A program made the translations under genes and the position numbers. 64,000 bases of DNA. It comes from Nitrospira japonica. Its GTDB lineage: Bacteria; Nitrospirota; Nitrospiria; Nitrospirales; Nitrospiraceae. This document shows, in pieces, positions 1 through 64,000 of this stretch. The notes under the pieces were generated by a model. That model ran no database searches, was not told the DNA's origin, and saw only the letters and a list, made by a program, of their open reading frames with translations. The first letter of the stretch is position 1. Each line of letters starts with the position of its first letter. Where the stretch lies: contig NZ_LT828648.1 of assembly GCF_900169565.1 (NCBI RefSeq), forward strand, positions 1,862,876-1,926,875, given 5' to 3'.

Positions 1-189
1 GTCCGCTATCCCAGGATCGCCGTCATTGTGCTCTCCCGTCTCATTCATACATCTCTCGCCCAATTGGCCAGGACAAATGGCGCACAGGCCTACCTGACGA
101 AGTCACGGATCAGTGGCGATGATCTCATCGGTGCGATCCGCAAAGCCCTGGCCGTTGTCAGTCCAGGTAGCAAAGACGCTTCTCTGTGA
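1..189 (+). CDS. Response regulator receiver domain, C-terminal end (partial)
   Basis: The open frame enters from the left edge and ends at TGA 187-189, giving 62 residues. It reads as the last third of a CheY-like receiver domain: a hydrophobic strand (IAVIVLS), then GAQAYLTKS with the conserved lysine after the fifth strand, then a final helix (DLIGAIRKAL). Nothing follows the receiver helix except a short tail, so if an output domain exists it lies N-terminal and outside the window. The phospho-acceptor aspartate is also outside the window. The call rests on the strand-Lys-helix pattern; the signalling partner is unknown. Confidence 0.75.
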   Translation, partial: VRYPRIAVIVLSRLIHTSLAQLARTNGAQAYLTKSRISGDDLIGAIRKALAVVSPGSKDASL

Positions 190-304
190 GCTTCTCTTCC
201 TTTTTTCAGACATACGGCGCCCTGTGAGCTGATAGCCGTTTGGACTTCGCCGACCGAATGATTGAATGGATGGCGCCCGGAGTCCTGTTCGCGTAGACTG
301 GGCC

Positions 305-610
305 ATGTCGTTCATGGCGATGAATCATCCGGGACGGGCCAAGGTGCTGGTCATCATCGCCATCTGGTTCTTTACCGGCGGACTTTCGTTCGCGGATAAT
401 TTTGATCTGACCGACGACTTACGGAACAGCCTGCCGGATCTTCCCCAGGCCCTGGAGCCTGACCTCGACGAAGTTCGGGAAACCGCCGAACCCGAGTTGG
501 CGTCTTCGGGCCATTTTTCCCCGCCGCTCTTCGATCCCGCCGCTCGGGGAACCAGGCTTCAGCCGTTCTCCGGCACTTCCCTTCATGAGGCCCGCCCGGC
601 CTTTGCATGA
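305..610 (+). CDS. Small exported protein of unknown function
   Basis: About 101 residues from ATG 305; the frame is open upstream to 266 but those residues look unlike a signal peptide. The N-terminus has a basic stretch (NHPGRAK), a hydrophobic core (VLVIIAIWFF) and a likely signal-peptidase site after GGLSFA. The mature part is acidic and proline-rich, with no domain I recognise. It follows the response regulator and precedes a degraded transporter relic. It could be a non-coding open frame; the convincing signal peptide is the main support. Confidence 0.45.
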   Translation: MSFMAMNHPGRAKVLVIIAIWFFTGGLSFADNFDLTDDLRNSLPDLPQALEPDLDEVRETAEPELASSGHFSPPLFDPAARGTRLQPFSGTSLHEARPAFA

Positions 611-678
611 AATCCTCCGCACGTTTCGTATCTGAGCAATCCCCCGGCACGTAGCATTGTCGATCCCGGGATGGCCCG

Positions 679-810
679 GCTTCGACGGTCACCCAGGTGT
701 ACGAAGGCGACAAATGGTTCGATCTGGTCGTCCGGTTCCTTCCGGAGTTCCGCCGTGACATCGATTCGATCGGACAAATTCTCGTGCAAGTGACCGGTGT
801 GAATGTCCTC
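679..810 (+). pseudogene. Relic of an RND heavy-metal efflux pump (CzcA/CusA type)
   Basis: One frame reads TVTQVYEGDKWFDLVVRF then PEFRRDIDSIGQILV. This matches the periplasmic segment of CzcA/CusA-family RND pumps (pattern xVYEGxxxFDLVVRxxxxxRxDxxxIxxILV). Only about 40 residues survive, out of roughly 1,000 in the family. There is no start codon of its own, and the similarity is lost after the ILV at about position 790. The rest of the gene is not recognisable on either side. It is therefore a decayed fragment rather than a working gene. The family match comes from memory of the motif and not from an alignment. Confidence 0.6.
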
Positions 811-817
811 TTGCGTC

Positions 818-837
818 ATGTCCGCGAAAGCGGACAT
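818..837. repeat. Short perfect hairpin, REP-like
   Basis: ATGTCCGC and GCGGACAT form a perfect 8-bp stem around a GAAA loop. The flanks (CGTCATG before, CCATC after) resemble the common bacterial dispersed element of the form GTCATTCCCGCGAAAGCGGGAATCC. It sits in the otherwise gene-free 611-985 stretch, just after the RND relic. Whether it is repeated elsewhere in the genome cannot be seen here. Confidence 0.45.
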
Positions 838-985
838 CCATCCCTCAAGCAAGGCACGTTGCTGGAGAAGGCCTTGCCCGGATTCCCGCTCCCCGCGGAA
901 AGGACACCCGTATTTCGCGAATCGTGCGGGGCACGGATGAGAGAAAAGTGTTGGCGGGGTGGACCCATCGGCGCTAGCATGGGGC

Positions 986-1477
986 ATGGTGCGTCATTCC
1001 TTCGCTTTCGCCCTCGTCATCCTCGGCACGTTTGCGGCGCTGTCCGACCTCTCTGCCGCTGAACTCGTCGCCAAGGTCATCAGTATCGAAGAGGGTGACC
1101 GGTTGACGATCCGGCACAGCGGGCGGACGGAGACGATTTACATCAAGGACATCGATTGTCCTCAGCTGACGCAGCCCTACGGCAAACAAGCCAAACGGGT
1201 CACGACGGCCTTCGTCGCCAACCGCGACGTGATCATTCGCGGGCTTGCAGCCGACAAGCAAAAGCGTTTGTCCGCCGAGGTCGTCCTGCATGACGGGCGG
1301 AGTCTCGGGCGCGAGTTGCTCAAGGAAGGGCTGGCTTGGTGGAAACGATCACCTGCGGCCGATCAGCGCCTCGAACTGCTCGAAGAGCTGGCCCGGGCCG
1401 GTGGAAAAGGCCTGTGGTCGGATCCGAAACCGATTCCGCCCTGGGAATGGAAGCAGCAGGCCAAGGTCAGAAGGTAG
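986..1477 (+). CDS. Exported staphylococcal-nuclease-like (SNase/TNase) protein, probably altered active site
   Basis: 163 residues from ATG 986, chosen because the next residues (MVRHSFAFALVILGTFAAL) form a signal peptide; an upstream GTG or ATG would disrupt it. The mature part follows the SNase OB-fold plan: EEGDRLTI, then IYIKDIDCPQ, QPYGKQAK, a central strand with KRLSAEVVLHDG, and the closing GLAWWKR helix. Compared with the family pattern (RLxxVDTPE and GRxxA), the first catalytic Arg is Tyr and the catalytic Glu is Gln. The Asp and the second Arg are kept. It may bind nucleic acid or another ligand without cutting. It converges on and overlaps the sortase gene by 11 bp. Confidence 0.8.
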   Translation: MVRHSFAFALVILGTFAALSDLSAAELVAKVISIEEGDRLTIRHSGRTETIYIKDIDCPQLTQPYGKQAKRVTTAFVANRDVIIRGLAADKQKRLSAEVVLHDGRSLGRELLKEGLAWWKRSPAADQRLELLEELARAGGKGLWSDPKPIPPWEWKQQAKVRR

Positions 1478-2111
1478 TCCGGTCTTCTTCCGCTTCAACG
1501 ATCCACCGCAACGGCCCGCCAGGTATCGGCGTATCGAACGGATAGCAGGTCACCAAGACCAGCGCCTGACGGTCCGCGTCGAGTGCAATCCTGTCCGTTC
1601 GGCTGTCGGCGATCCGGCGTTCTGTGACACGATAGGAGCGGGTCCGGCCGTCGAGCGTGTGAATCGTGAGCGATTCACCAAGCTGGAGCTGCTTCAAGAA
1701 CGCAAAATGCGTATCCCGATGGCCGGTCAGAATCGTGGTACCCGGCGCGCCGGGGAAGGCGCTGGATTCGACATAGCCCGGCCCAAACGCCAACGTGCGG
1801 CCGTACGCCCCATTCAAGACGATCAGGTCTCTGTGTCGTGACGGAACCGTCATCCTCGCAACCGGCCAGGTATCGGCCCAGGGCCAGGGCGGCACCGCTT
1901 CGTTTGCCGCCAGGCTGCGTGACCAGGCTCGCTGCAGCAGAAACTGCGCAAGCCCGGCCTTCGCATAGGTCCAGACCGCTTGTCCGATCTGCCATGATCC
2001 GGCTGCGATCAAACAGGCGATCAGGATCACGGTCCATCCGCCAAGCGGGTGACGCCGGCTCAGGATGCCTGCCGCCGCCATCGCCATGTCAGCCACGCCA
2101 GTATCAGACAT
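1467..2111 (-). CDS. Sortase of the VIT/VWA-target (proteobacterial) type
   Basis: 214 residues. An N-terminal membrane helix (about residues 25-45) is followed by a class D-like sortase barrel. The catalytic triad is visible: His131 in TGHRDTHF, Cys189 in LVTCYPF, and Arg202 in GGPLRWIV. Sortases cut a C-terminal sorting signal and join the protein to an amine. The adjacent upstream gene encodes a protein with an LPRTA motif, a membrane helix and a basic tail, which is the expected substrate. The two genes overlap by 52 bp with this start; ATGs at 2087 or 2081 would shorten the overlap. No ribosome site clearly decides between them. Confidence 0.9.
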   Translation of the reverse strand: MSDTGVADMAMAAAGILSRRHPLGGWTVILIACLIAAGSWQIGQAVWTYAKAGLAQFLLQRAWSRSLAANEAVPPWPWADTWPVARMTVPSRHRDLIVLNGAYGRTLAFGPGYVESSAFPGAPGTTILTGHRDTHFAFLKQLQLGESLTIHTLDGRTRSYRVTERRIADSRTDRIALDADRQALVLVTCYPFDTPIPGGPLRWIVEAEEDRTTF

Positions 2112-4186
2112 GCGGTTCCGACGAAGATCTGCAGCTGCGCCGAGGTCGCGGTTCTCGGCAATCCGAAGATCGCCTGAAAATCTTGTCCCGCCGGCAGGTT
2201 GGTCTTCAGCATATGCATCGCGAGCGTCTTGTCGGTCGGTCGAACCGGCTCATGGTCGACTGCGACCAAGCTCGTGTATGTGCTGACCAGATGATGGGCC
2301 AACGCCACGTCGAGCACGGCTTGCCGGACAGCCGGATCTTCCTGCCCATATTGTTGACGGTCCATGAGCGCATCGATCTTGCGGCGCGCCCAATGGACGG
2401 CGAGTCCTTCGCGGGGTGAACCAGTTGTGAGTGACACCGTCGAGGTCCAGGGCGTTCGTCCGAGCACACCGCGAAGCGTGACGGTGGCCGGCAAGCGCGC
2501 ACCTTTCACCGCCAGGACGATCGGCTCACCCTCGTAGAGATCCGGGATGCGTGCCGGGAACAGTTCATCCGCTTGATCCAGCCCATCCACGGTGACGTCC
2601 GTCAGCACCGGCCGTTCCAGTTTTCTGAGCATCGCATCCATGTGCATCCGGACGTCGCTCGCACTGCCGACATAGGTAAAGGTGCCTCGCCCGAATTCGG
2701 CAGCCTTCCGCATGAAGTGGCTGTTCGGCGCCGAGCCGATGCCGATGGTGAATAACCGGCTCGTGCCGAGCTGGTCTCGTATGGTGCCGAAGAGTTCATC
2801 CTCGTTGCCGACCTGGCCGTCGGTGAGGAAGACGACTTGACGCACGTGCGTGGCGGGCGCCGTGCCTTTGAGGGCCGTCTTGAGCGCGGGGAGAATCTCC
2901 GTGCCGCCGTCGGCATGGAGCCGTTCCACATAGTGGACCGCCTTTCTGATCGTCGTCGTAGTGACGGACTGCGGCTCCGAGAACAGCACGCGCGTGACGT
3001 TGTTGAATTGGATGACGTTGAAGCGGTCCTGCGCCGTCAGGCGGCTCAAGGCCGTCTGCAGCGCGGCTTTGGCCTGTTCGATGGATGTCCCTGCCATGGA
3101 GCCCGACGTGTCGATCACGAAAATGACCTCGCGCGGTTGAGCGGCCCGTGGCTGATCCGGCCATGCCGGAGGCGTGAGCATGAGGAGAGCGTACGAGGCC
3201 TCGCCCTGCTGCTGAGTGAAGGCCGTCGCGATCGGGGTGCTTTCCGCGGCGGCGGTCCACTGCAAGACAAAATCACGATCGGCTGGAGTCTGTTCATCCC
3301 GCAAACTGATCTGACGCCGCCCGTCCGGCTCCGTCACGACGAGGATGGGATGGGAGGGAGACTTGATCAGAGCAGGAAGAAATCCGGCTGCCAGATCGAC
3401 AGTGAGGCTGACCGGATTGATCGGATGCTCTGGCCGCGCGACCGGCGGGGCGATCCGTGACGCGTCCGTCACGCGATCCGTATCGAGCGACCAGCCCAAT
3501 ACGGGGGGCTGGTCCTCCATGACGACCGGCGTGCCGGGGATGTAGCGTGGCCCGACGACCATGGGGAAACGGATCGAATAGGTGCCCTGATCGTACCGGA
3601 CCGTCTCCTGATACTCGATTTCGACCATGATCCGATCACCCGGCGCGATGTTCGCCACGGAGGTCGTGAAGATATTCGGCCGCTCCTGCTCGACCAAGCC
3701 CGCGCGCTTGCCTTCCCGTTTGGACTGTTCGTAGACCTTCTTGGCTTCCGTCCGTTCCTTGATCTCTCCTTCGATCGTGCGATCTCCCACCGTCATGCGC
3801 AGATGATCGACCGCGGCGGTCTCGGGAAGCGGAAACACATACACCCCTTCCGCCCAGGCGTCCTTCTCATGAGATGGATTGATGAATGCTTGCGTCAGTT
3901 TTGCTCGAACGATCGTACCGGTGACGGTGATCCGGACGTCGGTGTGAAGAATCGGTGCAGGGAGGTAGCGACCGGATTGGCCCGTCTTGAAGAGCAGGGT
4001 GCCCTGAGTGACGTCCTTCAGTCCGATCAGATGTGAAGCGGCGTCCGAAGCACGTGGTTCTTCCCCGCAGGCCAGCAATGCCGGAAGGCCTGCGGACAGC
4101 AACCCCAATGTAGCGAGCAGACAGGTTCCCAATAGCCGTGTCGCGGATCTGAACGTCGATGTGCGTGTGAGCGAGTGAGATGTCAT
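2060..4186 (-). CDS. VIT and von Willebrand A domain protein, probable sortase substrate
   Basis: About 708 residues from the ATG at 4186, which has GAGGA upstream; a longer form would start at 4213. A signal peptide ends near ALLAC, which could also be read as a lipobox. It is followed by a VIT domain (TQAFINPS, VYVFPLP, then the ERPNIFTTSVANI region). Next is a VWA domain with a complete MIDAS start (VIDTSGSMAG). The last 33 residues are LPRTA, a hydrophobic helix and WRWRRQAS, i.e. a sorting signal. This matches the family of marine proteobacterial sortase targets, each encoded beside a dedicated sortase. The protein is probably surface- or membrane-linked and may act in adhesion or envelope organisation. 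Confidence 0.9.
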   Translation of the reverse strand: MTSHSLTRTSTFRSATRLLGTCLLATLGLLSAGLPALLACGEEPRASDAASHLIGLKDVTQGTLLFKTGQSGRYLPAPILHTDVRITVTGTIVRAKLTQAFINPSHEKDAWAEGVYVFPLPETAAVDHLRMTVGDRTIEGEIKERTEAKKVYEQSKREGKRAGLVEQERPNIFTTSVANIAPGDRIMVEIEYQETVRYDQGTYSIRFPMVVGPRYIPGTPVVMEDQPPVLGWSLDTDRVTDASRIAPPVARPEHPINPVSLTVDLAAGFLPALIKSPSHPILVVTEPDGRRQISLRDEQTPADRDFVLQWTAAAESTPIATAFTQQQGEASYALLMLTPPAWPDQPRAAQPREVIFVIDTSGSMAGTSIEQAKAALQTALSRLTAQDRFNVIQFNNVTRVLFSEPQSVTTTTIRKAVHYVERLHADGGTEILPALKTALKGTAPATHVRQVVFLTDGQVGNEDELFGTIRDQLGTSRLFTIGIGSAPNSHFMRKAAEFGRGTFTYVGSASDVRMHMDAMLRKLERPVLTDVTVDGLDQADELFPARIPDLYEGEPIVLAVKGARLPATVTLRGVLGRTPWTSTVSLTTGSPREGLAVHWARRKIDALMDRQQYGQEDPAVRQAVLDVALAHHLVSTYTSLVAVDHEPVRPTDKTLAMHMLKTNLPAGQDFQAIFGLPRTATSAQLQIFVGTACLILAWLTWRWRRQAS

Positions 4187-4225
4187 GCGGTCCTCATGTC
4201 GTCGGATGTGCAAAGCGCGGCGCGG

Positions 4226-4265
4226 ACCGCTCCTGCATGAGGCTCGCGCCTCATGCAGGAGCGGT
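4226..4265. terminator. 40-nt perfect hairpin between the OmpA-like and VWA genes
   Basis: ACCGCTCCTGCATGAGGC and its exact reverse complement form an 18-bp stem around a TCGC loop. It lies just downstream of the OmpA-domain gene (stop at 4280) and upstream of the VWA gene on the same strand. There is no T run after it on the minus strand, so a standard intrinsic terminator is doubtful. RNA-stability or processing hairpin between two operon members is equally possible. Confidence 0.55.
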
Positions 4266-4279
4266 GTCCGGCATGGTCA

Positions 4280-5107
4280 TCAGCTTCCGGAAGCCGGTTC
4301 GAGGGTTGTGCCGTTCGGATCGGACGGTTGTGCGGCGCCGGCGGAAGGAATGAGGATCTCGCTCAAGGAGCTTTGGTCCTCCGATGATGGCTGCGGCTCG
4401 GCCGAGGCTTGCGTCGTCTCAACAGATGCTGAAGGCTCCGGCGTGGTCGCGATGACCGGCGGGGCCATGTGCTCCTGACCGATCGTCCGGATCTCCAAGT
4501 GGACGCGGCGATTCATCTGCCGGCAGACGTCGCTGTTGTCGATGCAGAGCACCCCTTCTTTTCCCAGGCTCACCGTCTTGATTTGGTGCTCCGCCACGCC
4601 GGCGCTCATCAATTCGGTTTTCACCGCTTCGGCCCGCTTCAGGCCCAGTGCCAGGTTATAGCCGGCCGATCCCTGCCGGTCGGTGTAACCCTGGACGAGG
4701 ACGCCCAGATCGCCGTCGTTCGTGAGCAGGACCGCCTGCTGCTGAATGATCGACTTGGCTTCATCGGTCAGTCCCTTGCGGCCGACCTCGAAGTACAGGT
4801 CGCGGTGGATGATGTCCGGAGCGGACGGGGTCTGTGAGGCCTCCTGACTCTTGGTCGCAGGAAGAGAAACGGGCGTGGCGACCGGCTGAACCGTGCCTTT
4901 CAGCGCATTGCTGACCTCGGTCCCGGTCAGGCGGTCGGGAACGGCGGCGGTCGTGTGCTCGATCGAACTGTAGTACCAGAACCCTCCGATGATTACGGCG
5001 AGGCTCACGATGAGCCCGGAGAACAGGAGGACTTCCTTATCTTTCTTAGGGCCTGAAATCACCGGCGTGATTGGGCCGGATGTGACCTGTGACGGACTTT
5101 TTGACAT
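4280..5107 (-). CDS. Membrane-anchored OmpA-domain (peptidoglycan-binding) protein
   Basis: 275 residues. A cytoplasmic N-terminus is followed by one transmembrane helix at about residues 26-46 (VLLFSGLIVSLAVIIGGFWYY) and a linker. An OmpA C-terminal domain follows (FEVGRKGLTDEAKSII, VLVQGYTDRQGSAGYNLALGLKRA, MNRRVHLEI), with the Asp and Arg positions that contact diaminopimelate. A low-complexity acidic tail follows. The start is supported by AAGGAGAT 8 bases upstream of the ATG. It is read in the same direction as the sortase target and sortase, so it may help organise the envelope in which they work. Confidence 0.85.
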   Translation of the reverse strand: MSKSPSQVTSGPITPVISGPKKDKEVLLFSGLIVSLAVIIGGFWYYSSIEHTTAAVPDRLTGTEVSNALKGTVQPVATPVSLPATKSQEASQTPSAPDIIHRDLYFEVGRKGLTDEAKSIIQQQAVLLTNDGDLGVLVQGYTDRQGSAGYNLALGLKRAEAVKTELMSAGVAEHQIKTVSLGKEGVLCIDNSDVCRQMNRRVHLEIRTIGQEHMAPPVIATTPEPSASVETTQASAEPQPSSEDQSSLSEILIPSAGAAQPSDPNGTTLEPASGS

Positions 5108-5511
5108 GGCGGCATCTCCTTATTGGTTCAATTGAAGTCAGTGGTTCGTTATGCAATGGCCGGCTCATCCTGGCAGCGCTCGGCTTGACACGATCTTCCC
5201 TCCTTTCCAGCCGTCTGCCTTGTGCCGATGCCAAGCCTGTTGAGCAACGGAGATGCCGATGCTCAAGACCGAGGAAATCAGAAAGAGATGAATAAAATTA
5301 ATTAGTTAGCATATGGAAGGATAAGATAATTTCTTGCGGGGGCGGACGATCCGGCAGGTCATGCGGGGATGGCCCCGCGGCGGATGTCTCTAACGGTAAC
5401 CGGAATGACAAACTTCCGTGCTTCGGCTGGCACACTGACTCGCTACGGATTGCGGGTGTCTCATCGCCACGTATAAAATATGTGGAGTAGGAACCGGCTT
5501 GTCGGTTCAAG
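5108..5511. other. Divergent intergenic region
   Basis: 404 bases between the minus-strand OmpA gene and the plus-strand GAF gene. It is locally AT-rich at 5287-5330. It contains a small GC hairpin (GCGGGG-ATGG-CCCCGC at about 5360-5375), a probable promoter at 5450-5477 and a hairpin (GAACCG...CGGTTC, 5491-5508) directly before the GAF start. No protein-coding frame or known RNA family was recognised. Confidence 0.5.
5450..5477 (+). promoter_or_regulatory. Probable sigma-70 promoter of the GAF gene
   Basis: TTGCGG and TATAAA are spaced by 16 bases, which predicts a transcript start near 5484. The short 5' leader would then carry the GAACCG/CGGTTC hairpin just upstream of the start codon. 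Confidence 0.5.
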
Positions 5512-6090
5512 ATGATGGATAGAGAGGACGGTCTACCGACAATGCAAGTTCGACAAGCCGAACCTCAGCTAGCCACTCCTTCCACGCAGAGCGAACAATT
5601 TATTCAGGAAGCAAGCCTATACGTGCAACAGATGTTGAGCGGCGGAATACCCCGCCATGAGATACTGACTTGTCTGGCGAAGGCGGGAGAATTCTTGGCT
5701 GGACCCGGTTGCTCCGTTTCGATTCTTGTCCTCGATGAGGATGGACTGCTCCGCAACGGCGCATCTCCCAATCTGCCTGCGGACTATTTGCGTGCGATCG
5801 ATCGTTTGAAGCCTGATCCAATGGTCGGGACCTGTTCTGTTGCGGCGGCCACGGGATCGGTCGTCATTACTCAGGATTTCTGCGCCGACGATCGATGGGC
5901 CGAACTTCGCCATCTGCCGATCTCCTTGGGTTTCGTCGGCGCATGGAGCATGCCGATTAAGTCCCGCACGGGCACCGTCCTCGGAACCTTCGGCACGTAT
6001 TTTCGAAGCCGACGGACTCCCACTCGACACGAGCAAGAGGGTGTCGAGCAGTTGGCCGCTGCCGCGGCGTTGGTGCTGGCGAAGGCCTGA
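5512..6090 (+). CDS. GAF domain protein
   Basis: 192 residues. A short N-terminal helical stretch leads into one GAF domain: LAGPGCSVSILVLDEDG, a PMVGTCSVAAATG segment, VVITQDFCADDRW, then GFVGAWSMPIKSRTG and VLGTFGTYFRS. Such domains bind small ligands or chromophores and usually sit in signalling proteins, but no output domain is present here. It may work with a partner in trans. Start codons at 5512 and 5515 are both possible; the upstream hairpin could affect translation. The CSV motif is typical of GAF domains in bacterial sensor kinases. Confidence 0.8.
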   Translation: MMDREDGLPTMQVRQAEPQLATPSTQSEQFIQEASLYVQQMLSGGIPRHEILTCLAKAGEFLAGPGCSVSILVLDEDGLLRNGASPNLPADYLRAIDRLKPDPMVGTCSVAAATGSVVITQDFCADDRWAELRHLPISLGFVGAWSMPIKSRTGTVLGTFGTYFRSRRTPTRHEQEGVEQLAAAAALVLAKA

Positions 6091-6225
6091 TCGGACGAGT
6101 GCCGTCGGGTCGTTTTTCTCTTCCGGGCCCGCTGAATCCATGCACAAACTCCGGATCCAACGTGCGCGACGTGTCTGTCTGCTCTGTGAACGCAAGGCCA
6201 CGATCGACCTACGGTGTCGCAGCAC

Positions 6226-6789
6226 ATGGCGCTGACCTTTCCTTCTGACGCGAGATTGAAAGATGCCTCACCTGTCCAATTGGTGTTGGCAGGGGAGCAT
6301 GACGTCGAGCCGCTACGGTCGCTCTATCGCGTCATCGTGGAGGAAGGCAATTCCTACCCGCATGACCGCTTTCCCGATCACGACGAATTCATGGACTACT
6401 GGTTCCGCGGGAAAACGACGGTTGCGGCGTACGGCCCCGATCGTGACCAAGCACATCACATGGCCGGTGCCTTTTATCTGAAACCCAACTGGCCCGGGCG
6501 GGCAGGGCACGTCGCGAATGCGGGATTCATCGTGGCGCCTGCGTGGCGCGGTACCGGGCTGGGTTGGCTGCTGGGGACGACGATGCTGGATTATGCCAGG
6601 CAACTGGGCTACCGCAGCGTGATTTTCAACCTTGTGTTCTCTGAGAACCTCCGTGCGCGTCGGCTGTGGGAGCGGTTGGGTTTCTCCCAACTCGGCATGG
6701 TTCCCGGCGCGGTGCGGAAGAACGACGGTTCATACCAGGACGCGATCGTCATGTTCCGCTCCTTGATCGACTCGCCGCCGCATCTGTAA
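6226..6789 (+). CDS. GNAT-family N-acetyltransferase
   Basis: About 187 residues from ATG 6226; a GTG at 6214 would add four. The fold reads in order: N-terminal strand and helices (VEPLRSLYRVIVEEG), AGAFYLKPNW, then the acetyl-CoA loop RGTGLGWLLG after AGFIVAPAW. The closing region NLVFSENLRARRLWERLGF is typical of the family and stacks on the cofactor. The substrate cannot be predicted from sequence. It is followed by the fluoride-responsive antiporter unit, which has its own promoter, so the two are probably not linked. Confidence 0.85.
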   Translation: MALTFPSDARLKDASPVQLVLAGEHDVEPLRSLYRVIVEEGNSYPHDRFPDHDEFMDYWFRGKTTVAAYGPDRDQAHHMAGAFYLKPNWPGRAGHVANAGFIVAPAWRGTGLGWLLGTTMLDYARQLGYRSVIFNLVFSENLRARRLWERLGFSQLGMVPGAVRKNDGSYQDAIVMFRSLIDSPPHL

Positions 6790-6819
6790 ATCCGCTGGGT
6801 ATTTCCCGTGCGGTTCGCG

Positions 6820-6825
6820 TATACT
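6820..6825 (+). promoter_or_regulatory. Probable -10 element for the fluoride riboswitch transcript
   Basis: TATACT lies 11 bases upstream of the first riboswitch nucleotides, placing a transcript start near 6832. No good -35 hexamer is visible at 16-18 bases upstream. Confidence 0.45.
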
Positions 6826-6835
6826 CGCGATGTCT

Positions 6836-6890
6836 ACAGGGGATGGGGTCCCCCGTATAACCGCCACGGCCAGGCTGATGACTCCTACGT
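6836..6890 (+). ncRNA. Fluoride riboswitch (crcB motif)
   Basis: The stretch holds the conserved parts of the fluoride aptamer in order: GGGGATGGGGTCCCCC, then AACCGCC, then GGCTGATGACTCCTAC. These correspond to the GGNGATG-G stem, the pseudoknot-forming loop and the closing CTGATG-CTCCTAC element of the crcB motif. It lies about 90 bases upstream of the antiporter start, in the same direction. A 7-bp hairpin (GTCGCCA/TGGCGAC, 6915-6931) sits between aptamer and start codon and could be part of the expression switch. The aptamer family is known to sense fluoride and turn on detoxification genes. Confidence 0.88.
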
Positions 6891-6977
6891 CGTATTGCCG
6901 CAGCCGTGGGGTCTGTCGCCATCGTGGCGACGACCGGTCTGACGCAGTCGAATGCTGGCCGGAATGGAGGACTCCCG

Positions 6978-8180
6978 ATGGAATCGGTCTTCTTTACGGT
7001 CGCCCTGTGGCTCGCCCTCGCCGTCGTCTCCTCCCTCATCGCGTCCCGTCTTCGCCTGTCGATTGCGTTGATCGAGATTTGCGTCGGAACGCTGGCCGCG
7101 GCCGCGTTGAGTCTCTTCGGCTCGACGGCCCTGCTGGCCGCCGACGCGGAGTGGCTGCGGTTTCTCGCGGCCTCCGGCGCCGTCGTCCTCACGTTTTTGG
7201 CCGGGGCGGAATTGGATCCCGACGTCCTGCGACTGAAACTCGCTGAAGTGAGCGTCGTAGGTCTGATCGGGTTTGCCGCTCCTCTTGTCGGTACGGCTGC
7301 GGCCGCCCACTATGTGCTCGGCTGGAACGCCGACGCAAGTTGGCTCTGCGGGATCGCCTTATCGACGACTTCCACGGCGGTGATCTATGCCGTGATGCTG
7401 GACACCGGCTTCAACAAGACGGAATTCGGCAAGGGGATGCTCGGCGCGTGTTTCGTGAACGACCTGAGTTCCGTGATCGCGCTCGGGCTCCTGTTCGCCC
7501 CCCTGACGTACAAAACGTTCGTGTTCGTTGCGGGGACGGTCATCGTACTCGGGACGCTTCCATACAGTACCGCCTGGCTCACGACGCATTTCGCCTTTCG
7601 TACGGCCGCCATCAGGACGAAATGGGTCATGTTGGTCTTGTTCGGGCTGGGAAGCCTGGCTCTCTGGTCGGGCAGTGAAGCGGTCGTCCCGGCCTATCTG
7701 GTGGGGATGGTCCTGGCCGGCAGCGCGGCCAGGGATGCCCATTGGATGAGGAGATTGCGGACGTTGACGGTGGGATTCCTCACGCCGTTTTACTTTCTTC
7801 GTGCGGGAATGCTGGTGTCGCTCCCGGCGTTGCTGACCGCGCCGCTCGTGTTCGTGATTCTCCTGGCGACGAAGATGGTATCGAAGATTCTGGGACTGTA
7901 CCCGGTCATCGGCGCATTCCGGACGGATCCGCGGGAACGCTGGTACTACACGCTGCTGATGTCGACCGGACTGACCTTCGGCACGATCGCATCGTTGTAT
8001 GGATTGTCCCATGGGTTGGTCACGCCGGAGCAGTATTCCTATATCGTGGCCGCCGTGATCGCGAGCGCGGTCGTCCCCACGCTGATCGCCGGCTTATTTT
8101 TCCTGCCGGTCCATTTGTTACCCGCCGGAGATCAACCGGCCAAGCCGCCCAGGATCAATGGATTGAGCAACGAAGGCTAG
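6978..8180 (+). CDS. CPA2-type cation:proton antiporter under fluoride control
   Basis: About 400 residues from ATG 6978, which has GGAGG 7 bases upstream; the longer frame from 6906 overlaps the riboswitch hairpin. It is a polytopic membrane protein with roughly a dozen hydrophobic segments typical of the Kef/NhaA-like CPA2 fold. Features include VLTFLAGAELDPD, the STTSTAVIYAVM segment, FVNDLSS with the paired Asn-Asp of proton-coupled exchangers, and FLTPFYFLRAGM. There is no C-terminal TrkA-N domain. Fluoride riboswitches are known to precede sodium/proton antiporter-like genes as well as CrcB and CLC-F exporters. A role in fluoride tolerance is therefore likely, but the transported ion is not shown. 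Confidence 0.85.
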   Translation: MESVFFTVALWLALAVVSSLIASRLRLSIALIEICVGTLAAAALSLFGSTALLAADAEWLRFLAASGAVVLTFLAGAELDPDVLRLKLAEVSVVGLIGFAAPLVGTAAAAHYVLGWNADASWLCGIALSTTSTAVIYAVMLDTGFNKTEFGKGMLGACFVNDLSSVIALGLLFAPLTYKTFVFVAGTVIVLGTLPYSTAWLTTHFAFRTAAIRTKWVMLVLFGLGSLALWSGSEAVVPAYLVGMVLAGSAARDAHWMRRLRTLTVGFLTPFYFLRAGMLVSLPALLTAPLVFVILLATKMVSKILGLYPVIGAFRTDPRERWYYTLLMSTGLTFGTIASLYGLSHGLVTPEQYSYIVAAVIASAVVPTLIAGLFFLPVHLLPAGDQPAKPPRINGLSNEG

Positions 8181-8192
8181 CGCGGGCGGACG

Positions 8193-10838
8193 TTAGACGG
8201 ACGTGTGAGGCATCGAGCGATGGTGGTGTGCGAACCATCGGCGGACCAATGTTTCCACCGATTGGAAGTGGCGGTCCGGCAGATTCTTGAACCGCCGTTT
8301 ACATTCGATCAGCGCGTCATCGGGCGAGGAGCACGGCTCGATGACCGAGAGCAAATGTTGATAGTAGTCCGTCAGTTTGAGCTCGACGGTCCTGACCTGC
8401 CCGGGGTCGCCGGCCACGCTCGAGGCGGCTTTCGACCGGTCGCCGTCCGCCTCGACCAGGGCCTGAAAACACAAGCCCTTTAAACGCTGTGTGACGGTAC
8501 TGCGGTCCCATCCCAATGTCTTGGCCGTGGCCTGCATGTCGAAGTCCTGTCGCCTCAAGCAGTCCAGCACGGCCTTGTCGCCGGCCGTATCGGGCGAGAG
8601 CGAGATGCGCTCCTTCTCCAGTGCCGCACCGCGTGATTCGAGGTACAGATCGGGCACGGTCACGATCGGCTGGTCGGTCAATGCCACGGCCCGTTCCAGC
8701 GTATGGCGCAACTCGCGAACGTTGCCGGGCCATGTGTGTGTCTCCAGGGCGCGAAGTGCATCGTTGGACAATTTCGGGAGCGGCTTTCCCAGTTGTCGGG
8801 CGATATCGGCCAGTGCGGCTTCGGCCAGGCTTGCGATGTCGCCGGGCCGTTCCCGCAGCGGCGGCAACCGGAAGATCAAGCCGGTCAGCCGGAAATACAG
8901 ATCCTCTCGAAACCACCCTTCCGACACTCCCCGCTGAAGGTCCCGATTGGTCGCGGCGACGACGCGGACGTCCACCGTCGTGGCGGTGGTTGCGCCGACC
9001 CGATAGAACGACTTTTCCTGCAGCACCCGCAGCAACTTGCTTTGATGGTCGAGCCTGAGATCGCCGATCTCGTCCAGGAAGATGGTCCCATGGTTGGCGA
9101 GCTCAAAATAGCCGCGCCGGTCGGCGGTCGCGCCGGTGAAGCTGCCTTTCGTGTGGCCGAAGAGTTCGCTCTCGAACAATTCGGGTGAGATGGCGGCCAT
9201 GTTCACGGCAATGAAGGTCCTGCCCGCTCTCGGGCTGAGGCGGTGGACGGCACGCGCGAAGAGTTCCTTCCCCGTTCCAGGCTCGCCAAGCAGCAAGACC
9301 GTGAGGGGAGACTTGGATCCCTTCTTGACGTCGTGAAACAGGCGAAGCAGTGCCGAATCCTGTGTGACGATGCCGAATTGCCGGCTTTCCGATCGGAGGT
9401 GATCGAGTTCCGCGTCACCGAGCGATCCGGCCTGTATCCCTGCCTCGCGGAGGCCGTGAAGCTGCCGCTCCAACTGCTCGAGCTGCCGGCGAGCTTCCTG
9501 CTCCTGCAACTGAACGGTCGCCAGGTCGGCCCGCAGGGATTCGGTCGTGCGCGAAAGGTCTTCCTGCTCCCCGGCCGATCTGGCGACAGCGGCCCTTGCC
9601 GTATCCAGATCTTCCTGCAGCGCCTCGGCCCGGCTCTCGTGCCGGGTCAGGGATTCTCTCACCGCCGCCTCATCCTGCCGGATGCGCAGCATGTCTCTCT
9701 CGAGCAGCACCAGGCGCTGGCTCGCAGTCAAATGAGTCCAGGCGGTGCTCCCCATCACGACAAACAGGCATGCGACGAGAGGGAGTGCCGTCGGAAGGAC
9801 CAGGAGCATCAGCGGCAGCGCCGCGATGAGCAGGACGAGATAGATCGATATCGTCGCGCCAGCGGCCAGAAGCCCGGTCGATCCCCCATAGCGCAGGAGG
9901 CACCAGCCGACAAGGGAGGCAATCAGCAGAGTGATCGTGAATGGTGCGAACGCGCCAGGCTTATGCAGCTGTTGGTGGGTGAGCAGACTGTTGAGCAGGT
10001 GGAGATGCATGACCGTGCCGCTCACCGGCTGGCCCGTGGGCAGAAGCCAGGTGTCCTGTGCGGCGGCGCCGCCGGTGAGGATGACGGCGACCTTGTCCTT
10101 GAACCAGGCTTCGAGCGCTTCATGGTCTCGTTGCTGGACCGCATTCCATACGGCCGACAACGGCAGCGTCGGGAGTGAATCGAGCGATCCGTTGCCAACC
10201 AGGTTGACCAGGACAGGTTCTGCCGATGCCGTCGCCAAGGCTTCCGCCCGCGGCGCCTGTTTCTGACGGGACAGGTCGTACAGGACCGAGCCGAAGGCCG
10301 GGAGGGTCCGTGCATTGACCGAAGCCAAGAGAGGGATGTGTCGGGTCACGTGATCCGGCTCGGTTGCCACTATGACCTGGCTGTGGATGGCCGCTTCAGA
10401 GGACAGGGTCGAGTCCAGTCCTTGGACGAACACTACTGGACCGGCTGTCTCCATTGCTTCCAGGAGCAGCGCATCGCTTGTGGCGCCGTCCAACTGGGCG
10501 GGACTGGCATAATCGAGCCGATGGTCGAGGCCGATGGCCGATGCCCCCGCGTCATGTGCGGCAGTGATGAGGGTCGCGAGCACCATCCGATCCAACGGAC
10601 CGGCGCCGAACCGATCGTCGCCGGCCGGATCGCGCCGGATGATGGTCAATGAGGGGCTGGCCTGGATCGGCAAACGATGACGCAGCCAGGTGTCGTACGG
10701 AGCCCATTCCAACGCGGCAAAGGTGGCCGGTGCCAGGGTGTGAAGCAACAGGGCGCACAGTGTCGCAAGGAGACCGATCACCGGTGCCTGGAGCGGAAGC
10801 GATCTGATAAAGAGGCGCCAGAATCGAATGCCGTCCAT
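8193..10838 (-). CDS. CHASE2 sensor fused to a sigma-54 activator (AAA+, Fis-type HTH)
   Basis: 881 residues. An N-terminal membrane helix (about 16-36) is followed by an extracytoplasmic CHASE2 domain (about 45-290), three membrane helices (about 298-365), a long coiled coil (375-465), and a sigma-54 interaction AAA+ domain. In that domain the Walker A is GEPGTGKE (518-525), the sigma-54 contact loop is GSFTGA (565-570, Ser in place of Ala), and the Walker B is GTIFLDE. A Fis-like helix-turn-helix follows (TAKTLGWDRSTVTQRL), then an unusual C-terminal tail of about 80 residues. It probably senses an extracytoplasmic signal and activates sigma-54 promoters directly from the membrane. It overlaps nothing and converges on the antiporter gene. 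Confidence 0.9.
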   Translation of the reverse strand: MDGIRFWRLFIRSLPLQAPVIGLLATLCALLLHTLAPATFAALEWAPYDTWLRHRLPIQASPSLTIIRRDPAGDDRFGAGPLDRMVLATLITAAHDAGASAIGLDHRLDYASPAQLDGATSDALLLEAMETAGPVVFVQGLDSTLSSEAAIHSQVIVATEPDHVTRHIPLLASVNARTLPAFGSVLYDLSRQKQAPRAEALATASAEPVLVNLVGNGSLDSLPTLPLSAVWNAVQQRDHEALEAWFKDKVAVILTGGAAAQDTWLLPTGQPVSGTVMHLHLLNSLLTHQQLHKPGAFAPFTITLLIASLVGWCLLRYGGSTGLLAAGATISIYLVLLIAALPLMLLVLPTALPLVACLFVVMGSTAWTHLTASQRLVLLERDMLRIRQDEAAVRESLTRHESRAEALQEDLDTARAAVARSAGEQEDLSRTTESLRADLATVQLQEQEARRQLEQLERQLHGLREAGIQAGSLGDAELDHLRSESRQFGIVTQDSALLRLFHDVKKGSKSPLTVLLLGEPGTGKELFARAVHRLSPRAGRTFIAVNMAAISPELFESELFGHTKGSFTGATADRRGYFELANHGTIFLDEIGDLRLDHQSKLLRVLQEKSFYRVGATTATTVDVRVVAATNRDLQRGVSEGWFREDLYFRLTGLIFRLPPLRERPGDIASLAEAALADIARQLGKPLPKLSNDALRALETHTWPGNVRELRHTLERAVALTDQPIVTVPDLYLESRGAALEKERISLSPDTAGDKAVLDCLRRQDFDMQATAKTLGWDRSTVTQRLKGLCFQALVEADGDRSKAASSVAGDPGQVRTVELKLTDYYQHLLSVIEPCSSPDDALIECKRRFKNLPDRHFQSVETLVRRWFAHHHRSMPHTSV

Positions 10839-10900
10839 GTTCCTCTTAGCAGATTATTGAAAACCCCCTTAGCCACATGGTTTCAAGTGGCATCAGCCTG

Positions 10901-12217
10901 CTACGGATTTGCGAACTCCTCGAGCACGGCCTTCACCTCCTGCTTCGGAAGTCCTTTCAATACGGCCTTGGCTTTCCGAAGGTCCGCCGCTGTGCCGAGG
11001 CCCTTGCCATAGATACGGGCCAGGGTCTTTTTCGAGGGCACGAAGCCGTCCGCCGCCGTCGTCTCGAAATAGGCCAGTAGTACGGGATCGAAGGGCGGAA
11101 GCTGCTGATCTAATCCTGTCTCGTATAATTTGGCGAGTTCGGCCTGTGACGGCTCGCTGAGGGCATAGGCTTCCTTGAGAAGCAGCGGAACGGCCATGTC
11201 CGGACGATTGTGTTTGAGAAGTGTGGTGCCGAGGGTTTCACCGTTTTCGATTTGGTATGGTTGAAGGTCCTGGTCTTGCCGGATCTTCTCCAGAACCTCG
11301 ACCTGCACTCTTTCCTGATAGGCCTGAAACGCTTCGAGTGTCTCCTTGCGCCTACGTTCCGGCTGGTCGGGCGACAACGCCAGTCGTCTGGTCTTCGACA
11401 GGGCCTCAGCGGCCGGCTGGTGACCGAACTCTTCGGCCTTCGCCCACCAATAGATGGCGGACGCCAGATTCTTCTGAACCCCCTGGCCGGCTTTATAGGC
11501 ATTGCCCAGAAAAAATTGAGCCTGCGGCACGCCGCCTTTAGCCGCTTCCTCCATGAATTGCGCCGCTTCCCCGCCGTGATTGACCAGCTTGAGCAGCAGC
11601 GCCATGCGATAACGGGCATCGGGAAAATTCGGTTGCAACTCCAGCGCCTGGCGATAGGAATCGATCGCCGCGTTCACGTTTCCGCGTGTGTAGTGCACGT
11701 TGCCGAGACTGTAATGGGCGTGAGTCAGTGTGGAATCCAGTTGAATGGCTTCCTTCAACGCCGTCGAGGCTCCTCGCCAGTCCTGCTTGGCCATGAGGAG
11801 AACGCCCAGCTGCAAATGCGCCTCCGGATCCGAAGCATTCAGCTTGATCGCGGCGCGGCATTCGTCGATCGCAGCGTCCAGATCTCCGATTCGATAGAGT
11901 CCGCGCGCGAGGTTCAAACGGGTTTCCGCGTTTTGGGGTGTCAGGCGGGCCGCGTTGCGGAGCTCACTCAGCGCGAGCGTGGCGTCTTCTTCCTGCGCGG
12001 TCACCGGTGGCTCCGGCGCTTCTGTGGGCGGGGGCGTCAGAGGGCGACTCTCGACCGGCGGCGGGCTTTCGACCAGCGGCTGATTCTCGACGAGTGGGGG
12101 ACTGTCGAGGAGCGGTGGGGCGCCCGGCTCATCGGTCGTCTGAGCATGTGAAGGATCGATCGGGAGCAACAGCGTGAAGAACACGGCCAGGGTGGTCACG
12201 GGTACCGATCGATGCAT
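10901..12217 (-). CDS. Exported TPR/Sel1-like repeat protein
   Basis: 438 residues with a signal peptide (LAVFFTLLLPIDPSHA). A proline-rich spacer follows, containing short imperfect repeats of the form P-L-V-E-S/N-x-P (about residues 35-65). Tandem tetratricopeptide repeats come next (LNLARGLYRIGDLDAAI, AHLQLGVLLMAKQDWRGA, AHYSLGNVHYTRGNVNAAI, ARYRMALLLKL). A Sel1-like repeat (FFLGNAYKAGQGVQKNLASAIYWW) and a second, weaker Sel1-like stretch near the end follow. Such repeats scaffold protein complexes, probably in the periplasm. The specific partner is unknown. Confidence 0.8.
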   Translation of the reverse strand: MHRSVPVTTLAVFFTLLLPIDPSHAQTTDEPGAPPLLDSPPLVENQPLVESPPPVESRPLTPPPTEAPEPPVTAQEEDATLALSELRNAARLTPQNAETRLNLARGLYRIGDLDAAIDECRAAIKLNASDPEAHLQLGVLLMAKQDWRGASTALKEAIQLDSTLTHAHYSLGNVHYTRGNVNAAIDSYRQALELQPNFPDARYRMALLLKLVNHGGEAAQFMEEAAKGGVPQAQFFLGNAYKAGQGVQKNLASAIYWWAKAEEFGHQPAAEALSKTRRLALSPDQPERRRKETLEAFQAYQERVQVEVLEKIRQDQDLQPYQIENGETLGTTLLKHNRPDMAVPLLLKEAYALSEPSQAELAKLYETGLDQQLPPFDPVLLAYFETTAADGFVPSKKTLARIYGKGLGTAADLRKAKAVLKGLPKQEVKAVLEEFANP

Positions 12218-12258
12218 GAAAGCCTGTGACCCTCCGATTTCGTGTGATAGACGGGCAC

Positions 12259-12264
12259 ATTATA
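12259..12264 (-). promoter_or_regulatory. Probable -10 element of the TPR gene
   Basis: On the minus strand this reads TATAAT, about 42 bases upstream of the TPR gene start. A matching -35 hexamer is not clear. Confidence 0.45.
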
Positions 12265-12322
12265 GCATTCGATTGGAGGATCGTGGTCCGTTTCGTCCGG
12301 GATTGAATGGCTCCAGTGAGGG

Positions 12323-12772
12323 CTATCGCAGCCTGGCCAGGGCTTCCGCGATGGACCGAAGTCTGTCCTGAAGGTCGACGCCGGTCAGGCGAACCGGTTC
12401 ATGCGGGACGCGCCAGACCGGTTCGAGCGGGGCCGGGTCTGCCGCCAGTCGAGGAATCACGTGCCAGTGGATATGGGGGAGTTGGTTGCCGAGCAGCTCG
12501 TAATTGATCTTCTTGGCTCCGAAGGTCTCGGCCAGCGCCTTGGCCGCAACGTTCACTTCTTCCATGAGCTGGATGCGTTCCGTAGGAGCCAGGTGGAACA
12601 GCTCCGTCGCATGCCGTTTGAACACGATGACCGTCCACCCTGCAAAGTATTGGTCGTCGTGCAGAAAGGCCTTGGAGAGGCCCAGGTCCATGACCAAGTG
12701 GTCGGTGGCCGGCCAGTGTCCTCCGCAGGCCCGGCAGGATGGATCGGTCACGGTTGGTTCGCTTTCCGCCAT
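12323..12772 (-). CDS. HIT-family hydrolase
   Basis: 149 residues from ATG 12772, preceded by GAGGAG. A longer open frame runs upstream but its N-terminal part is only the overlap with the neighbouring gene. A CRAC cysteine pair near the N-terminus, the NYELLGNQLPHIHWHVIPR segment and the closing His-phi-His-phi-His motif (HIHWHV) define a histidine-triad protein of the Hint/FHIT superfamily. These hydrolyse nucleotide phosphoramidates or dinucleoside polyphosphates. The start overlaps the end of the upstream exported-protein gene by 25 bp, so the two are probably translated together. Confidence 0.9.
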   Translation of the reverse strand: MAESEPTVTDPSCRACGGHWPATDHLVMDLGLSKAFLHDDQYFAGWTVIVFKRHATELFHLAPTERIQLMEEVNVAAKALAETFGAKKINYELLGNQLPHIHWHVIPRLAADPAPLEPVWRVPHEPVRLTGVDLQDRLRSIAEALARLR

Positions 12773-13401
12773 TCCTCCTCGGTAATGACGCCCTTTTTGA
12801 GCAGCAGCTGGATGAGCTTGTCCGTCTGTCGCTCCTGGGCCTGGTGGCGCGGGTTGGTCGATGGCGATGGGGGCTGCGCTTGACTCTGCTGTTTGGGTTC
12901 GGGCGGGGGGCGTCGTGCGCCGTAGACCTTGAACGAAGGCGTGAAGACGATCATGTAGTCCTTGTTGCGAAGCCGGATGCTGACGGGAAGGCTTTGGCTG
13001 TAGGGAACGAGATCGGGATTTGCGCCGGGGGGAATTCTGAAGTAGGGCTTTCCGTCCGACGTTTCTCCCTCCTGTCCCAGCACGTCCATACGGCTCAGGA
13101 TCGGATCGCTGTTCAGGTTTTCGCGTTCCTCGCCGCCGATGTTGGTGACTTTGTCCAGCACGATATACAGGGAGTCTCCGGCAAAGGTTTCGGAGGACAG
13201 GTTCTTGGCGCTGACGTCGTACCGGTACTCGCTGTTGAAGTTGTCGCGCCCTTTGAGGGTGACGACGACGGACACTCTCCCAGTCAAGTCGCTGAGTTGG
13301 TCGATCGGAGAGGCGACGGCCAGGGAGGACGCGATGATGGGGGTGATGAAGGCTGCCCAGCAACCGGCGATCAGTGTGAGGCGTCGAAGTGATCTAGGCA
13401 T
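12748..13401 (-). CDS. Exported protein of unknown function with a C-terminal SHOCT-like segment
   Basis: 217 residues from ATG 13401, which has GAGGGAG upstream and is followed by a signal peptide (LIAGCWAAFITPIIASSLAVA); a longer frame to 13617 crosses the divergent promoter. The mature part is beta-rich (VSVVVTLKGRDNFNSEYRYDV, SLYIVLDKVTNI, SLPVSIRLRN), then a proline/glutamine linker. It ends in KLIQLLLKKGVITEEEWRK, which resembles the short C-terminal SHOCT oligomerisation motif. No enzyme function is visible. Confidence 0.7.
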   Translation of the reverse strand: MPRSLRRLTLIAGCWAAFITPIIASSLAVASPIDQLSDLTGRVSVVVTLKGRDNFNSEYRYDVSAKNLSSETFAGDSLYIVLDKVTNIGGEERENLNSDPILSRMDVLGQEGETSDGKPYFRIPPGANPDLVPYSQSLPVSIRLRNKDYMIVFTPSFKVYGARRPPPEPKQQSQAQPPSPSTNPRHQAQERQTDKLIQLLLKKGVITEEEWRKANQP

Positions 13402-13610
13402 GGCTCCCTCTGTCGAAACATAGGTGCGAGCCGATCGGTCGAACGGGCTACCCGCAGCGCCAAGCCTGCCCGCTTGGCTTCCGGAAGCTGGCAGCCAAGC
13501 TCGTCGCAGCGGCGTATCGGCGGTTGCAGTAGAAGCGATCATGAATAGGGCGGGCCAGAGCATAGCAAAGATCCGGTGATTCAGCGAGGGGCTTCTCAAC
13601 GGGACTTGCC

Positions 13611-13640
13611 TTGACACCTCGTTTCAGCCGACGATATTCT
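13611..13640 (+). promoter_or_regulatory. Sigma-70 promoter of the HD-domain gene
   Basis: TTGACA (13611-13616) and TATTCT (13635-13640) are 18 bases apart, predicting a start near 13647. This argues for translation from ATG 13683 rather than from the TTG at 13611. Confidence 0.55.
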
Positions 13641-13682
13641 CCGTGCATCCAAGGCAGATTCCGGTTTCCGCTGCTCCCCTCT

Positions 13683-14552
13683 ATGAGACTATCCAGGCGT
13701 AGATCCGCTCCCTTGGTCATTCCTCGAACGCTGGTTTTGCGATTGCTTCGGCTGTACGACTATCCGCATCCCCACCGGAGAGGCAGGGTGATCCGGGGCT
13801 ACGATCGCCCGCATGCGGTGCGGACGGCCAGGATGTGCGCGGCGGTTGCCGGAGCCCTGGGCCACGATCCCGACCGTGTGCGTCAATATCAGATCGCCTG
13901 TCTATTGCATGACTTGGGCCGTGCCGGCTTGGACCGCCGACTCTTTGGGAAGATTTGGTCCTGGGCCAAGGCACACGGAATTCCCACGAGACCGCGCGAA
14001 TGGCGGACCATACATCCGGAGACCGTCTATGGACGCGAGACCGAAGCGTTTCTTTCCCGCTACCGCCAAGAGTTGAAGGCGGACGGGATTGACATGACGC
14101 CGTGGGCGGTGGAGCAGGTCGAGATGCGGCTGGGGTATGCCCGACGCCTCGCCCGCCGGCTGCGCGCCGTCCGTTCGGGGATCAAGAAGCTGGGCATCCG
14201 ATGGGAGCCCTGGATGCAAGCGGTGATGCTCTACTATTATTATCCGGAAAAGCTCGCGGGGGCCGAGCCGTGGGTCAAGCAGCTGGCAGAAGTGCTGGTG
14301 GCCTGCGAGCAGTTCGAGGCCTATAGCAACCAGCGGCGGGGCCGGGATTATTACTTGCGCCAAAAGGAAACGATTCCCGAGGCGTTTGCCTATCTGGGGA
14401 CGCTGGAGCGGGACGGCATGGTGAGCGCCGACGTCATGGATGCGCTCACGCGGCTGGCCGCGGACGGAACGTTCGACGACGTACTGGCGGAGGCACGCGG
14501 ACGCCGGCTGACTCCGATGGATCGCAAGGCGCTCCGCAGGCTGAAGAGGTGA
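13683..14552 (+). CDS. HD-domain phosphohydrolase-like protein
   Basis: 289 residues from ATG 13683. The metal-binding residues of an HD domain are visible: His in PHAVRTARM and the paired His-Asp in CLLHDLGRAG. The HPETVYGRETEAFL stretch supplies a further His. A helical C-terminal half follows (WEPWMQAVMLYYYYPEKL, with VACEQFEAYSNQ resembling the later HD-GYP region). No GYP signature is present. HD proteins hydrolyse nucleotides or cyclic dinucleotides; the substrate is unknown here. The next gene starts two bases after the stop, so they are probably co-transcribed. Confidence 0.8.
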   Translation: MRLSRRRSAPLVIPRTLVLRLLRLYDYPHPHRRGRVIRGYDRPHAVRTARMCAAVAGALGHDPDRVRQYQIACLLHDLGRAGLDRRLFGKIWSWAKAHGIPTRPREWRTIHPETVYGRETEAFLSRYRQELKADGIDMTPWAVEQVEMRLGYARRLARRLRAVRSGIKKLGIRWEPWMQAVMLYYYYPEKLAGAEPWVKQLAEVLVACEQFEAYSNQRRGRDYYLRQKETIPEAFAYLGTLERDGMVSADVMDALTRLAADGTFDDVLAEARGRRLTPMDRKALRRLKR

Positions 14553-14554
14553 GC

Positions 14555-14986
14555 ATGGCCGTCAAGACCGTTCCCCTGCGCCTGTCGATGCGCGGCGGAA
14601 CCCAGATCGAAAATGTGACCGAGTCGGTGCAGGAGGCACTCGCGGATTCGAAGCTGGCCGCCGGCATCGCGACGGTGTTCGTCCGACACACTACCGCGTC
14701 GGTGATGATCATCGAGGACGAGCCAGGCATCCGGGCCGACACGCACGCGTTTTGGGACCGTGCGGTTCCGGCTGATCCGGCCTGGCAGCACAACGTCCGT
14801 AACGCCGGGGAAGACAACGGGCATAGTCACTTGCGCGGACAACTGCAGGGGCCTTCGGTGACCATTCCCTTTGCAGCCGGGGCACTGTTGCTGGGAACCT
14901 GGCAGCAGATCGTCGTCGTCGATTTCGATACGAGGGCTCGCACGCGCGAGATCGTCATCCAGTTGATCGGAGAGCCGGAATCATGA
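14555..14986 (+). CDS. YjbQ/UPF0047 family protein
   Basis: 143 residues from ATG 14555, with AGAGG upstream; a GTG at 14549 is also open. The sequence follows the family closely: FVRHTTASVMIIEDEPG, the NAGEDNGHSHLRGQLQG segment with conserved His residues, and the GTWQQIVVVDFD closing strand. Members of this trimeric family have been linked to thiamine phosphate synthase activity, but the physiological role is not settled. The stop overlaps the start of the following protease gene (ATGA). Confidence 0.9.
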   Translation: MAVKTVPLRLSMRGGTQIENVTESVQEALADSKLAAGIATVFVRHTTASVMIIEDEPGIRADTHAFWDRAVPADPAWQHNVRNAGEDNGHSHLRGQLQGPSVTIPFAAGALLLGTWQQIVVVDFDTRARTREIVIQLIGEPES

Positions 14987-16113
14987 CGCGACCCGCTGTG
15001 CATCCGTCCGGTCCGATCATCTGCCTGGCCGCGCTGTTGTCCTGCGCGCCTTCCGTTCAGGCCGCGGATTGGGGAAAGCCGTTGGGGGCGACCTACGACG
15101 GGCCGGAAGGCAAGGCGCGCGCCGTGACGCCCGCACCTCTGGAACTGGCCGCCGATGAACGGGCTACGATGGCCGTGTTTGAACGGGTGACGAAATCCGT
15201 CGTCTTCATCGCGAATACGGCGATTCAGCGCGATCCCTGGTCGTTCGATCTTCTCGAGGCTCCGCAAGGGTCCGGTTCCGGGTTCGTCTGGAACAAGCAG
15301 GGACACATCGTCACGAATTTCCACGTCGTGTACGGTGCCAGTTCCATCAAGGTCACGCTGGCCGATCGATCCGAGTACAAGGCGGTGCTGATCGGAGCGG
15401 ATCCGGATCACGATCTCGCGGTGCTGCAGATTCAAGCGACGGACGACGCGCTGTCGCCCATTACGGTGGGGTCCTCGAACGATCTCAGGGTGGGGCAAAA
15501 GGTCTTGGCGATCGGGAATCCGTTCGGTCTCGACCATTCCCTGACCACGGGGGTCGTGAGCGCGTTGGGACGCACCATCAAGTCCCTGTCGAACCGCACG
15601 ATCGAAGGCGTGATTCAGACCGATGCGGCCATCAACCCCGGGAATTCCGGCGGGCCGCTTCTTGATGGGACCGGCCGGCTCATCGGCGTCAATACGCAAA
15701 TCGTCAGTCCGAGCGGCGCCTTTGCCGGAATCGGATTCGCCGTTCCGGTGGACACGGTCAATAGGATCGTCCCGGAGCTGATCAAGCACGGGAAACTGAT
15801 CCGTCCCGGATTGGGCGTATCGCTCGTGCCGGACGCGATGGCCAAGCGGTGGGGGGTGAAAGGACTGATCATCGGAAAGGTCTCTCGCGGGGGTGCGGCG
15901 GAGCGGGCAGGCCTGCAGGGAGCCCGTGAAACCATGCCGGGCCGGGTGGAATTGGGCGACGTCATCGTGTCCGTCAATAACCGGCCGGTCTCGACCGTGG
16001 ATGAACTGATGGACGTGATGGAAGACCATAAGGTCGGTGACCGCGTCACGGTCGACATCCTCAGGAACAATCGTCGGCAATCGGTGACGGTCACGTTGCA
16101 AGCCATCAACTGA
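14983..16113 (+). CDS. HtrA/DegP-type periplasmic serine protease with one PDZ domain
   Basis: 376 residues with a signal peptide ending near PSVQA. The trypsin-like triad is complete: His in VTNFHVVYG, Asp in DPDHDLAVL and Ser in NPGNSGGPL. One PDZ domain follows (about residues 270-370, with GDVIVSVNNRPV). The length fits DegS/DegQ-like enzymes with a single PDZ. It degrades or processes misfolded envelope proteins. It lies immediately upstream of the cytoplasmic proteasome genes, so two quality-control systems are side by side. Confidence 0.93.
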   Translation: MTRPAVHPSGPIICLAALLSCAPSVQAADWGKPLGATYDGPEGKARAVTPAPLELAADERATMAVFERVTKSVVFIANTAIQRDPWSFDLLEAPQGSGSGFVWNKQGHIVTNFHVVYGASSIKVTLADRSEYKAVLIGADPDHDLAVLQIQATDDALSPITVGSSNDLRVGQKVLAIGNPFGLDHSLTTGVVSALGRTIKSLSNRTIEGVIQTDAAINPGNSGGPLLDGTGRLIGVNTQIVSPSGAFAGIGFAVPVDTVNRIVPELIKHGKLIRPGLGVSLVPDAMAKRWGVKGLIIGKVSRGGAAERAGLQGARETMPGRVELGDVIVSVNNRPVSTVDELMDVMEDHKVGDRVTVDILRNNRRQSVTVTLQAIN

Positions 16114-16243
16114 TGGCCGAATGTATTGGAGCTGATCCGGCGGACACCCGTGCTCCTCCAAAACAGAGGTGCGTCGGCACGAGCGGTAATCGACGAGACC
16201 TCTATGGTAGGATCACAGATCTTGGACAGGCGGAGGACGAGTA

Positions 16244-17986
16244 ATGAGTGATCGTCGACCCAGCAATCAACCGGATGGACAACCCAGGCCTCGCGGTCAG
16301 GGGGCCGAGCCCTCGCAGAGCGGATCCGATCCTTTGGAATTGATCGAAGAATGTCTCGCGTCGTTCACCGATGCGGATCCCCGACAGAAACTGCTCTACA
16401 AAGTGCGGCATGCCATGATGGCCGCCCAGACGGCCAACCAGCAACGCGAGGCCGAATTCAAGAAAGTCAGCGAAGTCGTGGCGAAGCTGACCGCTCCCGC
16501 CAACCGAATCGGGACCTTGCTCGATGTACCGGGTGAAGGATTGGCCCGGATCGTCATCGGCGGGGCCGAATATTACGCCAACGTCGATCCGCGAGTGCCG
16601 GCCGAGGACCTCAAGATCGGCGCGCAGATTTTGGTGAACGAAGCCTATGCCGTCATCAAGACGCTCGGCTATGACCGGAACGGACCCATTCTGAAGCTGG
16701 CCGAAGCCATGGCGGACGGGCGGTTGCGCTTCGAGCAGGACATGGGCCGCCAAGCCCTCGTGCTGCAGCGGTCGAGCGATCTCCTGGGCGTCGAGTTGAA
16801 GGCGGGCGACGAAATCAGGATCGATCCCAGTCATCGAATCGCGATCGAGAAACTCGACGAGCGGAAATCGGCCCGGCACGTGTTGGATGAAGTGCCGACC
16901 GTGACGTGGGAGCAGATCGGCGGACAGCGGGACGCGATTACGGCCATCAGAAAAGCGATCGAATATCCTTTGCTGCATGCGGAGACCTTCGAGAAATTCA
17001 AGTTTTCACAGCCCAAGGGGTTTTTGCTGTACGGGCCGCCCGGTTGCGGCAAGACGCTGATCGGTCAGGCTGCAGCCGGCAGTTTGGCGAAACTGGTCGG
17101 TGAATCGAAACAGACGGCTTCAGCGGACGATCGTCGGCCGCCAGTCGTGACCGGCGCGTTTCTTCACGTGAAGGGACCGGAGATTCTGAACATGTGGCTG
17201 GGGGAATCGGAGCGCATGGTCCGCGATCTGTTCGCCCAAGCGAGGGCGCGACGCAAGGAAGGAGCCCTGCCGTTCATTTTCATCGATGAAGCGGAATCCA
17301 TCCTGGGAACCAGGCGCGCGCTGCGATCCTTCAACATCTCCAACACGCTCGTGCCGATGTTCTGCAGCGAGATGGACGGGATCGAGTCGTTGCAGGACGT
17401 GGTCATCATCCTGGCGTCGAACCGTCCGGATCTGATCGATCCGGCCGTGCTACGGCCCGGCCGTATCGACCGGAAGATCAAGGTTCGCCGGCCGAATCGG
17501 GACGCGGCGACCGAAATTCTCAAAGTCTATCTCACGGCCGATTTACCGTTCGATCAGGCGGTGATCGAAGAGCGGGGCGGCGATGCGGCAGGGGCATCGG
17601 CATCGCTGGCTCAGGAGGTCATCGACACGCTGTTCAAGCGGGCGGATGAGAATCGGCTCCTGTCGATCCGGCTGCGCAACGGGCAGCACCAGGTGCTCTA
17701 TCGCAGCGATCTCATCAGCGGGGCCATCCTGGCGTCCATTGTTCAACGGGCCAAGGAAAAGGCGATCGATCGGACGATTCAAACGGGACGGCCGGCCGGC
17801 ATGACGGCCCAGGATCTCCTGGATGCCGCCGCGGAGGAATTTCGCGAGGGCGAGATGCTGCCGCCGGACGATGCCGCCGAGGAATGGCTCAAGCTTCTCG
17901 ACCACCATCCGGAACAGGTCGTGGGGGTCTCTTCGTTCCGGCGCGGGAGGCAGACGGAAGAGCGAGCCGTGAATCAGATCATATGA
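16244..17986 (+). CDS. arc: Proteasome-activating AAA+ ATPase (ARC/Mpa)
   Basis: 580 residues. Order: a disordered N-terminus, a coiled coil (about 45-82), OB-fold interdomain (about 90-200), and the AAA+ domain. Walker A is GPPGCGKT (264-271), Walker B is FIFIDE (344-349), and the arginine-finger region includes RPGRIDRK. The ring ATPase captures modified proteins with its coiled coils, unfolds them and feeds them to the 20S core. The C-terminus ends VNQII. Actinobacterial Mpa ends in GQYL, which docks into the proteasome alpha ring; that motif is absent here. It is first in the proteasome gene set, 15 bases ahead of the dop-like gene. Confidence 0.93.
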   Translation: MSDRRPSNQPDGQPRPRGQGAEPSQSGSDPLELIEECLASFTDADPRQKLLYKVRHAMMAAQTANQQREAEFKKVSEVVAKLTAPANRIGTLLDVPGEGLARIVIGGAEYYANVDPRVPAEDLKIGAQILVNEAYAVIKTLGYDRNGPILKLAEAMADGRLRFEQDMGRQALVLQRSSDLLGVELKAGDEIRIDPSHRIAIEKLDERKSARHVLDEVPTVTWEQIGGQRDAITAIRKAIEYPLLHAETFEKFKFSQPKGFLLYGPPGCGKTLIGQAAAGSLAKLVGESKQTASADDRRPPVVTGAFLHVKGPEILNMWLGESERMVRDLFAQARARRKEGALPFIFIDEAESILGTRRALRSFNISNTLVPMFCSEMDGIESLQDVVIILASNRPDLIDPAVLRPGRIDRKIKVRRPNRDAATEILKVYLTADLPFDQAVIEERGGDAAGASASLAQEVIDTLFKRADENRLLSIRLRNGQHQVLYRSDLISGAILASIVQRAKEKAIDRTIQTGRPAGMTAQDLLDAAAEEFREGEMLPPDDAAEEWLKLLDHHPEQVVGVSSFRRGRQTEERAVNQII

Positions 17987-18001
17987 CGTGCGAGACGACG
18001 C

Positions 18002-19549
18002 GTGACTAATAGACCTGCAAGCGTCCGGCTGTTCGGAATTGAAACCGAATACGGGATCGCCCGGGATGACCTGGAACAGATGGATTCCGTGGTCGAATCG
18101 ATGGATCTGGTGCGGGCGCACCTCACGGCGTCGTTCGAGCGGCGCTGGGACTATGCCGGGGAAGATCCGCACGAAGATGCCAGGGGATTTCGCGTGTCGG
18201 GATTGCAGCAGGACCGGGAAGAGGACGAGTTCGCGAAGGTCGACGCCCACCGGCCGTTTTCGTTTCACGAGATGAAGAGCGACCTCGTGTTGCCGAACGG
18301 GGCCCGCTTTTACAACGATCATACGCATCCCGAATATTCAACGCCGGAATGCCGGACCTTGAAGGATCTGGTGGCGCAGGACCGGGCAGGGGAGCGTGTC
18401 GCTCAACGGGCGGCCGATCGCCGGAACCGAAGCCTCGGCGGGGCGCATGTGCAACTCTATAAGAACAACACCGATTTTCACGGACACAGTTACGGCTGTC
18501 ATGACAACTACTTGGTGCCCAGATCCGTGCCGTTTGCGTCGTTGGTCTCCGGCTTGCTGCCCTTTCTCGTGAGCCGTCAGGTCATCGCCGGAGCGGGAAA
18601 GGTGGGGACGGAAGCCCAGGAGTCCGGATTCGTGGCGGGTCCGTATCAGTTGTCGCAGCGCGCGGATTTCATGGAAACGGATCTGAGCGTCGATACCATG
18701 CACAACCGGCCGATTCTGAACACGCGCGATGAACCGCACGCGGATCCCCTGAAATACCGGCGCCTCCATCTGATTTTGGGTGACGCCAACATGTGCGAGT
18801 ATGCGACGGCGCTCAAGGTCGGCACGACCAGGCTGGTGTTGGAGTTGATCGCCCGCGACGCGGCGCCGGACCTCGAATTGGAGTCTCCGGTTTCGGCGAT
18901 CAAGCAGATTTCTCGGGATGCGGACCTCAAGGTGAGGGTGCGCCGGCAAAAGGGCTCGGCTCTTTCGGCGTTGGACCTTCAAGAAGAATATCTGGCCGCG
19001 GCTCGCCGGACGTTGTCGGGATCCGATCCGGAGACGGACTGGATCATGACCGAATGGGAGATGGTGCTGAGCCAACTGACCGGCGAGCGAAGCCAATTGG
19101 TGGGAAAACTGGATTGGGTGACCAAGCAATGGCTGTTGGAAACGTTTGTCCGCGAAGAACGGATCGGCTGGGATGATCCCTGGCTGGCCAGCCTGGATTT
19201 GGAGTATCACAACATCGATCCCGAGCGGGGGCTCTTTCTCGGGCTTGAAGCCGATGGCAAGGCCTGGCGGTTGACGACCGAGAAGGACGTCGCGCAGGCG
19301 CTGTCGTCCGGACCGCGCGATACCAGGGGCGGCTTGCGTGGCCTCTGCGTCCGCCGGTTTCCCGACCAGATCACGGGTATGCAGTGGGAGCGGATCCAGT
19401 TTGCCGGCGGGTTGCGATCGAGGGTGCTGGACATGAGCGATTTGTTCGAACCGGAAACCGTCTTGCGCTGCGCGGATGTCTTCGAGGCGGCATCGTCGCC
19501 GGCGGATGCGCTCGACGCCTGGAAAGCAAGAAAGGATGCCGAATCATGA
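18002..19549 (+). CDS. dop: Dop-like depupylase/deamidase of the Pup/UBact system
   Basis: 515 residues from GTG 18002. The glutamine-synthetase-like fold opens with RLFGIETEYGI. It has the Dop-type loop region RWDYAGEDPHEDARGF, which matches actinobacterial Dop and is missing from PafA. Later motifs are GARFYNDHTHPEYSTPEC, KNNTDFHGHSYGCHDNYLV, and NTRDEPHADPLKYRRLH. Dop removes the modifier from targets and in actinobacteria deamidates Pup from Gln to Glu. Here the modifier already ends in Glu, so removal and recycling are the more likely role. The stop overlaps the UBact start by 4 bp. Confidence 0.88.
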   Translation: MTNRPASVRLFGIETEYGIARDDLEQMDSVVESMDLVRAHLTASFERRWDYAGEDPHEDARGFRVSGLQQDREEDEFAKVDAHRPFSFHEMKSDLVLPNGARFYNDHTHPEYSTPECRTLKDLVAQDRAGERVAQRAADRRNRSLGGAHVQLYKNNTDFHGHSYGCHDNYLVPRSVPFASLVSGLLPFLVSRQVIAGAGKVGTEAQESGFVAGPYQLSQRADFMETDLSVDTMHNRPILNTRDEPHADPLKYRRLHLILGDANMCEYATALKVGTTRLVLELIARDAAPDLELESPVSAIKQISRDADLKVRVRRQKGSALSALDLQEEYLAAARRTLSGSDPETDWIMTEWEMVLSQLTGERSQLVGKLDWVTKQWLLETFVREERIGWDDPWLASLDLEYHNIDPERGLFLGLEADGKAWRLTTEKDVAQALSSGPRDTRGGLRGLCVRRFPDQITGMQWERIQFAGGLRSRVLDMSDLFEPETVLRCADVFEAASSPADALDAWKARKDAES

Positions 19550-19740
19550 GCAGCTTAATGATGCCAGAACGCCGCGAAGGGCCAGTGGATCCAATGCCGA
19601 AGGGTCCAGGCCCGTCCGAAGAGGAACGGGGTCCTCGCCGTCCCGATACCGGGTCGCCCGAGACGGACAATCTGATGAAACGCATGCGCAAGGTCGATCC
19701 GAAACAGGCGGAACGATATCGCCAGAGAACGGGTGAGTAA
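19546..19740 (+). CDS. ubact: UBact/Pup-like protein modifier
   Basis: 64 residues from ATG 19546, overlapping the Dop stop (ATGA). The protein is hydrophilic and predicted disordered, rich in Pro, Glu, Arg and Gly. A short amphipathic segment lies near the C-terminus (NLMKRMRKVDPKQAERYR). It ends in RTGE; the terminal glutamate is what the ligase would join to a target lysine. This matches UBact, the Pup relative reported in Gram-negative lineages including Nitrospirae. Its position between dop and the proteasome genes is the strongest support. It would be missed or rejected by many gene finders because of its size. Confidence 0.88.
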   Translation: MSSLMMPERREGPVDPMPKGPGPSEEERGPRRPDTGSPETDNLMKRMRKVDPKQAERYRQRTGE

Positions 19741-19863
19741 AAAGAGACGTGTTGAATTGTGAACGTGGAGTTTTGAGCAAGGCTTGATTCTGAAACGGGA
19801 TGTCTCAGTCGTAACTCAGGACTCAGCACTCGTAATTAAGAACCTGGTGATGTGGGTGACGTG
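19741..19863. repeat. Spacer between UBact and prcB with a short CTCAG repeat
   Basis: A gap of 123 bases, less GC-rich than its surroundings, splits the otherwise tight proteasome gene set. CTCAG occurs three times at 19804, 19815 and 19822, followed by CACTC. No clear terminator or promoter is visible. The gap could hold a weak internal promoter or an RNA processing site. Confidence 0.4.
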
Positions 19864-20637
19864 ATGGGGATGCAGGGAGATTTGTTTCAGTTGTTGAAGG
19901 AACAGGGGTATCAATTCGGCTTGCCGGCGGCGGCGGCGGCGGACGTCGATATTCCCACGGCCACGACGATTCTGGCCTTCAGATATCGGGACGGAGTCCT
20001 GGTTGCCGGAGACCGCCGTGCCACGGCCGGCAACATGGTGATGTACGATCGAACCGACAAGGTGCTCGAGATCGACCGGTACAGTGTCATGGCGATCGCC
20101 GGCGTACCGGCCACGGCCTATGAAATGGCCCGCGTCCTGGAGCATTCGTTCAAATACTACCGTCGGACTCAACTCCAGGAATTGAGCTTCGAGGGAAAGT
20201 TGCGGGCTCTCTCCAAGCTGCTGAAGGAAAACGTGCCGGCGGCGCTTGCCGGTACGGGGGCGGTGGCGCCCATCTTCGCCGGTTATGACGCCGAGCAGGG
20301 CATGGCGAAGACGTATTTCTACGACATTCTGGGCGCGGAATTTGAGGGAGTCGAATACGCCGTCTCCGGCTCCGGTTCGCCCACGCTACGCGGGATTCTT
20401 CACTATCTGAACACCTGGGGTGAGCAGCCGTTGACCGGCATGGCGGAAGAGCAGGCGGCGATTCAGGCCTTGCGCCTGTTGACCTGCGCGGCTGAATTCG
20501 ATTCCGCCACCGGGGGTGTGAACCGTGAAGCCAATCTGTATCCGGTCATCAAGCTGATCACACAAGACGGAATTCGCACGGTGTCCGATACGGATCTCAA
20601 ACAGTCATTTGAAGCGAACGTGATCCGTCGGGCCTGA
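19864..20637 (+). CDS. prcB: 20S proteasome beta subunit
   Basis: 257 residues from ATG 19864; GTG 19852 is an alternative. A propeptide of about 33 residues precedes the mature N-terminus TTILAF, so the first Thr is the predicted nucleophile after self-cleavage. The DGVLVAGDRRAT segment and the lysine in DRTDKVLEID correspond to the catalytic Asp and Lys of the family. Later SGSGSP is also typical. Two stacked beta rings form the proteolytic chamber. It pairs with prcA downstream. Confidence 0.93.
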   Translation: MGMQGDLFQLLKEQGYQFGLPAAAAADVDIPTATTILAFRYRDGVLVAGDRRATAGNMVMYDRTDKVLEIDRYSVMAIAGVPATAYEMARVLEHSFKYYRRTQLQELSFEGKLRALSKLLKENVPAALAGTGAVAPIFAGYDAEQGMAKTYFYDILGAEFEGVEYAVSGSGSPTLRGILHYLNTWGEQPLTGMAEEQAAIQALRLLTCAAEFDSATGGVNREANLYPVIKLITQDGIRTVSDTDLKQSFEANVIRRA

Positions 20638-20691
20638 GTCGAGAGGGTCCGAGGATTTCTGGATTCGCCACGCGAGTTGAGCGGGAGCATT

Positions 20692-21489
20692 ATGTACGAC
20701 GAACCATACCGTTGGGTCGAAGCGGTCGGCAATCGCCGGCAGTATCTGGATGAACAATTCAAGCAGGGCAGTCCGGTGATCGCGGTAACCTATGACGCGG
20801 GGATTCTGCTCCTCACGGTCAGCAAGGGCACGCCGAAACTCTATGAGATTTACGACCGCCTGGCGCTGGGAGGCATGGGCCATCCGGCTGATCTCGAAAA
20901 ATTGCGCTTCAGTCTTCTGGAAATGGCCCATGTTGAAGGATTCAACCGGTCGCCGTCCGATGTCACCGGTGGCCGCATGGTCAAGTATGGAATTGCGCCG
21001 GTGATCAAGCAGGCGTTCGAAGAGGTCTACAAAGCTCCGTTCATCGTGAAAATCCTCTTGGCTGAATTGGGGCAGAAACCCGACAAAGACAGGTTCCTGA
21101 CCATTAATTATGACGGGACATTTGAAGAACGGACGCACTGTGCCGTGTTGGCCGCCAACCGGTCCGTCGAACAATCGATGACGGCGTATCTGCAGGCGCG
21201 ACCATCCGCTTCCGGGACCCTTGATCAGGCGGTCGGCCATGCGCTGCATGCATGGGTGCTGGGAGAGCAGGCTCAGCGGCGGGCGGCGGAGATGCGATCG
21301 GAACCAGAGGCCTCCGCGCCGGAATCCGCACAGACGGAGATCGACGCCAAAACAGTGGCCGAGTACGTCCGCGACCATCTCGACGGCCGGACGATCGAAT
21401 GCGCGGTCCTCGATCGGAATCAGCGGGGATCCGCAAAATATCGTGCGCCCCTCAAGCCTGCCGAACTCGGCGAATGGCAGAGAGCGTGA
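20692..21489 (+). CDS. prcA: 20S proteasome alpha subunit
   Basis: 265 residues from ATG 20692, with GGGAG upstream. The Ntn-hydrolase fold lacks the catalytic Thr: VIAVTYDAGILLLTVSKGTPKLYEIYDRL, LRFSLLEMAHVEGFNRS and DVTGGRMVKYGIAPVI match PrcA. A glutamate/alanine-rich segment near residue 205-220 precedes the last beta strand (TIECAVLDRNQ). Alpha rings gate the chamber and bind the ATPase. The N-terminus forms the gate; it is short here. Confidence 0.9.
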   Translation: MYDEPYRWVEAVGNRRQYLDEQFKQGSPVIAVTYDAGILLLTVSKGTPKLYEIYDRLALGGMGHPADLEKLRFSLLEMAHVEGFNRSPSDVTGGRMVKYGIAPVIKQAFEEVYKAPFIVKILLAELGQKPDKDRFLTINYDGTFEERTHCAVLAANRSVEQSMTAYLQARPSASGTLDQAVGHALHAWVLGEQAQRRAAEMRSEPEASAPESAQTEIDAKTVAEYVRDHLDGRTIECAVLDRNQRGSAKYRAPLKPAELGEWQRA

Positions 21490-21507
21490 TCCTACCCCTG
21501 TGACGCC

Positions 21508-22992
21508 ATGCTGAATCGTATCTTCGGGTTGGAGACCGAGTACGGCCTCCTGGTCCATCAAGACCGGCCTGACCATTCCCCCACGTGGTTCGCCCACAAG
21601 ATCCGCGACCATCTATTCAATGTCCGCCGGCAGGGCGTCCTGGACGTGCATCATCGCGGGCATGACGAGCCTCCCGGCAACGGCGGGTTTCTCACGAATG
21701 CCGGGCGGGTGTACCTGGACATGGGCCATCTGGAATATGCCTCTCCGGAATGTCACTCCTTGACCGACGTGATCGCGGCCGATCGAGCGGGGGACACCAT
21801 CTTGCAGGACACGATCGAGGATCTCGGGTTTGCCGATCAGGTGTCGCTCATCAAGAACAACGTCGATCACGAGACGGATGCGACGTTCGGTTCGCATGAG
21901 AATTACCTGGTATCCCGGCGGTTTCCGTTCACGCGGCGTGGCTTGGCCCCGCTGGTCACCTTCCTGGTCACGAGACAGATTTTCACCGGCTCGGGGCGCG
22001 TCGGCTCCGCCGGTCCTCAGGATGCATGGATTCAGAGGGATCGATTGATCGTGCCGCGCATGTCGATCGGCGGCGGACGCCTCGATCCGGCGGCGCCGTT
22101 TCAGATCTCGCAGCGGGCCGATCATATCGTCAATGATTTTTTCGAGTGGGTGCAGCAGAACCGGGCCATCGTGAACACAAGGGATGAGCCTCTCGCGGAT
22201 CCGAATCAGTATCGGCGCATTCACCTGCTGCTCGGCGATTCCAATATGGCGGAGTATGCCGCCGCTCTGAAAATGGGAACGACCGGCCTGATCCTGCAGT
22301 TGATCGAGGAGGGCCACATTCCGGACGATCTGGAGATCGACGAACCGGTCGAAGCCCTGCAGGAAATTTCTCAGGATCAGGATCGGCAATGGATAGTGCA
22401 GCTCCGATCCGGGAAGACGATGTCGGCGATCGACGTCCAGGAGCAATTCGTCGAGGCGGCGAGGCAGCATTGCCGAGGACAGGATGAAGAGACCGATTGG
22501 GTGATCGATCAGTGGAGCGGGGTGCTGCAGGATTTGCGGGGCGAATACGCCAACCTTGTGGGACGGGTGGACTGGGCGTCAAAGCTGTGGCTGTTGGAGT
22601 CGTTCCGCGAAGCCGAAAAGGTCGACTGGACGGATCCGATCTTGAAGAGCCTCGACCTCGAATATCACAACCTGAATGCAGGCAAGGGACTGTACTTCGG
22701 ATTGCTGGATGAAGGGCGCGTCACTCGCGTGACGACGGACAAGGCCATCGAACTGGCTGCGGCGCATCCGCCACGAAATACCCGGGCCTACGGTCGGGGC
22801 GAATTGGTTCGGCATTTGCTGCGCAACGCGCCGCCCTCACATGAGTCGGACTCCGGGCAAGAGGAGCGATTTTTCCCGCCGTACGTGATCAATTGGTCGA
22901 TTTTCCAAGTCAGGGGCCAATCGCCCTTTCCCATGCCGGATCCCTTCAAGACCTATGTGCAGGAAGTGCACGCTCATCTCGAGGGGGCCTGA
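21508..22992 (+). CDS. pafA: PafA-like ligase of the Pup/UBact system
   Basis: 494 residues. The glutamine-synthetase-like fold begins RIFGLETEYGLL, followed by AGRVYLDMGHLEYASPEC (the PafA-type GxRxYLD form), SHENYLVSRR, and NTRDEPLADPNQYRRIH. The C-terminal domain (VINWSIFQV then MPDPFKTYV) resembles the PafA end. It lacks the RWDY...DARGF loop of Dop. The enzyme would use ATP to join the modifier's terminal Glu to lysines. Its stop overlaps the convergent YheT gene by 19 bp. Assignment of ligase versus deligase between the two paralogues rests on these motifs. Confidence 0.88.
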   Translation: MLNRIFGLETEYGLLVHQDRPDHSPTWFAHKIRDHLFNVRRQGVLDVHHRGHDEPPGNGGFLTNAGRVYLDMGHLEYASPECHSLTDVIAADRAGDTILQDTIEDLGFADQVSLIKNNVDHETDATFGSHENYLVSRRFPFTRRGLAPLVTFLVTRQIFTGSGRVGSAGPQDAWIQRDRLIVPRMSIGGGRLDPAAPFQISQRADHIVNDFFEWVQQNRAIVNTRDEPLADPNQYRRIHLLLGDSNMAEYAAALKMGTTGLILQLIEEGHIPDDLEIDEPVEALQEISQDQDRQWIVQLRSGKTMSAIDVQEQFVEAARQHCRGQDEETDWVIDQWSGVLQDLRGEYANLVGRVDWASKLWLLESFREAEKVDWTDPILKSLDLEYHNLNAGKGLYFGLLDEGRVTRVTTDKAIELAAAHPPRNTRAYGRGELVRHLLRNAPPSHESDSGQEERFFPPYVINWSIFQVRGQSPFPMPDPFKTYVQEVHAHLEGA

Positions 22993-23966
22993 CCGGTCAT
23001 CACCTCGATGATCCGGTTTTCGGCCCAAAAGCGATCCTCATTGGGCCGGTTCGGTTGGACGAACCCGCAATGGCCCCCATGCCGAGGTGCGATGAGTCGG
23101 ATGTTCGGATTGTCCCGGATGGCCGATGCGTCGAACATGGCGAAGGGGATGAACGGATCATCCTGCGCCGTGATGATGACCGCGGGAACGGCAATCGACT
23201 TCAGGACATGTCTGGATCCGGCCCGGTCGTAGTAGTCGGCCCCGTTTCGATAGCCACCGTCCCGCGCCGTATAACGGTCGTCAAATTCGCGGAGCGTGCG
23301 GACGGCGTTCAACTCAGCCAGGTCCCATCGACCCGGAAACAGCACGGCTTTCCGGTGCATGCGCGCTTTCATGCTCGTGAGAAAATGGTTATGGTAGATC
23401 CAGTTCCTTGGATGCTCCAGGGCGGCGACGCATTGTGTGGGGTCGATATTGGGACAAACCGCCACCACCCCGGCCAGCGCCGGTTGCGATGAGGCGGCTT
23501 CACCGGCCGCCTTGAGCACCAGATTGCCCCCCATCGAATAGCCGACCAGCCACATGCCGGTTAGGCCGTCGGTACGGACCAACTCATCCACCACCCTTCG
23601 GTAATCGCCTCCCAATCCGCTGTTGTATAGCGTGGGCGTAAGATGTTCTGTCCCCCCGCAGTTACGCTGGTTCAGGCGAATCACGTTCATGCCGGCGCGG
23701 TAGGCCTTTGCGGCGATTCCATGCATGTAATGGGATTCACTGCAGCCTTCAAGCCCATGGACCAGGGCCACGGTTCGGTGAGCTCGTCGATCTTCCTGCC
23801 AATGGCAAAAACCCAGGAGCTTCGTGTCATCGGCGACGGTGAAGAGCCGGGATTCGACCGGAATTCCGTGCAAGGGCCTTCCTCGAGGCCAATACCGGGG
23901 CAGCAGCGTCATGAGGTGAGGATTGCGTAAGAGCGGGGACGGAACAAAATCCGGAAGCGGTGTCAC
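22974..23966 (-). CDS. YheT-like alpha/beta hydrolase
   Basis: 330 residues. N-terminal NPHLMTLLPRYW is typical of the YheT/ABHD1-3 family. The nucleophile elbow is GYSMGGN, the oxyanion region is VHGLEGCSESHYM, the acid is probably in ITAQDDPFIP, and the last catalytic His lies in HGGHCGF. Members act as esterases or lipases on unknown substrates. It converges with pafA. Confidence 0.9.
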   Translation of the reverse strand: MTPLPDFVPSPLLRNPHLMTLLPRYWPRGRPLHGIPVESRLFTVADDTKLLGFCHWQEDRRAHRTVALVHGLEGCSESHYMHGIAAKAYRAGMNVIRLNQRNCGGTEHLTPTLYNSGLGGDYRRVVDELVRTDGLTGMWLVGYSMGGNLVLKAAGEAASSQPALAGVVAVCPNIDPTQCVAALEHPRNWIYHNHFLTSMKARMHRKAVLFPGRWDLAELNAVRTLREFDDRYTARDGGYRNGADYYDRAGSRHVLKSIAVPAVIITAQDDPFIPFAMFDASAIRDNPNIRLIAPRHGGHCGFVQPNRPNEDRFWAENRIIEVMTGQAPSR

Positions 23967-24050
23967 GCGCCCATCCTATCAGGATGGCAAACCGGTCCGC
24001 CACAGCGAGAGCCTCACCGGGTGAATCGGTGGAGGTTGACGGGGCCGGTT

Positions 24051-24650
24051 CTATTTTGGCGAGAGCGGGATGCTCAGCAATATGCCCCCCATCACGTCTC
24101 CGGATTTGAAATCCCTTCGCGCGCTCCTGGGATGCACATTGTGACAATCGGCGCATCGCTGAGAGAGGGCTTTGTCGGCATAGAGCGCTTGAAACACGCG
24201 GGTCTTTCCCTCCATCGTCACCCCAGTATAAGGACGGTCGGCATTCACGAGGATTTTCGATAGAGCCGTTCGTTCGAATTCCGTCGTCGGGCCGTTTCTC
24301 TTGTTGATCGGCCAATTGCTGATCAGGCGGTACCGTATTCCACTGGATTGTTGAGCGACGATACGGCCCGTTTCCAGCACGAATTGGGCGGGCAGCGGGA
24401 GGTCCCCGGTCTCCTTCCAGTGCTCCGAGGCCGAGACGATGCCTCGGGTCTGCATCCGTTCTACGATCTCATTCGTGTAGAAGGTTCGATCCGCTTGGAC
24501 GATGCTGTGGATATAGTCGGCGACGGCTTGCGGTGCGATACCGTCGGATACCTCGGTGTCTTTGCTTGCGGCAGAAAACACCCACGGACCAAACAGACAA
24601 GTGGAGATGGTTCCAACGGCAAGTCCCAACCAAAAGCCTTTCAGGTCCAT
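24051..24650 (-). CDS. Exported DUF3365/Tll0287-like heme protein
   Basis: 199 residues with an N-terminal hydrophobic export segment (LGLAVGTISTCLFGPWVFSAA). The C-terminal half carries a single heme-c site, CADCH, near residue 168, in a context typical of the Tll0287-like fold (YRLISNWPINKRNGPTTEFER, FQALYADKALSQRCADCH). Such proteins bind heme outside the cytoplasm and may sense redox state or gas. No kinase domain is attached here. Confidence 0.82.
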   Translation of the reverse strand: MDLKGFWLGLAVGTISTCLFGPWVFSAASKDTEVSDGIAPQAVADYIHSIVQADRTFYTNEIVERMQTRGIVSASEHWKETGDLPLPAQFVLETGRIVAQQSSGIRYRLISNWPINKRNGPTTEFERTALSKILVNADRPYTGVTMEGKTRVFQALYADKALSQRCADCHNVHPRSARRDFKSGDVMGGILLSIPLSPK

Positions 24651-24870
24651 GGTTCATCCTCCGGTTATGCCATATTCCACCTTGAATTCGAGCCCTACGC
24701 TGGCCTGTCTACCCACACTTGGGCCTATTCTAGCCAAAGGTCGGTTCGATTGCGAATGTTGACGGCCACGCTCTCCTGAACGCGTGTCGCAAGTGAGGAA
24801 ACGAATGGACGTTTTCAGGATGAGGCGGAGAGCAGGGAGTGTCTGGATGCCCTATAGAATGGAAAAGAAC

Positions 24871-24907
24871 AACGGGGCGCTGTCCCATATGGAACAGACA
24901 CCCCGTT
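24871..24907. terminator. Terminator after tRNA-Asn
   Basis: A long GC-rich hairpin (AACGGGG...CCCCGTT with one bulge, ATAT loop) lies directly after the tRNA on the minus strand and is followed by TGTTCTTTT. The plus-strand side also ends in TTTTCTTT, so it may work in both directions. Confidence 0.7.
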
Positions 24908-24916
24908 TTCTTTATA

Positions 24917-25240
24917 TGGCTCCCCGGGCAGGACTCGAACCTGCGACCAGCCGGTTACAAGGACTCCCTATCTTTCGAAAGGGCTTGGACTATCTCTTCA
25001 CCCACCTGGGTTTTCAGGGAAGGGTGTCGGGCGCTCGTGAGGCGATATTGGGTCGGCTCCTCAGCCTCTAGTCTCTGCACGTTCCTGCCTACTGAGTGCC
25101 GTTCGGCAGGCTTCGCTCAGGATTACCGTTCCGGCTACACGGAGACGGCTTCCCTGAATTCACCCGATGTTTCAACCACAGTTTCCTGTGGAAGCTGCAA
25201 GTTTTACAGCCGGCTGCTCTACCAACTGAGCTACCGGGGA
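24917..25240 (-). tRNA. tRNA-Asn (GUU), interrupted by a group I intron
   Basis: Exon 1 is 25240-25206 (tRNA positions 1-35) and exon 2 is 24957-24917, with CCA encoded. Joined, they form a regular 76-nt type I tRNA: acceptor TCCCCGG/CCGGGGA, D arm GCTC...GAGC, anticodon stem GCCGG/CCGGC, loop CTGTTAA and T loop GTTCGAGTC. The anticodon is GTT, giving Asn. The intron splits the anticodon between its second and third bases. Without splicing, the unjoined sequence could be misread as a tRNA-like fragment with GTA. No other tRNA-Asn is in the window. Confidence 0.92.
24958..25205 (-). ncRNA. Group I intron (IC3-like) in the tRNA-Asn anticodon
   Basis: 248 nt. Exon 1 ends GGCTGT, which pairs with the internal guide GCAGCT seven bases into the intron, with a U-G wobble at the 5' splice site. 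The last intron base is G. Core elements are seen in order: P near GAATTCAGGGAA, Q near GTAATCCTGAGC, R in GTGCAGAGACTAGA and S in AAGAGATAGTCC. These match tRNA-type group I introns. There is no homing endonuclease frame. The ribozyme should splice itself; mobility is unlikely without a partner. Confidence 0.93.
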
Positions 25241-25265
25241 ACGGTATCCAGTTTCAAGCGAACGC

Positions 25266-25271
25266 ATTCTA
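25266..25271 (-). promoter_or_regulatory. Probable -10 element of tRNA-Asn
   Basis: The minus strand reads TAGAAT 26 bases upstream of the tRNA 5' end. A -35 hexamer is not convincing. Confidence 0.4.
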
Positions 25272-25355
25272 GCACAGATGATACGGATGAAATCGAGGGT
25301 TTTTTGGAGCGGATGACTCAGGCCGACTGAGATGGTTGCGTTGACGTTGAGTCGA

Positions 25356-25625
25356 CTATACGTCGAAATCTTCCGTTTCGTCCTCATCGGAGGACGCGTC
25401 GGAGTTCCCCTCGGCCAGGGCTGCGTAATGCTTGGCCCACGTCAGATAGAGGTTGCCGCTGTCGCGCATGGTATCGGCCGCCTTGACCAGTTTTTCCACG
25501 AGTTCGGGATCCTTGCCCGTGGCTTGGATCATCGCCGCGCGGTGTTCGATGGCTTTCGGGTATTGATTGATCAGACCGGTAAGCTCTTTTAGGAGTTCGG
25601 CGATGACGTTGTCTTCTGATTCCAT
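25356..25625 (-). CDS. Small acidic protein of unknown function
   Basis: 89 residues from ATG 25625, with AAGGGG upstream; a longer frame crosses the terminator. The protein is mainly helical (NVIAELLKELTGLINQYP, ELVEKLVKAADTMRDSGNLYLTWAKHYAAL) and ends in a very acidic tail (SDEDETEDFDV). It lies downstream of the oxidoreductase operon but is separated from it by a terminator. I do not recognise a family. Confidence 0.7.
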   Translation of the reverse strand: MESEDNVIAELLKELTGLINQYPKAIEHRAAMIQATGKDPELVEKLVKAADTMRDSGNLYLTWAKHYAALAEGNSDASSDEDETEDFDV

Positions 25626-25654
25626 GATGCGCCCCTTCAAATGTTCCAACAAAA

Positions 25655-25681
25655 AACCCCATAGCGAGAACGCCATGGGGT
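25655..25681 (-). terminator. Terminator of the oxidoreductase operon
   Basis: On the minus strand, ACCCCATGGCG/CGCTATGGGGT form a stem (one mismatch) with a TTCT loop, followed directly by a run of six T. It lies 25 bases after the ferredoxin-subunit stop. Confidence 0.85.
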
Positions 25682-25705
25682 CTTTTCGATTCGAACCGTA
25701 TCGGT

Positions 25706-25984
25706 TCAGCCCTGGTACGCTTGCCCCAATCCAGCGGATTCGCCCTTTTTCGACATCAGCTGGCCGGTGGCGCTGACCGCCTGCATGACGATAGCTTCAT
25801 GCTTGGCGGCGTTGCAGACCACGACGCAGAGCTCACAACCCTTGCAGCGATCGATGTTGACCTCGGCGACCATCTTGGCGGAATTCAGATCCAAGCAATT
25901 CGCCTCCGGACAATACATGATGCACAGGCGGCACCCCTTTTTGGCGGTGCACTTCTCATCGATGACTTGCGCGATGTTATACAT
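25706..25984 (-). CDS. 2-oxoacid:ferredoxin oxidoreductase, delta (two 4Fe-4S) subunit
   Basis: 92 residues. It carries two ferredoxin-type 4Fe-4S motifs: one around CTAKKGCRLCIMYCP and one at CKGCELCVVVC. It passes electrons between the TPP centre of the enzyme and ferredoxin. It is the last of five same-strand genes and is followed by a terminator. The five-gene form is known from reductive TCA-cycle bacteria. Confidence 0.9.
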   Translation of the reverse strand: MYNIAQVIDEKCTAKKGCRLCIMYCPEANCLDLNSAKMVAEVNIDRCKGCELCVVVCNAAKHEAIVMQAVSATGQLMSKKGESAGLGQAYQG

Positions 25985-26002
25985 GCGACCTGATTTCCTC
26001 TC

Positions 26003-26710
26003 CTAAGCCGCGACAGCTGGATTGCCGACCCGCAGCTCGATCTTGTTCTTCTCGGCCCATTCGGTGGCGATTTCATACGCCCGTTTCACCGTCGCGAAGT
26101 TCTTCTGGAGCAGCATTTCCTTTTTGGCGAACTTTTTCTTGATCGCTTCATCCAAAGACGCGGTACCTCCGGACGCGACGAACTTCTTGCCGAATCTTTC
26201 CTGAAGGGCGCCGTCCAATGCTTCCATCGACACGCACTTGGTGATACCGGCGACCGACCCGATCATGGTCATGTTGGTCGACAACTCCGTCCCGGCGATC
26301 TCAATGGCGATCTGCGTACCGGGAATGTAGAAGAGGGCCACGTTCAAGTCCTTGAGGCGCTGGATATCTTCCTCCGACAACAGCGGTACGTCCGAATTGA
26401 TGATCACGACGCCGCCTTCCTTGATGCCGGAGTAAAACGGCATTGTATAGCTCTTGCCCATGGTGATCACCTGGGGGTGAAACACCTGGATCACGTCGGG
26501 AAATACCAACTCGCCACGGTCATAGATTCGCTCGATGCCGATCCGGCAATAGCTCTCCGCAGGCGCCATGCGTTTTTCGGCGCCGAAGAACGGATTGGAG
26601 ATCGAGAACTTGCCATCCCGGTTTGCGGCCATGGCCATGACGTGGGCTGCCGTGACGGCGCCCTGCCCGCCGAGGCCGGACATTCGAATGTTGATTCTTT
26701 TCTTGATCAT
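26003..26710 (-). CDS. 2-oxoacid:ferredoxin oxidoreductase, gamma subunit
   Basis: 235 residues. The opening NIRMSGLGGQGAVTAAHVMAMA and FFGAEKRMAPAESYCRIG match gamma subunits of pyruvate/2-oxoglutarate synthases. The protein contacts the coenzyme A site in this family. It lies 18 bases upstream of the delta-subunit gene. Confidence 0.9.
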   Translation of the reverse strand: MIKKRINIRMSGLGGQGAVTAAHVMAMAANRDGKFSISNPFFGAEKRMAPAESYCRIGIERIYDRGELVFPDVIQVFHPQVITMGKSYTMPFYSGIKEGGVVIINSDVPLLSEEDIQRLKDLNVALFYIPGTQIAIEIAGTELSTNMTMIGSVAGITKCVSMEALDGALQERFGKKFVASGGTASLDEAIKKKFAKKEMLLQKNFATVKRAYEIATEWAEKNKIELRVGNPAVAA

Positions 26711-26729
26711 GGACGACCTCCGCGTTCGA

Positions 26730-27632
26730 TTAAGCTTGCCCGGCTAACTGCTTGGCAGCCGCTTTCCGTTCCTTGTCCTTTGCCGCCAGCTCAGCCAGAA
26801 GCTGCTTGGCAGGCTCGCTGATGTATTCCTTGTACGCGAAACGTTCGGTCGGCTTCTCGGAGTCCCGCATTTCCTGCAAGCCTTCCATGCTGTTCTTTCC
26901 GATTTCCAGAATACAAGGGGTGTACAGCTGGAGATAGGTGGGGCCGATCTCGCGTGCCACATGCACCGCATTGCGGATGACCTTCTCGACCAGCGAGGGC
27001 TTGCTGACCGTGCAATTGACGACGTAGTGACAACCGGACTCCCGCGCGATTTCCGGTAACCGAACCTTATCGAACAACTTGCCGACAGGAGCCATTTTCG
27101 CGACGAAACCCTTCTGCATCAAACCGCTCTCTTGTCCGCCGGTGTTGGCATAGAGTTCGTTGTCGAAGCAGATGGTCGTAAACTTCTCTTGGCGGAACCA
27201 GGCTTGAAGCGTCATATCGAGGCCGATGTCCACCGTGGCGCCGTCGCCCGCGAGTACGACCACGTCCTTGACGCGCCCGGGGAACCGAACGCTGAGGGCG
27301 CGCTTGAGACCCGACGCGATGGCATTCTGGTTACCGAAGAGAGAGTGGATGTTATGAACGGCCACCATCGGAAACACCAGACTGGTACAGCCGGTTGAAC
27401 CAACCATGACTGTATCTTCCGGATTCGGCAGCGAGGCCAGAATGTAGCGGAAGGCCATCGATTCAGGGCAGCCGGCGCAGAGGGAGTGTTGCTCGATAAG
27501 TTCTTTAGAGGTGCCGATATCCTTCCAGCCCCGATCTTCCTTGCCGTAGGTCGCGCTCTTCACCAAGTCCTGATAGTCGGACGGCATGATGTCATAGAGG
27601 TCTTCCGAGATCTTAATCCGTTCTTTGCTCAT
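26730..27632 (-). CDS. 2-oxoacid:ferredoxin oxidoreductase, beta (TPP-binding) subunit
   Basis: 300 residues. It has the CAGCPES cysteine pair for a 4Fe-4S cluster, GSTGCTS, and the TPP-binding segment GDGATVDIG followed by NELYANTGGQ. It binds thiamine diphosphate and forms the active site with the alpha subunit. Whether the substrate is pyruvate or 2-oxoglutarate is not decided by these motifs. Confidence 0.92.
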   Translation of the reverse strand: MSKERIKISEDLYDIMPSDYQDLVKSATYGKEDRGWKDIGTSKELIEQHSLCAGCPESMAFRYILASLPNPEDTVMVGSTGCTSLVFPMVAVHNIHSLFGNQNAIASGLKRALSVRFPGRVKDVVVLAGDGATVDIGLDMTLQAWFRQEKFTTICFDNELYANTGGQESGLMQKGFVAKMAPVGKLFDKVRLPEIARESGCHYVVNCTVSKPSLVEKVIRNAVHVAREIGPTYLQLYTPCILEIGKNSMEGLQEMRDSEKPTERFAYKEYISEPAKQLLAELAAKDKERKAAAKQLAGQA

Positions 27633-27690
27633 GTGGCCTCCTCAAGATTCGCTCAGGGGAGCGAACAAGTTCGAAATATAGACGTACGAC

Positions 27691-28902
27691 TCAGCTTCCA
27701 CGACCGGCCAAGGAGAATGACTTCATCCCCAGAGCCGTCTTGATTTCCGACACGATGATTTCCGGCGGCATCGTCATGCCTCCGCAGACGTGCGGGCCGG
27801 CATGGACGCGCTGGGGGTTCGGGATGGATGCGCGGAGTTCCTTTGCGAGCCAGCCGGTCACGTTGAATTCCGGCACGAAAATGTGCTTGGCATTCTTCGT
27901 CGCCTCCCGGATCTCTTCTTCCGGCCAGGGACGAAGGGTCTTGATCTTGACGAGACCGCATCGGACACCCTCGTCTTCCAGCAAGCGGATGGCCTCGCGT
28001 CCTTGCGACACCGCAGTGCCGGAGGCCACGATCACGATGTCGGCGTCGGTGTTTTCTGTGTCGATCAATCCATTCAGCCAATGAATCGAATGTTTCCGGG
28101 ACCGCTCAATGGCGGCCCAGATCTCCTGCTGCCACGAGGCATGGGTCGCATAGCTGATGTAGTTACTCTTCATGACGAAAGGATCCCGCATCATACGGAC
28201 AGGCGGACATTCCATGTCCATGCACGGAACGGGTGAGCGATAAGGGTCATAGGGCGGAAGGCACATGTCGGTTGGAGTCAGGTTGACGACGTCCTTCGTG
28301 TGCGTCACGAAGAAACCGTCGCAACAGAGTGCCAGCGGAAGATGCACGTCCGGTTCTTCGGAGACCATGAAACCCTTAAGAATCCAATCGAAGAAGTCTT
28401 GGGCCGTTTCGGCATGCCAGACCAACATGCCGGTATTGAGCAAATAGGCGATTTCCAGTGTGTCGGGTTGGATCGACAGTGGGGAGTTGATGCCGCGACA
28501 GGTGACGATCATCTGGATCGGCAACCGCGCACCGGCCCACATGGGGAAATTTTCCATCGCCCGCATCGTGCCAGGCCCGGCCGTTGTCGTGAACACCCGG
28601 GCGCCTCCGAACGCGGCGCCTGCACATTGCGACATGACGGCAAATTCGCTCTCTCCACGGAAATAGTCGCCAATGTAACCTTCGGCGAACAACTCTCCGA
28701 TCAACGCCGCCGCTTCGCTCTGCGGGGTGATCGGATAGGCGATCATGACGTCGCAACTGGAGCGACGAACGGCTTCTTTGATCACTTCGCTGCCCGTGTA
28801 GAACGACGGAGTCCGGGGCGCCTCGTGAAGCATCTTCCACGGATCGGTAAATGTCTGGCCTTTCTTATTCTGAGTTCCGATAAAGGATTTTGATTCCGCC
28901 AT
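27691..28902 (-). CDS. 2-oxoacid:ferredoxin oxidoreductase, alpha subunit
   Basis: 403 residues from ATG 28902, preceded by AAGGAGG at good spacing; the frame also opens at GTG 28908. Domains: the pyrimidine-binding part (IAYPITPQSEAAALIGEL, FRGESEFAVMSQCAGAAFGGARVFTTTAGPG) and the C-terminal domain (VASGTAVSQGREAI, FVPEFNVTGWLAKEL). It carries out carboxylation or decarboxylation of a 2-oxoacid with the beta subunit, likely in the reductive TCA cycle. Confidence 0.92.
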   Translation of the reverse strand: MAESKSFIGTQNKKGQTFTDPWKMLHEAPRTPSFYTGSEVIKEAVRRSSCDVMIAYPITPQSEAAALIGELFAEGYIGDYFRGESEFAVMSQCAGAAFGGARVFTTTAGPGTMRAMENFPMWAGARLPIQMIVTCRGINSPLSIQPDTLEIAYLLNTGMLVWHAETAQDFFDWILKGFMVSEEPDVHLPLALCCDGFFVTHTKDVVNLTPTDMCLPPYDPYRSPVPCMDMECPPVRMMRDPFVMKSNYISYATHASWQQEIWAAIERSRKHSIHWLNGLIDTENTDADIVIVASGTAVSQGREAIRLLEDEGVRCGLVKIKTLRPWPEEEIREATKNAKHIFVPEFNVTGWLAKELRASIPNPQRVHAGPHVCGGMTMPPEIIVSEIKTALGMKSFSLAGRGS

Positions 28903-28937
28903 GGCCACAGCCTCCTTTCACTACATGCAGACAGTGC

Positions 28938-29570
28938 TTAGCTTGTTGCGCCGTTCTTGGTCGTCAACCGCGGTTTGACCGTTCCCTTGAGTTTTTTTAT
29001 CCAATCGGCGAGCGTCATGATTTTTTCGACCGATGCATCGCGGAACGACAGCATTGCATCCTCATGACCAGCCTGTGCACACATGGCGATCGTATAGCAG
29101 GACGTTCCGCCGCGGATGATCTTGAGGGAGAGATTCGCTTGGTGACAATGAACCCCCACGAACATGCAGCAATCGATCTTATTATGCCAGATGGTCAGAT
29201 TGGGGTGATTCGGGTTGATTTCGACTTCGGGATTGATCTTGGGGTATTTAGGCCTGTAGTCGGGCATGGGAATAAGCATTGCCTTCTGGCCCGGCTGCAC
29301 GCATTCTTTCAAGGTGTTGTACAGATGGCGGATGGCCGTCGCTTTTTTCGCGGCTTTCTCGTTCCATGCCCACAGAACCAACGGGCCGGGGAAAATCGTC
29401 GGCACAGAGGCCATGAGAAACTGGCGAGCGGCTTCTTCGTACGCCTTTTCCTCCGATGCAATGACGCCGTTGATGTGTGCTTCGCCTGGATTGGGCAAGT
29501 ACACGCCCATGGACGCCGCAGCGGGAGGAAGAAAATGTTCGGGGCCTGGCAACACGCGATATTGACTCAT
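28938..29570 (-). CDS. Fifth (epsilon-type) subunit of the 2-oxoacid:ferredoxin oxidoreductase
   Basis: 210 residues from ATG 29570; GTG 29582 is open too. The sequence has no common enzyme motif, but it is first in the five-gene operon and resembles the extra subunit found in five-subunit oxidoreductases of Aquificales and Nitrospirae. Several Cys and His residues (CCMFVGVHCHQ, CYTIAMCAQAGHED) could bind a metal or cluster. The exact role in the complex is unknown. Confidence 0.78.
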   Translation of the reverse strand: MSQYRVLPGPEHFLPPAAASMGVYLPNPGEAHINGVIASEEKAYEEAARQFLMASVPTIFPGPLVLWAWNEKAAKKATAIRHLYNTLKECVQPGQKAMLIPMPDYRPKYPKINPEVEINPNHPNLTIWHNKIDCCMFVGVHCHQANLSLKIIRGGTSCYTIAMCAQAGHEDAMLSFRDASVEKIMTLADWIKKLKGTVKPRLTTKNGATS

Positions 29571-29785
29571 TCCAGCTCTCACTCCGCCAAAGGGTTAACA
29601 ACCAGAGAACTTCGATTTTTCAATAAGCTCGGCTGCTCTCAATGTAAGCTTTTCCGGGGACGTCTGCAACCTCACAGAAGGCCCAAGCAGGGGAAATTTT
29701 GGGCTATCGGACAAAGTCGAAACTAGGCCTATTGTCCTAAGCGAAGCCGGTTGTCTCGTGAAGGATCGATCGCAGAGTGTTAGGC

Positions 29786-29815
29786 ATTATAGGAGGTGGA
29801 ATTTCGCTCTGTCAA
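29786..29815 (-). promoter_or_regulatory. Consensus sigma-70 promoter of the oxidoreductase operon
   Basis: On the minus strand TTGACA (29815-29810) and TATAAT (29791-29786) are separated by 18 bases, a full consensus match. The predicted start is near 29779, leaving a 5' leader of about 210 nt. I see no known riboswitch in that leader. Confidence 0.75.
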
Positions 29816-29885
29816 ACGGCAGGCACAGGAATTCCTACTCTGGCCTGCGGAAAGTAACGGCAAATGAATTTTTTCTCAAGTCGTT

Positions 29886-29898
29886 GATAATAATTATC
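29886..29898. promoter_or_regulatory. Fur-box-like inverted repeat
   Basis: GATAATAATTATC is a perfect 6-1-6 palindrome and matches the core of the Fur site. It lies just after the TPR/LPP20-like gene stop and about 110 bp upstream of the predicted oxidoreductase transcript start. It sits in a short AT-rich patch, so chance is possible. Confidence 0.4.
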
Positions 29899-29904
29899 TT
29901 TTGT

Positions 29905-31188
29905 CTACGGGAGTTGCTCGCAGGCTTCGACCGAGCCGAGGACGCAAGCTCTCTCAAGGTCGTCCTTCGCAAGCGTGCCCTGGAGTTGGTTCTGATAGAG
30001 CTTGGCTCGGGTGAGGAGCGCTCCCGTGTTTGTCGGATCGACACGGATAACCGTCGAAAGGTCTTCAAGCGCTTGTCCGGGACGATTGAGCTTCAATAGG
30101 ATGTCGCTGCGAAGGAGGTAGGCTTCCTTCTGGTAGGGAATCCAACTGTCCGGGGTCTGGGCGTCGAGAAGCCGCTTCAATGTGGCAAGTGCCTGGTGCG
30201 GATGTTTGGATTCCGCTTGCCGTCTGGCCTGGGTGGTATAGACGACGATGAGACGCTGGCGGGCAATATCGAAAAATGGGTCCAGAGCCAGAGCCTGTTC
30301 ATATGAGACGGCGGCCTCATCCATTTGCTTGAACCAGGTTTGGACGTCCCCCTTGCCGACCCAGCTCCATGCATTTTGACTATCGAGTTGGAGTGCTCTG
30401 TCGAAGTCTGCCTGCGCCTTTTGAAGATAGTCTGCATAGGCGTCAGGGCTTGAATGCTGGGCAAAAGCCAGAGAAACCAGTCGAAGAAAGGTTTGCCCCC
30501 GAATCAGAAACGGTTCGACGAAGCGACTGTCAAGGGCGATGGCTTCGGAGGACAGTTGGATTTTTTCACGCAGGTTCTGTGATTGCATCGCGCGGCTCAC
30601 CAAACTTCTTGCCTGGTGAGCGGACTCGGATTTTCCGTTTGGTTCGATGACCAGCATGCGAACCCCGATGGGGTCTTGTTGAAATTCCTTCAGCTGTTTG
30701 CGCAGGTGCTGATTTTCCTGCTGCAATTGTCGGAAATGCTGGGAGAGCTTTTCTTCCGATTGTTGTCGACGGATCGCTGCGACGAGACTCTCGATGTTAA
30801 CTGTAGCTCGGATTCGTACGAAGAACACCGGCCGATCGTTTTCAAAGGAGCGCCGTGATTCGAGAATCTCGGTTTCCGCGATGCCGGCGGCGATCGTGCG
30901 TATTTCCAGCGTACTGTTCTGTATCCGTTGCCCCTGGAATTCTCTTTCGAAATCTAGAAACGTCGCTTCGAGGTAGACACCTGCTTCTTCGACCGCCTTC
31001 CGCTGCGCGCGCTGCAGAACCTTTTCTTCCGCACCCGTCAGCGTATCGCCGTCCATCATCGTATAGGAGGCTTCGGCCATAACGACTCTTGGCGCCGAAG
31101 CAGACGCGGAGGGCAGACGATGGCTGAAGATACAAAGGAGCATGAGAATAAGCATCCACCACTGGATGGGCCGGAGGCGAGAGCGCAT
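29905..31188 (-). CDS. Exported TPR protein with an N-terminal LPP20/FlgT-like domain
   Basis: 427 residues from ATG 31188, where a basic N-terminus and a hydrophobic stretch (WWMLILMLLCIFSHRLPSA) make a signal peptide; the longer frame adds 75 residues with no support. The first domain (AQRKAVEEAGVYLEATFLDFE, AAGIAETEIL, FFVRIRATVNIESL) has the pattern of FlgT/LPP20-like periplasmic domains. A coiled coil (about 165-195) and several TPRs with DFDRALQLDSQNAWSWVGKGD follow. It may be an envelope assembly factor. Confidence 0.75.
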   Translation of the reverse strand: MRSRLRPIQWWMLILMLLCIFSHRLPSASASAPRVVMAEASYTMMDGDTLTGAEEKVLQRAQRKAVEEAGVYLEATFLDFEREFQGQRIQNSTLEIRTIAAGIAETEILESRRSFENDRPVFFVRIRATVNIESLVAAIRRQQSEEKLSQHFRQLQQENQHLRKQLKEFQQDPIGVRMLVIEPNGKSESAHQARSLVSRAMQSQNLREKIQLSSEAIALDSRFVEPFLIRGQTFLRLVSLAFAQHSSPDAYADYLQKAQADFDRALQLDSQNAWSWVGKGDVQTWFKQMDEAAVSYEQALALDPFFDIARQRLIVVYTTQARRQAESKHPHQALATLKRLLDAQTPDSWIPYQKEAYLLRSDILLKLNRPGQALEDLSTVIRVDPTNTGALLTRAKLYQNQLQGTLAKDDLERACVLGSVEACEQLP

Positions 31189-31285
31189 GGAACAACTATA
31201 GCGCTCAGTATCCAATGCGGCAATTTGACGAAAGGGCTGGAGCGATACAGAGCTAGCGACGTTGGATGGCGGCGGACTACCGAGG

Positions 31286-31564
31286 CTACCGTGGTTTGGG
31301 AAATACCTGCGTGAACGGATGGACTTCAACCCGTTCAAATACCCCGTTGACCATGTAGGGGTCTTCAAGTGCAAACTTGCGGGCTTCTTCAAGGGAGTCG
31401 GCTTCGATGACAATAAGGCTTCCTGTCTTGTCCGTCAGCGGGCCTGCCAAGAGGACCCGGCCGGCTCGATCGAGAGGCTCCAAATTGGCGAGGTGGGCGG
31501 GGCGGTACACCTTGCGCCGCGCTTCTCCGTCAGGGCCGTCGAATCCGAGAATGACAAAAATCAT
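31286..31564 (-). CDS. YciI-like protein
   Basis: 92 residues. The YciI/DGPF-type fold shows in RPAHLANLEPLDRAGRVLLAGPL, GSLIVIEADSLEEARKFALEDPYMVNGVFERVEVHPF. The family is related to the muconolactone isomerase fold and uses a His-Asp pair (the His in PAHL and the Asp in EDPY). The function in bacteria is mostly unknown. It lies 39 bases from the DUF2203 gene, in the same direction. Confidence 0.85.
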   Translation of the reverse strand: MIFVILGFDGPDGEARRKVYRPAHLANLEPLDRAGRVLLAGPLTDKTGSLIVIEADSLEEARKFALEDPYMVNGVFERVEVHPFTQVFPKPR

Positions 31565-31603
31565 GGAGAGTACCTTGATAGATCGACGAGGTTCGAGGAA
31601 GGC

Positions 31604-32017
31604 TTAAGAGGAACTCTCGAGAGGGCACCGGTCCTTATAACCCGAGGTCGTTTCATGCCACCATCGGATTTCCTGCTCTCCCATTTTCCAGCACAGGAAT
31701 ACGATGCGGCCGTCGCGAAGGTGCGGAAAATCGCAGAGTCCCATATCGAGGTCCTTGACGACCACGCCCAATTCATGGATGGCCTTGATATTGGCGCTGA
31801 CCTGCTGAAGGCTGGTGATATAGAGTGCACCGACCGTGCTCCCTCCGCCATATTCGGCTTGCGCGCTCGCTTTTCGGATGTCTTCCTTAGTTCGAACCAA
31901 GGTTTCTCGGGCCTGTTTGACCGAAGACAGACGAGAATTTAGTTGGGGGATTAGGCGATTGGCCTCCGCTAGTGTGAACAGCCGATCATGGTGTTCCTGC
32001 TCGTCGTCCTGCGACAT
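31604..32017 (-). CDS. DUF2203 family protein
   Basis: 137 residues from ATG 32017, with GAGGGGA upstream. The sequence has the family's LFTLAEANRLIPQLNSRL start and its closing part GLCDFPHLRDGRIVFLCWKMGEQEIRWWHE. No biochemical role is established for the family. Confidence 0.85.
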   Translation of the reverse strand: MSQDDEQEHHDRLFTLAEANRLIPQLNSRLSSVKQARETLVRTKEDIRKASAQAEYGGGSTVGALYITSLQQVSANIKAIHELGVVVKDLDMGLCDFPHLRDGRIVFLCWKMGEQEIRWWHETTSGYKDRCPLESSS

Positions 32018-32513
32018 GCGCGTCCCCTCGTTGATGCGCTCATGTAGCACATCGGTGTTTCTTCTCGCAATACGGCGCGGCCGACCGAGGATCCGGATCC
32101 CATCCCGTCGGCGGATTGTGTGCTAACGATAGACGGGAGGAGCCGGCGTATCGTTCAAGCGAGGTCCCTCCCCGTTTCTTCTGTTGACAAGCAAGAGTAT
32201 GCGGGGTATGCTCCACCATAACCAGCTTTCGGTTCGAGTCTACGGACTTTCCGCACACAAGTACTTCCGGGGCACGTCTCGATACACTCTACAGGGCATG
32301 TCATAAGAACCGGTCGGCGCGCGGGAATTCTCGCTTACAAATATCCACGGGACATGAGGCAAGGTCGTCCCTCACAAAGCGTCCCCTCGAATTAGAAACA
32401 CACGCGGTACAATCGCCAACTCATTGTCGGTTCCGTCATCACACGCCAGTCCACATTGACCAATGATTCGCATTCATCGCTGACCCACCAGCCAGGAGCT
32501 TGAGAGGACACCT
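32018..32513. other. Divergent region upstream of rho
   Basis: 496 bases with no supported gene. It contains a strong plus-strand promoter at 32184-32212 and therefore a long leader of about 295 nt before rho. A TACAAT at 32408-32413 could be a second -10 but has no clear -35. No known RNA family was recognised. Confidence 0.5.
32184..32212 (+). promoter_or_regulatory. Sigma-70 promoter, probably of rho
   Basis: TTGACA (32184-32189) and TATGCT (32207-32212) with an exact 17-base spacer. Transcription would start near 32219, about 295 nt ahead of the rho start codon. Confidence 0.65.
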
Positions 32514-33785
32514 ATGGCACAAACCAAGGGAGAGGTTATGCATCTTGCCGAGTTGAAACAGAAAACCATCGCCGACCTCAACGATGTCGCGCGTGATCTC
32601 AAAATCGAGGGAGCGGCAAATCTCCGGAAGCAGGAATTGATTTTTGCCATCCTTCAAGCGCAGACAGAAAAGAACGGTGTGGTTTTCGGCGAAGGAGTTC
32701 TCGAAACCTTGCCTGATGGGTTCGGATTTCTCCGCGCTCCCGACTCCAACTATCTTCCTGGTCCGGACGATATCTATATCTCGCCGTCGCAGATCCGTCG
32801 CTTCAATCTTCGCACCGGGGACATCGTGTCCGGCCAAATCAGGCCCCCGAAGGAAAGCGAGCGGTATTTCGCGTTGCTCAAAGTTGAAAAGGTCAACTAC
32901 GAAGATCCGGAAGTCGCGCGGGACAAGATCCTCTTCGACAACCTCACGCCGCTGTATCCGGAAGAGCGCATCAATCTTGAGTTCGACCGCGAGGAATATT
33001 GCACCCGGGTCATGGATCTGACGACTCCGATCGGTAAGGGGCAGCGAGGCCTGATCGTTGCCGCCCCCCGTACCGGCAAGACCATGCTTTTGCAGGCAAT
33101 CGCTCGGGCCATACTCAAGAACCACAAAGAAGTGACGTTGATCGTCCTGCTGATCGATGAGCGGCCGGAAGAGGTCACCGACTGGCAGCGGCAGGTCAAG
33201 GCGGAGGTGATCAGTTCCACGTTCGACGAACCGGCTCAGCGCCATGCTCAGGTTGCGGAAATGGTGCTGGAGAAAGCGAAGCGCTTGGTCGAGCACAAAA
33301 AGGATGTCGTCATCCTGTTGGACAGCATCACCCGTCTTGCGCGCGCGTACAATACGATCGCGCCTCCGAGCGGCAAGGTTCTCTCGGGCGGTCTTGACTC
33401 CAACGCGCTCCAGCGCCCCAAGAGATTTTTCGGCGCGGCCAGGAACATCGAAAACGGCGGGAGTTTGACCATCATGGCGACGGCGCTCGTCGATACCGGC
33501 AGCCGGATGGACGATGTCATTTTCGAAGAATTCAAGGGAACCGGCAACATGGAAGTGCACCTGGATCGTCGATTGGCCGACAAGCGAATCTTCCCGGCGA
33601 TCGACATCAGCCAGTCCGGGACGCGCAAGGAAGAGTTGCTGGTGGACAAGGACCGGCTCAACAAGATGTGGATTCTCCGGAAAGTGCTGAGTCCGCTCGG
33701 CACGATGGAAGCGATGGAGTTCCTGATGGACAAGGTGCAGGGTACCAAGACCAACCAGGAATTTTTGCAATCGATGAACCGATAA
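32514..33785 (+). CDS. rho: Transcription termination factor Rho
   Basis: 423 residues; an internal ATG at 32538 gives the [10 protein letters not shown] start common in the family. N-terminal Rho domain, RNA-binding CSD-like domain ([29 protein letters not shown]), then the ATPase with Walker [18 protein letters not shown], and the Q/R-loop regions. The hexameric helicase ends untranslated transcripts. No insertion domain is present. It starts a plus-strand gene series running to hisB. Confidence 0.96.
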
Positions 33786-33871
33786 TATCGACTTGTATCC
33801 GAACCGTCTGACACGGTACAGTGACGGGTCTTCGAATAGGCGAAGGCAGTAGTTTCGGAGGCAGAGGGCAC

Positions 33872-34078
33872 ATGAAGAAGGGTATTCATCCGTTGTACCG
33901 GGAAGCGACGGTACATTGTGCGTGCGGCAACAAGTACAAAACCCGGTCGACCGTCGGGGACATCAACGTCGATATCTGCTCGAATTGTCATCCGTTTTTT
34001 ACGGGGACGCAGAAAATCGTCGATACCGAGGGCCGGGTCGAGCGGTTTAAGAAGAAGTACGCGAAGAAGGGTAAGTAG
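33872..34078 (+). CDS. rpmE: Ribosomal protein L31
   Basis: 68 residues from ATG 33872. The zinc-binding C+ form is visible: CACGNKY and CSNCH. The family start MKKGIHP is exact. A strong intrinsic terminator follows. The frame upstream to 33821 is not part of the gene. Confidence 0.95.
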
Positions 34079-34097
34079 CGAACCCTGCGAACATAGG

Positions 34098-34137
34098 AGA
34101 GACCCTGCTTCGCGAGCGGCAGGGTCTCTCTTTTTTT
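34098..34137 (+). terminator. Intrinsic terminator after rpmE
   Basis: AGAGACCCTGC and GCAGGGTCTCT form an 11-bp stem with a 10-base loop, followed by C and seven T. This separates rho-rpmE from prfA. Confidence 0.9.
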
Positions 34138-34183
34138 GTCTCGAATCTTTTCCTACTGATCGGTCAGGGCCTGTCGAGGGGGT

Positions 34184-35266
34184 ATGGAAGCAGCACTGTT
34201 GAAGCGATGGGAGTCTCTCGCGAGTCGTTACGACGAGCTGACCACGCAGCTCACGGACCCCTCCGTCATCGGCCAGCCTCCGTTACTGATCAAATTGAAT
34301 CGAGAGCGCACCGAACTTGAGCCAGTCGCGCAGCTTTTCCAGCGGCATCGAGATCTCTTCAAGCAATCGGAGGACATTTCCCACATGCTTGCGGATTCGA
34401 CGATCGGCGCAGAGTTCCGAACTTTGGCCGTCGAAGAGAGTGCGCGGCTCGATGAAGCGATGGTGGCGCTCCAAGCCCAAGTGATGGAGCATCTCACCCC
34501 CAGAGATCCTCGCGACGACAAGAGTTTGTTCCTGGAGATTCGGGCGGGCACGGGTGGCGATGAAGCCGCGTTATTCGCCGGAGACCTGTTTCGAATGTAC
34601 GTGAAATTTGCCGAGCGGCACAAACTGAAAGTCGAAATCGTGGAGGCCTCCGAAACCGGGAAAGGCGGCTATAAAACGGTCGTCGCCCTCATCGAGGGGA
34701 AAGGCGGCTATGGACTATTCAAGTATGAAAGCGGTGTCCATCGGGTTCAGCGTGTGCCTGTGACCGAGGCGGCCGGGCGAATTCACACGTCCACCGTGAC
34801 GGTGGCGGTTATGCCGGAAGTGGACGATGTGGACGTCCAGATCGATCCCAAGGATCTCCGGATCGACACGTTTTGTTCGTCCGGAGCAGGAGGGCAAAGC
34901 GTCAATACCACCTATTCGGCGGTGCGCATCACGCACCTTCCGACGGGAGTGGTCGTATCCTGTCAGGACGAACGGTCGCAGCTCAAGAATCGCACGAAGG
35001 CGATGCGAACGCTGCGCGCCCGAATTGTTGAGGCCGAACGGGAAAAACAAGAGGCAGAAATCGCTCAGAATCGCAAGGCGCAAGTGGGAACCGGAGATCG
35101 GAGCGAGAAGATCCGTACCTACAACTTTCCGCAGAATCGCGTCACGGATCATCGCGTAGGCGTGACCTTGCACAAGCTGGAACATGTGCTGGCCGGTGAT
35201 ATGAGCGAATTGGTCGAAGCGCTGCGTTCCCAGCGTGATCAGGCGGCCGTTGCGGAGGCTTCATGA
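34184..35266 (+). CDS. prfA: Peptide chain release factor 1
   Basis: 360 residues, the normal length. The GGQ catalytic loop is GAGGQSVNTT; the stop-codon-reading tripeptide region reads RVPVTEAAGRIHTS. GTGGDEAALFAGDLFRMY is also typical. RF1 ends translation at UAA and UAG. Its stop overlaps prmC (ATGA), whose product methylates the GGQ glutamine. Confidence 0.96.
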   Translation: MEAALLKRWESLASRYDELTTQLTDPSVIGQPPLLIKLNRERTELEPVAQLFQRHRDLFKQSEDISHMLADSTIGAEFRTLAVEESARLDEAMVALQAQVMEHLTPRDPRDDKSLFLEIRAGTGGDEAALFAGDLFRMYVKFAERHKLKVEIVEASETGKGGYKTVVALIEGKGGYGLFKYESGVHRVQRVPVTEAAGRIHTSTVTVAVMPEVDDVDVQIDPKDLRIDTFCSSGAGGQSVNTTYSAVRITHLPTGVVVSCQDERSQLKNRTKAMRTLRARIVEAEREKQEAEIAQNRKAQVGTGDRSEKIRTYNFPQNRVTDHRVGVTLHKLEHVLAGDMSELVEALRSQRDQAAVAEAS

Positions 35267-36165
35267 GCCCGTCTTCTTCAGGCGCGGCTGCCGAGGAATG
35301 CCGGACGGTCGGGCGGGTGATCGCCGAAGCGTCCCGACGACTTTCTGAAGCAGGGCTGGACACCGCTGATCAGGAAGCGGTGTGGTTGGCGGAATATGCG
35401 TTGGGGTTGTCGAGGCTGCAGCAAGTTCTTCACGGGAATCGCGAGTTGTCTTCCAGCGACATCGCCGCGTTGCAGCAACTCGTGTCCAGACGGACCGAGA
35501 GAGAGCCGCTTCAGTATATCCTTGGCACACAGGATTTTTGCGGACTGGAGTTCGAGGTCAATCGCTCGGTACTAATTCCCCGACCTGAAAGCGCCTTGTT
35601 GGTTCAAGAAACGCTTCGCCGAGTGTCATCGCGCGAAAGGCCCGTGCTGGTCGATGTGGGCACGGGATCCGGCTGCCTGGCCATTGCGCTGGCCCGTCTC
35701 GTGTCCCCGCAGCAATTGTTTGCGATCGATCTCTCGCCCGAGGCCTTACGGACGGCGAAACAGAACGCGGAACGTCTCGGGATTGAATCGGTGACATGGC
35801 TGGAAGGCGATCTGCTGACGCCTCTGGCGGAACGAGGACTTGAAGGCCGGGTCCGGGCGATTGTCTCAAATCCGCCCTATGTCTCCGAATCGGATTGGCC
35901 GACCCTTCAGCCGGAAGTTCGTCTCCACGAACCCCGATTGGCTCTGGTTTCCGGCCCTAGAGGAACCGAATTGCACGAACGGTTGATCCTCGGTGCGATC
36001 CCGTTTCTGGAGGCGGGAGGGAGCTTGATCATGGAACTCGGGTGGGGGCAGAGTCGATCATTGATCGAGTTCGTGGAAGCTTGTCCTGCATATCAATCTG
36101 TCGAGACTCTCCGTGACGAGGCAGGAATCGAGCGTGTGTTAATCGCCGAACGGGGAAGGGGATAA
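35263..36165 (+). CDS. prmC: Release factor glutamine methyltransferase
   Basis: 300 residues. An N-terminal helical domain, then the SAM-binding domain with [14 protein letters not shown] and the substrate-binding NPPY. PrmC methylates the Gln of the GGQ loop in RF1 and RF2, fitting its overlap with prfA. Confidence 0.95.
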
Positions 36166-36173
36166 GGCCGGAC

Positions 36174-37433
36174 GTGGACAAGATTGTGATCAATGGGGGC
36201 GTCTCTCTGAAGGGGCGAGTCCGGGTCAGCGGGGCCAAAAACTCCGCTCTGCCGATCCTCGCGTCGACGATTCTGGGCGGCGGGGAATGCATGATCAGCA
36301 ATGTGCCGCGCGTCGTCGATGTGGTGACCATGGGCAAACTGCTGGGAATTCTTGGGGCCAAGGTCACGCAAGAAGCCAGTCGGGTCGTCATCAAGGCGGA
36401 TGTCATCAACTCGACCCAAGCTCCGTACGAACTGGTCAAGACGATGCGCGCGTCCATACTCGTATTGGGTCCCCTCCTTGCGCGCTGGGGGCAGGCCACC
36501 GTGTCGTTGCCGGGCGGATGCGCCATCGGCTCTCGTCCCGTGAACATGCATCTTGCCGGGCTTACCAAGCTGGGGGCGGAGGTGTGGGTCGAGCACGGCT
36601 ATATTCATGCGCGAGCCAAACGTCTGACCGGCGCAGCCATCTATTGCGACGTGCCGACCGTGACGGGCACGGAGAACTTGATGATGGCGGCGTCGCTCGC
36701 TCAGGGCACCACCGTAATCGAAAATGCCGCCAAAGAGCCGGAGATTGTGGACCTGGCCGATTTCCTCACGAAACGCGGCGCGCGTATTATCGGAGCCGGC
36801 ACGGATATGATCACCATCGAAGGAGTTCGGGAACTTCGAGGGAGCGACCACGAAGTCATTCCGGATCGTATCGAGGCCGGGACGTACTTGGTCGCCGGTG
36901 CGATCACCAGAGGCTCGATTTCCGTCGATCGATGTCGCCCCGACCATCTTGAACCGGTCATCGCCAAACTACGAGAGACGGGCGCGGACATTCGCGTGGA
37001 GAAGGAATCGGTGCATTTGAATGCGGGAGCATCAGGCCGCCCGGACGGTGTCGATATACGAACCATGCCGTTCCCGGGGTTTCCGACCGACATGCAGGCA
37101 CAAATGGCGGCACTCATGGCAGTTGCCAGGGGAACCAGCATCATCACCGAAACGGTGTTCGAAAGCCGGTTCATGCATGTGGAAGAATTGAGGCGGATGG
37201 GAGCCGATATTCGTGTGGAGGGCAATCGTTTGATGATCACCGGGTGTGAACGCTTGACCGGCGCTCCGGTGATGGCGTCCGATCTTCGCGCGAGTGCGGG
37301 GCTGATCTTGGCGGGGCTGGCGGCAGAGGGGACCACCGAGGTGCTGCGAGTGTATCATCTCGATCGCGGCTACGAAGATATCGAAGATAAGCTTCGGGGA
37401 CTCGGAGCCGTCATCGATCGCCGTGCAGCCTAG
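36174..37433 (+). CDS. murA: UDP-N-acetylglucosamine 1-carboxyvinyltransferase
   Basis: 419 residues from GTG 36174. The two-domain EPSP-synthase-like fold starts [24 protein letters not shown]. The active-site loop [16 protein letters not shown] keeps the catalytic Cys, so a fosfomycin-sensitive form is expected. It performs the first step of peptidoglycan synthesis. It lies 8 bases downstream of prmC. Confidence 0.95.
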
Positions 37434-37472
37434 TGTGCGGTACTCGTTGTCCGGATGAATGGATGGGATCTC

Positions 37473-38174
37473 ATGCTGACTGTCGCGCTCTGCAAAGGTA
37501 AGTTGATCGAACCGGCGCTTGCCTTATTCGGACGAGCCGGCTATGCCGGGGCCAGGCTGGCCACGGAGAGCCGCCGCCTGGTATTTGCCTGTCCGGAGAT
37601 CGGAATGACTTTCTTGATCGTCCGCCCTACCGACGTCCCGACCTACGTGGAACATGGAGCGGCGGATGTGGGTATCGTGGGGAAAGACGTGTTGTTGGAA
37701 CAGGACAGTGATGTCTATGAGCCGTTGGATTTGGGGTTCGGAGCGTGTAGAATCGCGGTCGCGGCGCTCCGCGGGCAGGATTCTCGTGACCGGCTTTCCT
37801 CCAAAATTCGGGTGGCGACGAAGTATCCGAGAATTACCGAACGGTATTTCAACCAGCGCGGAGTGCCTGTCGAGATCATCAAGTTGTATGGGTCGATCGA
37901 GCTCGCCCCCCTCGTGGGCCTTGCCGACCGGATCGTGGATCTGGTCGAGACCGGCAATACGCTCAAGACGCACGATCTGGTCGAGGTCGAGTGCATTGCG
38001 ACGTCGACGGCGCGTCTGATCGTCAATCGAGCCAGCCTGAAACTCAAGCATGCCACGGTGACGGAACTCATCCAAAAACTTCGAAGAGCCGCGATGACGC
38101 GGCGGCCTTCCACCTCCGTGACCGCGAACGGACGGAACCGAAGCAATCAAAAGACCAAGCGGGTGCCTGCATGA
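37473..38174 (+). CDS. hisG: ATP phosphoribosyltransferase, short form
   Basis: 233 residues from ATG 37473, chosen because the family starts MLTVALCKGKL. The sequence includes VRPTDVPTYVEHGAADVGIVGKD and VDLVETGNTLKTHDL. It lacks the C-terminal regulatory domain of long HisG, so it belongs to the form that needs HisZ. No hisZ is in the window. The last 30 residues are basic and low in complexity. The stop overlaps hisD (ATGA). Confidence 0.93.
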   Translation: MLTVALCKGKLIEPALALFGRAGYAGARLATESRRLVFACPEIGMTFLIVRPTDVPTYVEHGAADVGIVGKDVLLEQDSDVYEPLDLGFGACRIAVAALRGQDSRDRLSSKIRVATKYPRITERYFNQRGVPVEIIKLYGSIELAPLVGLADRIVDLVETGNTLKTHDLVEVECIATSTARLIVNRASLKLKHATVTELIQKLRRAAMTRRPSTSVTANGRNRSNQKTKRVPA

Positions 38175-39454
38175 AGATCGTTGCCTCGACGGATCGGGCC
38201 TTTGTTTCAGCCTTGAAAAAGGTCGTCTCGCGCGCCAGGATGCAGGGAGCCGCCGTTGAAAGAACCGTGCGCACCTTGCTGCAGGCGGTCGAGCGAGGCG
38301 GCGACGCGGCGGTGTTGCGCTATACGAAGCAGTTCGACAAAGTTGCTCTCAAGGCAAGTGAACTCAAGGTGACGTCCGAAGAGATCAAAGACGCCTATCA
38401 CCGTATTCGAAAGGACGAAGGCGACGCTCTACGGTTTGCGGCACAACGGATTGCCGCATTTCACGAGCGGCAGCGCACGAAGACCTGGATGTATCAGGAC
38501 GGCGAAGCCACGTTGGGCCAGGTCGTGACGCCGATTGACGCCGTCGGCCTCTACGTCCCGGGCGGCAAGGCGGTGTATCCGTCGACGGTTCTCATGAGCG
38601 CTATTCCTGCAAAGGTCGCGGGAGTCTCCCGCATCGTGATGTGCACACCGCCGCAGAAGGACGGGATCAATCCCTATCTGCTCGTTGCAGCGGATATCGC
38701 CGGCGTGACGGATATTTTTCGCGTCGGAGGGGTTCAAGCAGTCGGGGCATTGGCGTTCGGGACCAAGTCCATACCGAAGGTCGACAAGATCGTGGGCCCC
38801 GGCAATATTTACGTGGCCACGGCCAAGCGTCTCCTGTACGGAACGGTGGGCGTCGACATGGTGGCGGGTCCGAGCGAATTGCTCGTGGTCGCCGACGGCG
38901 ATGCGAAGCCGGCGCATGTGGCGGCGGACTTGTTGTGCGAGGCCGAGCACGACGAAGACGCCCAGGTGTGGCTCGTGACGACGTCCGCGTCTCTGGCGAA
39001 AAATGTCGGAAGACTGTTGGAGCAACAGCTCCGGGGGTTGCAGCGGGAGAAGATCGCCGCCAAGTCCGTTGCAAGGCATTCCGTGGCGTTCGTGGTGACC
39101 ACCATGGACGAAGCCATTGAGGTGGCCAACCAGATCGCTCCCGAGCATCTCACGCTTTCGGTTGATCAGCCATTCGACTACTTGGAAAAAATTCGCCATG
39201 CCGGAGCGTTGTTTCTCGGGCGATACACTCCGCCCTCCGTGGCCGACTATATTGCCGGACCGAATCATGTGCTGCCGACCGGGGGAACCGCGAAATTCTT
39301 TTCCGCATTGTCGGTGCTCGACTATCTGAAAGTGAGCAACATCGTGCATTACACGAAGGAAGAGCTGAGCAAGGTGAAAGATCATCTTATCCGATTCGCT
39401 CATATCGAGGGCTTCGACGCCCATGCGAAGTCGGCTCAAAGCAGGTTTGCATGA
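38171..39454 (+). CDS. hisD: Histidinol dehydrogenase
   Basis: 427 residues. It has [56 protein letters not shown] and [13 protein letters not shown], with the zinc-binding residues of the family. It converts histidinol to histidine in two NAD-dependent steps. It overlaps both hisG and hisB by 4 bp. Confidence 0.96.
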
Positions 39455-40059
39455 AAAAAAACGGCGGGCCTTCGCGACAGGCTTCCATTCATCGGGCCAC
39501 TAAAGAAACGGATATCCGCGTCGAATGGACATTGGACGGCAGCGGGCAAGGGACGATCGACACCTCCATCCGGTTCTTCGATCACATGCTCGAATTGCTG
39601 GCTCGGCACGGATTTTTTGATCTCACGGTCAAGGCGAAGGGTGATATCGATATCGACGAGCACCATACGGTCGAGGACGTGGGGATCGTCATGGGCAAAG
39701 CTCTGCACCAGGCCTTGGGCGAAAAGGGCGGCATCAAGCGATTTGGATTCGCGTCGGCTCCGCTGGACGAGACGTTGGCGCAGGTGACCGTTGATTTGAG
39801 CGGCCGGCCATTCTTGGTCTATAACGTCAATCTGCCTGACCGCAAAATCAAATCATTCGACCTGGGATTGTTCGAGGATTTTTTCCAGGCCTTTGTGACG
39901 CATGGGGGACTCAATCTGCACGTCAACCTGCTGTACGGACGGAACCCGCATCACATCATGGAAGCGATCTTCAAGGGTCTGGCGAAGGCGCTTGATCAGG
40001 CGACCACGGTGGAAGAACGTCTGGCAGGTCACGTCTTGTCGACGAAGGGTACGTTATAG
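39451..40059 (+). CDS. hisB: Imidazoleglycerol-phosphate dehydratase
   Basis: 202 residues. It has [18 protein letters not shown] and the metal-binding [11 protein letters not shown], with the second half-repeat [26 protein letters not shown]. There is no phosphatase domain, so it is the single-function form. It ends the plus-strand series and converges on rnhC. Confidence 0.96.
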
Positions 40060-40164
40060 TGGATCCCTTCCATTCCGCGTACTCGAGACAGGCTGCTCTG
40101 GAATTCTTTTCTGAGCAGTTACGTTGTGATGAGACCGGCAGATTACCCGATCGGCCGTAACAAT

Positions 40165-40839
40165 TTACACTTCTCCCAACACCGCCTTCGTCGTTTTGAA
40201 GTGAAGTTTTGCCACGGTTCCCAGCCGATCCCGCCCATGTTTTTTGACCACCATCCTCCCCGCGAGTTCGACGCTCGGTGAAGCGCCTTTGGGCAGGGTG
40301 GTGCCGACGTCCTCCGACAGCCGCTTCAGTCGCATCAAAAATTCCGCGCGTGCCAGAACAGATGCCGCTGCGACGGCGAGATCCGATTCCGCTCCAGTGC
40401 GCTGTTGCAGAGTGATGGTCCGGCCTTTGGCCTGCAAGGCGTTCAGGATAAGGCGTTCGTCTCCGAATTGATCGGAGATGGCCAAGCTGCATGGCACCCG
40501 CTCGAGCAGGTTCTCTAGGGCTTTGGCATGTCCCCAGGCGAGCAGCCGATTGAGGTTGCGGATCTTGGTATACAGTTCGTTGTACTTCTGCGGACCGATC
40601 GCAATGATGCTGTGAGGACAAATGGTTTTGATATCCGGGGCCATTTCCAGAATCCGCCCGTCGGATATTTTCTTACTGTCCCGGATCTGGATCAACGTGA
40701 GTTCCGCCTGAGTGGTCGCATCGACGAACACCGCGGCGATGACGAGCGGGCCGAAATAGTCTCCTTTCCCCGATTCGTCGATTCCGATGCGTTCGATTAC
40801 GGGCCCCGGCATGTCGTCGGATTGAGTTCGCCAAGTCAC
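40165..40839 (-). CDS. rnhC: Compact ribonuclease HIII
   Basis: 215-224 residues; GTG 40839 or ATG 40812. The HIII-type active-site start is clear (GIDESGKGDYFGPLVIAAV), along with RDSKKIS and ASVLARAEFLMRL. Typical RNase HIII is near 300 residues with a TBP-like N-terminal domain; here only the catalytic domain is present. It removes RNA from RNA-DNA hybrids. A type II enzyme is less likely given the GKGDYFGPL form. Confidence 0.85.
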   Translation of the reverse strand: MTWRTQSDDMPGPVIERIGIDESGKGDYFGPLVIAAVFVDATTQAELTLIQIRDSKKISDGRILEMAPDIKTICPHSIIAIGPQKYNELYTKIRNLNRLLAWGHAKALENLLERVPCSLAISDQFGDERLILNALQAKGRTITLQQRTGAESDLAVAAASVLARAEFLMRLKRLSEDVGTTLPKGASPSVELAGRMVVKKHGRDRLGTVAKLHFKTTKAVLGEV

Positions 40840-40926
40840 AGGTAGAAAACGTCGCAGTGGGGCGGTAATCTACCAGAGCCGCCCAGGGCGGTCAATTTTG
40901 ACGCGTTGTTCAGAAGGAGGATGGTG

Positions 40927-41796
40927 ATGGCCGTAGCACCACGTCGTGGTGGCATTTGGTGTCTGGTCGTTTATTGTGTCGTCGTGACAGTCGGATTGCT
41001 TGGATGCGAAAAGAATCCATACACGGGACGGTCTCAACTGCTCATGACCTCCGTGGGGGAGGAAATGGAGATGGGCGCTCAAGCCTATTCGCAGGTCAAG
41101 AGCGATCCAAAAATGAGGCCTTCTCAGAATCCTCGTGAGATCGAACCCGTCAAGCGCGTTGCGGCCCGCATCGTGGAAGCCGCGAGGCGGTCCAAATATG
41201 GGGAAATGGCCAAACAGTTTCAATGGGAAGTGACGGTGATCAAAGACGACAAAACGGCAAATGCCTTCGCCCTTCCTGGGGGGAAGTTGGCGGTGTACAC
41301 GGGGATTTTTCCGGTCGCCAAGACGGAAGCGGGATTGGCCGCGGTCATGGGGCACGAAGTCGTACATGCTCTGGCCCGGCATGGGGCCGAACGTATGAGC
41401 CAGGAGCAATTGGCGAACGCCGCCGTGCAGGCTGCGGGAGCAGCGGTGGGAGCCTCAGGGGGAGGAGGCCTCCTCTCCCAGGGGACGATCGCGGCACTCG
41501 GCGCAGGCGCTCAGGTTGGCGTGTTGCTGCCATTCAGCCGGCAGCATGAATCGGAAGCAGACTACATCGGCATCTTGCTCGCTGCCGATGCGGGCTATGA
41601 CCCCAGAGAATCCATTGCACTGTGGGAGCGCATGGAGCGGATGTCGGGAGGAGGCGGACCAGCCGAGTTCTTGTCCACTCATCCCAGTCATGGGACAAGA
41701 ATCGAGGATCTCAAGAAAGCCATGCCGGAAGCGCTCAATATCTATAAGACGCGGCAACCAGTGCCTGCCGCTGATTTGCCGGGAGCTGGGGGCTGA
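40927..41796 (+). CDS. M48 family metalloprotease lipoprotein
   Basis: 289 residues from ATG 40927, 6 bases after AAGGAGG. The signal peptide ends in the lipobox LLGC. The zinc motif is HEVVH, with SEADYIG supplying the third ligand Glu. A glycine/alanine-rich stretch (GAAVGASGGGGLLS) sits between them, as in BepA/LoiP-like enzymes. It likely degrades or matures outer-membrane proteins. Confidence 0.92.
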   Translation: MAVAPRRGGIWCLVVYCVVVTVGLLGCEKNPYTGRSQLLMTSVGEEMEMGAQAYSQVKSDPKMRPSQNPREIEPVKRVAARIVEAARRSKYGEMAKQFQWEVTVIKDDKTANAFALPGGKLAVYTGIFPVAKTEAGLAAVMGHEVVHALARHGAERMSQEQLANAAVQAAGAAVGASGGGGLLSQGTIAALGAGAQVGVLLPFSRQHESEADYIGILLAADAGYDPRESIALWERMERMSGGGGPAEFLSTHPSHGTRIEDLKKAMPEALNIYKTRQPVPAADLPGAGG

Positions 41797-41918
41797 TCTG
41801 AGCCGTATCCCGCGTTGGGCGTGCCTGCGCCGGTCTTTCGTAGGGATAGCCCGTTTCATCGATCGCTGAGACAATGCGCAGCGGTGAAGGGTTCTATCGA
41901 CAAGAACGGGAGGGTCCC

Positions 41919-42299
41919 ATGGTTTCTCGATACGGACCGCGAGTGCCGGTGGTCGGTCAGGCCGTTCTGGCCGGCAGCCATACGTCCTGTGAAGGCCGGG
42001 TCCTCGATCTCTCGGTTCCCGGCTGTCTCATCGAATGTCCGCATCGATTGCACGTCGGAGAGTATGTTCGACTCCGGGTCTCGTTGCCCGACGGAGGGGC
42101 GGCCATGACGGTATCCCTGGCCGCCGTGCGCTGGGTATGCGGAAATCGCGTGGGATTGGAATTCATTCGGTCTTCCAATGCGGACCAACATCGTCTGAAC
42201 GCATTCGTCAGTCGCCACGATCCTCGAAGTGCGGTTCCGATGGGTCGGGTCTTGAAGTGGAAGGAATCCATCACGCTTCTTGGTGCGTCAGGGGACTGA
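41919..42299 (+). CDS. PilZ domain protein (cyclic di-GMP receptor)
   Basis: 126 residues from ATG 41919, preceded by GGGAGGG. The PilZ motifs are present in a slightly altered form: RYGPRVPV (RxxxR) and DLSVPGCLIE (DxSxxG). There is no additional domain. It probably responds to cyclic di-GMP and controls a partner in trans. Confidence 0.82.
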   Translation: MVSRYGPRVPVVGQAVLAGSHTSCEGRVLDLSVPGCLIECPHRLHVGEYVRLRVSLPDGGAAMTVSLAAVRWVCGNRVGLEFIRSSNADQHRLNAFVSRHDPRSAVPMGRVLKWKESITLLGASGD

Positions 42300-42339
42300 G
42301 GAATGTTTCTGCGTTACCTTCAATGAGAAGCATAACGGC

Positions 42340-42368
42340 TTGAATCCGTCAACGCCGTTTCCTATACT
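42340..42368 (+). promoter_or_regulatory. Sigma-70 promoter of the RNase P RNA gene
   Basis: TTGAAT (42340-42345) and TATACT (42363-42368) with a 17-base spacer. Start of transcription would be near 42375, just ahead of the first paired helix. Confidence 0.75.
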
Positions 42369-42380
42369 GGCTCTGCGCGA

Positions 42381-42800
42381 GGGGGAAGACCGGGGGATCG
42401 CTCATCGCGGAACGCGATGAGAGGAAAGTCCGGACTTCACGGGCAGGACGCTGGGTAACACCCAGGCGGAGCAATCCGACACCAGCACCACAGAGAACAG
42501 ACCGCCGATGGCCAACGCGATGAGATCTCTCATCGTTGCGGCACAGGTAAGGGTGAAACGGTGGGGTAAGAGCCCACCGCGGTGGTGGTGACATCACCGG
42601 CAGGGTAAGCGTCGTCCGATGCAAGGCCAAATAGGAAGACACCATCGGTTCTTTTCGGAGAGCCGGTGACCAGCTGGCCCGGCTGAGGTCTTCGGGTAGG
42701 TCGCTTGAGGTTCGGGGTAACCCGAATCCCAGAGAAATGATCTCCGCCGACTGAGAGCATATCCTGGTCGGCACAGAATCCGGCTTATAGGTTTTCTCCA
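42381..42800 (+). ncRNA. rnpB: RNase P RNA (class A)
   Basis: The bacterial RNase P consensus blocks appear in order: GAGGAAAGTCCGGACTTC, ACAGAGAACAGACCGCC, AAGGGTGAAACGGTGGGG, AGGCCAAATAGG and CACAGAATCCGGCTTATAG. The first helix pairs GGGGAAGACC (42382) with GGTTTTCTCC (42790), which fixes the ends. It is the catalytic RNA that matures tRNA 5' ends. An open frame on the opposite strand is spurious. Confidence 0.96.
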
Positions 42801-42906
42801 CCGCGCGCATCATTTCGCACTCCTCCGTACCACGTCCAACCTCGAAATCGCTCTATTGACCTGTCACAGGTGGGATGATAGGATCTCGGATCTTTCCCAT
42901 TGTTTT

Positions 42907-42922
42907 TTCAGAACATTCTGAA
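42907..42922. promoter_or_regulatory. Perfect 16-bp palindrome upstream of ilvB
   Basis: TTCAGAA-CA-TTCTGAA lies about 93 bases before the ilvB start and follows a T-rich run. It has the form of a dimeric regulator site. No family is assigned. Confidence 0.4.
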
Positions 42923-43014
42923 CGATTGACGAATAAGGTGTACGGTAACGCACCTGCGTCTCTTCGTATCTCCTTCCCCATGGGGGTTCATGGGTGGGAG
43001 AGAGGAGGTCCGGT

Positions 43015-44793
43015 ATGAAGCTGACGGGCGCCGAAATTTTCATCGAATGTTTAAAACGCGAAGGCGTCAAGACGCTCTTTGCGCTTCCCGGAGGCGTGGT
43101 CCTCAAGATTTTCGACATGCTGCATCAGCAGAAAGACATCGAGGTCGTCTTGACCCGCCATGAACAAGGTGCGGGTCACATGGCCGAAGGCTATGCCAAG
43201 GCCACCGGCAGAGCGGGTGTCTGCCTGGTCACCTCAGGTCCGGGCATGACCAACGTCATCACCGCGCTGGCCGATGCCTATATGGATTCCGTTCCGTTGG
43301 TGTGTTTTAGCGGACAGGTTCCGACGAACTTGATCGGCAACGATGCGTTTCAAGAGGCCGACAATGTGGGGCTCAGCCGCCCTTGCACGAAGTATAACTT
43401 CCTCGTCAAGGACGTGAATGATTTGGCGTCCACGATCAAGGAAGCATTTTACATCGCGACGACCGGACGTCCCGGTCCGGTGCTCGTGGACATCCCGAAA
43501 GACGTATCGATGGAAAAGGCCGACTTTACCTATCCGAACTCTGTTTCGATCCGTGGCTACAATCCCACGTACGAAGGGAACAAGTGGCAGATCAAGCAGG
43601 CGGCGGAAGCGATGATGAAGGCCAAGAAGCCGGTCCTCTACGTGGGCGGCGGTGTGGTGTTCTCCGGCGCATCCCAGGAATTGATCGAGTTGGCCGAGTT
43701 GACGCAGATTCCGGTCGATATGACGTTAATGGGCCTCGGGGCCTTCCCCGGCGAGCACCCGCTTTCCATGGGTATGCTGGGCATGCACGGCACCTATCAA
43801 GCGAACATGGCGGTGCATTACGCTGACCTCGTGGTGGCAATCGGAGCGCGGTTCGACGATCGCGTCACGGGAAAGGTCGCGGAATTTTGTCCCTACGCAA
43901 AAATCGTCCATATCGACATCGATCCGACATCGATCAGGAAGAACATTCATGTTGATATCCCAATCGTGGGGGACTGCAAAGCCGTCTTGCGTGAACTCAC
44001 CCAGATTCTGAAAGCGACGGTGAACGGCGAGCAGAGGGAACTCCGCAAGGCATGGTGGGATCAGATCCGTGAATGGGAGCGTGCGCATCCCCTGACCTAC
44101 CAACAGGAGAAAGACGGTCCGATCAAACCGCAACACGTGATCAAGAGACTCTATGAATTGACGAAGGACCGTGATCCGATCGTTGCAACGGACGTCGGTC
44201 AGCATCAGATGTGGGCCGCCCAATATTTCAAACTCTCGAAGCCCAATCGATGGCTCACGTCGGGGGGATTGGGAACGATGGGATTCGGTTTCCCTGCCGC
44301 GATGGGAGCGCAAGCGGCGTTCCCGGGCCGGTTAGTCCTCTGCATCGCCGGAGACGGGAGTGTGCAGATGAACATGCAGGAAATGGCCACCGCCGTGGTC
44401 AGTAAACTGCCTGTGAAAATCATCGTCCTGAACAACCGGTTCCATGGCATGGTTCGGCAGTGGCAGGACTTGTTTTATGAGGGCAGGTACGCATCCAGCT
44501 ATCTGGATACTACTCCCGATTTCGTGAAGTTGGCCGAAGCCTACGGGGCCGTCGGCTTGCGAGCCGGAAAAGTCGGTGAACTGGATGATGTTCTGAAGGA
44601 AGCGATTGCCGTCAATGGGCCGGTCATTGTAGACGTCCCGACGCATCCCTACGAGAACGTGTATCCCATGATTCCCGCCGGAGGGTGCAACCACGAAATG
44701 ATTTTGGAAGATCCGCCGGAATTGAAAAACAAACAATTAGGTGGCGCCGCAAAGGCAACCCCTGAAGGCAAAGATACGATTCTTACCGCCTAG
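43015..44793 (+). CDS. ilvB: Acetolactate synthase, large subunit
   Basis: 592 residues from ATG 43015, with GAGAGGAGG upstream. TPP-binding and FAD-linked family motifs are complete: [49 protein letters not shown] and [12 protein letters not shown]. It forms acetolactate or acetohydroxybutyrate. It heads a gene set for branched-chain amino acids and phospholipid synthesis. Confidence 0.96.
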
Positions 44794-44842
44794 GCAATCA
44801 CGGCGGCCGATGGTCGGCCGTCCGTGTCGGAGCGCGAGACGC

Positions 44843-46433
<1,591 letters not shown>

Positions 46434-46555
46434 TGAGGGCTTCGGCTTCCCTCACGCGCTCTATCGGCTGAGGATTAGGATCTGCTGGAACAGTCGGCGG
46501 CGCGTGTTGAGGGTGCGCAGCCGAGGCGGTTTCTCGTTGGGGGCGGAGGTCTTTC

Positions 46556-47206
46556 GTGGCCGATCGTGCCGTCGGCATCCCAGTTGCCAAAGAAGGAATT
46601 CCCTTCATCGCGGTCGCCGCCGGCGGTACACTGGCGACGGGATGGATGGGCTGGCCCATTGCAGCGGGAGCGGCAGGGCTGTTGACGCTGTTCGTCTCAT
46701 GGTTCTTCCGCAATCCACCCCGGACCATTCCGCAGGGAGCACGGCTCGTGGTTGCGCCTGGCGATGGAAAGGTCATTGCCGTCGAAGAAGAGTTCGAACC
46801 TCGTTACCTCAAGGATCGCAGTATCCGAGTCACGATCTTCTTGAATGTGTTCGATGTGCACATCAATAGAATTCCGTGCGAAGGGACCGTCGAAAACGTG
46901 CAGTACCAACCGGGACAGTTCCTGGTGGCCAGCAAACCCGAAGCCACGATTAAGAACGAACAAAACGCTTTGATGATCAAGGCCGGGCAAGGAGCGAAGG
47001 TTCTCTGCGTTCAGGTGGCCGGCTTGATTGCGAGACGGATCATTTGTTGGGTGTCGCCGCCGGAACGGGCGGTGCTGGGTGAGCGGTTCGGATTGATTCG
47101 GTTCGGGTCTCGTATGGATACATTCCTCCCGCTGGGATCAGTGATCAAGGTCGCCGTCGGCGATCGCGTGAAGGGTGGGGAGTCCATCCTGGGAGAACTG
47201 CCATGA
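46556..47206 (+). CDS. psd: Phosphatidylserine decarboxylase
   Basis: 216 residues from GTG 46556. A membrane segment (residues 17-48) precedes the short archaeal/Gram-positive-like Psd domain: APGDGKVI, FLNVFDVHINRIPCEGTV and the self-cleavage region RFGSRMD. The enzyme makes phosphatidylethanolamine using a pyruvoyl group formed from the Ser. It overlaps pssA by 4 bp. Confidence 0.94.
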   Translation: MADRAVGIPVAKEGIPFIAVAAGGTLATGWMGWPIAAGAAGLLTLFVSWFFRNPPRTIPQGARLVVAPGDGKVIAVEEEFEPRYLKDRSIRVTIFLNVFDVHINRIPCEGTVENVQYQPGQFLVASKPEATIKNEQNALMIKAGQGAKVLCVQVAGLIARRIICWVSPPERAVLGERFGLIRFGSRMDTFLPLGSVIKVAVGDRVKGGESILGELP

Positions 47207-48006
47207 AGACTACTGGACTGCGCCAGTCGTTCGCCAAAGGCGGGAAGCGTCATAAAGCGGCGATGCATTTGATCCCGAACCTGTTCACGACGGGGAACTT
47301 GTTCTGCGGTGTATTCGCGATCCTGTCGGTCTTTAACGCAAACTACCTGGCCGCCGCAGTGGCGATTCTGGTGGCCATGGTGTTTGACGTTCTCGACGGC
47401 AAATCCGCTCGCTTGACCAACAGCACCAGCCATTTCGGCTTGGAATACGATTCGCTTTCCGACGTGGTGTCGTTCGGCGTCGCTCCTGGTCTGCTCATCT
47501 ATTCATGGGCGCTCAGTGGACAGGGCACGTTCGGCATTGCGGTCATGTTTGCCTACGTGGCCATGGGTGCGGTGCGTCTCGCGCGATTCAACGCTTCAGC
47601 GACTGCCTCGGACGGAAAGTATTTCACCGGACTGGCCATACCGGCTGCCGCAGGCGTCGTGGCCTCTTTGGTAATTTTCGATCATCACGTCGTGCGAACC
47701 GGCTCGGAAATCAAGCCGATCTTGGTGCTGATTATCACCCTGGTTTTGTCGTTTTTGATGGTCAGCACTATCAAGTATCGGAGTTTCAAGGACTTGAAGT
47801 TCCGAGGTGGTCGCCACATCACCTATCTAGTATGGGGCATCCTGACCGTGGTACTGGTGGCGGCGTGGCCCCAGGTTATGCTATTTGTAATCTTCGCCGG
47901 GTACGCACTGCTCGGTCCCGTCGAGCGGCTGATCACCTTAGTGACGAGGACGGGAAAGCAGATACAGCCGAAAAAGGAACAGCCGGCGGTCGAATCAAAG
48001 TTCTAG
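47203..48006 (+). CDS. pssA: CDP-diacylglycerol-serine O-phosphatidyltransferase
   Basis: 267 residues with about eight membrane segments. The CDP-alcohol phosphotransferase motif is complete (DVLDGKSAR, eight residues, then GLEYDSLSD). It makes phosphatidylserine, which Psd then decarboxylates. The T-box leader of leuA begins just after its stop. Confidence 0.95.
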   Translation: MKTTGLRQSFAKGGKRHKAAMHLIPNLFTTGNLFCGVFAILSVFNANYLAAAVAILVAMVFDVLDGKSARLTNSTSHFGLEYDSLSDVVSFGVAPGLLIYSWALSGQGTFGIAVMFAYVAMGAVRLARFNASATASDGKYFTGLAIPAAAGVVASLVIFDHHVVRTGSEIKPILVLIITLVLSFLMVSTIKYRSFKDLKFRGGRHITYLVWGILTVVLVAAWPQVMLFVIFAGYALLGPVERLITLVTRTGKQIQPKKEQPAVESKF

Positions 48007-48256
48007 GGCGACGACGAGGAGTAGTAGGTCATTCGTCGAATCAAGAGAGCTGGTGGGTGGTGCAAACCAGTTTCGACGACGCCGAACTCGCCTCCGAGCC
48101 AGAGTCCATGAAACACGAGTAGTGGATTCCGCCTGGCCCCGTAAGGGCTGAATGAAGGATCTGGATAAACAGTATCCGGGTCGAATCAGGGTGGTACCAC
48201 GAAGCGCCTCAAAGCCTTCGTCCCTGGGTTCTAGGGGCGAAGGCTTTTGTCTTTTT
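48007..48256 (+). promoter_or_regulatory. T-box leader (leucine) of leuA
   Basis: Stem I opens with GACGACGAGGAGTAGTA and shows the AGAGAGCTGGTGG and GGTGCAAACCAG pattern of T-box stem I. A likely specifier, CTC (Leu), lies at 48087-48089 inside GAACTCGCC. The invariant T-box motif AGGGTGGTACCACG is at 48188-48201. Directly after it a terminator hairpin (AAAGCCTTCG...CGAAGGCTTTTG, 48211-48250) ends in a T run. Uncharged tRNA-Leu should stabilise the antiterminator and turn on leuA. The leader lies between pssA and leuA, so it acts as an internal operon switch or has its own promoter within pssA. Confidence 0.88.
48211..48256 (+). terminator. Conditional terminator of the leuA T-box
   Basis: AAAGCCTTCG pairs with CGAAGGCTTT around a region that includes a second short pairing (CCCT/AGGG); a TTTTGTCTTTTT tail follows. 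In a T-box leader this hairpin competes with the antiterminator. Confidence 0.85.
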
Positions 48257-48391
48257 AAGCTGCTGAAAAGCCTTCCTGCGTATTCTTAGTCGTCCCGACC
48301 CTCAACGTACCGAAGGCGTATGTGTCGGGTTCGTGCTCCTGCGGCAGTGCAGAAGGAATGTGTGAACAGCTTGTCAGGTGGAGGTGATGCG

Positions 48392-49939
48392 ATGACTCGT
48401 ATGATCAGAATTTTTGACACGACCTTACGCGACGGAGAGCAATCTCCCGGTGCAAGCATGAACGTGGAAGAAAAGATCATGGTGGCAAAGCAGTTGGCCC
48501 GTCTTGGCGTCGACATCATTGAGGCGGGGTTTGCCTACAGCTCTCCGGGGGATTTCGAAGCCGTGCATCGGATCGCCCAGGAGGTGGAAGGTCCGACGAT
48601 CTGCAGTCTTGCCCGTGCGCGTCCCGAAGACATTGAGCGAGCCTGGGAAGCGCTCAAGGGTGCGCCGAAGGTGCGCATTCACACGTTTCTCTCGGCTTCG
48701 GACATCCATTTGAAGCATCAATTCAGAATGACGCGGGAAGAAGCGAAGAAACGGGCGGTGGCGATGGTCCAACTGGCAAGGAGCTACGTGGAGGACGTCG
48801 AATTCTCCCCGATGGACGCCAGCCGTTCTGATCCTTCTTACCTGTACGAGGTTATTGAAGCCGTCATTGCCGCGGGGGCGGGCACGATCAACATTCCCGA
48901 CACCGTAGGATATGCTGTGCCGCAAGAGTTCGGCAGGCTCATCCGGGGAATCCGCGAAGCTGTGCCCAACAGCAGCCGGGCCGTGATCTCGGTCCATTGC
49001 CATAATGACCTCGGATTGGCGGTAGCCAACAGTTTGGCGGCCATCGTGGAAGGGGCCGGTCAGGTGGAGTGTACGGTCAATGGCATCGGTGAGCGTGCCG
49101 GCAATACCTCATTGGAAGAAGTTGTGATGGGATTGCGGACGAGGAGGGATTGGTATCAGGCGGATACGCAAATCCGAACGGAGGAAATCTCGAAGACCAG
49201 TCGTTTGGTGAGCAAAACCACCAGCATGGTCGTGCAACCCAACAAGGCCATTGTCGGCGCAAACGCCTTCGCGCACACGTCCGGCATTCATCAGGACGGC
49301 CTGCTGAAAGACAAGACCACATATGAAATCATGAGGCCGGAATCGGTCGGCTTGGTCGAAAGCAAGATGGTCATGGGGAAACTATCGGGACGTCACGCGT
49401 TTCGTCAACGAATCGAGGAATTAGGGTATAAGTTGACGGATGAGGAGGTCAACCATGCCTTCGAGCGGTTCAAGAAGCTGGCGGACCAGAAAAAGGAGAT
49501 TTACGAAGAAGACCTCGAGGTCATCGTCTCCGAAGAACTGGCCAAGATGGCCGATCGAATCACGCTGAAATCGTTTCGCGTCGAAAGTGGCACCAATCAG
49601 GTGCCGACCGCGACGGTTGAGCTGGAAATCGATGGGAAGGCGATCATCCGGACCGGTACGGGTGACGGGCCGGTCGATGCGGTCTATCGGACTATTGCCG
49701 CCATTACATCGACGAAGAGCACGCTATTGATGTACGTAGTGAAAGCCATTACGGGCGGGACCGATGCTCAAGGCGAAGTATCCGTGCGCGTTCAGGAGGA
49801 CGGCCGGACCGTATCGGGACATGGAGCCGATACCGACATTATTACCGCCTCAGCCCGTGCATACCTGAGTGCCTTGAATAAACTGGCCTGTCTGACGGCC
49901 AAACAGGTGCAGGGTGAGGAGAAAGTGAACTTGATTTGA
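48392..49939 (+). CDS. leuA: 2-isopropylmalate synthase
   Basis: 515 residues from ATG 48392, with GGTGGAGGTG upstream. Motifs: FDTTLRDGEQSPGASM, SVHCHNDLGLAVANSLAAI and GERAGNTSLEE. The C-terminal LeuA allosteric domain (after about residue 390) is present, so leucine feedback is likely. First committed step to leucine. Confidence 0.96.
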   Translation: MTRMIRIFDTTLRDGEQSPGASMNVEEKIMVAKQLARLGVDIIEAGFAYSSPGDFEAVHRIAQEVEGPTICSLARARPEDIERAWEALKGAPKVRIHTFLSASDIHLKHQFRMTREEAKKRAVAMVQLARSYVEDVEFSPMDASRSDPSYLYEVIEAVIAAGAGTINIPDTVGYAVPQEFGRLIRGIREAVPNSSRAVISVHCHNDLGLAVANSLAAIVEGAGQVECTVNGIGERAGNTSLEEVVMGLRTRRDWYQADTQIRTEEISKTSRLVSKTTSMVVQPNKAIVGANAFAHTSGIHQDGLLKDKTTYEIMRPESVGLVESKMVMGKLSGRHAFRQRIEELGYKLTDEEVNHAFERFKKLADQKKEIYEEDLEVIVSEELAKMADRITLKSFRVESGTNQVPTATVELEIDGKAIIRTGTGDGPVDAVYRTIAAITSTKSTLLMYVVKAITGGTDAQGEVSVRVQEDGRTVSGHGADTDIITASARAYLSALNKLACLTAKQVQGEEKVNLI

Positions 49940-50000
49940 ACTGGGACGCACGGTAGAGTGATCGACTCGCTGAGCCTTGCCGCGGGAAGGGGAGTGGTCC

Positions 50001-50363
50001 GTGCTGAAGGTCACGCTTTCGGAGCGTCCGGAATTTTTGGCCGGAGACCATACCCGACTTCGTGAAATCTTTCACCCGGCCAAACACCATCTGCAATTGG
50101 GGTACAGCCTCGCGCACGGGACACTGGACCCGGGTCAGCGTTCCAAGCGGCACGTCCTGAAGTCGTCCGAGGTGTACTACTTTATCGCCGGAAGAGGGCG
50201 GTTTCTCCTCAATAATCGAGAGATTCCGATCGAGGCAGGCACGACGCTGTATGTCCCGCCTGGCGGCGAGCAGTCGCTGGAGAACACGGGCAGTCAAGTG
50301 ATCGAATTTCTGTGCCTGGTGGATCCGGCTTGGAAAATGGAAGACGAGCAGGTGTTGGAGTAA
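50001..50363 (+). CDS. Cupin domain protein
   Basis: 120 residues from GTG 50001, with GGGAAGGGGAG upstream. The cupin barrel motifs are seen: the [21 protein letters not shown] segment (metal ligands His and Glu) and [12 protein letters not shown], where the usual His is Gln or Ser. It sits between leuA and leuB, so it may be co-expressed with leucine genes. Substrate is unknown; a role in mannose-6-phosphate-like sugar chemistry is only one possibility. Confidence 0.82.
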
Positions 50364-50391
50364 CGCCTGTCAGCCAAAGGAGTCGAGTGAC

Positions 50392-51465
50392 GTGAAAGCC
50401 AAGATTGCAGTGCTCGCCGGTGACGGTGTCGGCCGGGAAATTGTTCCCGAAGCGGTCAAAGTGCTGAAGGTGGTGGCGGAGAAATTCGGCCACACGTTCG
50501 ACTTCGCCTATGGCGACGTCGGTGGGCAGGCCATCGACAAGGTCGGAGTGCCGCTACCGCAAGACACGTTGGCTTTGGCCAAACAAAGTGACGCGGTGCT
50601 GTTGGGCGCCGTCGGCGGTCCTAAGTGGGAGGGGCTCGAGTACAGCTTGCGACCCGAACGCGCGCTGCTGGGGCTTCGTGAACAGCTCGGGCTGTTTGCC
50701 AATCTTCGGCCCGCCAAACTGTATGAAGTCCTGGCCGATGCGTCCACCCTCAAGAAGGAAGTGATCGAGGGCATCGACATCTTGGTGATCCGTGAATTGA
50801 CCGGCGGGATTTACTTCGGCAAACCGAAAGGGATCGAGGCGCTGCCCAACGGCGGCGAACGCGGGGTGAACACGGAGGTCTATACAACGGAGGAGATCCG
50901 TCGTATCGCGAAGGTGGCATTCGAGGCGGCACGCAGGCGGCGCAAGAAGGTGACCTCCGTGGACAAAGCCAACGTTCTGGAATCATCGGAACTGTGGAGA
51001 CGGGTGGTGATCGCGGTGCAGAAGGATTTTCCCGACGTGGAGCTCAATCACATCTATGTCGACAATGCCGCGATGCAGCTGGTCAGAAATCCTAGGCAAT
51101 TCGACGTCATGCTCTGCAACAACATATTCGGCGACATTCTCAGCGACGAAGCCGCCATGCTGACAGGATCCATCGGCATGCTGCCGTCGGCAAGCATCGG
51201 AGCACAGGTCGGCCTATTCGAACCCATTCACGGCAGCGCCCCCGACATTGCCGGAAAAAACATCGCCAATCCGATCGCGACCATCGCCTCGGCCGCCATG
51301 TTGCTGTCGTACGCATTCAAGTTGGACCGAGAGGCGCACGCAATTGAGGAAGCCATCGTGAAGACCCTGGATCTGGGGTATCGCACGAAGGACATCCATA
51401 GCGCCGGTAGTCGGCTGGTTGGAACAACCGACATGGGTGAAGCCGTCGTCCGGAACCTCAAGTAA
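50392..51465 (+). CDS. leuB: 3-isopropylmalate dehydrogenase
   Basis: 357 residues from GTG 50392, with AAAGGAG upstream. Motifs: [24 protein letters not shown] and [21 protein letters not shown]. It oxidises 3-isopropylmalate with NAD. Confidence 0.96.
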
Positions 51466-51474
51466 TCGGGACCT

Positions 51475-52686
51475 ATGATGCCGAGAGAACTGACACGAAA
51501 GGCCGGCGCGATTAATACGGTTGCCGGAACGGGGGATGGAGCGATGTCGGGCGACGGCGGTTCCGCGGTGTCGGCTTGTCTGAACGAACCCAAGTCGGTG
51601 GCGTTCGACACCCGCGGCAATCTTATCATTGTTGATTCCGAGAACCATGTTATCCGCAAAGTCGACCGGTTGAGCGGAGTCATCGTGACGGTCGCGGGTT
51701 ACACCGAGCCGTTCCAGCGCCGAGAGGACCCAGTTCAGCCCGAGGGCGGAAGTATCCCAATGGAGGAGGATCCGTTGGCGGAGCAGACCTCGGGTGCGCA
51801 AGCTTTTGCGCATCAAACCGATTTGAGCGGAACCGTGCGCTATGTCATCAACGGCGGCGGCCCCTCCATGCGATTCGGCGGAGACGGTGGGCCGGCCATC
51901 AAGGCCTTGTTAAATTTTCCCACGGCGGCCGCGGTGGATGCGGACGGGCATCTGTATATCGCGGATACCATGAATCATCGAATCCGGCGGGTCGACGCAG
52001 CATCCGGTCGAATCACCACGATCGCGGGTGTGGGGCAGCCTCGATTCAACGGGGATGGAGGACCGGCCGAGGCGGCGGGCTTGAATGAACCGAGCGCCCT
52101 GGCCATCACCGCTTCGTCGATACTCTACGTGGCGGATCAGAACAACAATCGAGTCAGAGCCATCGACCTGCATACCGGCCTGATCCGCACGGTCGCGGGA
52201 ACCGGGGCCGCGACATACAATGGCGACGGGATCCCTGCCATCGAGGCCGCGCTGGCAGGTCCCAGCGGTCTCGCCGTTGGCGCGGACGGGACCCTGTTCA
52301 TCGCCGATACGTTCAACGGGAGAATTCGTTCCGTCGATCCGGATACCGGCATGATTCAGACGGTCGTCGGAGACGGAGGGGCCTATCGCTACCAGGGACC
52401 GGCGGAACCTGCCTCCAGCAGCCTGGCTAGACCGTACGGGATCGCGCTCAGTGCCGATGGCCAGCTCTTCATTTCGGATTCGGACAACCATCTTATCCGG
52501 AGATGGAATCCCGCGACGGGCCGTCTGGATCGGTTGGCAGGGGTGGGCGTGTCGGCCTATGGCGGCGACGGGGGATTGGCCTTGGATGCGAGCCTGAATT
52601 ATCCGTTTGGGATTGCCATGGCGGCGGACGGAGGGCTGTTCATCGCTGACACCTTTAATCATCGGATCCGTGAAATCGTCTTGTAA
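51475..52686 (+). CDS. NHL-repeat beta-propeller protein
   Basis: 403 residues with ATG at 51475 or 51478. At least six NHL-like repeats occur, each holding a variant of LYIADTMNHRIRRVD followed by TIAGVG and GDGGPA. No signal peptide is visible, unusual for this type. The propeller probably binds a ligand or protein. It lies tightly between leuB and asd (spacing under 20 bases each side), so it is in the operon, but no amino acid role is known. Confidence 0.88.
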   Translation: MMPRELTRKAGAINTVAGTGDGAMSGDGGSAVSACLNEPKSVAFDTRGNLIIVDSENHVIRKVDRLSGVIVTVAGYTEPFQRREDPVQPEGGSIPMEEDPLAEQTSGAQAFAHQTDLSGTVRYVINGGGPSMRFGGDGGPAIKALLNFPTAAAVDADGHLYIADTMNHRIRRVDAASGRITTIAGVGQPRFNGDGGPAEAAGLNEPSALAITASSILYVADQNNNRVRAIDLHTGLIRTVAGTGAATYNGDGIPAIEAALAGPSGLAVGADGTLFIADTFNGRIRSVDPDTGMIQTVVGDGGAYRYQGPAEPASSSLARPYGIALSADGQLFISDSDNHLIRRWNPATGRLDRLAGVGVSAYGGDGGLALDASLNYPFGIAMAADGGLFIADTFNHRIREIVL

Positions 52687-52700
52687 CCGGCGGGGGGCAT

Positions 52701-53720
52701 GTGAAGAAGAAATCGAAGTACGTCCTGGGCATTCTCGGCGCAACGGGGGCTGTGGGGAAGGAAACGCTGGACATTCTCGACGAGCGAAAATTTCCGCTGG
52801 AATCCTTGCGGCTGTTCGCGTCCAAACGATCCGCCGGGGAGGTCCTGTCTTGCCAGGGGCGGGAATGGAAAGTGGAGGAATTGACCCCGGAAACATCTTT
52901 CGCCGGAATCGATTTCGCCCTGATTTCCGCCACGGATGCCATCAGTCGAGAATATGGAGCCCGATTGAGCGCGGCCGGCATTCTGGTCATCGACGACAGC
53001 GGAGTCTTCCGCATGGAGGATGATGTCCCGCTGGTGGTTCCGGAAGTGAATCGGCAGGCGTTACGGTCAATGCCCCGACGAATCGTGTCGATTCCGAACT
53101 GTACGACGACTCCGTTGGTCATGGCGTTGAAGCCGCTGCAGGAGGCGGCCGGAATCAAGCGGGTTGTGGTCACGACGTTCCAGTCCGTTTCCGGGACCGG
53201 GGCGGCGGCAATGGATGAACTGATGAATCAGACCAGAAATCTCATGGCCTTTCGTGAGGCCAAGGCGGAGGTGTATCCGTATCAGATCGCCTTCAATCTG
53301 TTGCCGCATATCGGATCGTTCAACGAGGGTGGTGATTGCTCCGAGGAGATCAAGATCATGCGGGAGACGAGAAAAATTTTGGAAGCGCCCGCGCTCCGTC
53401 TCACTGCCACCACCGTGCGTGTGCCGGTCTTGCGGTGCCACTCAGAGGCCATCAATGTGGAACTGGAACGTCCTCTCAAGCCGCACGACGCGCGGGCCGC
53501 GTTGGCCGAGATGCCCGGGGTATTGGTATATGACGATCCGTCCAAGAAGCTTTACCCTATGCCACTGGATGCCACCGGGAAGGATGATGTGTTCGTCGGA
53601 CGTATCAGGGAAGACGAGTCGACCGCCAATGGATTGAATCTCTGGGTGGTGTCCGACAATCTCCGAAAAGGGGCCGCTCTCAATGCCGTGCAGATTGCCG
53701 AGTGTTTGACGGAACACTGA
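52701..53720 (+). CDS. asd: Aspartate-semialdehyde dehydrogenase
   Basis: 339 residues from GTG 52701. NADP-binding start GILGATGAVGKETL, the catalytic Cys in IPNCTTTPLV, and the late-region GGDCSEEIKIMRETRKI. It supplies lysine, threonine, methionine and peptidoglycan precursors. Its stop overlaps the next start by one base. Confidence 0.95.
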   Translation: MKKKSKYVLGILGATGAVGKETLDILDERKFPLESLRLFASKRSAGEVLSCQGREWKVEELTPETSFAGIDFALISATDAISREYGARLSAAGILVIDDSGVFRMEDDVPLVVPEVNRQALRSMPRRIVSIPNCTTTPLVMALKPLQEAAGIKRVVVTTFQSVSGTGAAAMDELMNQTRNLMAFREAKAEVYPYQIAFNLLPHIGSFNEGGDCSEEIKIMRETRKILEAPALRLTATTVRVPVLRCHSEAINVELERPLKPHDARAALAEMPGVLVYDDPSKKLYPMPLDATGKDDVFVGRIREDESTANGLNLWVVSDNLRKGAALNAVQIAECLTEH

Positions 53721-53974
53721 TGGCCGAATGGGCAAGCCTCGGGAAGGTCCTCCTCGGGATTGGGGCCGTCATTGCTTTGGTGGGGTTGCTGTTGTTGCTC
53801 TCAGACCGCGTCCCCGGCCTCGGTGGTCTTCTTAGCCTGTTCGGCCGCCTGCCAGGGGACATTTCCTTCAAGCGCGATAATTTCAGCCTCTATATTCCCC
53901 TCGGTACCAGTCTTGTGCTCAGTATCCTGTTGAGTTTGGTATTCTATTTCCTGTCATGGATGTTTCGACGGTGA
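53720..53974 (+). CDS. DUF2905 small membrane protein
   Basis: 84 residues, ATG overlapping the asd stop. Two membrane helices (LLGIGAVIALVGLLLLLSD and SLVLSILLSLVFYFLSW) flank the conserved GRLPGDISFKRDNFSLYIPLGTS loop. The family is widespread and uncharacterised. It overlaps the SpoIID-like gene by 19 bp. Confidence 0.88.
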   Translation: MAEWASLGKVLLGIGAVIALVGLLLLLSDRVPGLGGLLSLFGRLPGDISFKRDNFSLYIPLGTSLVLSILLSLVFYFLSWMFRR

Positions 53975-55191
53975 TCTCGATTTGCCGATGGGGCATGGCG
54001 GTTGTCGTGGGGGTGCTCGTGACCCTCGGGACGGCACCGCTGCAGGCTGCGCAATCCTTGCGGGTTCTCCTTGCCGCGGACGTGGTGAAACTCGATGTCC
54101 AGTCGAATAGCTCGGTTTGGGTATCCGATTCCAGCCGCCACGGAAAGGCGGTCCGGCCAGCCGTTCGAATCGTGCCGGCCGGAAAAGGGTTTATGGTCAA
54201 TGGCGTTCGGATGATGCACGAGCAACTGACCCTGCAAGGGGAGCAGGGATTGACTCTCACCTTTGTCAAGGCTGATGGAACTGCGGGTACGAATGGCCGG
54301 GGAGCGATCAAGGCGGCAACGATCCAGCGTGTAACGGTCCCGGTCAGCGGCCTTGTCCATGTCGTTCGTCGAGGCGTGGGCGCATTGGTGATCAATCAGG
54401 TCGACTTGGAAGAATATGTCAAAGGCGTCGTTCCAGCGGAGGTGAACTCGTCCTGGCACCCGGAAATGTTGAAAGCCCAGGCGGTGGCCGCCAGGACCTA
54501 TGCGCTTTACCAGCAGATGCTCAGCGCGAACCGGGACTACGATGTTGTGGCCAGCGTGCAGGACCAGGTGTATCGTGGCAAACAGGGTGTCGATGGGGCC
54601 GTATTGAAGGCTGTCGAAGAAACGCGAGGGCTCGTACTCACATACCAGGGGGCGCCGATCTACGCGGCCTTTTCCTCGACCGCCGCCGGTTTGACGGAAG
54701 ACGCGGTCAATGTGTGGTCGAAGGACTATCCCTATCTCAAGGGGGTCGAATGCCCGTTTGACCTGGCATCTCCCTACTACCAATGGACGGCTTCGTTTCG
54801 GAAGGAATTGCTTGAGCACAACCTTCGCCAACAGGGATTTCCGATCGGGATGATCACCGCGCTGACTCCTTCGTCGTTTAGTCGAGGTGGGCGGGTGGCC
54901 ACATTGCGCGTTGCCCATACGGAAGGAGAGCTCATATTACGTGGCGAAGAGCTGCGGAAAGCGGTCGGGTACATGGTGGTGCCGAGCACGCAGTTTACCG
55001 TCGAATCCGTGGGATCTGAGATTGTGCTGTCTGGTTACGGAGCGGGTCACGCCGTCGGCATGTGTCAGTGGGGTGCCAAAGAGTTGGCCGAATTGGGCTA
55101 TCCTTTCTCTACCATCCTGAGCTATTACTACCCCGATACGCAATTGCAGGATATGGCGCTGACGAAGGCGCCGATCCCTCCCTCTTCCTGA
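53956..55191 (+). CDS. SpoIID/LytB-domain protein
   Basis: 411 residues with a signal peptide ending near PLQA. The SpoIID domain is clear: QVDLEEYVKGVVPAEV, WHPEMLKAQAVAARTYAL, AAFSSTAAGLTEDA, and the closing GAGHAVGMCQWGAKELA. Such proteins cut or remodel peptidoglycan glycan strands (SpoIID) or enhance amidase activity (LytB). In a non-sporulating, probably Gram-negative cell, it likely works in cell-wall turnover. Its stop overlaps queA. Confidence 0.92.
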   Translation: MDVSTVISICRWGMAVVVGVLVTLGTAPLQAAQSLRVLLAADVVKLDVQSNSSVWVSDSSRHGKAVRPAVRIVPAGKGFMVNGVRMMHEQLTLQGEQGLTLTFVKADGTAGTNGRGAIKAATIQRVTVPVSGLVHVVRRGVGALVINQVDLEEYVKGVVPAEVNSSWHPEMLKAQAVAARTYALYQQMLSANRDYDVVASVQDQVYRGKQGVDGAVLKAVEETRGLVLTYQGAPIYAAFSSTAAGLTEDAVNVWSKDYPYLKGVECPFDLASPYYQWTASFRKELLEHNLRQQGFPIGMITALTPSSFSRGGRVATLRVAHTEGELILRGEELRKAVGYMVVPSTQFTVESVGSEIVLSGYGAGHAVGMCQWGAKELAELGYPFSTILSYYYPDTQLQDMALTKAPIPPSS

Positions 55192-56225
55192 TGCAGGTCG
55201 CAGAGTTCGATTTTCCCTTTGATCCAAGGCTCGTCGCGTCGGAACCCGTCCTTCCGCGGGATCAGGCCAAGCTATTGGTCTTGCCGGCGAGCCACCGCTC
55301 GTCCCATTCGATGATGCATCATCGAGTCGCGGATCTCCCGCACCTCCTGGCTCCGGGTGATTTGATCGTCGTCAATGACACCAAAGTGATGCCGGTTCGT
55401 CTCACCGGCCGAAAGCAACCAACCGGAAACGCCGTCGACATCTTGTTCGTCCGTGAAGTGGCAGAAGGATTATGGGAAGTGTTGATCAAAGGCCGGCTCC
55501 GGCCTGGTCAGAGAATCGATCTCGGGGTCGACGGCGTTCTCGAAGTTCAATCTCGCGACCGGGTTCGGACGGTGGTCCGTCTCGATTGCGCCATGTCACC
55601 GCGAGAGTTCTTTGCTCGGTGGGGCATGATGCCGCTCCCTCCGTACATCGACCGGGCACCCGGCGACATGGACCGTGAATGGTATCAAACGGTGTTCGCT
55701 CAAGAGGAAGGAGCGATTGCGGCGCCGACGGCCGGTCTTCACTTTACACCGGAACTATTGACTCGACTCAACCAAGCGGGAATAGGAGTGGCGAGGGTGA
55801 CTCTGCACGTGGGCATCGGGACATTTAAACCTATCACGACGGATCATGTCGAAGACCATCGGATGGGTTCCGAATGGTTCGAGGTAGGAGCGGAGACCGT
55901 TCAGGCCATCGCGCATACCAAGGAGAAAGGCGGGAGGATCGTGGCGGTCGGTACGACCGTCGTGCGCGCACTGGAAACGGCGGCCGCTCGTCAAGGCGCG
56001 TTGGGGCCGCAACGTGGAGAAACAAGCCTTTTCATCACTCCCGGATTTTCCTTCCAAGTCGTCGATGCGTTGATGACCAACTTTCATCTTCCCAAGACGA
56101 CGCTGCTCATGTTGGTGTCGGCCTTTGCCGGGACGTCATTGCTGCGTCAAGCGTACGAGGAGGCTGTACGGGAACGATACCGGTTCTACAGTTACGGCGA
56201 CGCCATGCTGATACTGAAATCGTGA
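55191..56225 (+). CDS. queA: S-adenosylmethionine:tRNA ribosyltransferase-isomerase
   Basis: 344 residues, ATG overlapping the upstream stop. Motifs: FDFPFDPRLVASEPVLPRDQAKLLVL, LIVVNDTKVMPVRL, APTAGLHFTPELL and TNFHLPKTTLLMLVSAFAG. It transfers the ribosyl part of SAM to preQ1-modified tRNA in queuosine synthesis. Confidence 0.96.
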   Translation: MQVAEFDFPFDPRLVASEPVLPRDQAKLLVLPASHRSSHSMMHHRVADLPHLLAPGDLIVVNDTKVMPVRLTGRKQPTGNAVDILFVREVAEGLWEVLIKGRLRPGQRIDLGVDGVLEVQSRDRVRTVVRLDCAMSPREFFARWGMMPLPPYIDRAPGDMDREWYQTVFAQEEGAIAAPTAGLHFTPELLTRLNQAGIGVARVTLHVGIGTFKPITTDHVEDHRMGSEWFEVGAETVQAIAHTKEKGGRIVAVGTTVVRALETAAARQGALGPQRGETSLFITPGFSFQVVDALMTNFHLPKTTLLMLVSAFAGTSLLRQAYEEAVRERYRFYSYGDAMLILKS

Positions 56226-56342
56226 CAAGTTTCGTCCGACAGCTTCCGGTGTGGGCCTTGCCAAAGACGGTTCGCGTCGGTCCAGGTCATTCGTTTGGAC
56301 GAGGAAGACCGTGCTGTGACGAGGCAGAGTATTGGGTGAGCG

Positions 56343-57041
56343 TTACAGCAATTCGCGATGAATCGTGATGGGAATGATGGCCTTCAAGGATTGCGTGTAG
56401 GCCATGAGCGCACGCTGCTGCTTTTGAAACAAGACGTCCTGCATCGCGCGATCCTTCGCCGCGGCTGCTTTGGAGGGATCGGACTCGGGTTGTCTGATCA
56501 CGAGTGCTTGGGCTTCGGCCAATTCGGCCGGTGTCAGGGTGACCGCTTCACTGATCATCATCCTTGCCCGATTGCCAAGCAGTTCCTTGGCCTCGATGGA
56601 CTCGAACAGCGAAGGCGTCAAGTGGTTGGCCGCTAGAAGGCGTTGATAGAGGTCGGGATCGAAGGCCCCGTTCTTCTGAAACTCCGGGATTTGCATGATC
56701 GCATCACGGAGATCCTCATTGCTCACGGTCAATCCCATATTCTTGGCTGCCACGAGCCACACGCGGTTGTCGATCAATTGTTCGACTACGACCTGTTTGA
56801 TGGTTTCATCCTTGAACTCCCCGGGCAGCTTGTCTTTGTAAAATCGATACGAGTTCTCATAGGCACGCCTGAACTCGTCATGCGAGACGGTGAGGTCTCC
56901 GACGGCCGCCACGACCGAGCCGCGCTGCTCCCCGAATCCCCACCATCCCATCGTGATGACGAAGGCGATGGCCAGAATTCCCATGATGGACTTGAGCAAC
57001 CAGGGATAGCTGTGGGAAGCCTCTCTCATCAATTTGATCAT
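56343..57041 (-). CDS. SurA/PpiD N-terminal-domain chaperone-like protein
   Basis: 232 residues from ATG 57041, with AGGAG upstream. A membrane helix near the start (LKSIMGILAIAFVITMGWWGFG) is followed by the SurA N-domain pattern (VGDLTVSHDEFRRAYENSYRFYK, IKQVVVEQLIDNRVWLVAAKNMGLTVSNEDLRDAI). The parvulin domain found in PpiD is absent, so no prolyl isomerase activity is expected. It probably helps fold exported proteins. Confidence 0.88.
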   Translation of the reverse strand: MIKLMREASHSYPWLLKSIMGILAIAFVITMGWWGFGEQRGSVVAAVGDLTVSHDEFRRAYENSYRFYKDKLPGEFKDETIKQVVVEQLIDNRVWLVAAKNMGLTVSNEDLRDAIMQIPEFQKNGAFDPDLYQRLLAANHLTPSLFESIEAKELLGNRARMMISEAVTLTPAELAEAQALVIRQPESDPSKAAAAKDRAMQDVLFQKQQRALMAYTQSLKAIIPITIHRELL

Positions 57042-57186
57042 GTCGGCTCCTGTAATTCTACGGAAATGAATTGTACAGACCCGTTTCTCCGATGGCAAGT
57101 GCGGAGGCTGCGGTTCCCATCGGAAAACCGGCGACGTGACGACGCAGGAGTCCGTGGATTCCGGAAAGTGAGGTTTGTGCTTTCGT

Positions 57187-57215
57187 TTGTGCTAGGTAGT
57201 CGGATTTGTTATACT
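57187..57215 (+). promoter_or_regulatory. Sigma-70 promoter of the RDD-mreB operon
   Basis: TTGTGC (57187-57192) and TATACT (57210-57215), 17-base spacer; start near 57222, shortly before the TTG start at 57239. Confidence 0.6.
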
Positions 57216-57238
57216 TTGCCGAATTGTAGGGAGATTCT

Positions 57239-57703
57239 TTGGCTGCCGAATCTGGCGAGGTTCATCTCTTCGGTTTCAGTACCGGGATGTATCCGAAAGC
57301 TCAGGTCCTCAATCGATTCATTGCCAAGTTGATCGACCTATTCATCGTGGCGGGCGCGGCAAGCCTGATCGATCCCGTCGGGTTTCTCGGAGGACTGGCC
57401 TATGTCCTGGTGGGAGACGGGTTCGCGGGCGGTCGCAGCATCGGAAAGCGGCTCATCGGTCTCCAGACGATCCTCCCCGATACACGTGTGACGGCAGGAT
57501 TCAGGGAATCGATCATTCGCAATGTCCCGTTTGCAGTCGCGCAAATGGCGTTCATCGTTCCGTACGTCGGTTGGATCCTGTCGGCCGTGATCATCGCGTT
57601 TGAAGCCGTCCTCATTATCGGGAATGAACAGGGCCGACGCATCGGCGACGAATTGGCTGGTACTCAAGTATTGGACGTCGGACGGTTCGCGTTGCCGGAT
57701 TGA
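57239..57703 (+). CDS. RDD family membrane protein
   Basis: 154 residues from TTG 57239, with AGGGAGA upstream; ATG 57287 is an alternative. The first helix carries the Arg-Asp pair (NRFIAKLIDLFIVAGAASL), later GGRSIGKRLIGLQTI and a last helix ending in the conserved Asp (GRRIGDELAGTQVL). Function of the family is unclear; proton or sodium exchange has been proposed. It precedes mreB by 47 bases. Confidence 0.88.
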   Translation: MAAESGEVHLFGFSTGMYPKAQVLNRFIAKLIDLFIVAGAASLIDPVGFLGGLAYVLVGDGFAGGRSIGKRLIGLQTILPDTRVTAGFRESIIRNVPFAVAQMAFIVPYVGWILSAVIIAFEAVLIIGNEQGRRIGDELAGTQVLDVGRFALPD

Positions 57704-57735
57704 AGCGGCGTTCCGTCGGTCGGCGCGCAGTTTGA

Positions 57736-58800
<1,065 letters not shown>

Positions 58801-58814
58801 AGGTTCCATCCCTC

Positions 58815-59690
58815 ATGTGGATGGCCACGTTACGCGTTCCCTATAATGCCCGACGTCTTGCGCTAGGAGGCTTTGCCCTTCTCCTCCTCGTGCTATTCCT
58901 TTTTCCCGCACAGAGTCAGAGCGTGCTCCAATATCTGGACGGTCCCGTCGGCCAGGTCGTCCGGATCCCGCTGGAAGTGGTCGTATCCATCGATGAGGGC
59001 ATTTCAGGGGTGTGGCACCGGTACATCGCTCTTCAGGGAATTCAGGAGGAGAACGAGCAACTCCGGCAGGATATCGAGTGGTTGAAGGGACAGAACAATC
59101 AGCTGCGGGAAGCCGCGGCAGCGACGGAGAGACTGACGGCCCTGCTGCACTTCAAGGAACAAGCGTTGCCCACCCTGGTGGCCGCGCAAGTGATTGGCAG
59201 AGACGCAACGAGTTGGTATCGATCGGTAATCCTGAATAAAGGGGAAAGTGACGGGATCAAACCCGATATGGGAGTGATTACCCCCGCAGGCGTCGTCGGC
59301 CGGATTGTCAAAACCAACAGCGCGACGTCCGTCGTGTTGCTGGTGACGGATCCCAATAATGCCATCGCCGGCTTGATTCAACGGACGCGCGATGAAGGGA
59401 TCGTCGAAGGAACCCAGCAGGGATTGGCCAAGCTCAAGTACATCCCGATGCTGTCGAGCGTGCGCAGCGGTGATCGAGTGGTGACGTCGGGTCTTGTCGG
59501 CGGGTTCCCGAGAGGCCTGGCCCTTGGAACCATCAGCCGGATCGACAAGGAAGAAGGCGCTCTGTTTCAGTCGGCCGAACTGACTCCGGAAGTGGATGTC
59601 AGCAGACTTGAAGAAGTATTGGTCATCCAGGCCCCGTACGGTGTATCCGTGCAAGGGGACGACAAGAATGTCTCGATGGGCAAGCCGTGA
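58815..59690 (+). CDS. mreC: Rod-shape protein MreC
   Basis: 291 residues. A membrane helix (LGGFALLLLVLFLFPA), a coiled coil (LQGIQEENEQLRQDIEWLKGQNNQLREAAAA) and the beta-rich MreC domain (VIGRDATSWYRSVILNKGESDGIKPDMGVIT). It links MreB to PBP2. It overlaps mreD by 4 bp. Confidence 0.95.
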   Translation: MWMATLRVPYNARRLALGGFALLLLVLFLFPAQSQSVLQYLDGPVGQVVRIPLEVVVSIDEGISGVWHRYIALQGIQEENEQLRQDIEWLKGQNNQLREAAAATERLTALLHFKEQALPTLVAAQVIGRDATSWYRSVILNKGESDGIKPDMGVITPAGVVGRIVKTNSATSVVLLVTDPNNAIAGLIQRTRDEGIVEGTQQGLAKLKYIPMLSSVRSGDRVVTSGLVGGFPRGLALGTISRIDKEEGALFQSAELTPEVDVSRLEEVLVIQAPYGVSVQGDDKNVSMGKP

Positions 59691-60187
59691 AGATCCTCAT
59701 ATATAGTATGGTGATCGTATTGCTCGTTCCGCTCCAGACCACGCTGTTGCCACACGTGAGCATTTGGGGACTCACGCCGGATGTCGGGTTGGCCGTGGCG
59801 GCTCTGATAGGACTGTTCGCCGGTGAACTGGAGGGGTTCGTCGTCGGGTTGGCCATCGGGTGGATCCTGAACATGTATTCTGCCGGCGACCTCTGGATCA
59901 GTCTCATCACCAAGGGCGGCGTTGGATTATTGGCGGGTTTGTTCGGGCAACATGTCGCGCACGTCACTCCTACGGTGGTGTCCGTCGGGCTTCTCATCGT
60001 TTCCGTTCTCAGTGGAACGATGGTGGTCTTGACCATGAAGAACGCCGCCGGGATTGATACGTGGTGGATGGTCCAGTCCATGGTGCTTCCGCAAGCCTGT
60101 TTGGACGCGGTGGCTGGCGCTGGTCTCTTCTACTTAGCAAGCCAGCGGCTGGCCGCTGACCGCGTGCTGATGTCTGACCGATTGTAG
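59687..60187 (+). CDS. mreD: Rod-shape protein MreD
   Basis: 166 residues with five or six membrane segments (VIVLLVPLQTTLLPHVSIWG, DVGLAVAALIGLFAGELEG). Sequence conservation in MreD is low; the position between mreC and mrdA supports the call. Confidence 0.88.
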   Translation: MKILIYSMVIVLLVPLQTTLLPHVSIWGLTPDVGLAVAALIGLFAGELEGFVVGLAIGWILNMYSAGDLWISLITKGGVGLLAGLFGQHVAHVTPTVVSVGLLIVSVLSGTMVVLTMKNAAGIDTWWMVQSMVLPQACLDAVAGAGLFYLASQRLAADRVLMSDRL

Positions 60188-60194
60188 ATGGCGG

Positions 60195-62075
60195 ATGACT
60201 CGACAGGCCATGGCGATCTCCGGAGGATTCGATTCTGATTTGGGCGAGTTGCAGCGGCGCCTGGTGCTTCTCCGCATCGGGTTGCTGCTCGTCGTGGCTC
60301 TGCTGGCATTGCGACTGTGGCATCTGCAGATCCGCGAAGGCCCCTATTACCGCGATCTTTCCGAGAACAACCGGACACGTTCGGTGATCCTGGAACCGGC
60401 TCGCGGTCTGATCTACGATCGAAACGGCGTGCTGTTGGCCAATAACGTTCCGAGTTTTAGTCTGTATGTGTCCTTGGAGGACGTCAAAGATCGCGAGGCC
60501 CTGATCAATCAATTGACGCAACTCATCGGCCTTGATCCTGCCCTCGTCAAAAAAAAGCTCGCCGTGCGTGGTGCCAAACAGCTGCCGAGAAAGGTCAAAG
60601 ATCGTTTGACTTTGAAAGAGGCGACGCTCATCGAATCCCACCGGCTGGATCTCCCGGGAGTCATGATTCAAGTGGAGTCGCAGCGCAACTATCCCAGCGG
60701 CATGACGGCCGCACATGTCTTGGGCTATGTCGGCGAGGTGTCGGCGGAGCAGTTGGAGAAGCCTGAATTTGCCGAGCTTCATCAAGGGAGTATCGTCGGC
60801 CAATACGGCGTGGAAAAATACTTCGATCGTATCATGCGGGGAATGGCAGGTCAGAAAAGCGTGGAGGTGGATGCGCTGGGGCACGAGAAACGAACGGTAG
60901 TGGTCGATCAACCGAAGGCCGGCGATGATCTCTATCTGACCATTGATGCCAGATTGCAGAAAGTCGCCGAAGATCTGCTGGGACAAGAATCCGGCGCCAT
61001 CGTCGCGCTCGATCCGACCAGCGGAGACATTCTTGCCATGGCCAGCCGCCCGGCATTCGATCCCAACGTACTGTCTCGGGAACTGACACCCAAGCAATGG
61101 GTGGAGATCGTCCAAGACGAAGGCAGGCCTCTGAACAACCGGGCGTCTCAAGGCCAGTATCCTCCCGGATCCACGTTCAAGGTCATGATGGCCGCGGCGG
61201 CTCTGGAAACCAATACGGTCACTCCGTCCAGCACCGTTCATTGTAACGGCGGATACCAGTTCGGCCGGCGCCTGTATCGTGACTGGAAAGCCGGGGGACA
61301 TGGCTCAGTCGACCTGCATCAGGCGCTCGTCCATTCCTGCGACGTATACTTCTACACCATCGGCCAGCGCATGGGGATCGACACGATCGCCGCCTACGGG
61401 CACCAGTTCGGTCTGGGCGAAGAAACAGGCGTGGATTTGCCCTCCGAACGGGTGGGGATCATGCCGTCGACGGCGTGGAAGCAAAAGGCGAAGAACGAGG
61501 CGTGGCTGCCAGGCGAGACCATTTCCGCCTCGATCGGGCAAGGCTATGTGACGGTGACGCCGCTTCAGATGGCCAGTTTGATCGGTACGGTCGCCAACGG
61601 TGGAGTGGCCTATCGCCCACGGTTGGTTCAAGCGATCATGAGTCGGGATACCGGTCATCTTCAGGAACTGCCTTCCGTCGAGAAACATCGATTGAAGGTC
61701 AGACAGGAGAACTTGAAATTGATTCGGGCGGCATTGGCCGATGTCGTGACGGAGGGGACGGCGACAAGGGCCAAGTCTTCCATCGTGTCCATTGCGGGGA
61801 AGACCGGCACGGCGCAGACATCGGCGCTGCGAACCGGTCCGGAAAAAGATATTCCCAAAAAGCTCCGCGATCATGCATGGTTTGTCGCATTTGCTCCCGT
61901 GGATGCGCCGAAGATCGCCGTTGCCGTATTGGCCGAAAACATGGGGCACGGAGGGTCTGCCGCGGCCCCGCTGGCCAAAGAAGTCATTGAATCTTTTGTC
62001 AAGCTCACGCAACATGCGCCCGAGGCCGGACATGCGACGGCTCCCAAGGCTCATTCCGGCGGATCGGGGTTGTGA
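60195..62075 (+). CDS. mrdA: Penicillin-binding protein 2
   Basis: 626 residues. One membrane helix (residues 25-42), a dimerisation domain, and the transpeptidase domain with STFK (within PPGSTFKVM), SCD, and KTGT (AGKTGTAQ). It crosslinks peptidoglycan during elongation, partnered by RodA. It overlaps rodA by 4 bp. Confidence 0.96.
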   Translation: MTRQAMAISGGFDSDLGELQRRLVLLRIGLLLVVALLALRLWHLQIREGPYYRDLSENNRTRSVILEPARGLIYDRNGVLLANNVPSFSLYVSLEDVKDREALINQLTQLIGLDPALVKKKLAVRGAKQLPRKVKDRLTLKEATLIESHRLDLPGVMIQVESQRNYPSGMTAAHVLGYVGEVSAEQLEKPEFAELHQGSIVGQYGVEKYFDRIMRGMAGQKSVEVDALGHEKRTVVVDQPKAGDDLYLTIDARLQKVAEDLLGQESGAIVALDPTSGDILAMASRPAFDPNVLSRELTPKQWVEIVQDEGRPLNNRASQGQYPPGSTFKVMMAAAALETNTVTPSSTVHCNGGYQFGRRLYRDWKAGGHGSVDLHQALVHSCDVYFYTIGQRMGIDTIAAYGHQFGLGEETGVDLPSERVGIMPSTAWKQKAKNEAWLPGETISASIGQGYVTVTPLQMASLIGTVANGGVAYRPRLVQAIMSRDTGHLQELPSVEKHRLKVRQENLKLIRAALADVVTEGTATRAKSSIVSIAGKTGTAQTSALRTGPEKDIPKKLRDHAWFVAFAPVDAPKIAVAVLAENMGHGGSAAAPLAKEVIESFVKLTQHAPEAGHATAPKAHSGGSGL

Positions 62076-63193
62076 TGATCGACCGGGTCATAGAAAGCCG
62101 CCAGTTCGACAATTTTGACTTGAGATTTCTCGGGCTGGTCTTTTTGATCCTGGGCATCGGCGTGCTGTCCATTTACAGCGTCACGCATGACCAGGGCGGG
62201 TCCATGCCGTTTTTCGCGAAGCAACTGGTATGGATCCTCCTTGGCAGCGTGGCGTTTTTCATCATGCAGATATGGGACTATCACCGCATAGCCCGGTGGG
62301 CATATCCAGCGTATGCGGTGATTCTCTTGTTGCTGGCGTTCGTCCTATTTGAAGGCAAGACCAGCCGGGGCGCTCAACGATGGATTCCCGTCGGCCCCTT
62401 CGCATTTCAACCTTCGGAATTTGCCAAGCTGGTCCTGATCCTGGTGCTCGCGCACTACTATTCGAAGGCTCCACGCGTCGGTTGGCTGCAACGTGTGGTG
62501 GTGCCTGGCCTGCTGATGCTGCCCGGCCTGTTGCTGATCTTGAAACAGCCGGACCTCGGTAGCGGGTTGAGCTTTCTCGCCGTGTATGCGGCCATGCTGT
62601 TGATGGTGGGGATGCGCTCCCAAGCCATGGGATTAATCCTGCTATTTTCGCTGATGTTGTTTCCATTCGCGTGGGAAATGATGTGGGGGTCCTTGCATGA
62701 TTACCAGCGTCAGCGCATTATGGCATTCGTTGACCCGGACTATGATCCGGCCGGCAAGGGCTATCACGCGCTGCAATCGCGGATTGCGATCGGAGCAGGT
62801 GAACTGACGGGAAAGGGGCTGTACGGGGGAACGCAGAGCCAGCTGAAATTTCTGCCTGAAGGGCACACGGATTTCGTGTTTTCGGTGTTTGCGGAAGAAT
62901 GGGGTTTTGTGGGGGTCCTTGTCTTGCTGCTCTTGTTCGTGGCGCTGATCTGGCTGTCGCTGGAAATTGCCGCAAGGGCGAAGGATGAACTTGGGGCGCT
63001 GCTGGCGGTCGGTGTGGTGTGCATGCTGTGTTTTTGCGTCGTGGTGAACATCGGCATGACCGCCGGCATGTTTCCGATCGTCGGGATTCCTCTCCCCCTC
63101 ATGAGCTATGGAGGCAGTGCGACCGTCATGACGATGGCGTCGCTGGGACTTCTGTTGAATGTGAAGCGGCGTCGATTGAGTTTGTTTTATTGA
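62072..63193 (+). CDS. rodA: Rod-shape SEDS glycosyltransferase RodA
   Basis: 373 residues, about ten membrane segments. SEDS motifs: QRWIPVGPFAFQPSEFAKL, KQPDLGSGLSFLAVY, GYHALQSRIAIGAGELTGKGL and PLPLMSYGGSATVMTM. It polymerises glycan strands. Confidence 0.96.
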   Translation: MMIDRVIESRQFDNFDLRFLGLVFLILGIGVLSIYSVTHDQGGSMPFFAKQLVWILLGSVAFFIMQIWDYHRIARWAYPAYAVILLLLAFVLFEGKTSRGAQRWIPVGPFAFQPSEFAKLVLILVLAHYYSKAPRVGWLQRVVVPGLLMLPGLLLILKQPDLGSGLSFLAVYAAMLLMVGMRSQAMGLILLFSLMLFPFAWEMMWGSLHDYQRQRIMAFVDPDYDPAGKGYHALQSRIAIGAGELTGKGLYGGTQSQLKFLPEGHTDFVFSVFAEEWGFVGVLVLLLLFVALIWLSLEIAARAKDELGALLAVGVVCMLCFCVVVNIGMTAGMFPIVGIPLPLMSYGGSATVMTMASLGLLLNVKRRRLSLFY

Positions 63194-63338
63194 GCGAGCG
63201 GCGTGCCGCCGCTCAGGAATTGTTGATCATGTATCGTCCATCGACTCGATAATCACCCGATGAAGGGGCGGACCTGGGGTGCCTCGCGTCCGCTCCTCGT
63301 GCCTGGTCGATGGATGCATCGAATGGAAGGAGTTTGGT

Positions 63339-64000
63339 ATGGGATTGGAAATTGCAATCAGCGTCGCCCGTGAGGAAACTCGTGTGGCGGTGTTGGACAA
63401 CGGCGTGGTGACGGATCTCTTTGGAGACCGCGCCAAGCATAAAGATTTCGTGGGAAACATTTATAAAGGAAAGGTCGCCAAGGTGCTGCCGGGCATGCAG
63501 GCGGCGTTCGTCGACATCGGACTCGAAAAGGCCGCATTCATGCACGTCTCGGATCTGTCCATGGACGCCGAACCGGGAGATACGCTTGTCGATACGGACG
63601 AGGACGAAAAAGACGGAGATGATCTCAGGCCTCGTCGGGAAAGCTCCAAACCGATCGAGCAGCTTCTAAGCGAAGGTCAAGATCTGACGGTGCAGATCTC
63701 CAAAGGGCCGATCGGCACCAAGGGCCCGCGCGTCACGAGCTATGTATCGTTGCCGGGCCGCTATCTTGTGTTCATGCCGAACGTCGAGCATATCGGCGTC
63801 TCGCGCCGTATCCCGCGGGACGAGGAGCGCGCACGATTGAAGGAGATCATGAAGCGCCTCCGCCATCCCGGTTGCGGGTACATTGTCAGGACCGTGAGTG
63901 AAGGCGTGAAAGAGGAAGAACTGCGGTCCGATGTCGACTTCCTGCACGTGCTCTGGCAGGACATTCGTGAAAAGCACGATCAGCAGCCCGCGCCTGCGCT
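63339..64000 (+). CDS. rng: Ribonuclease E/G family protein (partial)
   Basis: 220 residues are in the window, the rest lies to the right. The start has AAGGAG upstream. An S1 domain opens the protein (NIYKGKVAKVLPGMQAAFVDIGLEKAAFMHVSDL) with an acidic insert (DTDEDEKDGDD). The RNase E/G domain begins at LLSEGQDLTVQISKGPIGTKGPRVTSYVSLPGRYLVFMP. It processes rRNA and mRNA. Only the N-terminal part can be judged. Confidence 0.93.
   Translation, partial: MGLEIAISVAREETRVAVLDNGVVTDLFGDRAKHKDFVGNIYKGKVAKVLPGMQAAFVDIGLEKAAFMHVSDLSMDAEPGDTLVDTDEDEKDGDDLRPRRESSKPIEQLLSEGQDLTVQISKGPIGTKGPRVTSYVSLPGRYLVFMPNVEHIGVSRRIPRDEERARLKEIMKRLRHPGCGYIVRTVSEGVKEEELRSDVDFLHVLWQDIREKHDQQPAPA

Follow-up and report, generated by a model that had tools for sequence, protein, structure and literature searches.

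A tRNA-Asn gene interrupted within its anticodon

The tRNA-Asn(GUU) gene of Nitrospira japonica is interrupted within its anticodon by 248 nucleotides that very probably constitute a group I intron predicted to splice itself from the tRNA precursor. Judged by its sequence, this intron belongs to a site-specific family inserted between nucleotides 35 and 36 of tRNA-Asn (site 35/36). The split gene lies on the minus strand of the 64,000-nucleotide stretch of DNA analyzed here (the window). Its 5′ exon (25206..25240) comprises tRNA nucleotides 1–35 and has the 3′ end ...CCGGCTGT; its 3′ exon (24917..24957) comprises nucleotides 36–76 with the CCA encoded; and the intron between them (24958..25205) lacks an endonuclease open reading frame. 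Both the sequence itself and ARAGORN indicate that minus-strand positions 25240–25206 joined to 24957–24917 form a 76-nucleotide tRNA-Asn(GUU) that includes CCA. With introns allowed, ARAGORN called tRNA-Asn(gtt) at exactly 24917–25240 with a 248-nucleotide intron after nucleotide 35; with introns disallowed, the program called zero tRNAs in the window. The splice junction is unique in that a shift of one base wrecks the anticodon loop.

The Rfam model Intron_gpI (RF00028) matches positions 25216–24966 with 87.5 bits (E = 5.8e-21), well above the gathering score of 50. The initial annotation had described a tRNA-Asn(GUU) split by 248 nucleotides between anticodon bases 2 and 3, a perfect 76-nucleotide tRNA upon joining of the exons, and a group I insert. 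The ARAGORN call reproduces the site, coordinates, exons, and length to the base, and the covariance score establishes the match to group I introns. Uninterrupted tRNA-Asn genes are present in more than 100 of 175 genomes of the family Nitrospiraceae, and most of these are identical to the predicted spliced product (100%, 76/76 nucleotides). These contiguous sister genes provide independent support for the junction. Together with the E-value, they rule out chance pairing as the origin of the split gene; the agreement is far beyond chance.

A strong hairpin and, behind it, a T-rich tail (24864..24913, minus strand; predicted fold −31.6 kcal/mol) lie 3′ of the gene. This terminator-like site is likely an intrinsic terminator, so the tRNA-Asn gene is probably a single-gene unit. 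Genes adjoining the locus encode proteasome subunits, the Pup ligase, and subunits of a pyruvate-type ferredoxin oxidoreductase. Three other structured RNAs were detected on the plus strand of the window: a fluoride riboswitch (6830–6894; 52.7 bits), bacterial class A RNase P RNA (42382–42803; 294.6 bits), and a T-box leader (48002–48228; 97.1 bits, just above threshold). Elsewhere in the genome, identical 3′ segments of tRNA-Lys(CTT) occur 20 kb apart at G000:C1:571247 and 591672, with the full tRNA found only at the first position. An integrated island might leave such a pair of segments.

Fold and covariation of the intron

In addition to the covariance match, the insert contains the hallmarks of a group I intron: a P1 with a U-G pair at the 5′ cut, a terminal G, and a core of P3–P8 and P4–P6 with a P3/P7 pseudoknot. 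The internal guide sequence GCAGCU (25193..25198; all elements are on the minus strand) pairs as P1 with exon nucleotides GGCUGU (25211–25206), leaving an L1 of only 7 nucleotides; this pairing, the U-G at the cut, and the terminal G are as initially described. GCAGC begins every aligned Nitrospirota copy. P2 (25176..25191) and P9 (24966..24983) are hairpins capped by GAAA loops. The 5′ strand of P3 (25161..25167) pairs with CGCCCGA (25033–25027), and the 5′ strand of P7, GACUA (25069..25073), pairs with UAGUC (24992–24988) to form the pseudoknot with P3. The R and S core elements noted earlier are located in P7. Between these strands lie the P4–P5 domain (25117..25157), P6 with P6a (25079..25116), P8 (24999..25026), and an extra helix, P7.1, between P7 and P3 (25039..25068).

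We examined this fold in 28 Nitrospirota intron cores, which aligned well. Across P2–P9 and P7.1, 95.3% of cells are paired and both partners vary in 26 of 59 pairs. No shuffle out of 500 scored as high, and slid versions all fell far below, a control in which the structure is somewhat favored because it was drawn on the sequence of this window. Covariation is found in P2 (4/6 pairs changing on both sides), P6a (four pairs), P7.1 (4/5 pairs), P8 (compensatory changes in both parts of the helix), and P9 (four pairs). P3 (28/28), P4, and P7 are paired in every aligned sequence and are nearly invariant, P7 entirely so; covariation is thus silent on these three helices. P5 is the poorest helix, with 71% paired.

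Subgroup IC3, the type of tRNA-Leu and Azoarcus introns, lacks additional helices in the stretch from P7 to P3. P7.1 is present and covaries, so the sequence indicates that the intron is not of plain IC3 form. In aligned tRNA-Met-type introns the P7–P3 stretch is only 16 nucleotides and P7.1 is absent. The extra helix tentatively suggests subgroup IA; introns of subgroup IA have P7.1 plus P7.2 or P7.1a in this region. The region contains one clear helix in the present copy and, by eye, two hairpins in several copies from Patescibacteria.

Occupied and empty sites and the origin of this copy

Split tRNA-Asn genes were identified in about 18 of the 175 Nitrospiraceae genomes, and introns occupy site 35/36 in about 26 of the 396 Nitrospirota genomes sampled. 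The orthologous locus is empty in four congeners (G187, G153, G353, and G385) whose upstream flanks are about 80% identical over 1.3–1.4 kb, and is occupied in a fifth (G311) by a 555-nucleotide intron with an 88% identical core. Occupied and empty alleles thus coexist, and the intron is optional at its site, a trait of homing introns.

Eight of 32 Nitrospirota tRNA-Asn introns contain in L1 an open frame that Pfam assigns to the HNH family with a score just over the cut-off; four further long copies have no HNH frame. The last 8–53 codons of the frame extend beyond the guide into the ribozyme core in all eight (the intron of L054 and seven others), which indicates that the same DNA encodes both protein and catalytic RNA. 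The present copy, with its 7-nucleotide L1, has no homing endonuclease. Relocation of the endonuclease to another part of the genome was considered and rejected: no HNH relative was found elsewhere, the best match having E = 0.13.

In the intron tree, the nearest relative of this copy belongs to another genus (100/99 support), and the copy of the congener falls outside this pair. The cores of this copy and its nearest relative are 89% identical, compared with 76% for their upstream flanks. In all relatives compared, conservation is higher in the core than in the flanks, which makes this difference weak evidence for transfer. Sporadic occupancy, discordance of the tree, and the presence of HNH-bearing relatives fit a model in which this copy was gained by homing of a relative with an HNH endonuclease in L1 and later lost the endonuclease. 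We consider homing followed by this order of loss likely. The intron might instead be old and vertically inherited within Nitrospirota, with many losses and no recent mobility. Most Nitrospirota Asn introns do cluster, and a single clade for all of them was not rejected (p-AU 0.53). We nevertheless judge vertical descent improbable, since the site is empty in most Nitrospiraceae genomes, several copies keep open endonuclease frames, and the strongly supported partner of this intron comes from another genus rather than from the congener. A search for a close copy on plasmids or in GenBank phages gave no match. An origin of the Nitrospirota intron from phage copies was likewise rejected; on a backbone with weak support, most Asn introns of phages group with those in other phage tRNA genes. 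A few contigs labelled viral group among bacterial copies and may be wrongly assigned; we therefore name no source.

A recurrent site in bacteria, archaea, and phages

A pattern scan of GTDB revealed that at least about 52 of 80 stretches among the matches listed are tRNA-Asn(GUU) genes split at site 35/36. At least about 47 loci lie outside Nitrospirota, in Patescibacteria, Omnitrophota, Elusimicrobia, two Cyanobacteria, Betaproteobacteria, a deltaproteobacterial contig, and others; the matches come mostly from metagenome bins, and single taxon assignments may be wrong. ARAGORN labelled many matches as tRNA-Thr or other tRNAs; re-splitting showed these to be tRNA-Asn genes in which the junction had been misplaced. 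In a tree of cellular introns, all 78 Asn introns are set apart from 16 introns of other tRNAs (100/99 support). Addition of viral sequences weakens the backbone of the tree, so we do not claim a single origin for all Asn introns.

Two contigs of Pacearchaeota, L107 (1943–2178) and L111 (1166–1353), contain a group I intron at the same site of tRNA-Asn. The L107 intron scores 83.1 bits with the Rfam model, and that of L111 reaches the threshold only with a model built in this analysis. Archaeal genes for aIF-2 beta, arCOG04150, Taw3, and FtsZ adjoin the intron on these contigs. Viral contigs of IMG/VR contain 29 tRNA-Asn genes split at site 35/36. Several of these are members of tRNA arrays, in some cases with tail, baseplate, or virion genes nearby, and score above the Rfam threshold; these checks covered a few contigs, and assignments in IMG/VR may be wrong. 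The copies in archaea and phages are relevant to two statements in the literature, namely that all 39 archaeal group I introns accepted in a 2018 survey are in rRNA (PMC6125680), and that phage group I introns were known only in protein genes according to a 2014 review (PMC3984707).

On balance we favor, somewhat cautiously, a model in which site 35/36 of tRNA-Asn(GUU) acts as a hot spot of group I intron insertion in bacteria, DPANN archaea, and phages, which would include the first such introns known in archaeal and phage tRNA genes. Spread between phyla may have occurred through HNH homing or independent invasion. With occupied, empty, endonuclease-bearing, and endonuclease-free alleles of one recurrent site present in many genomes, the cycle of gain, spread, and decay of tRNA introns becomes directly testable. 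In practical terms, tRNA finders run in no-intron mode overlook such genes, and the genomes that contain them then seem to be without tRNA-Asn.

As a separate observation, phage tRNA arrays (L303, L290, L308, L338, L346, L280, and others) contain group I introns in genes for tRNA-Asn and other tRNAs, and two viral contigs (L305 and L341) have three intron-model matches each.

Decoding of Asn codons

The initial annotation had raised the point that, were this the sole tRNA-Asn, all Asn decoding would depend on the ribozyme. Covariance, BLAST, and 3-mismatch pattern searches found no second tRNA-Asn in the genome sequence, and the point stands for that sequence; it does not extend to the rRNA operons and their tRNAs, which lie outside it. 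Neither 16S rRNA nor tRNA-Ile(GAU) nor tRNA-Ala(UGC) was found in the genome sequence, though it is one contig and 99.96% complete. Part of the genome thus appears to be hidden or missing, and the rRNA operons seem to be in that part.

Such hidden DNA, for example near an rRNA operon, might encode an unseen tRNA-Asn that does the work while the split gene is a decayed or unspliced pseudogene. We regard this as very unlikely: perfect exons flank an intact ribozyme, the pattern search detected no other tRNA-Asn even with 3 mismatches, and genomes of the family generally have one full-length tRNA-Asn, in the same syntenic place where checked. A functional split gene remains the preferred reading, and all decoding of AAU and AAC in this organism appears to hang on a ribozyme that cuts within the anticodon.

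Proposed splicing mechanism

The tRNA-Asn(GUU) precursor would carry the 248-nucleotide ribozyme between anticodon nucleotides 35 and 36. P1, formed by the last six exon nucleotides (30–35) and the guide GCAGCU, would borrow two nucleotides of the anticodon stem for a time and compete with the top of that stem. Attack by guanosine after U35 would release the 5′ exon, which would in turn attack after the terminal G; the exons would then be joined and the anticodon arm of the tRNA would refold. By inspection, P10 amounts to at best one pair, as AAAACUU (5′ of the guide) hardly pairs with UAACC of the 3′ exon. With almost no P10 possible, pairing in the anticodon stem probably positions the 3′ exon instead. 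In the Anabaena tRNA-Leu precursor, anticodon-stem pairing of the exons reportedly aligns the 3′ exon. Removal by a tRNA endonuclease and ligase in the manner of archaeal introns, with an incidental group I fold, fits the location in a tRNA and nothing else, and we consider it scarcely credible given the full catalytic core with covariation, the guide pairing, and the terminal G.

Comparison with known introns

Group I introns in the anticodon loops of bacterial tRNA-Leu(UAA), Azoarcus tRNA-Ile(CAU), tRNA-Arg(CCU), and tRNA-fMet are small ribozymes with a U-G pair at the 5′ cut, a terminal G, and GNRA loops on P2 and P9. The present intron resembles them in all these features and differs in its Asn host, its insertion at site 35/36, and the extra P7.1. 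It also resembles tRNA-fMet introns with a PD-(D/E)XK endonuclease (the cyanobacterial type and copies in Nitrospirota tRNA-Met), in that both are mobile tRNA introns with an endonuclease frame in relatives. The tRNA-fMet-type introns form a separate clade (100/99), and their endonuclease is PDDEXK_5, not HNH. Within Nitrospirota, a second intron family splits tRNA-Met(CAU) (L065, L071, L075–L080, L083–L091, L093, and L094), and some of its copies encode a PD-(D/E)XK endonuclease. Group I introns of tmRNA likewise have a tRNA-like host, form site-specific families in many phyla, and include few endonucleases, whereas they are inserted in the tmRNA T-loop (PMC11915505).

Among hosts of group I introns, the tRNAscan-SE 2.0 paper names fMet and Ile2, and a survey of cyanobacteria names Arg, Gly, and Lys. 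Group I introns in tRNAs of Patescibacteria were mentioned by Lui 2021 with no tRNA type given (PMC8172020). We found no bacterial tRNA-Asn group I intron in the literature; a 2025 preprint on Patescibacteria may report the site (Nakagawa, cited in PMC12641178), and the Patescibacteria introns of these two sources may include the same Asn site. The initial remark that Asn is an unusual host holds relative to the papers found; it does not hold in nature, given the occupied sites in Nitrospirota, the loci elsewhere, and the viral contigs. The wider family at site 35/36 is of more interest than this single copy.
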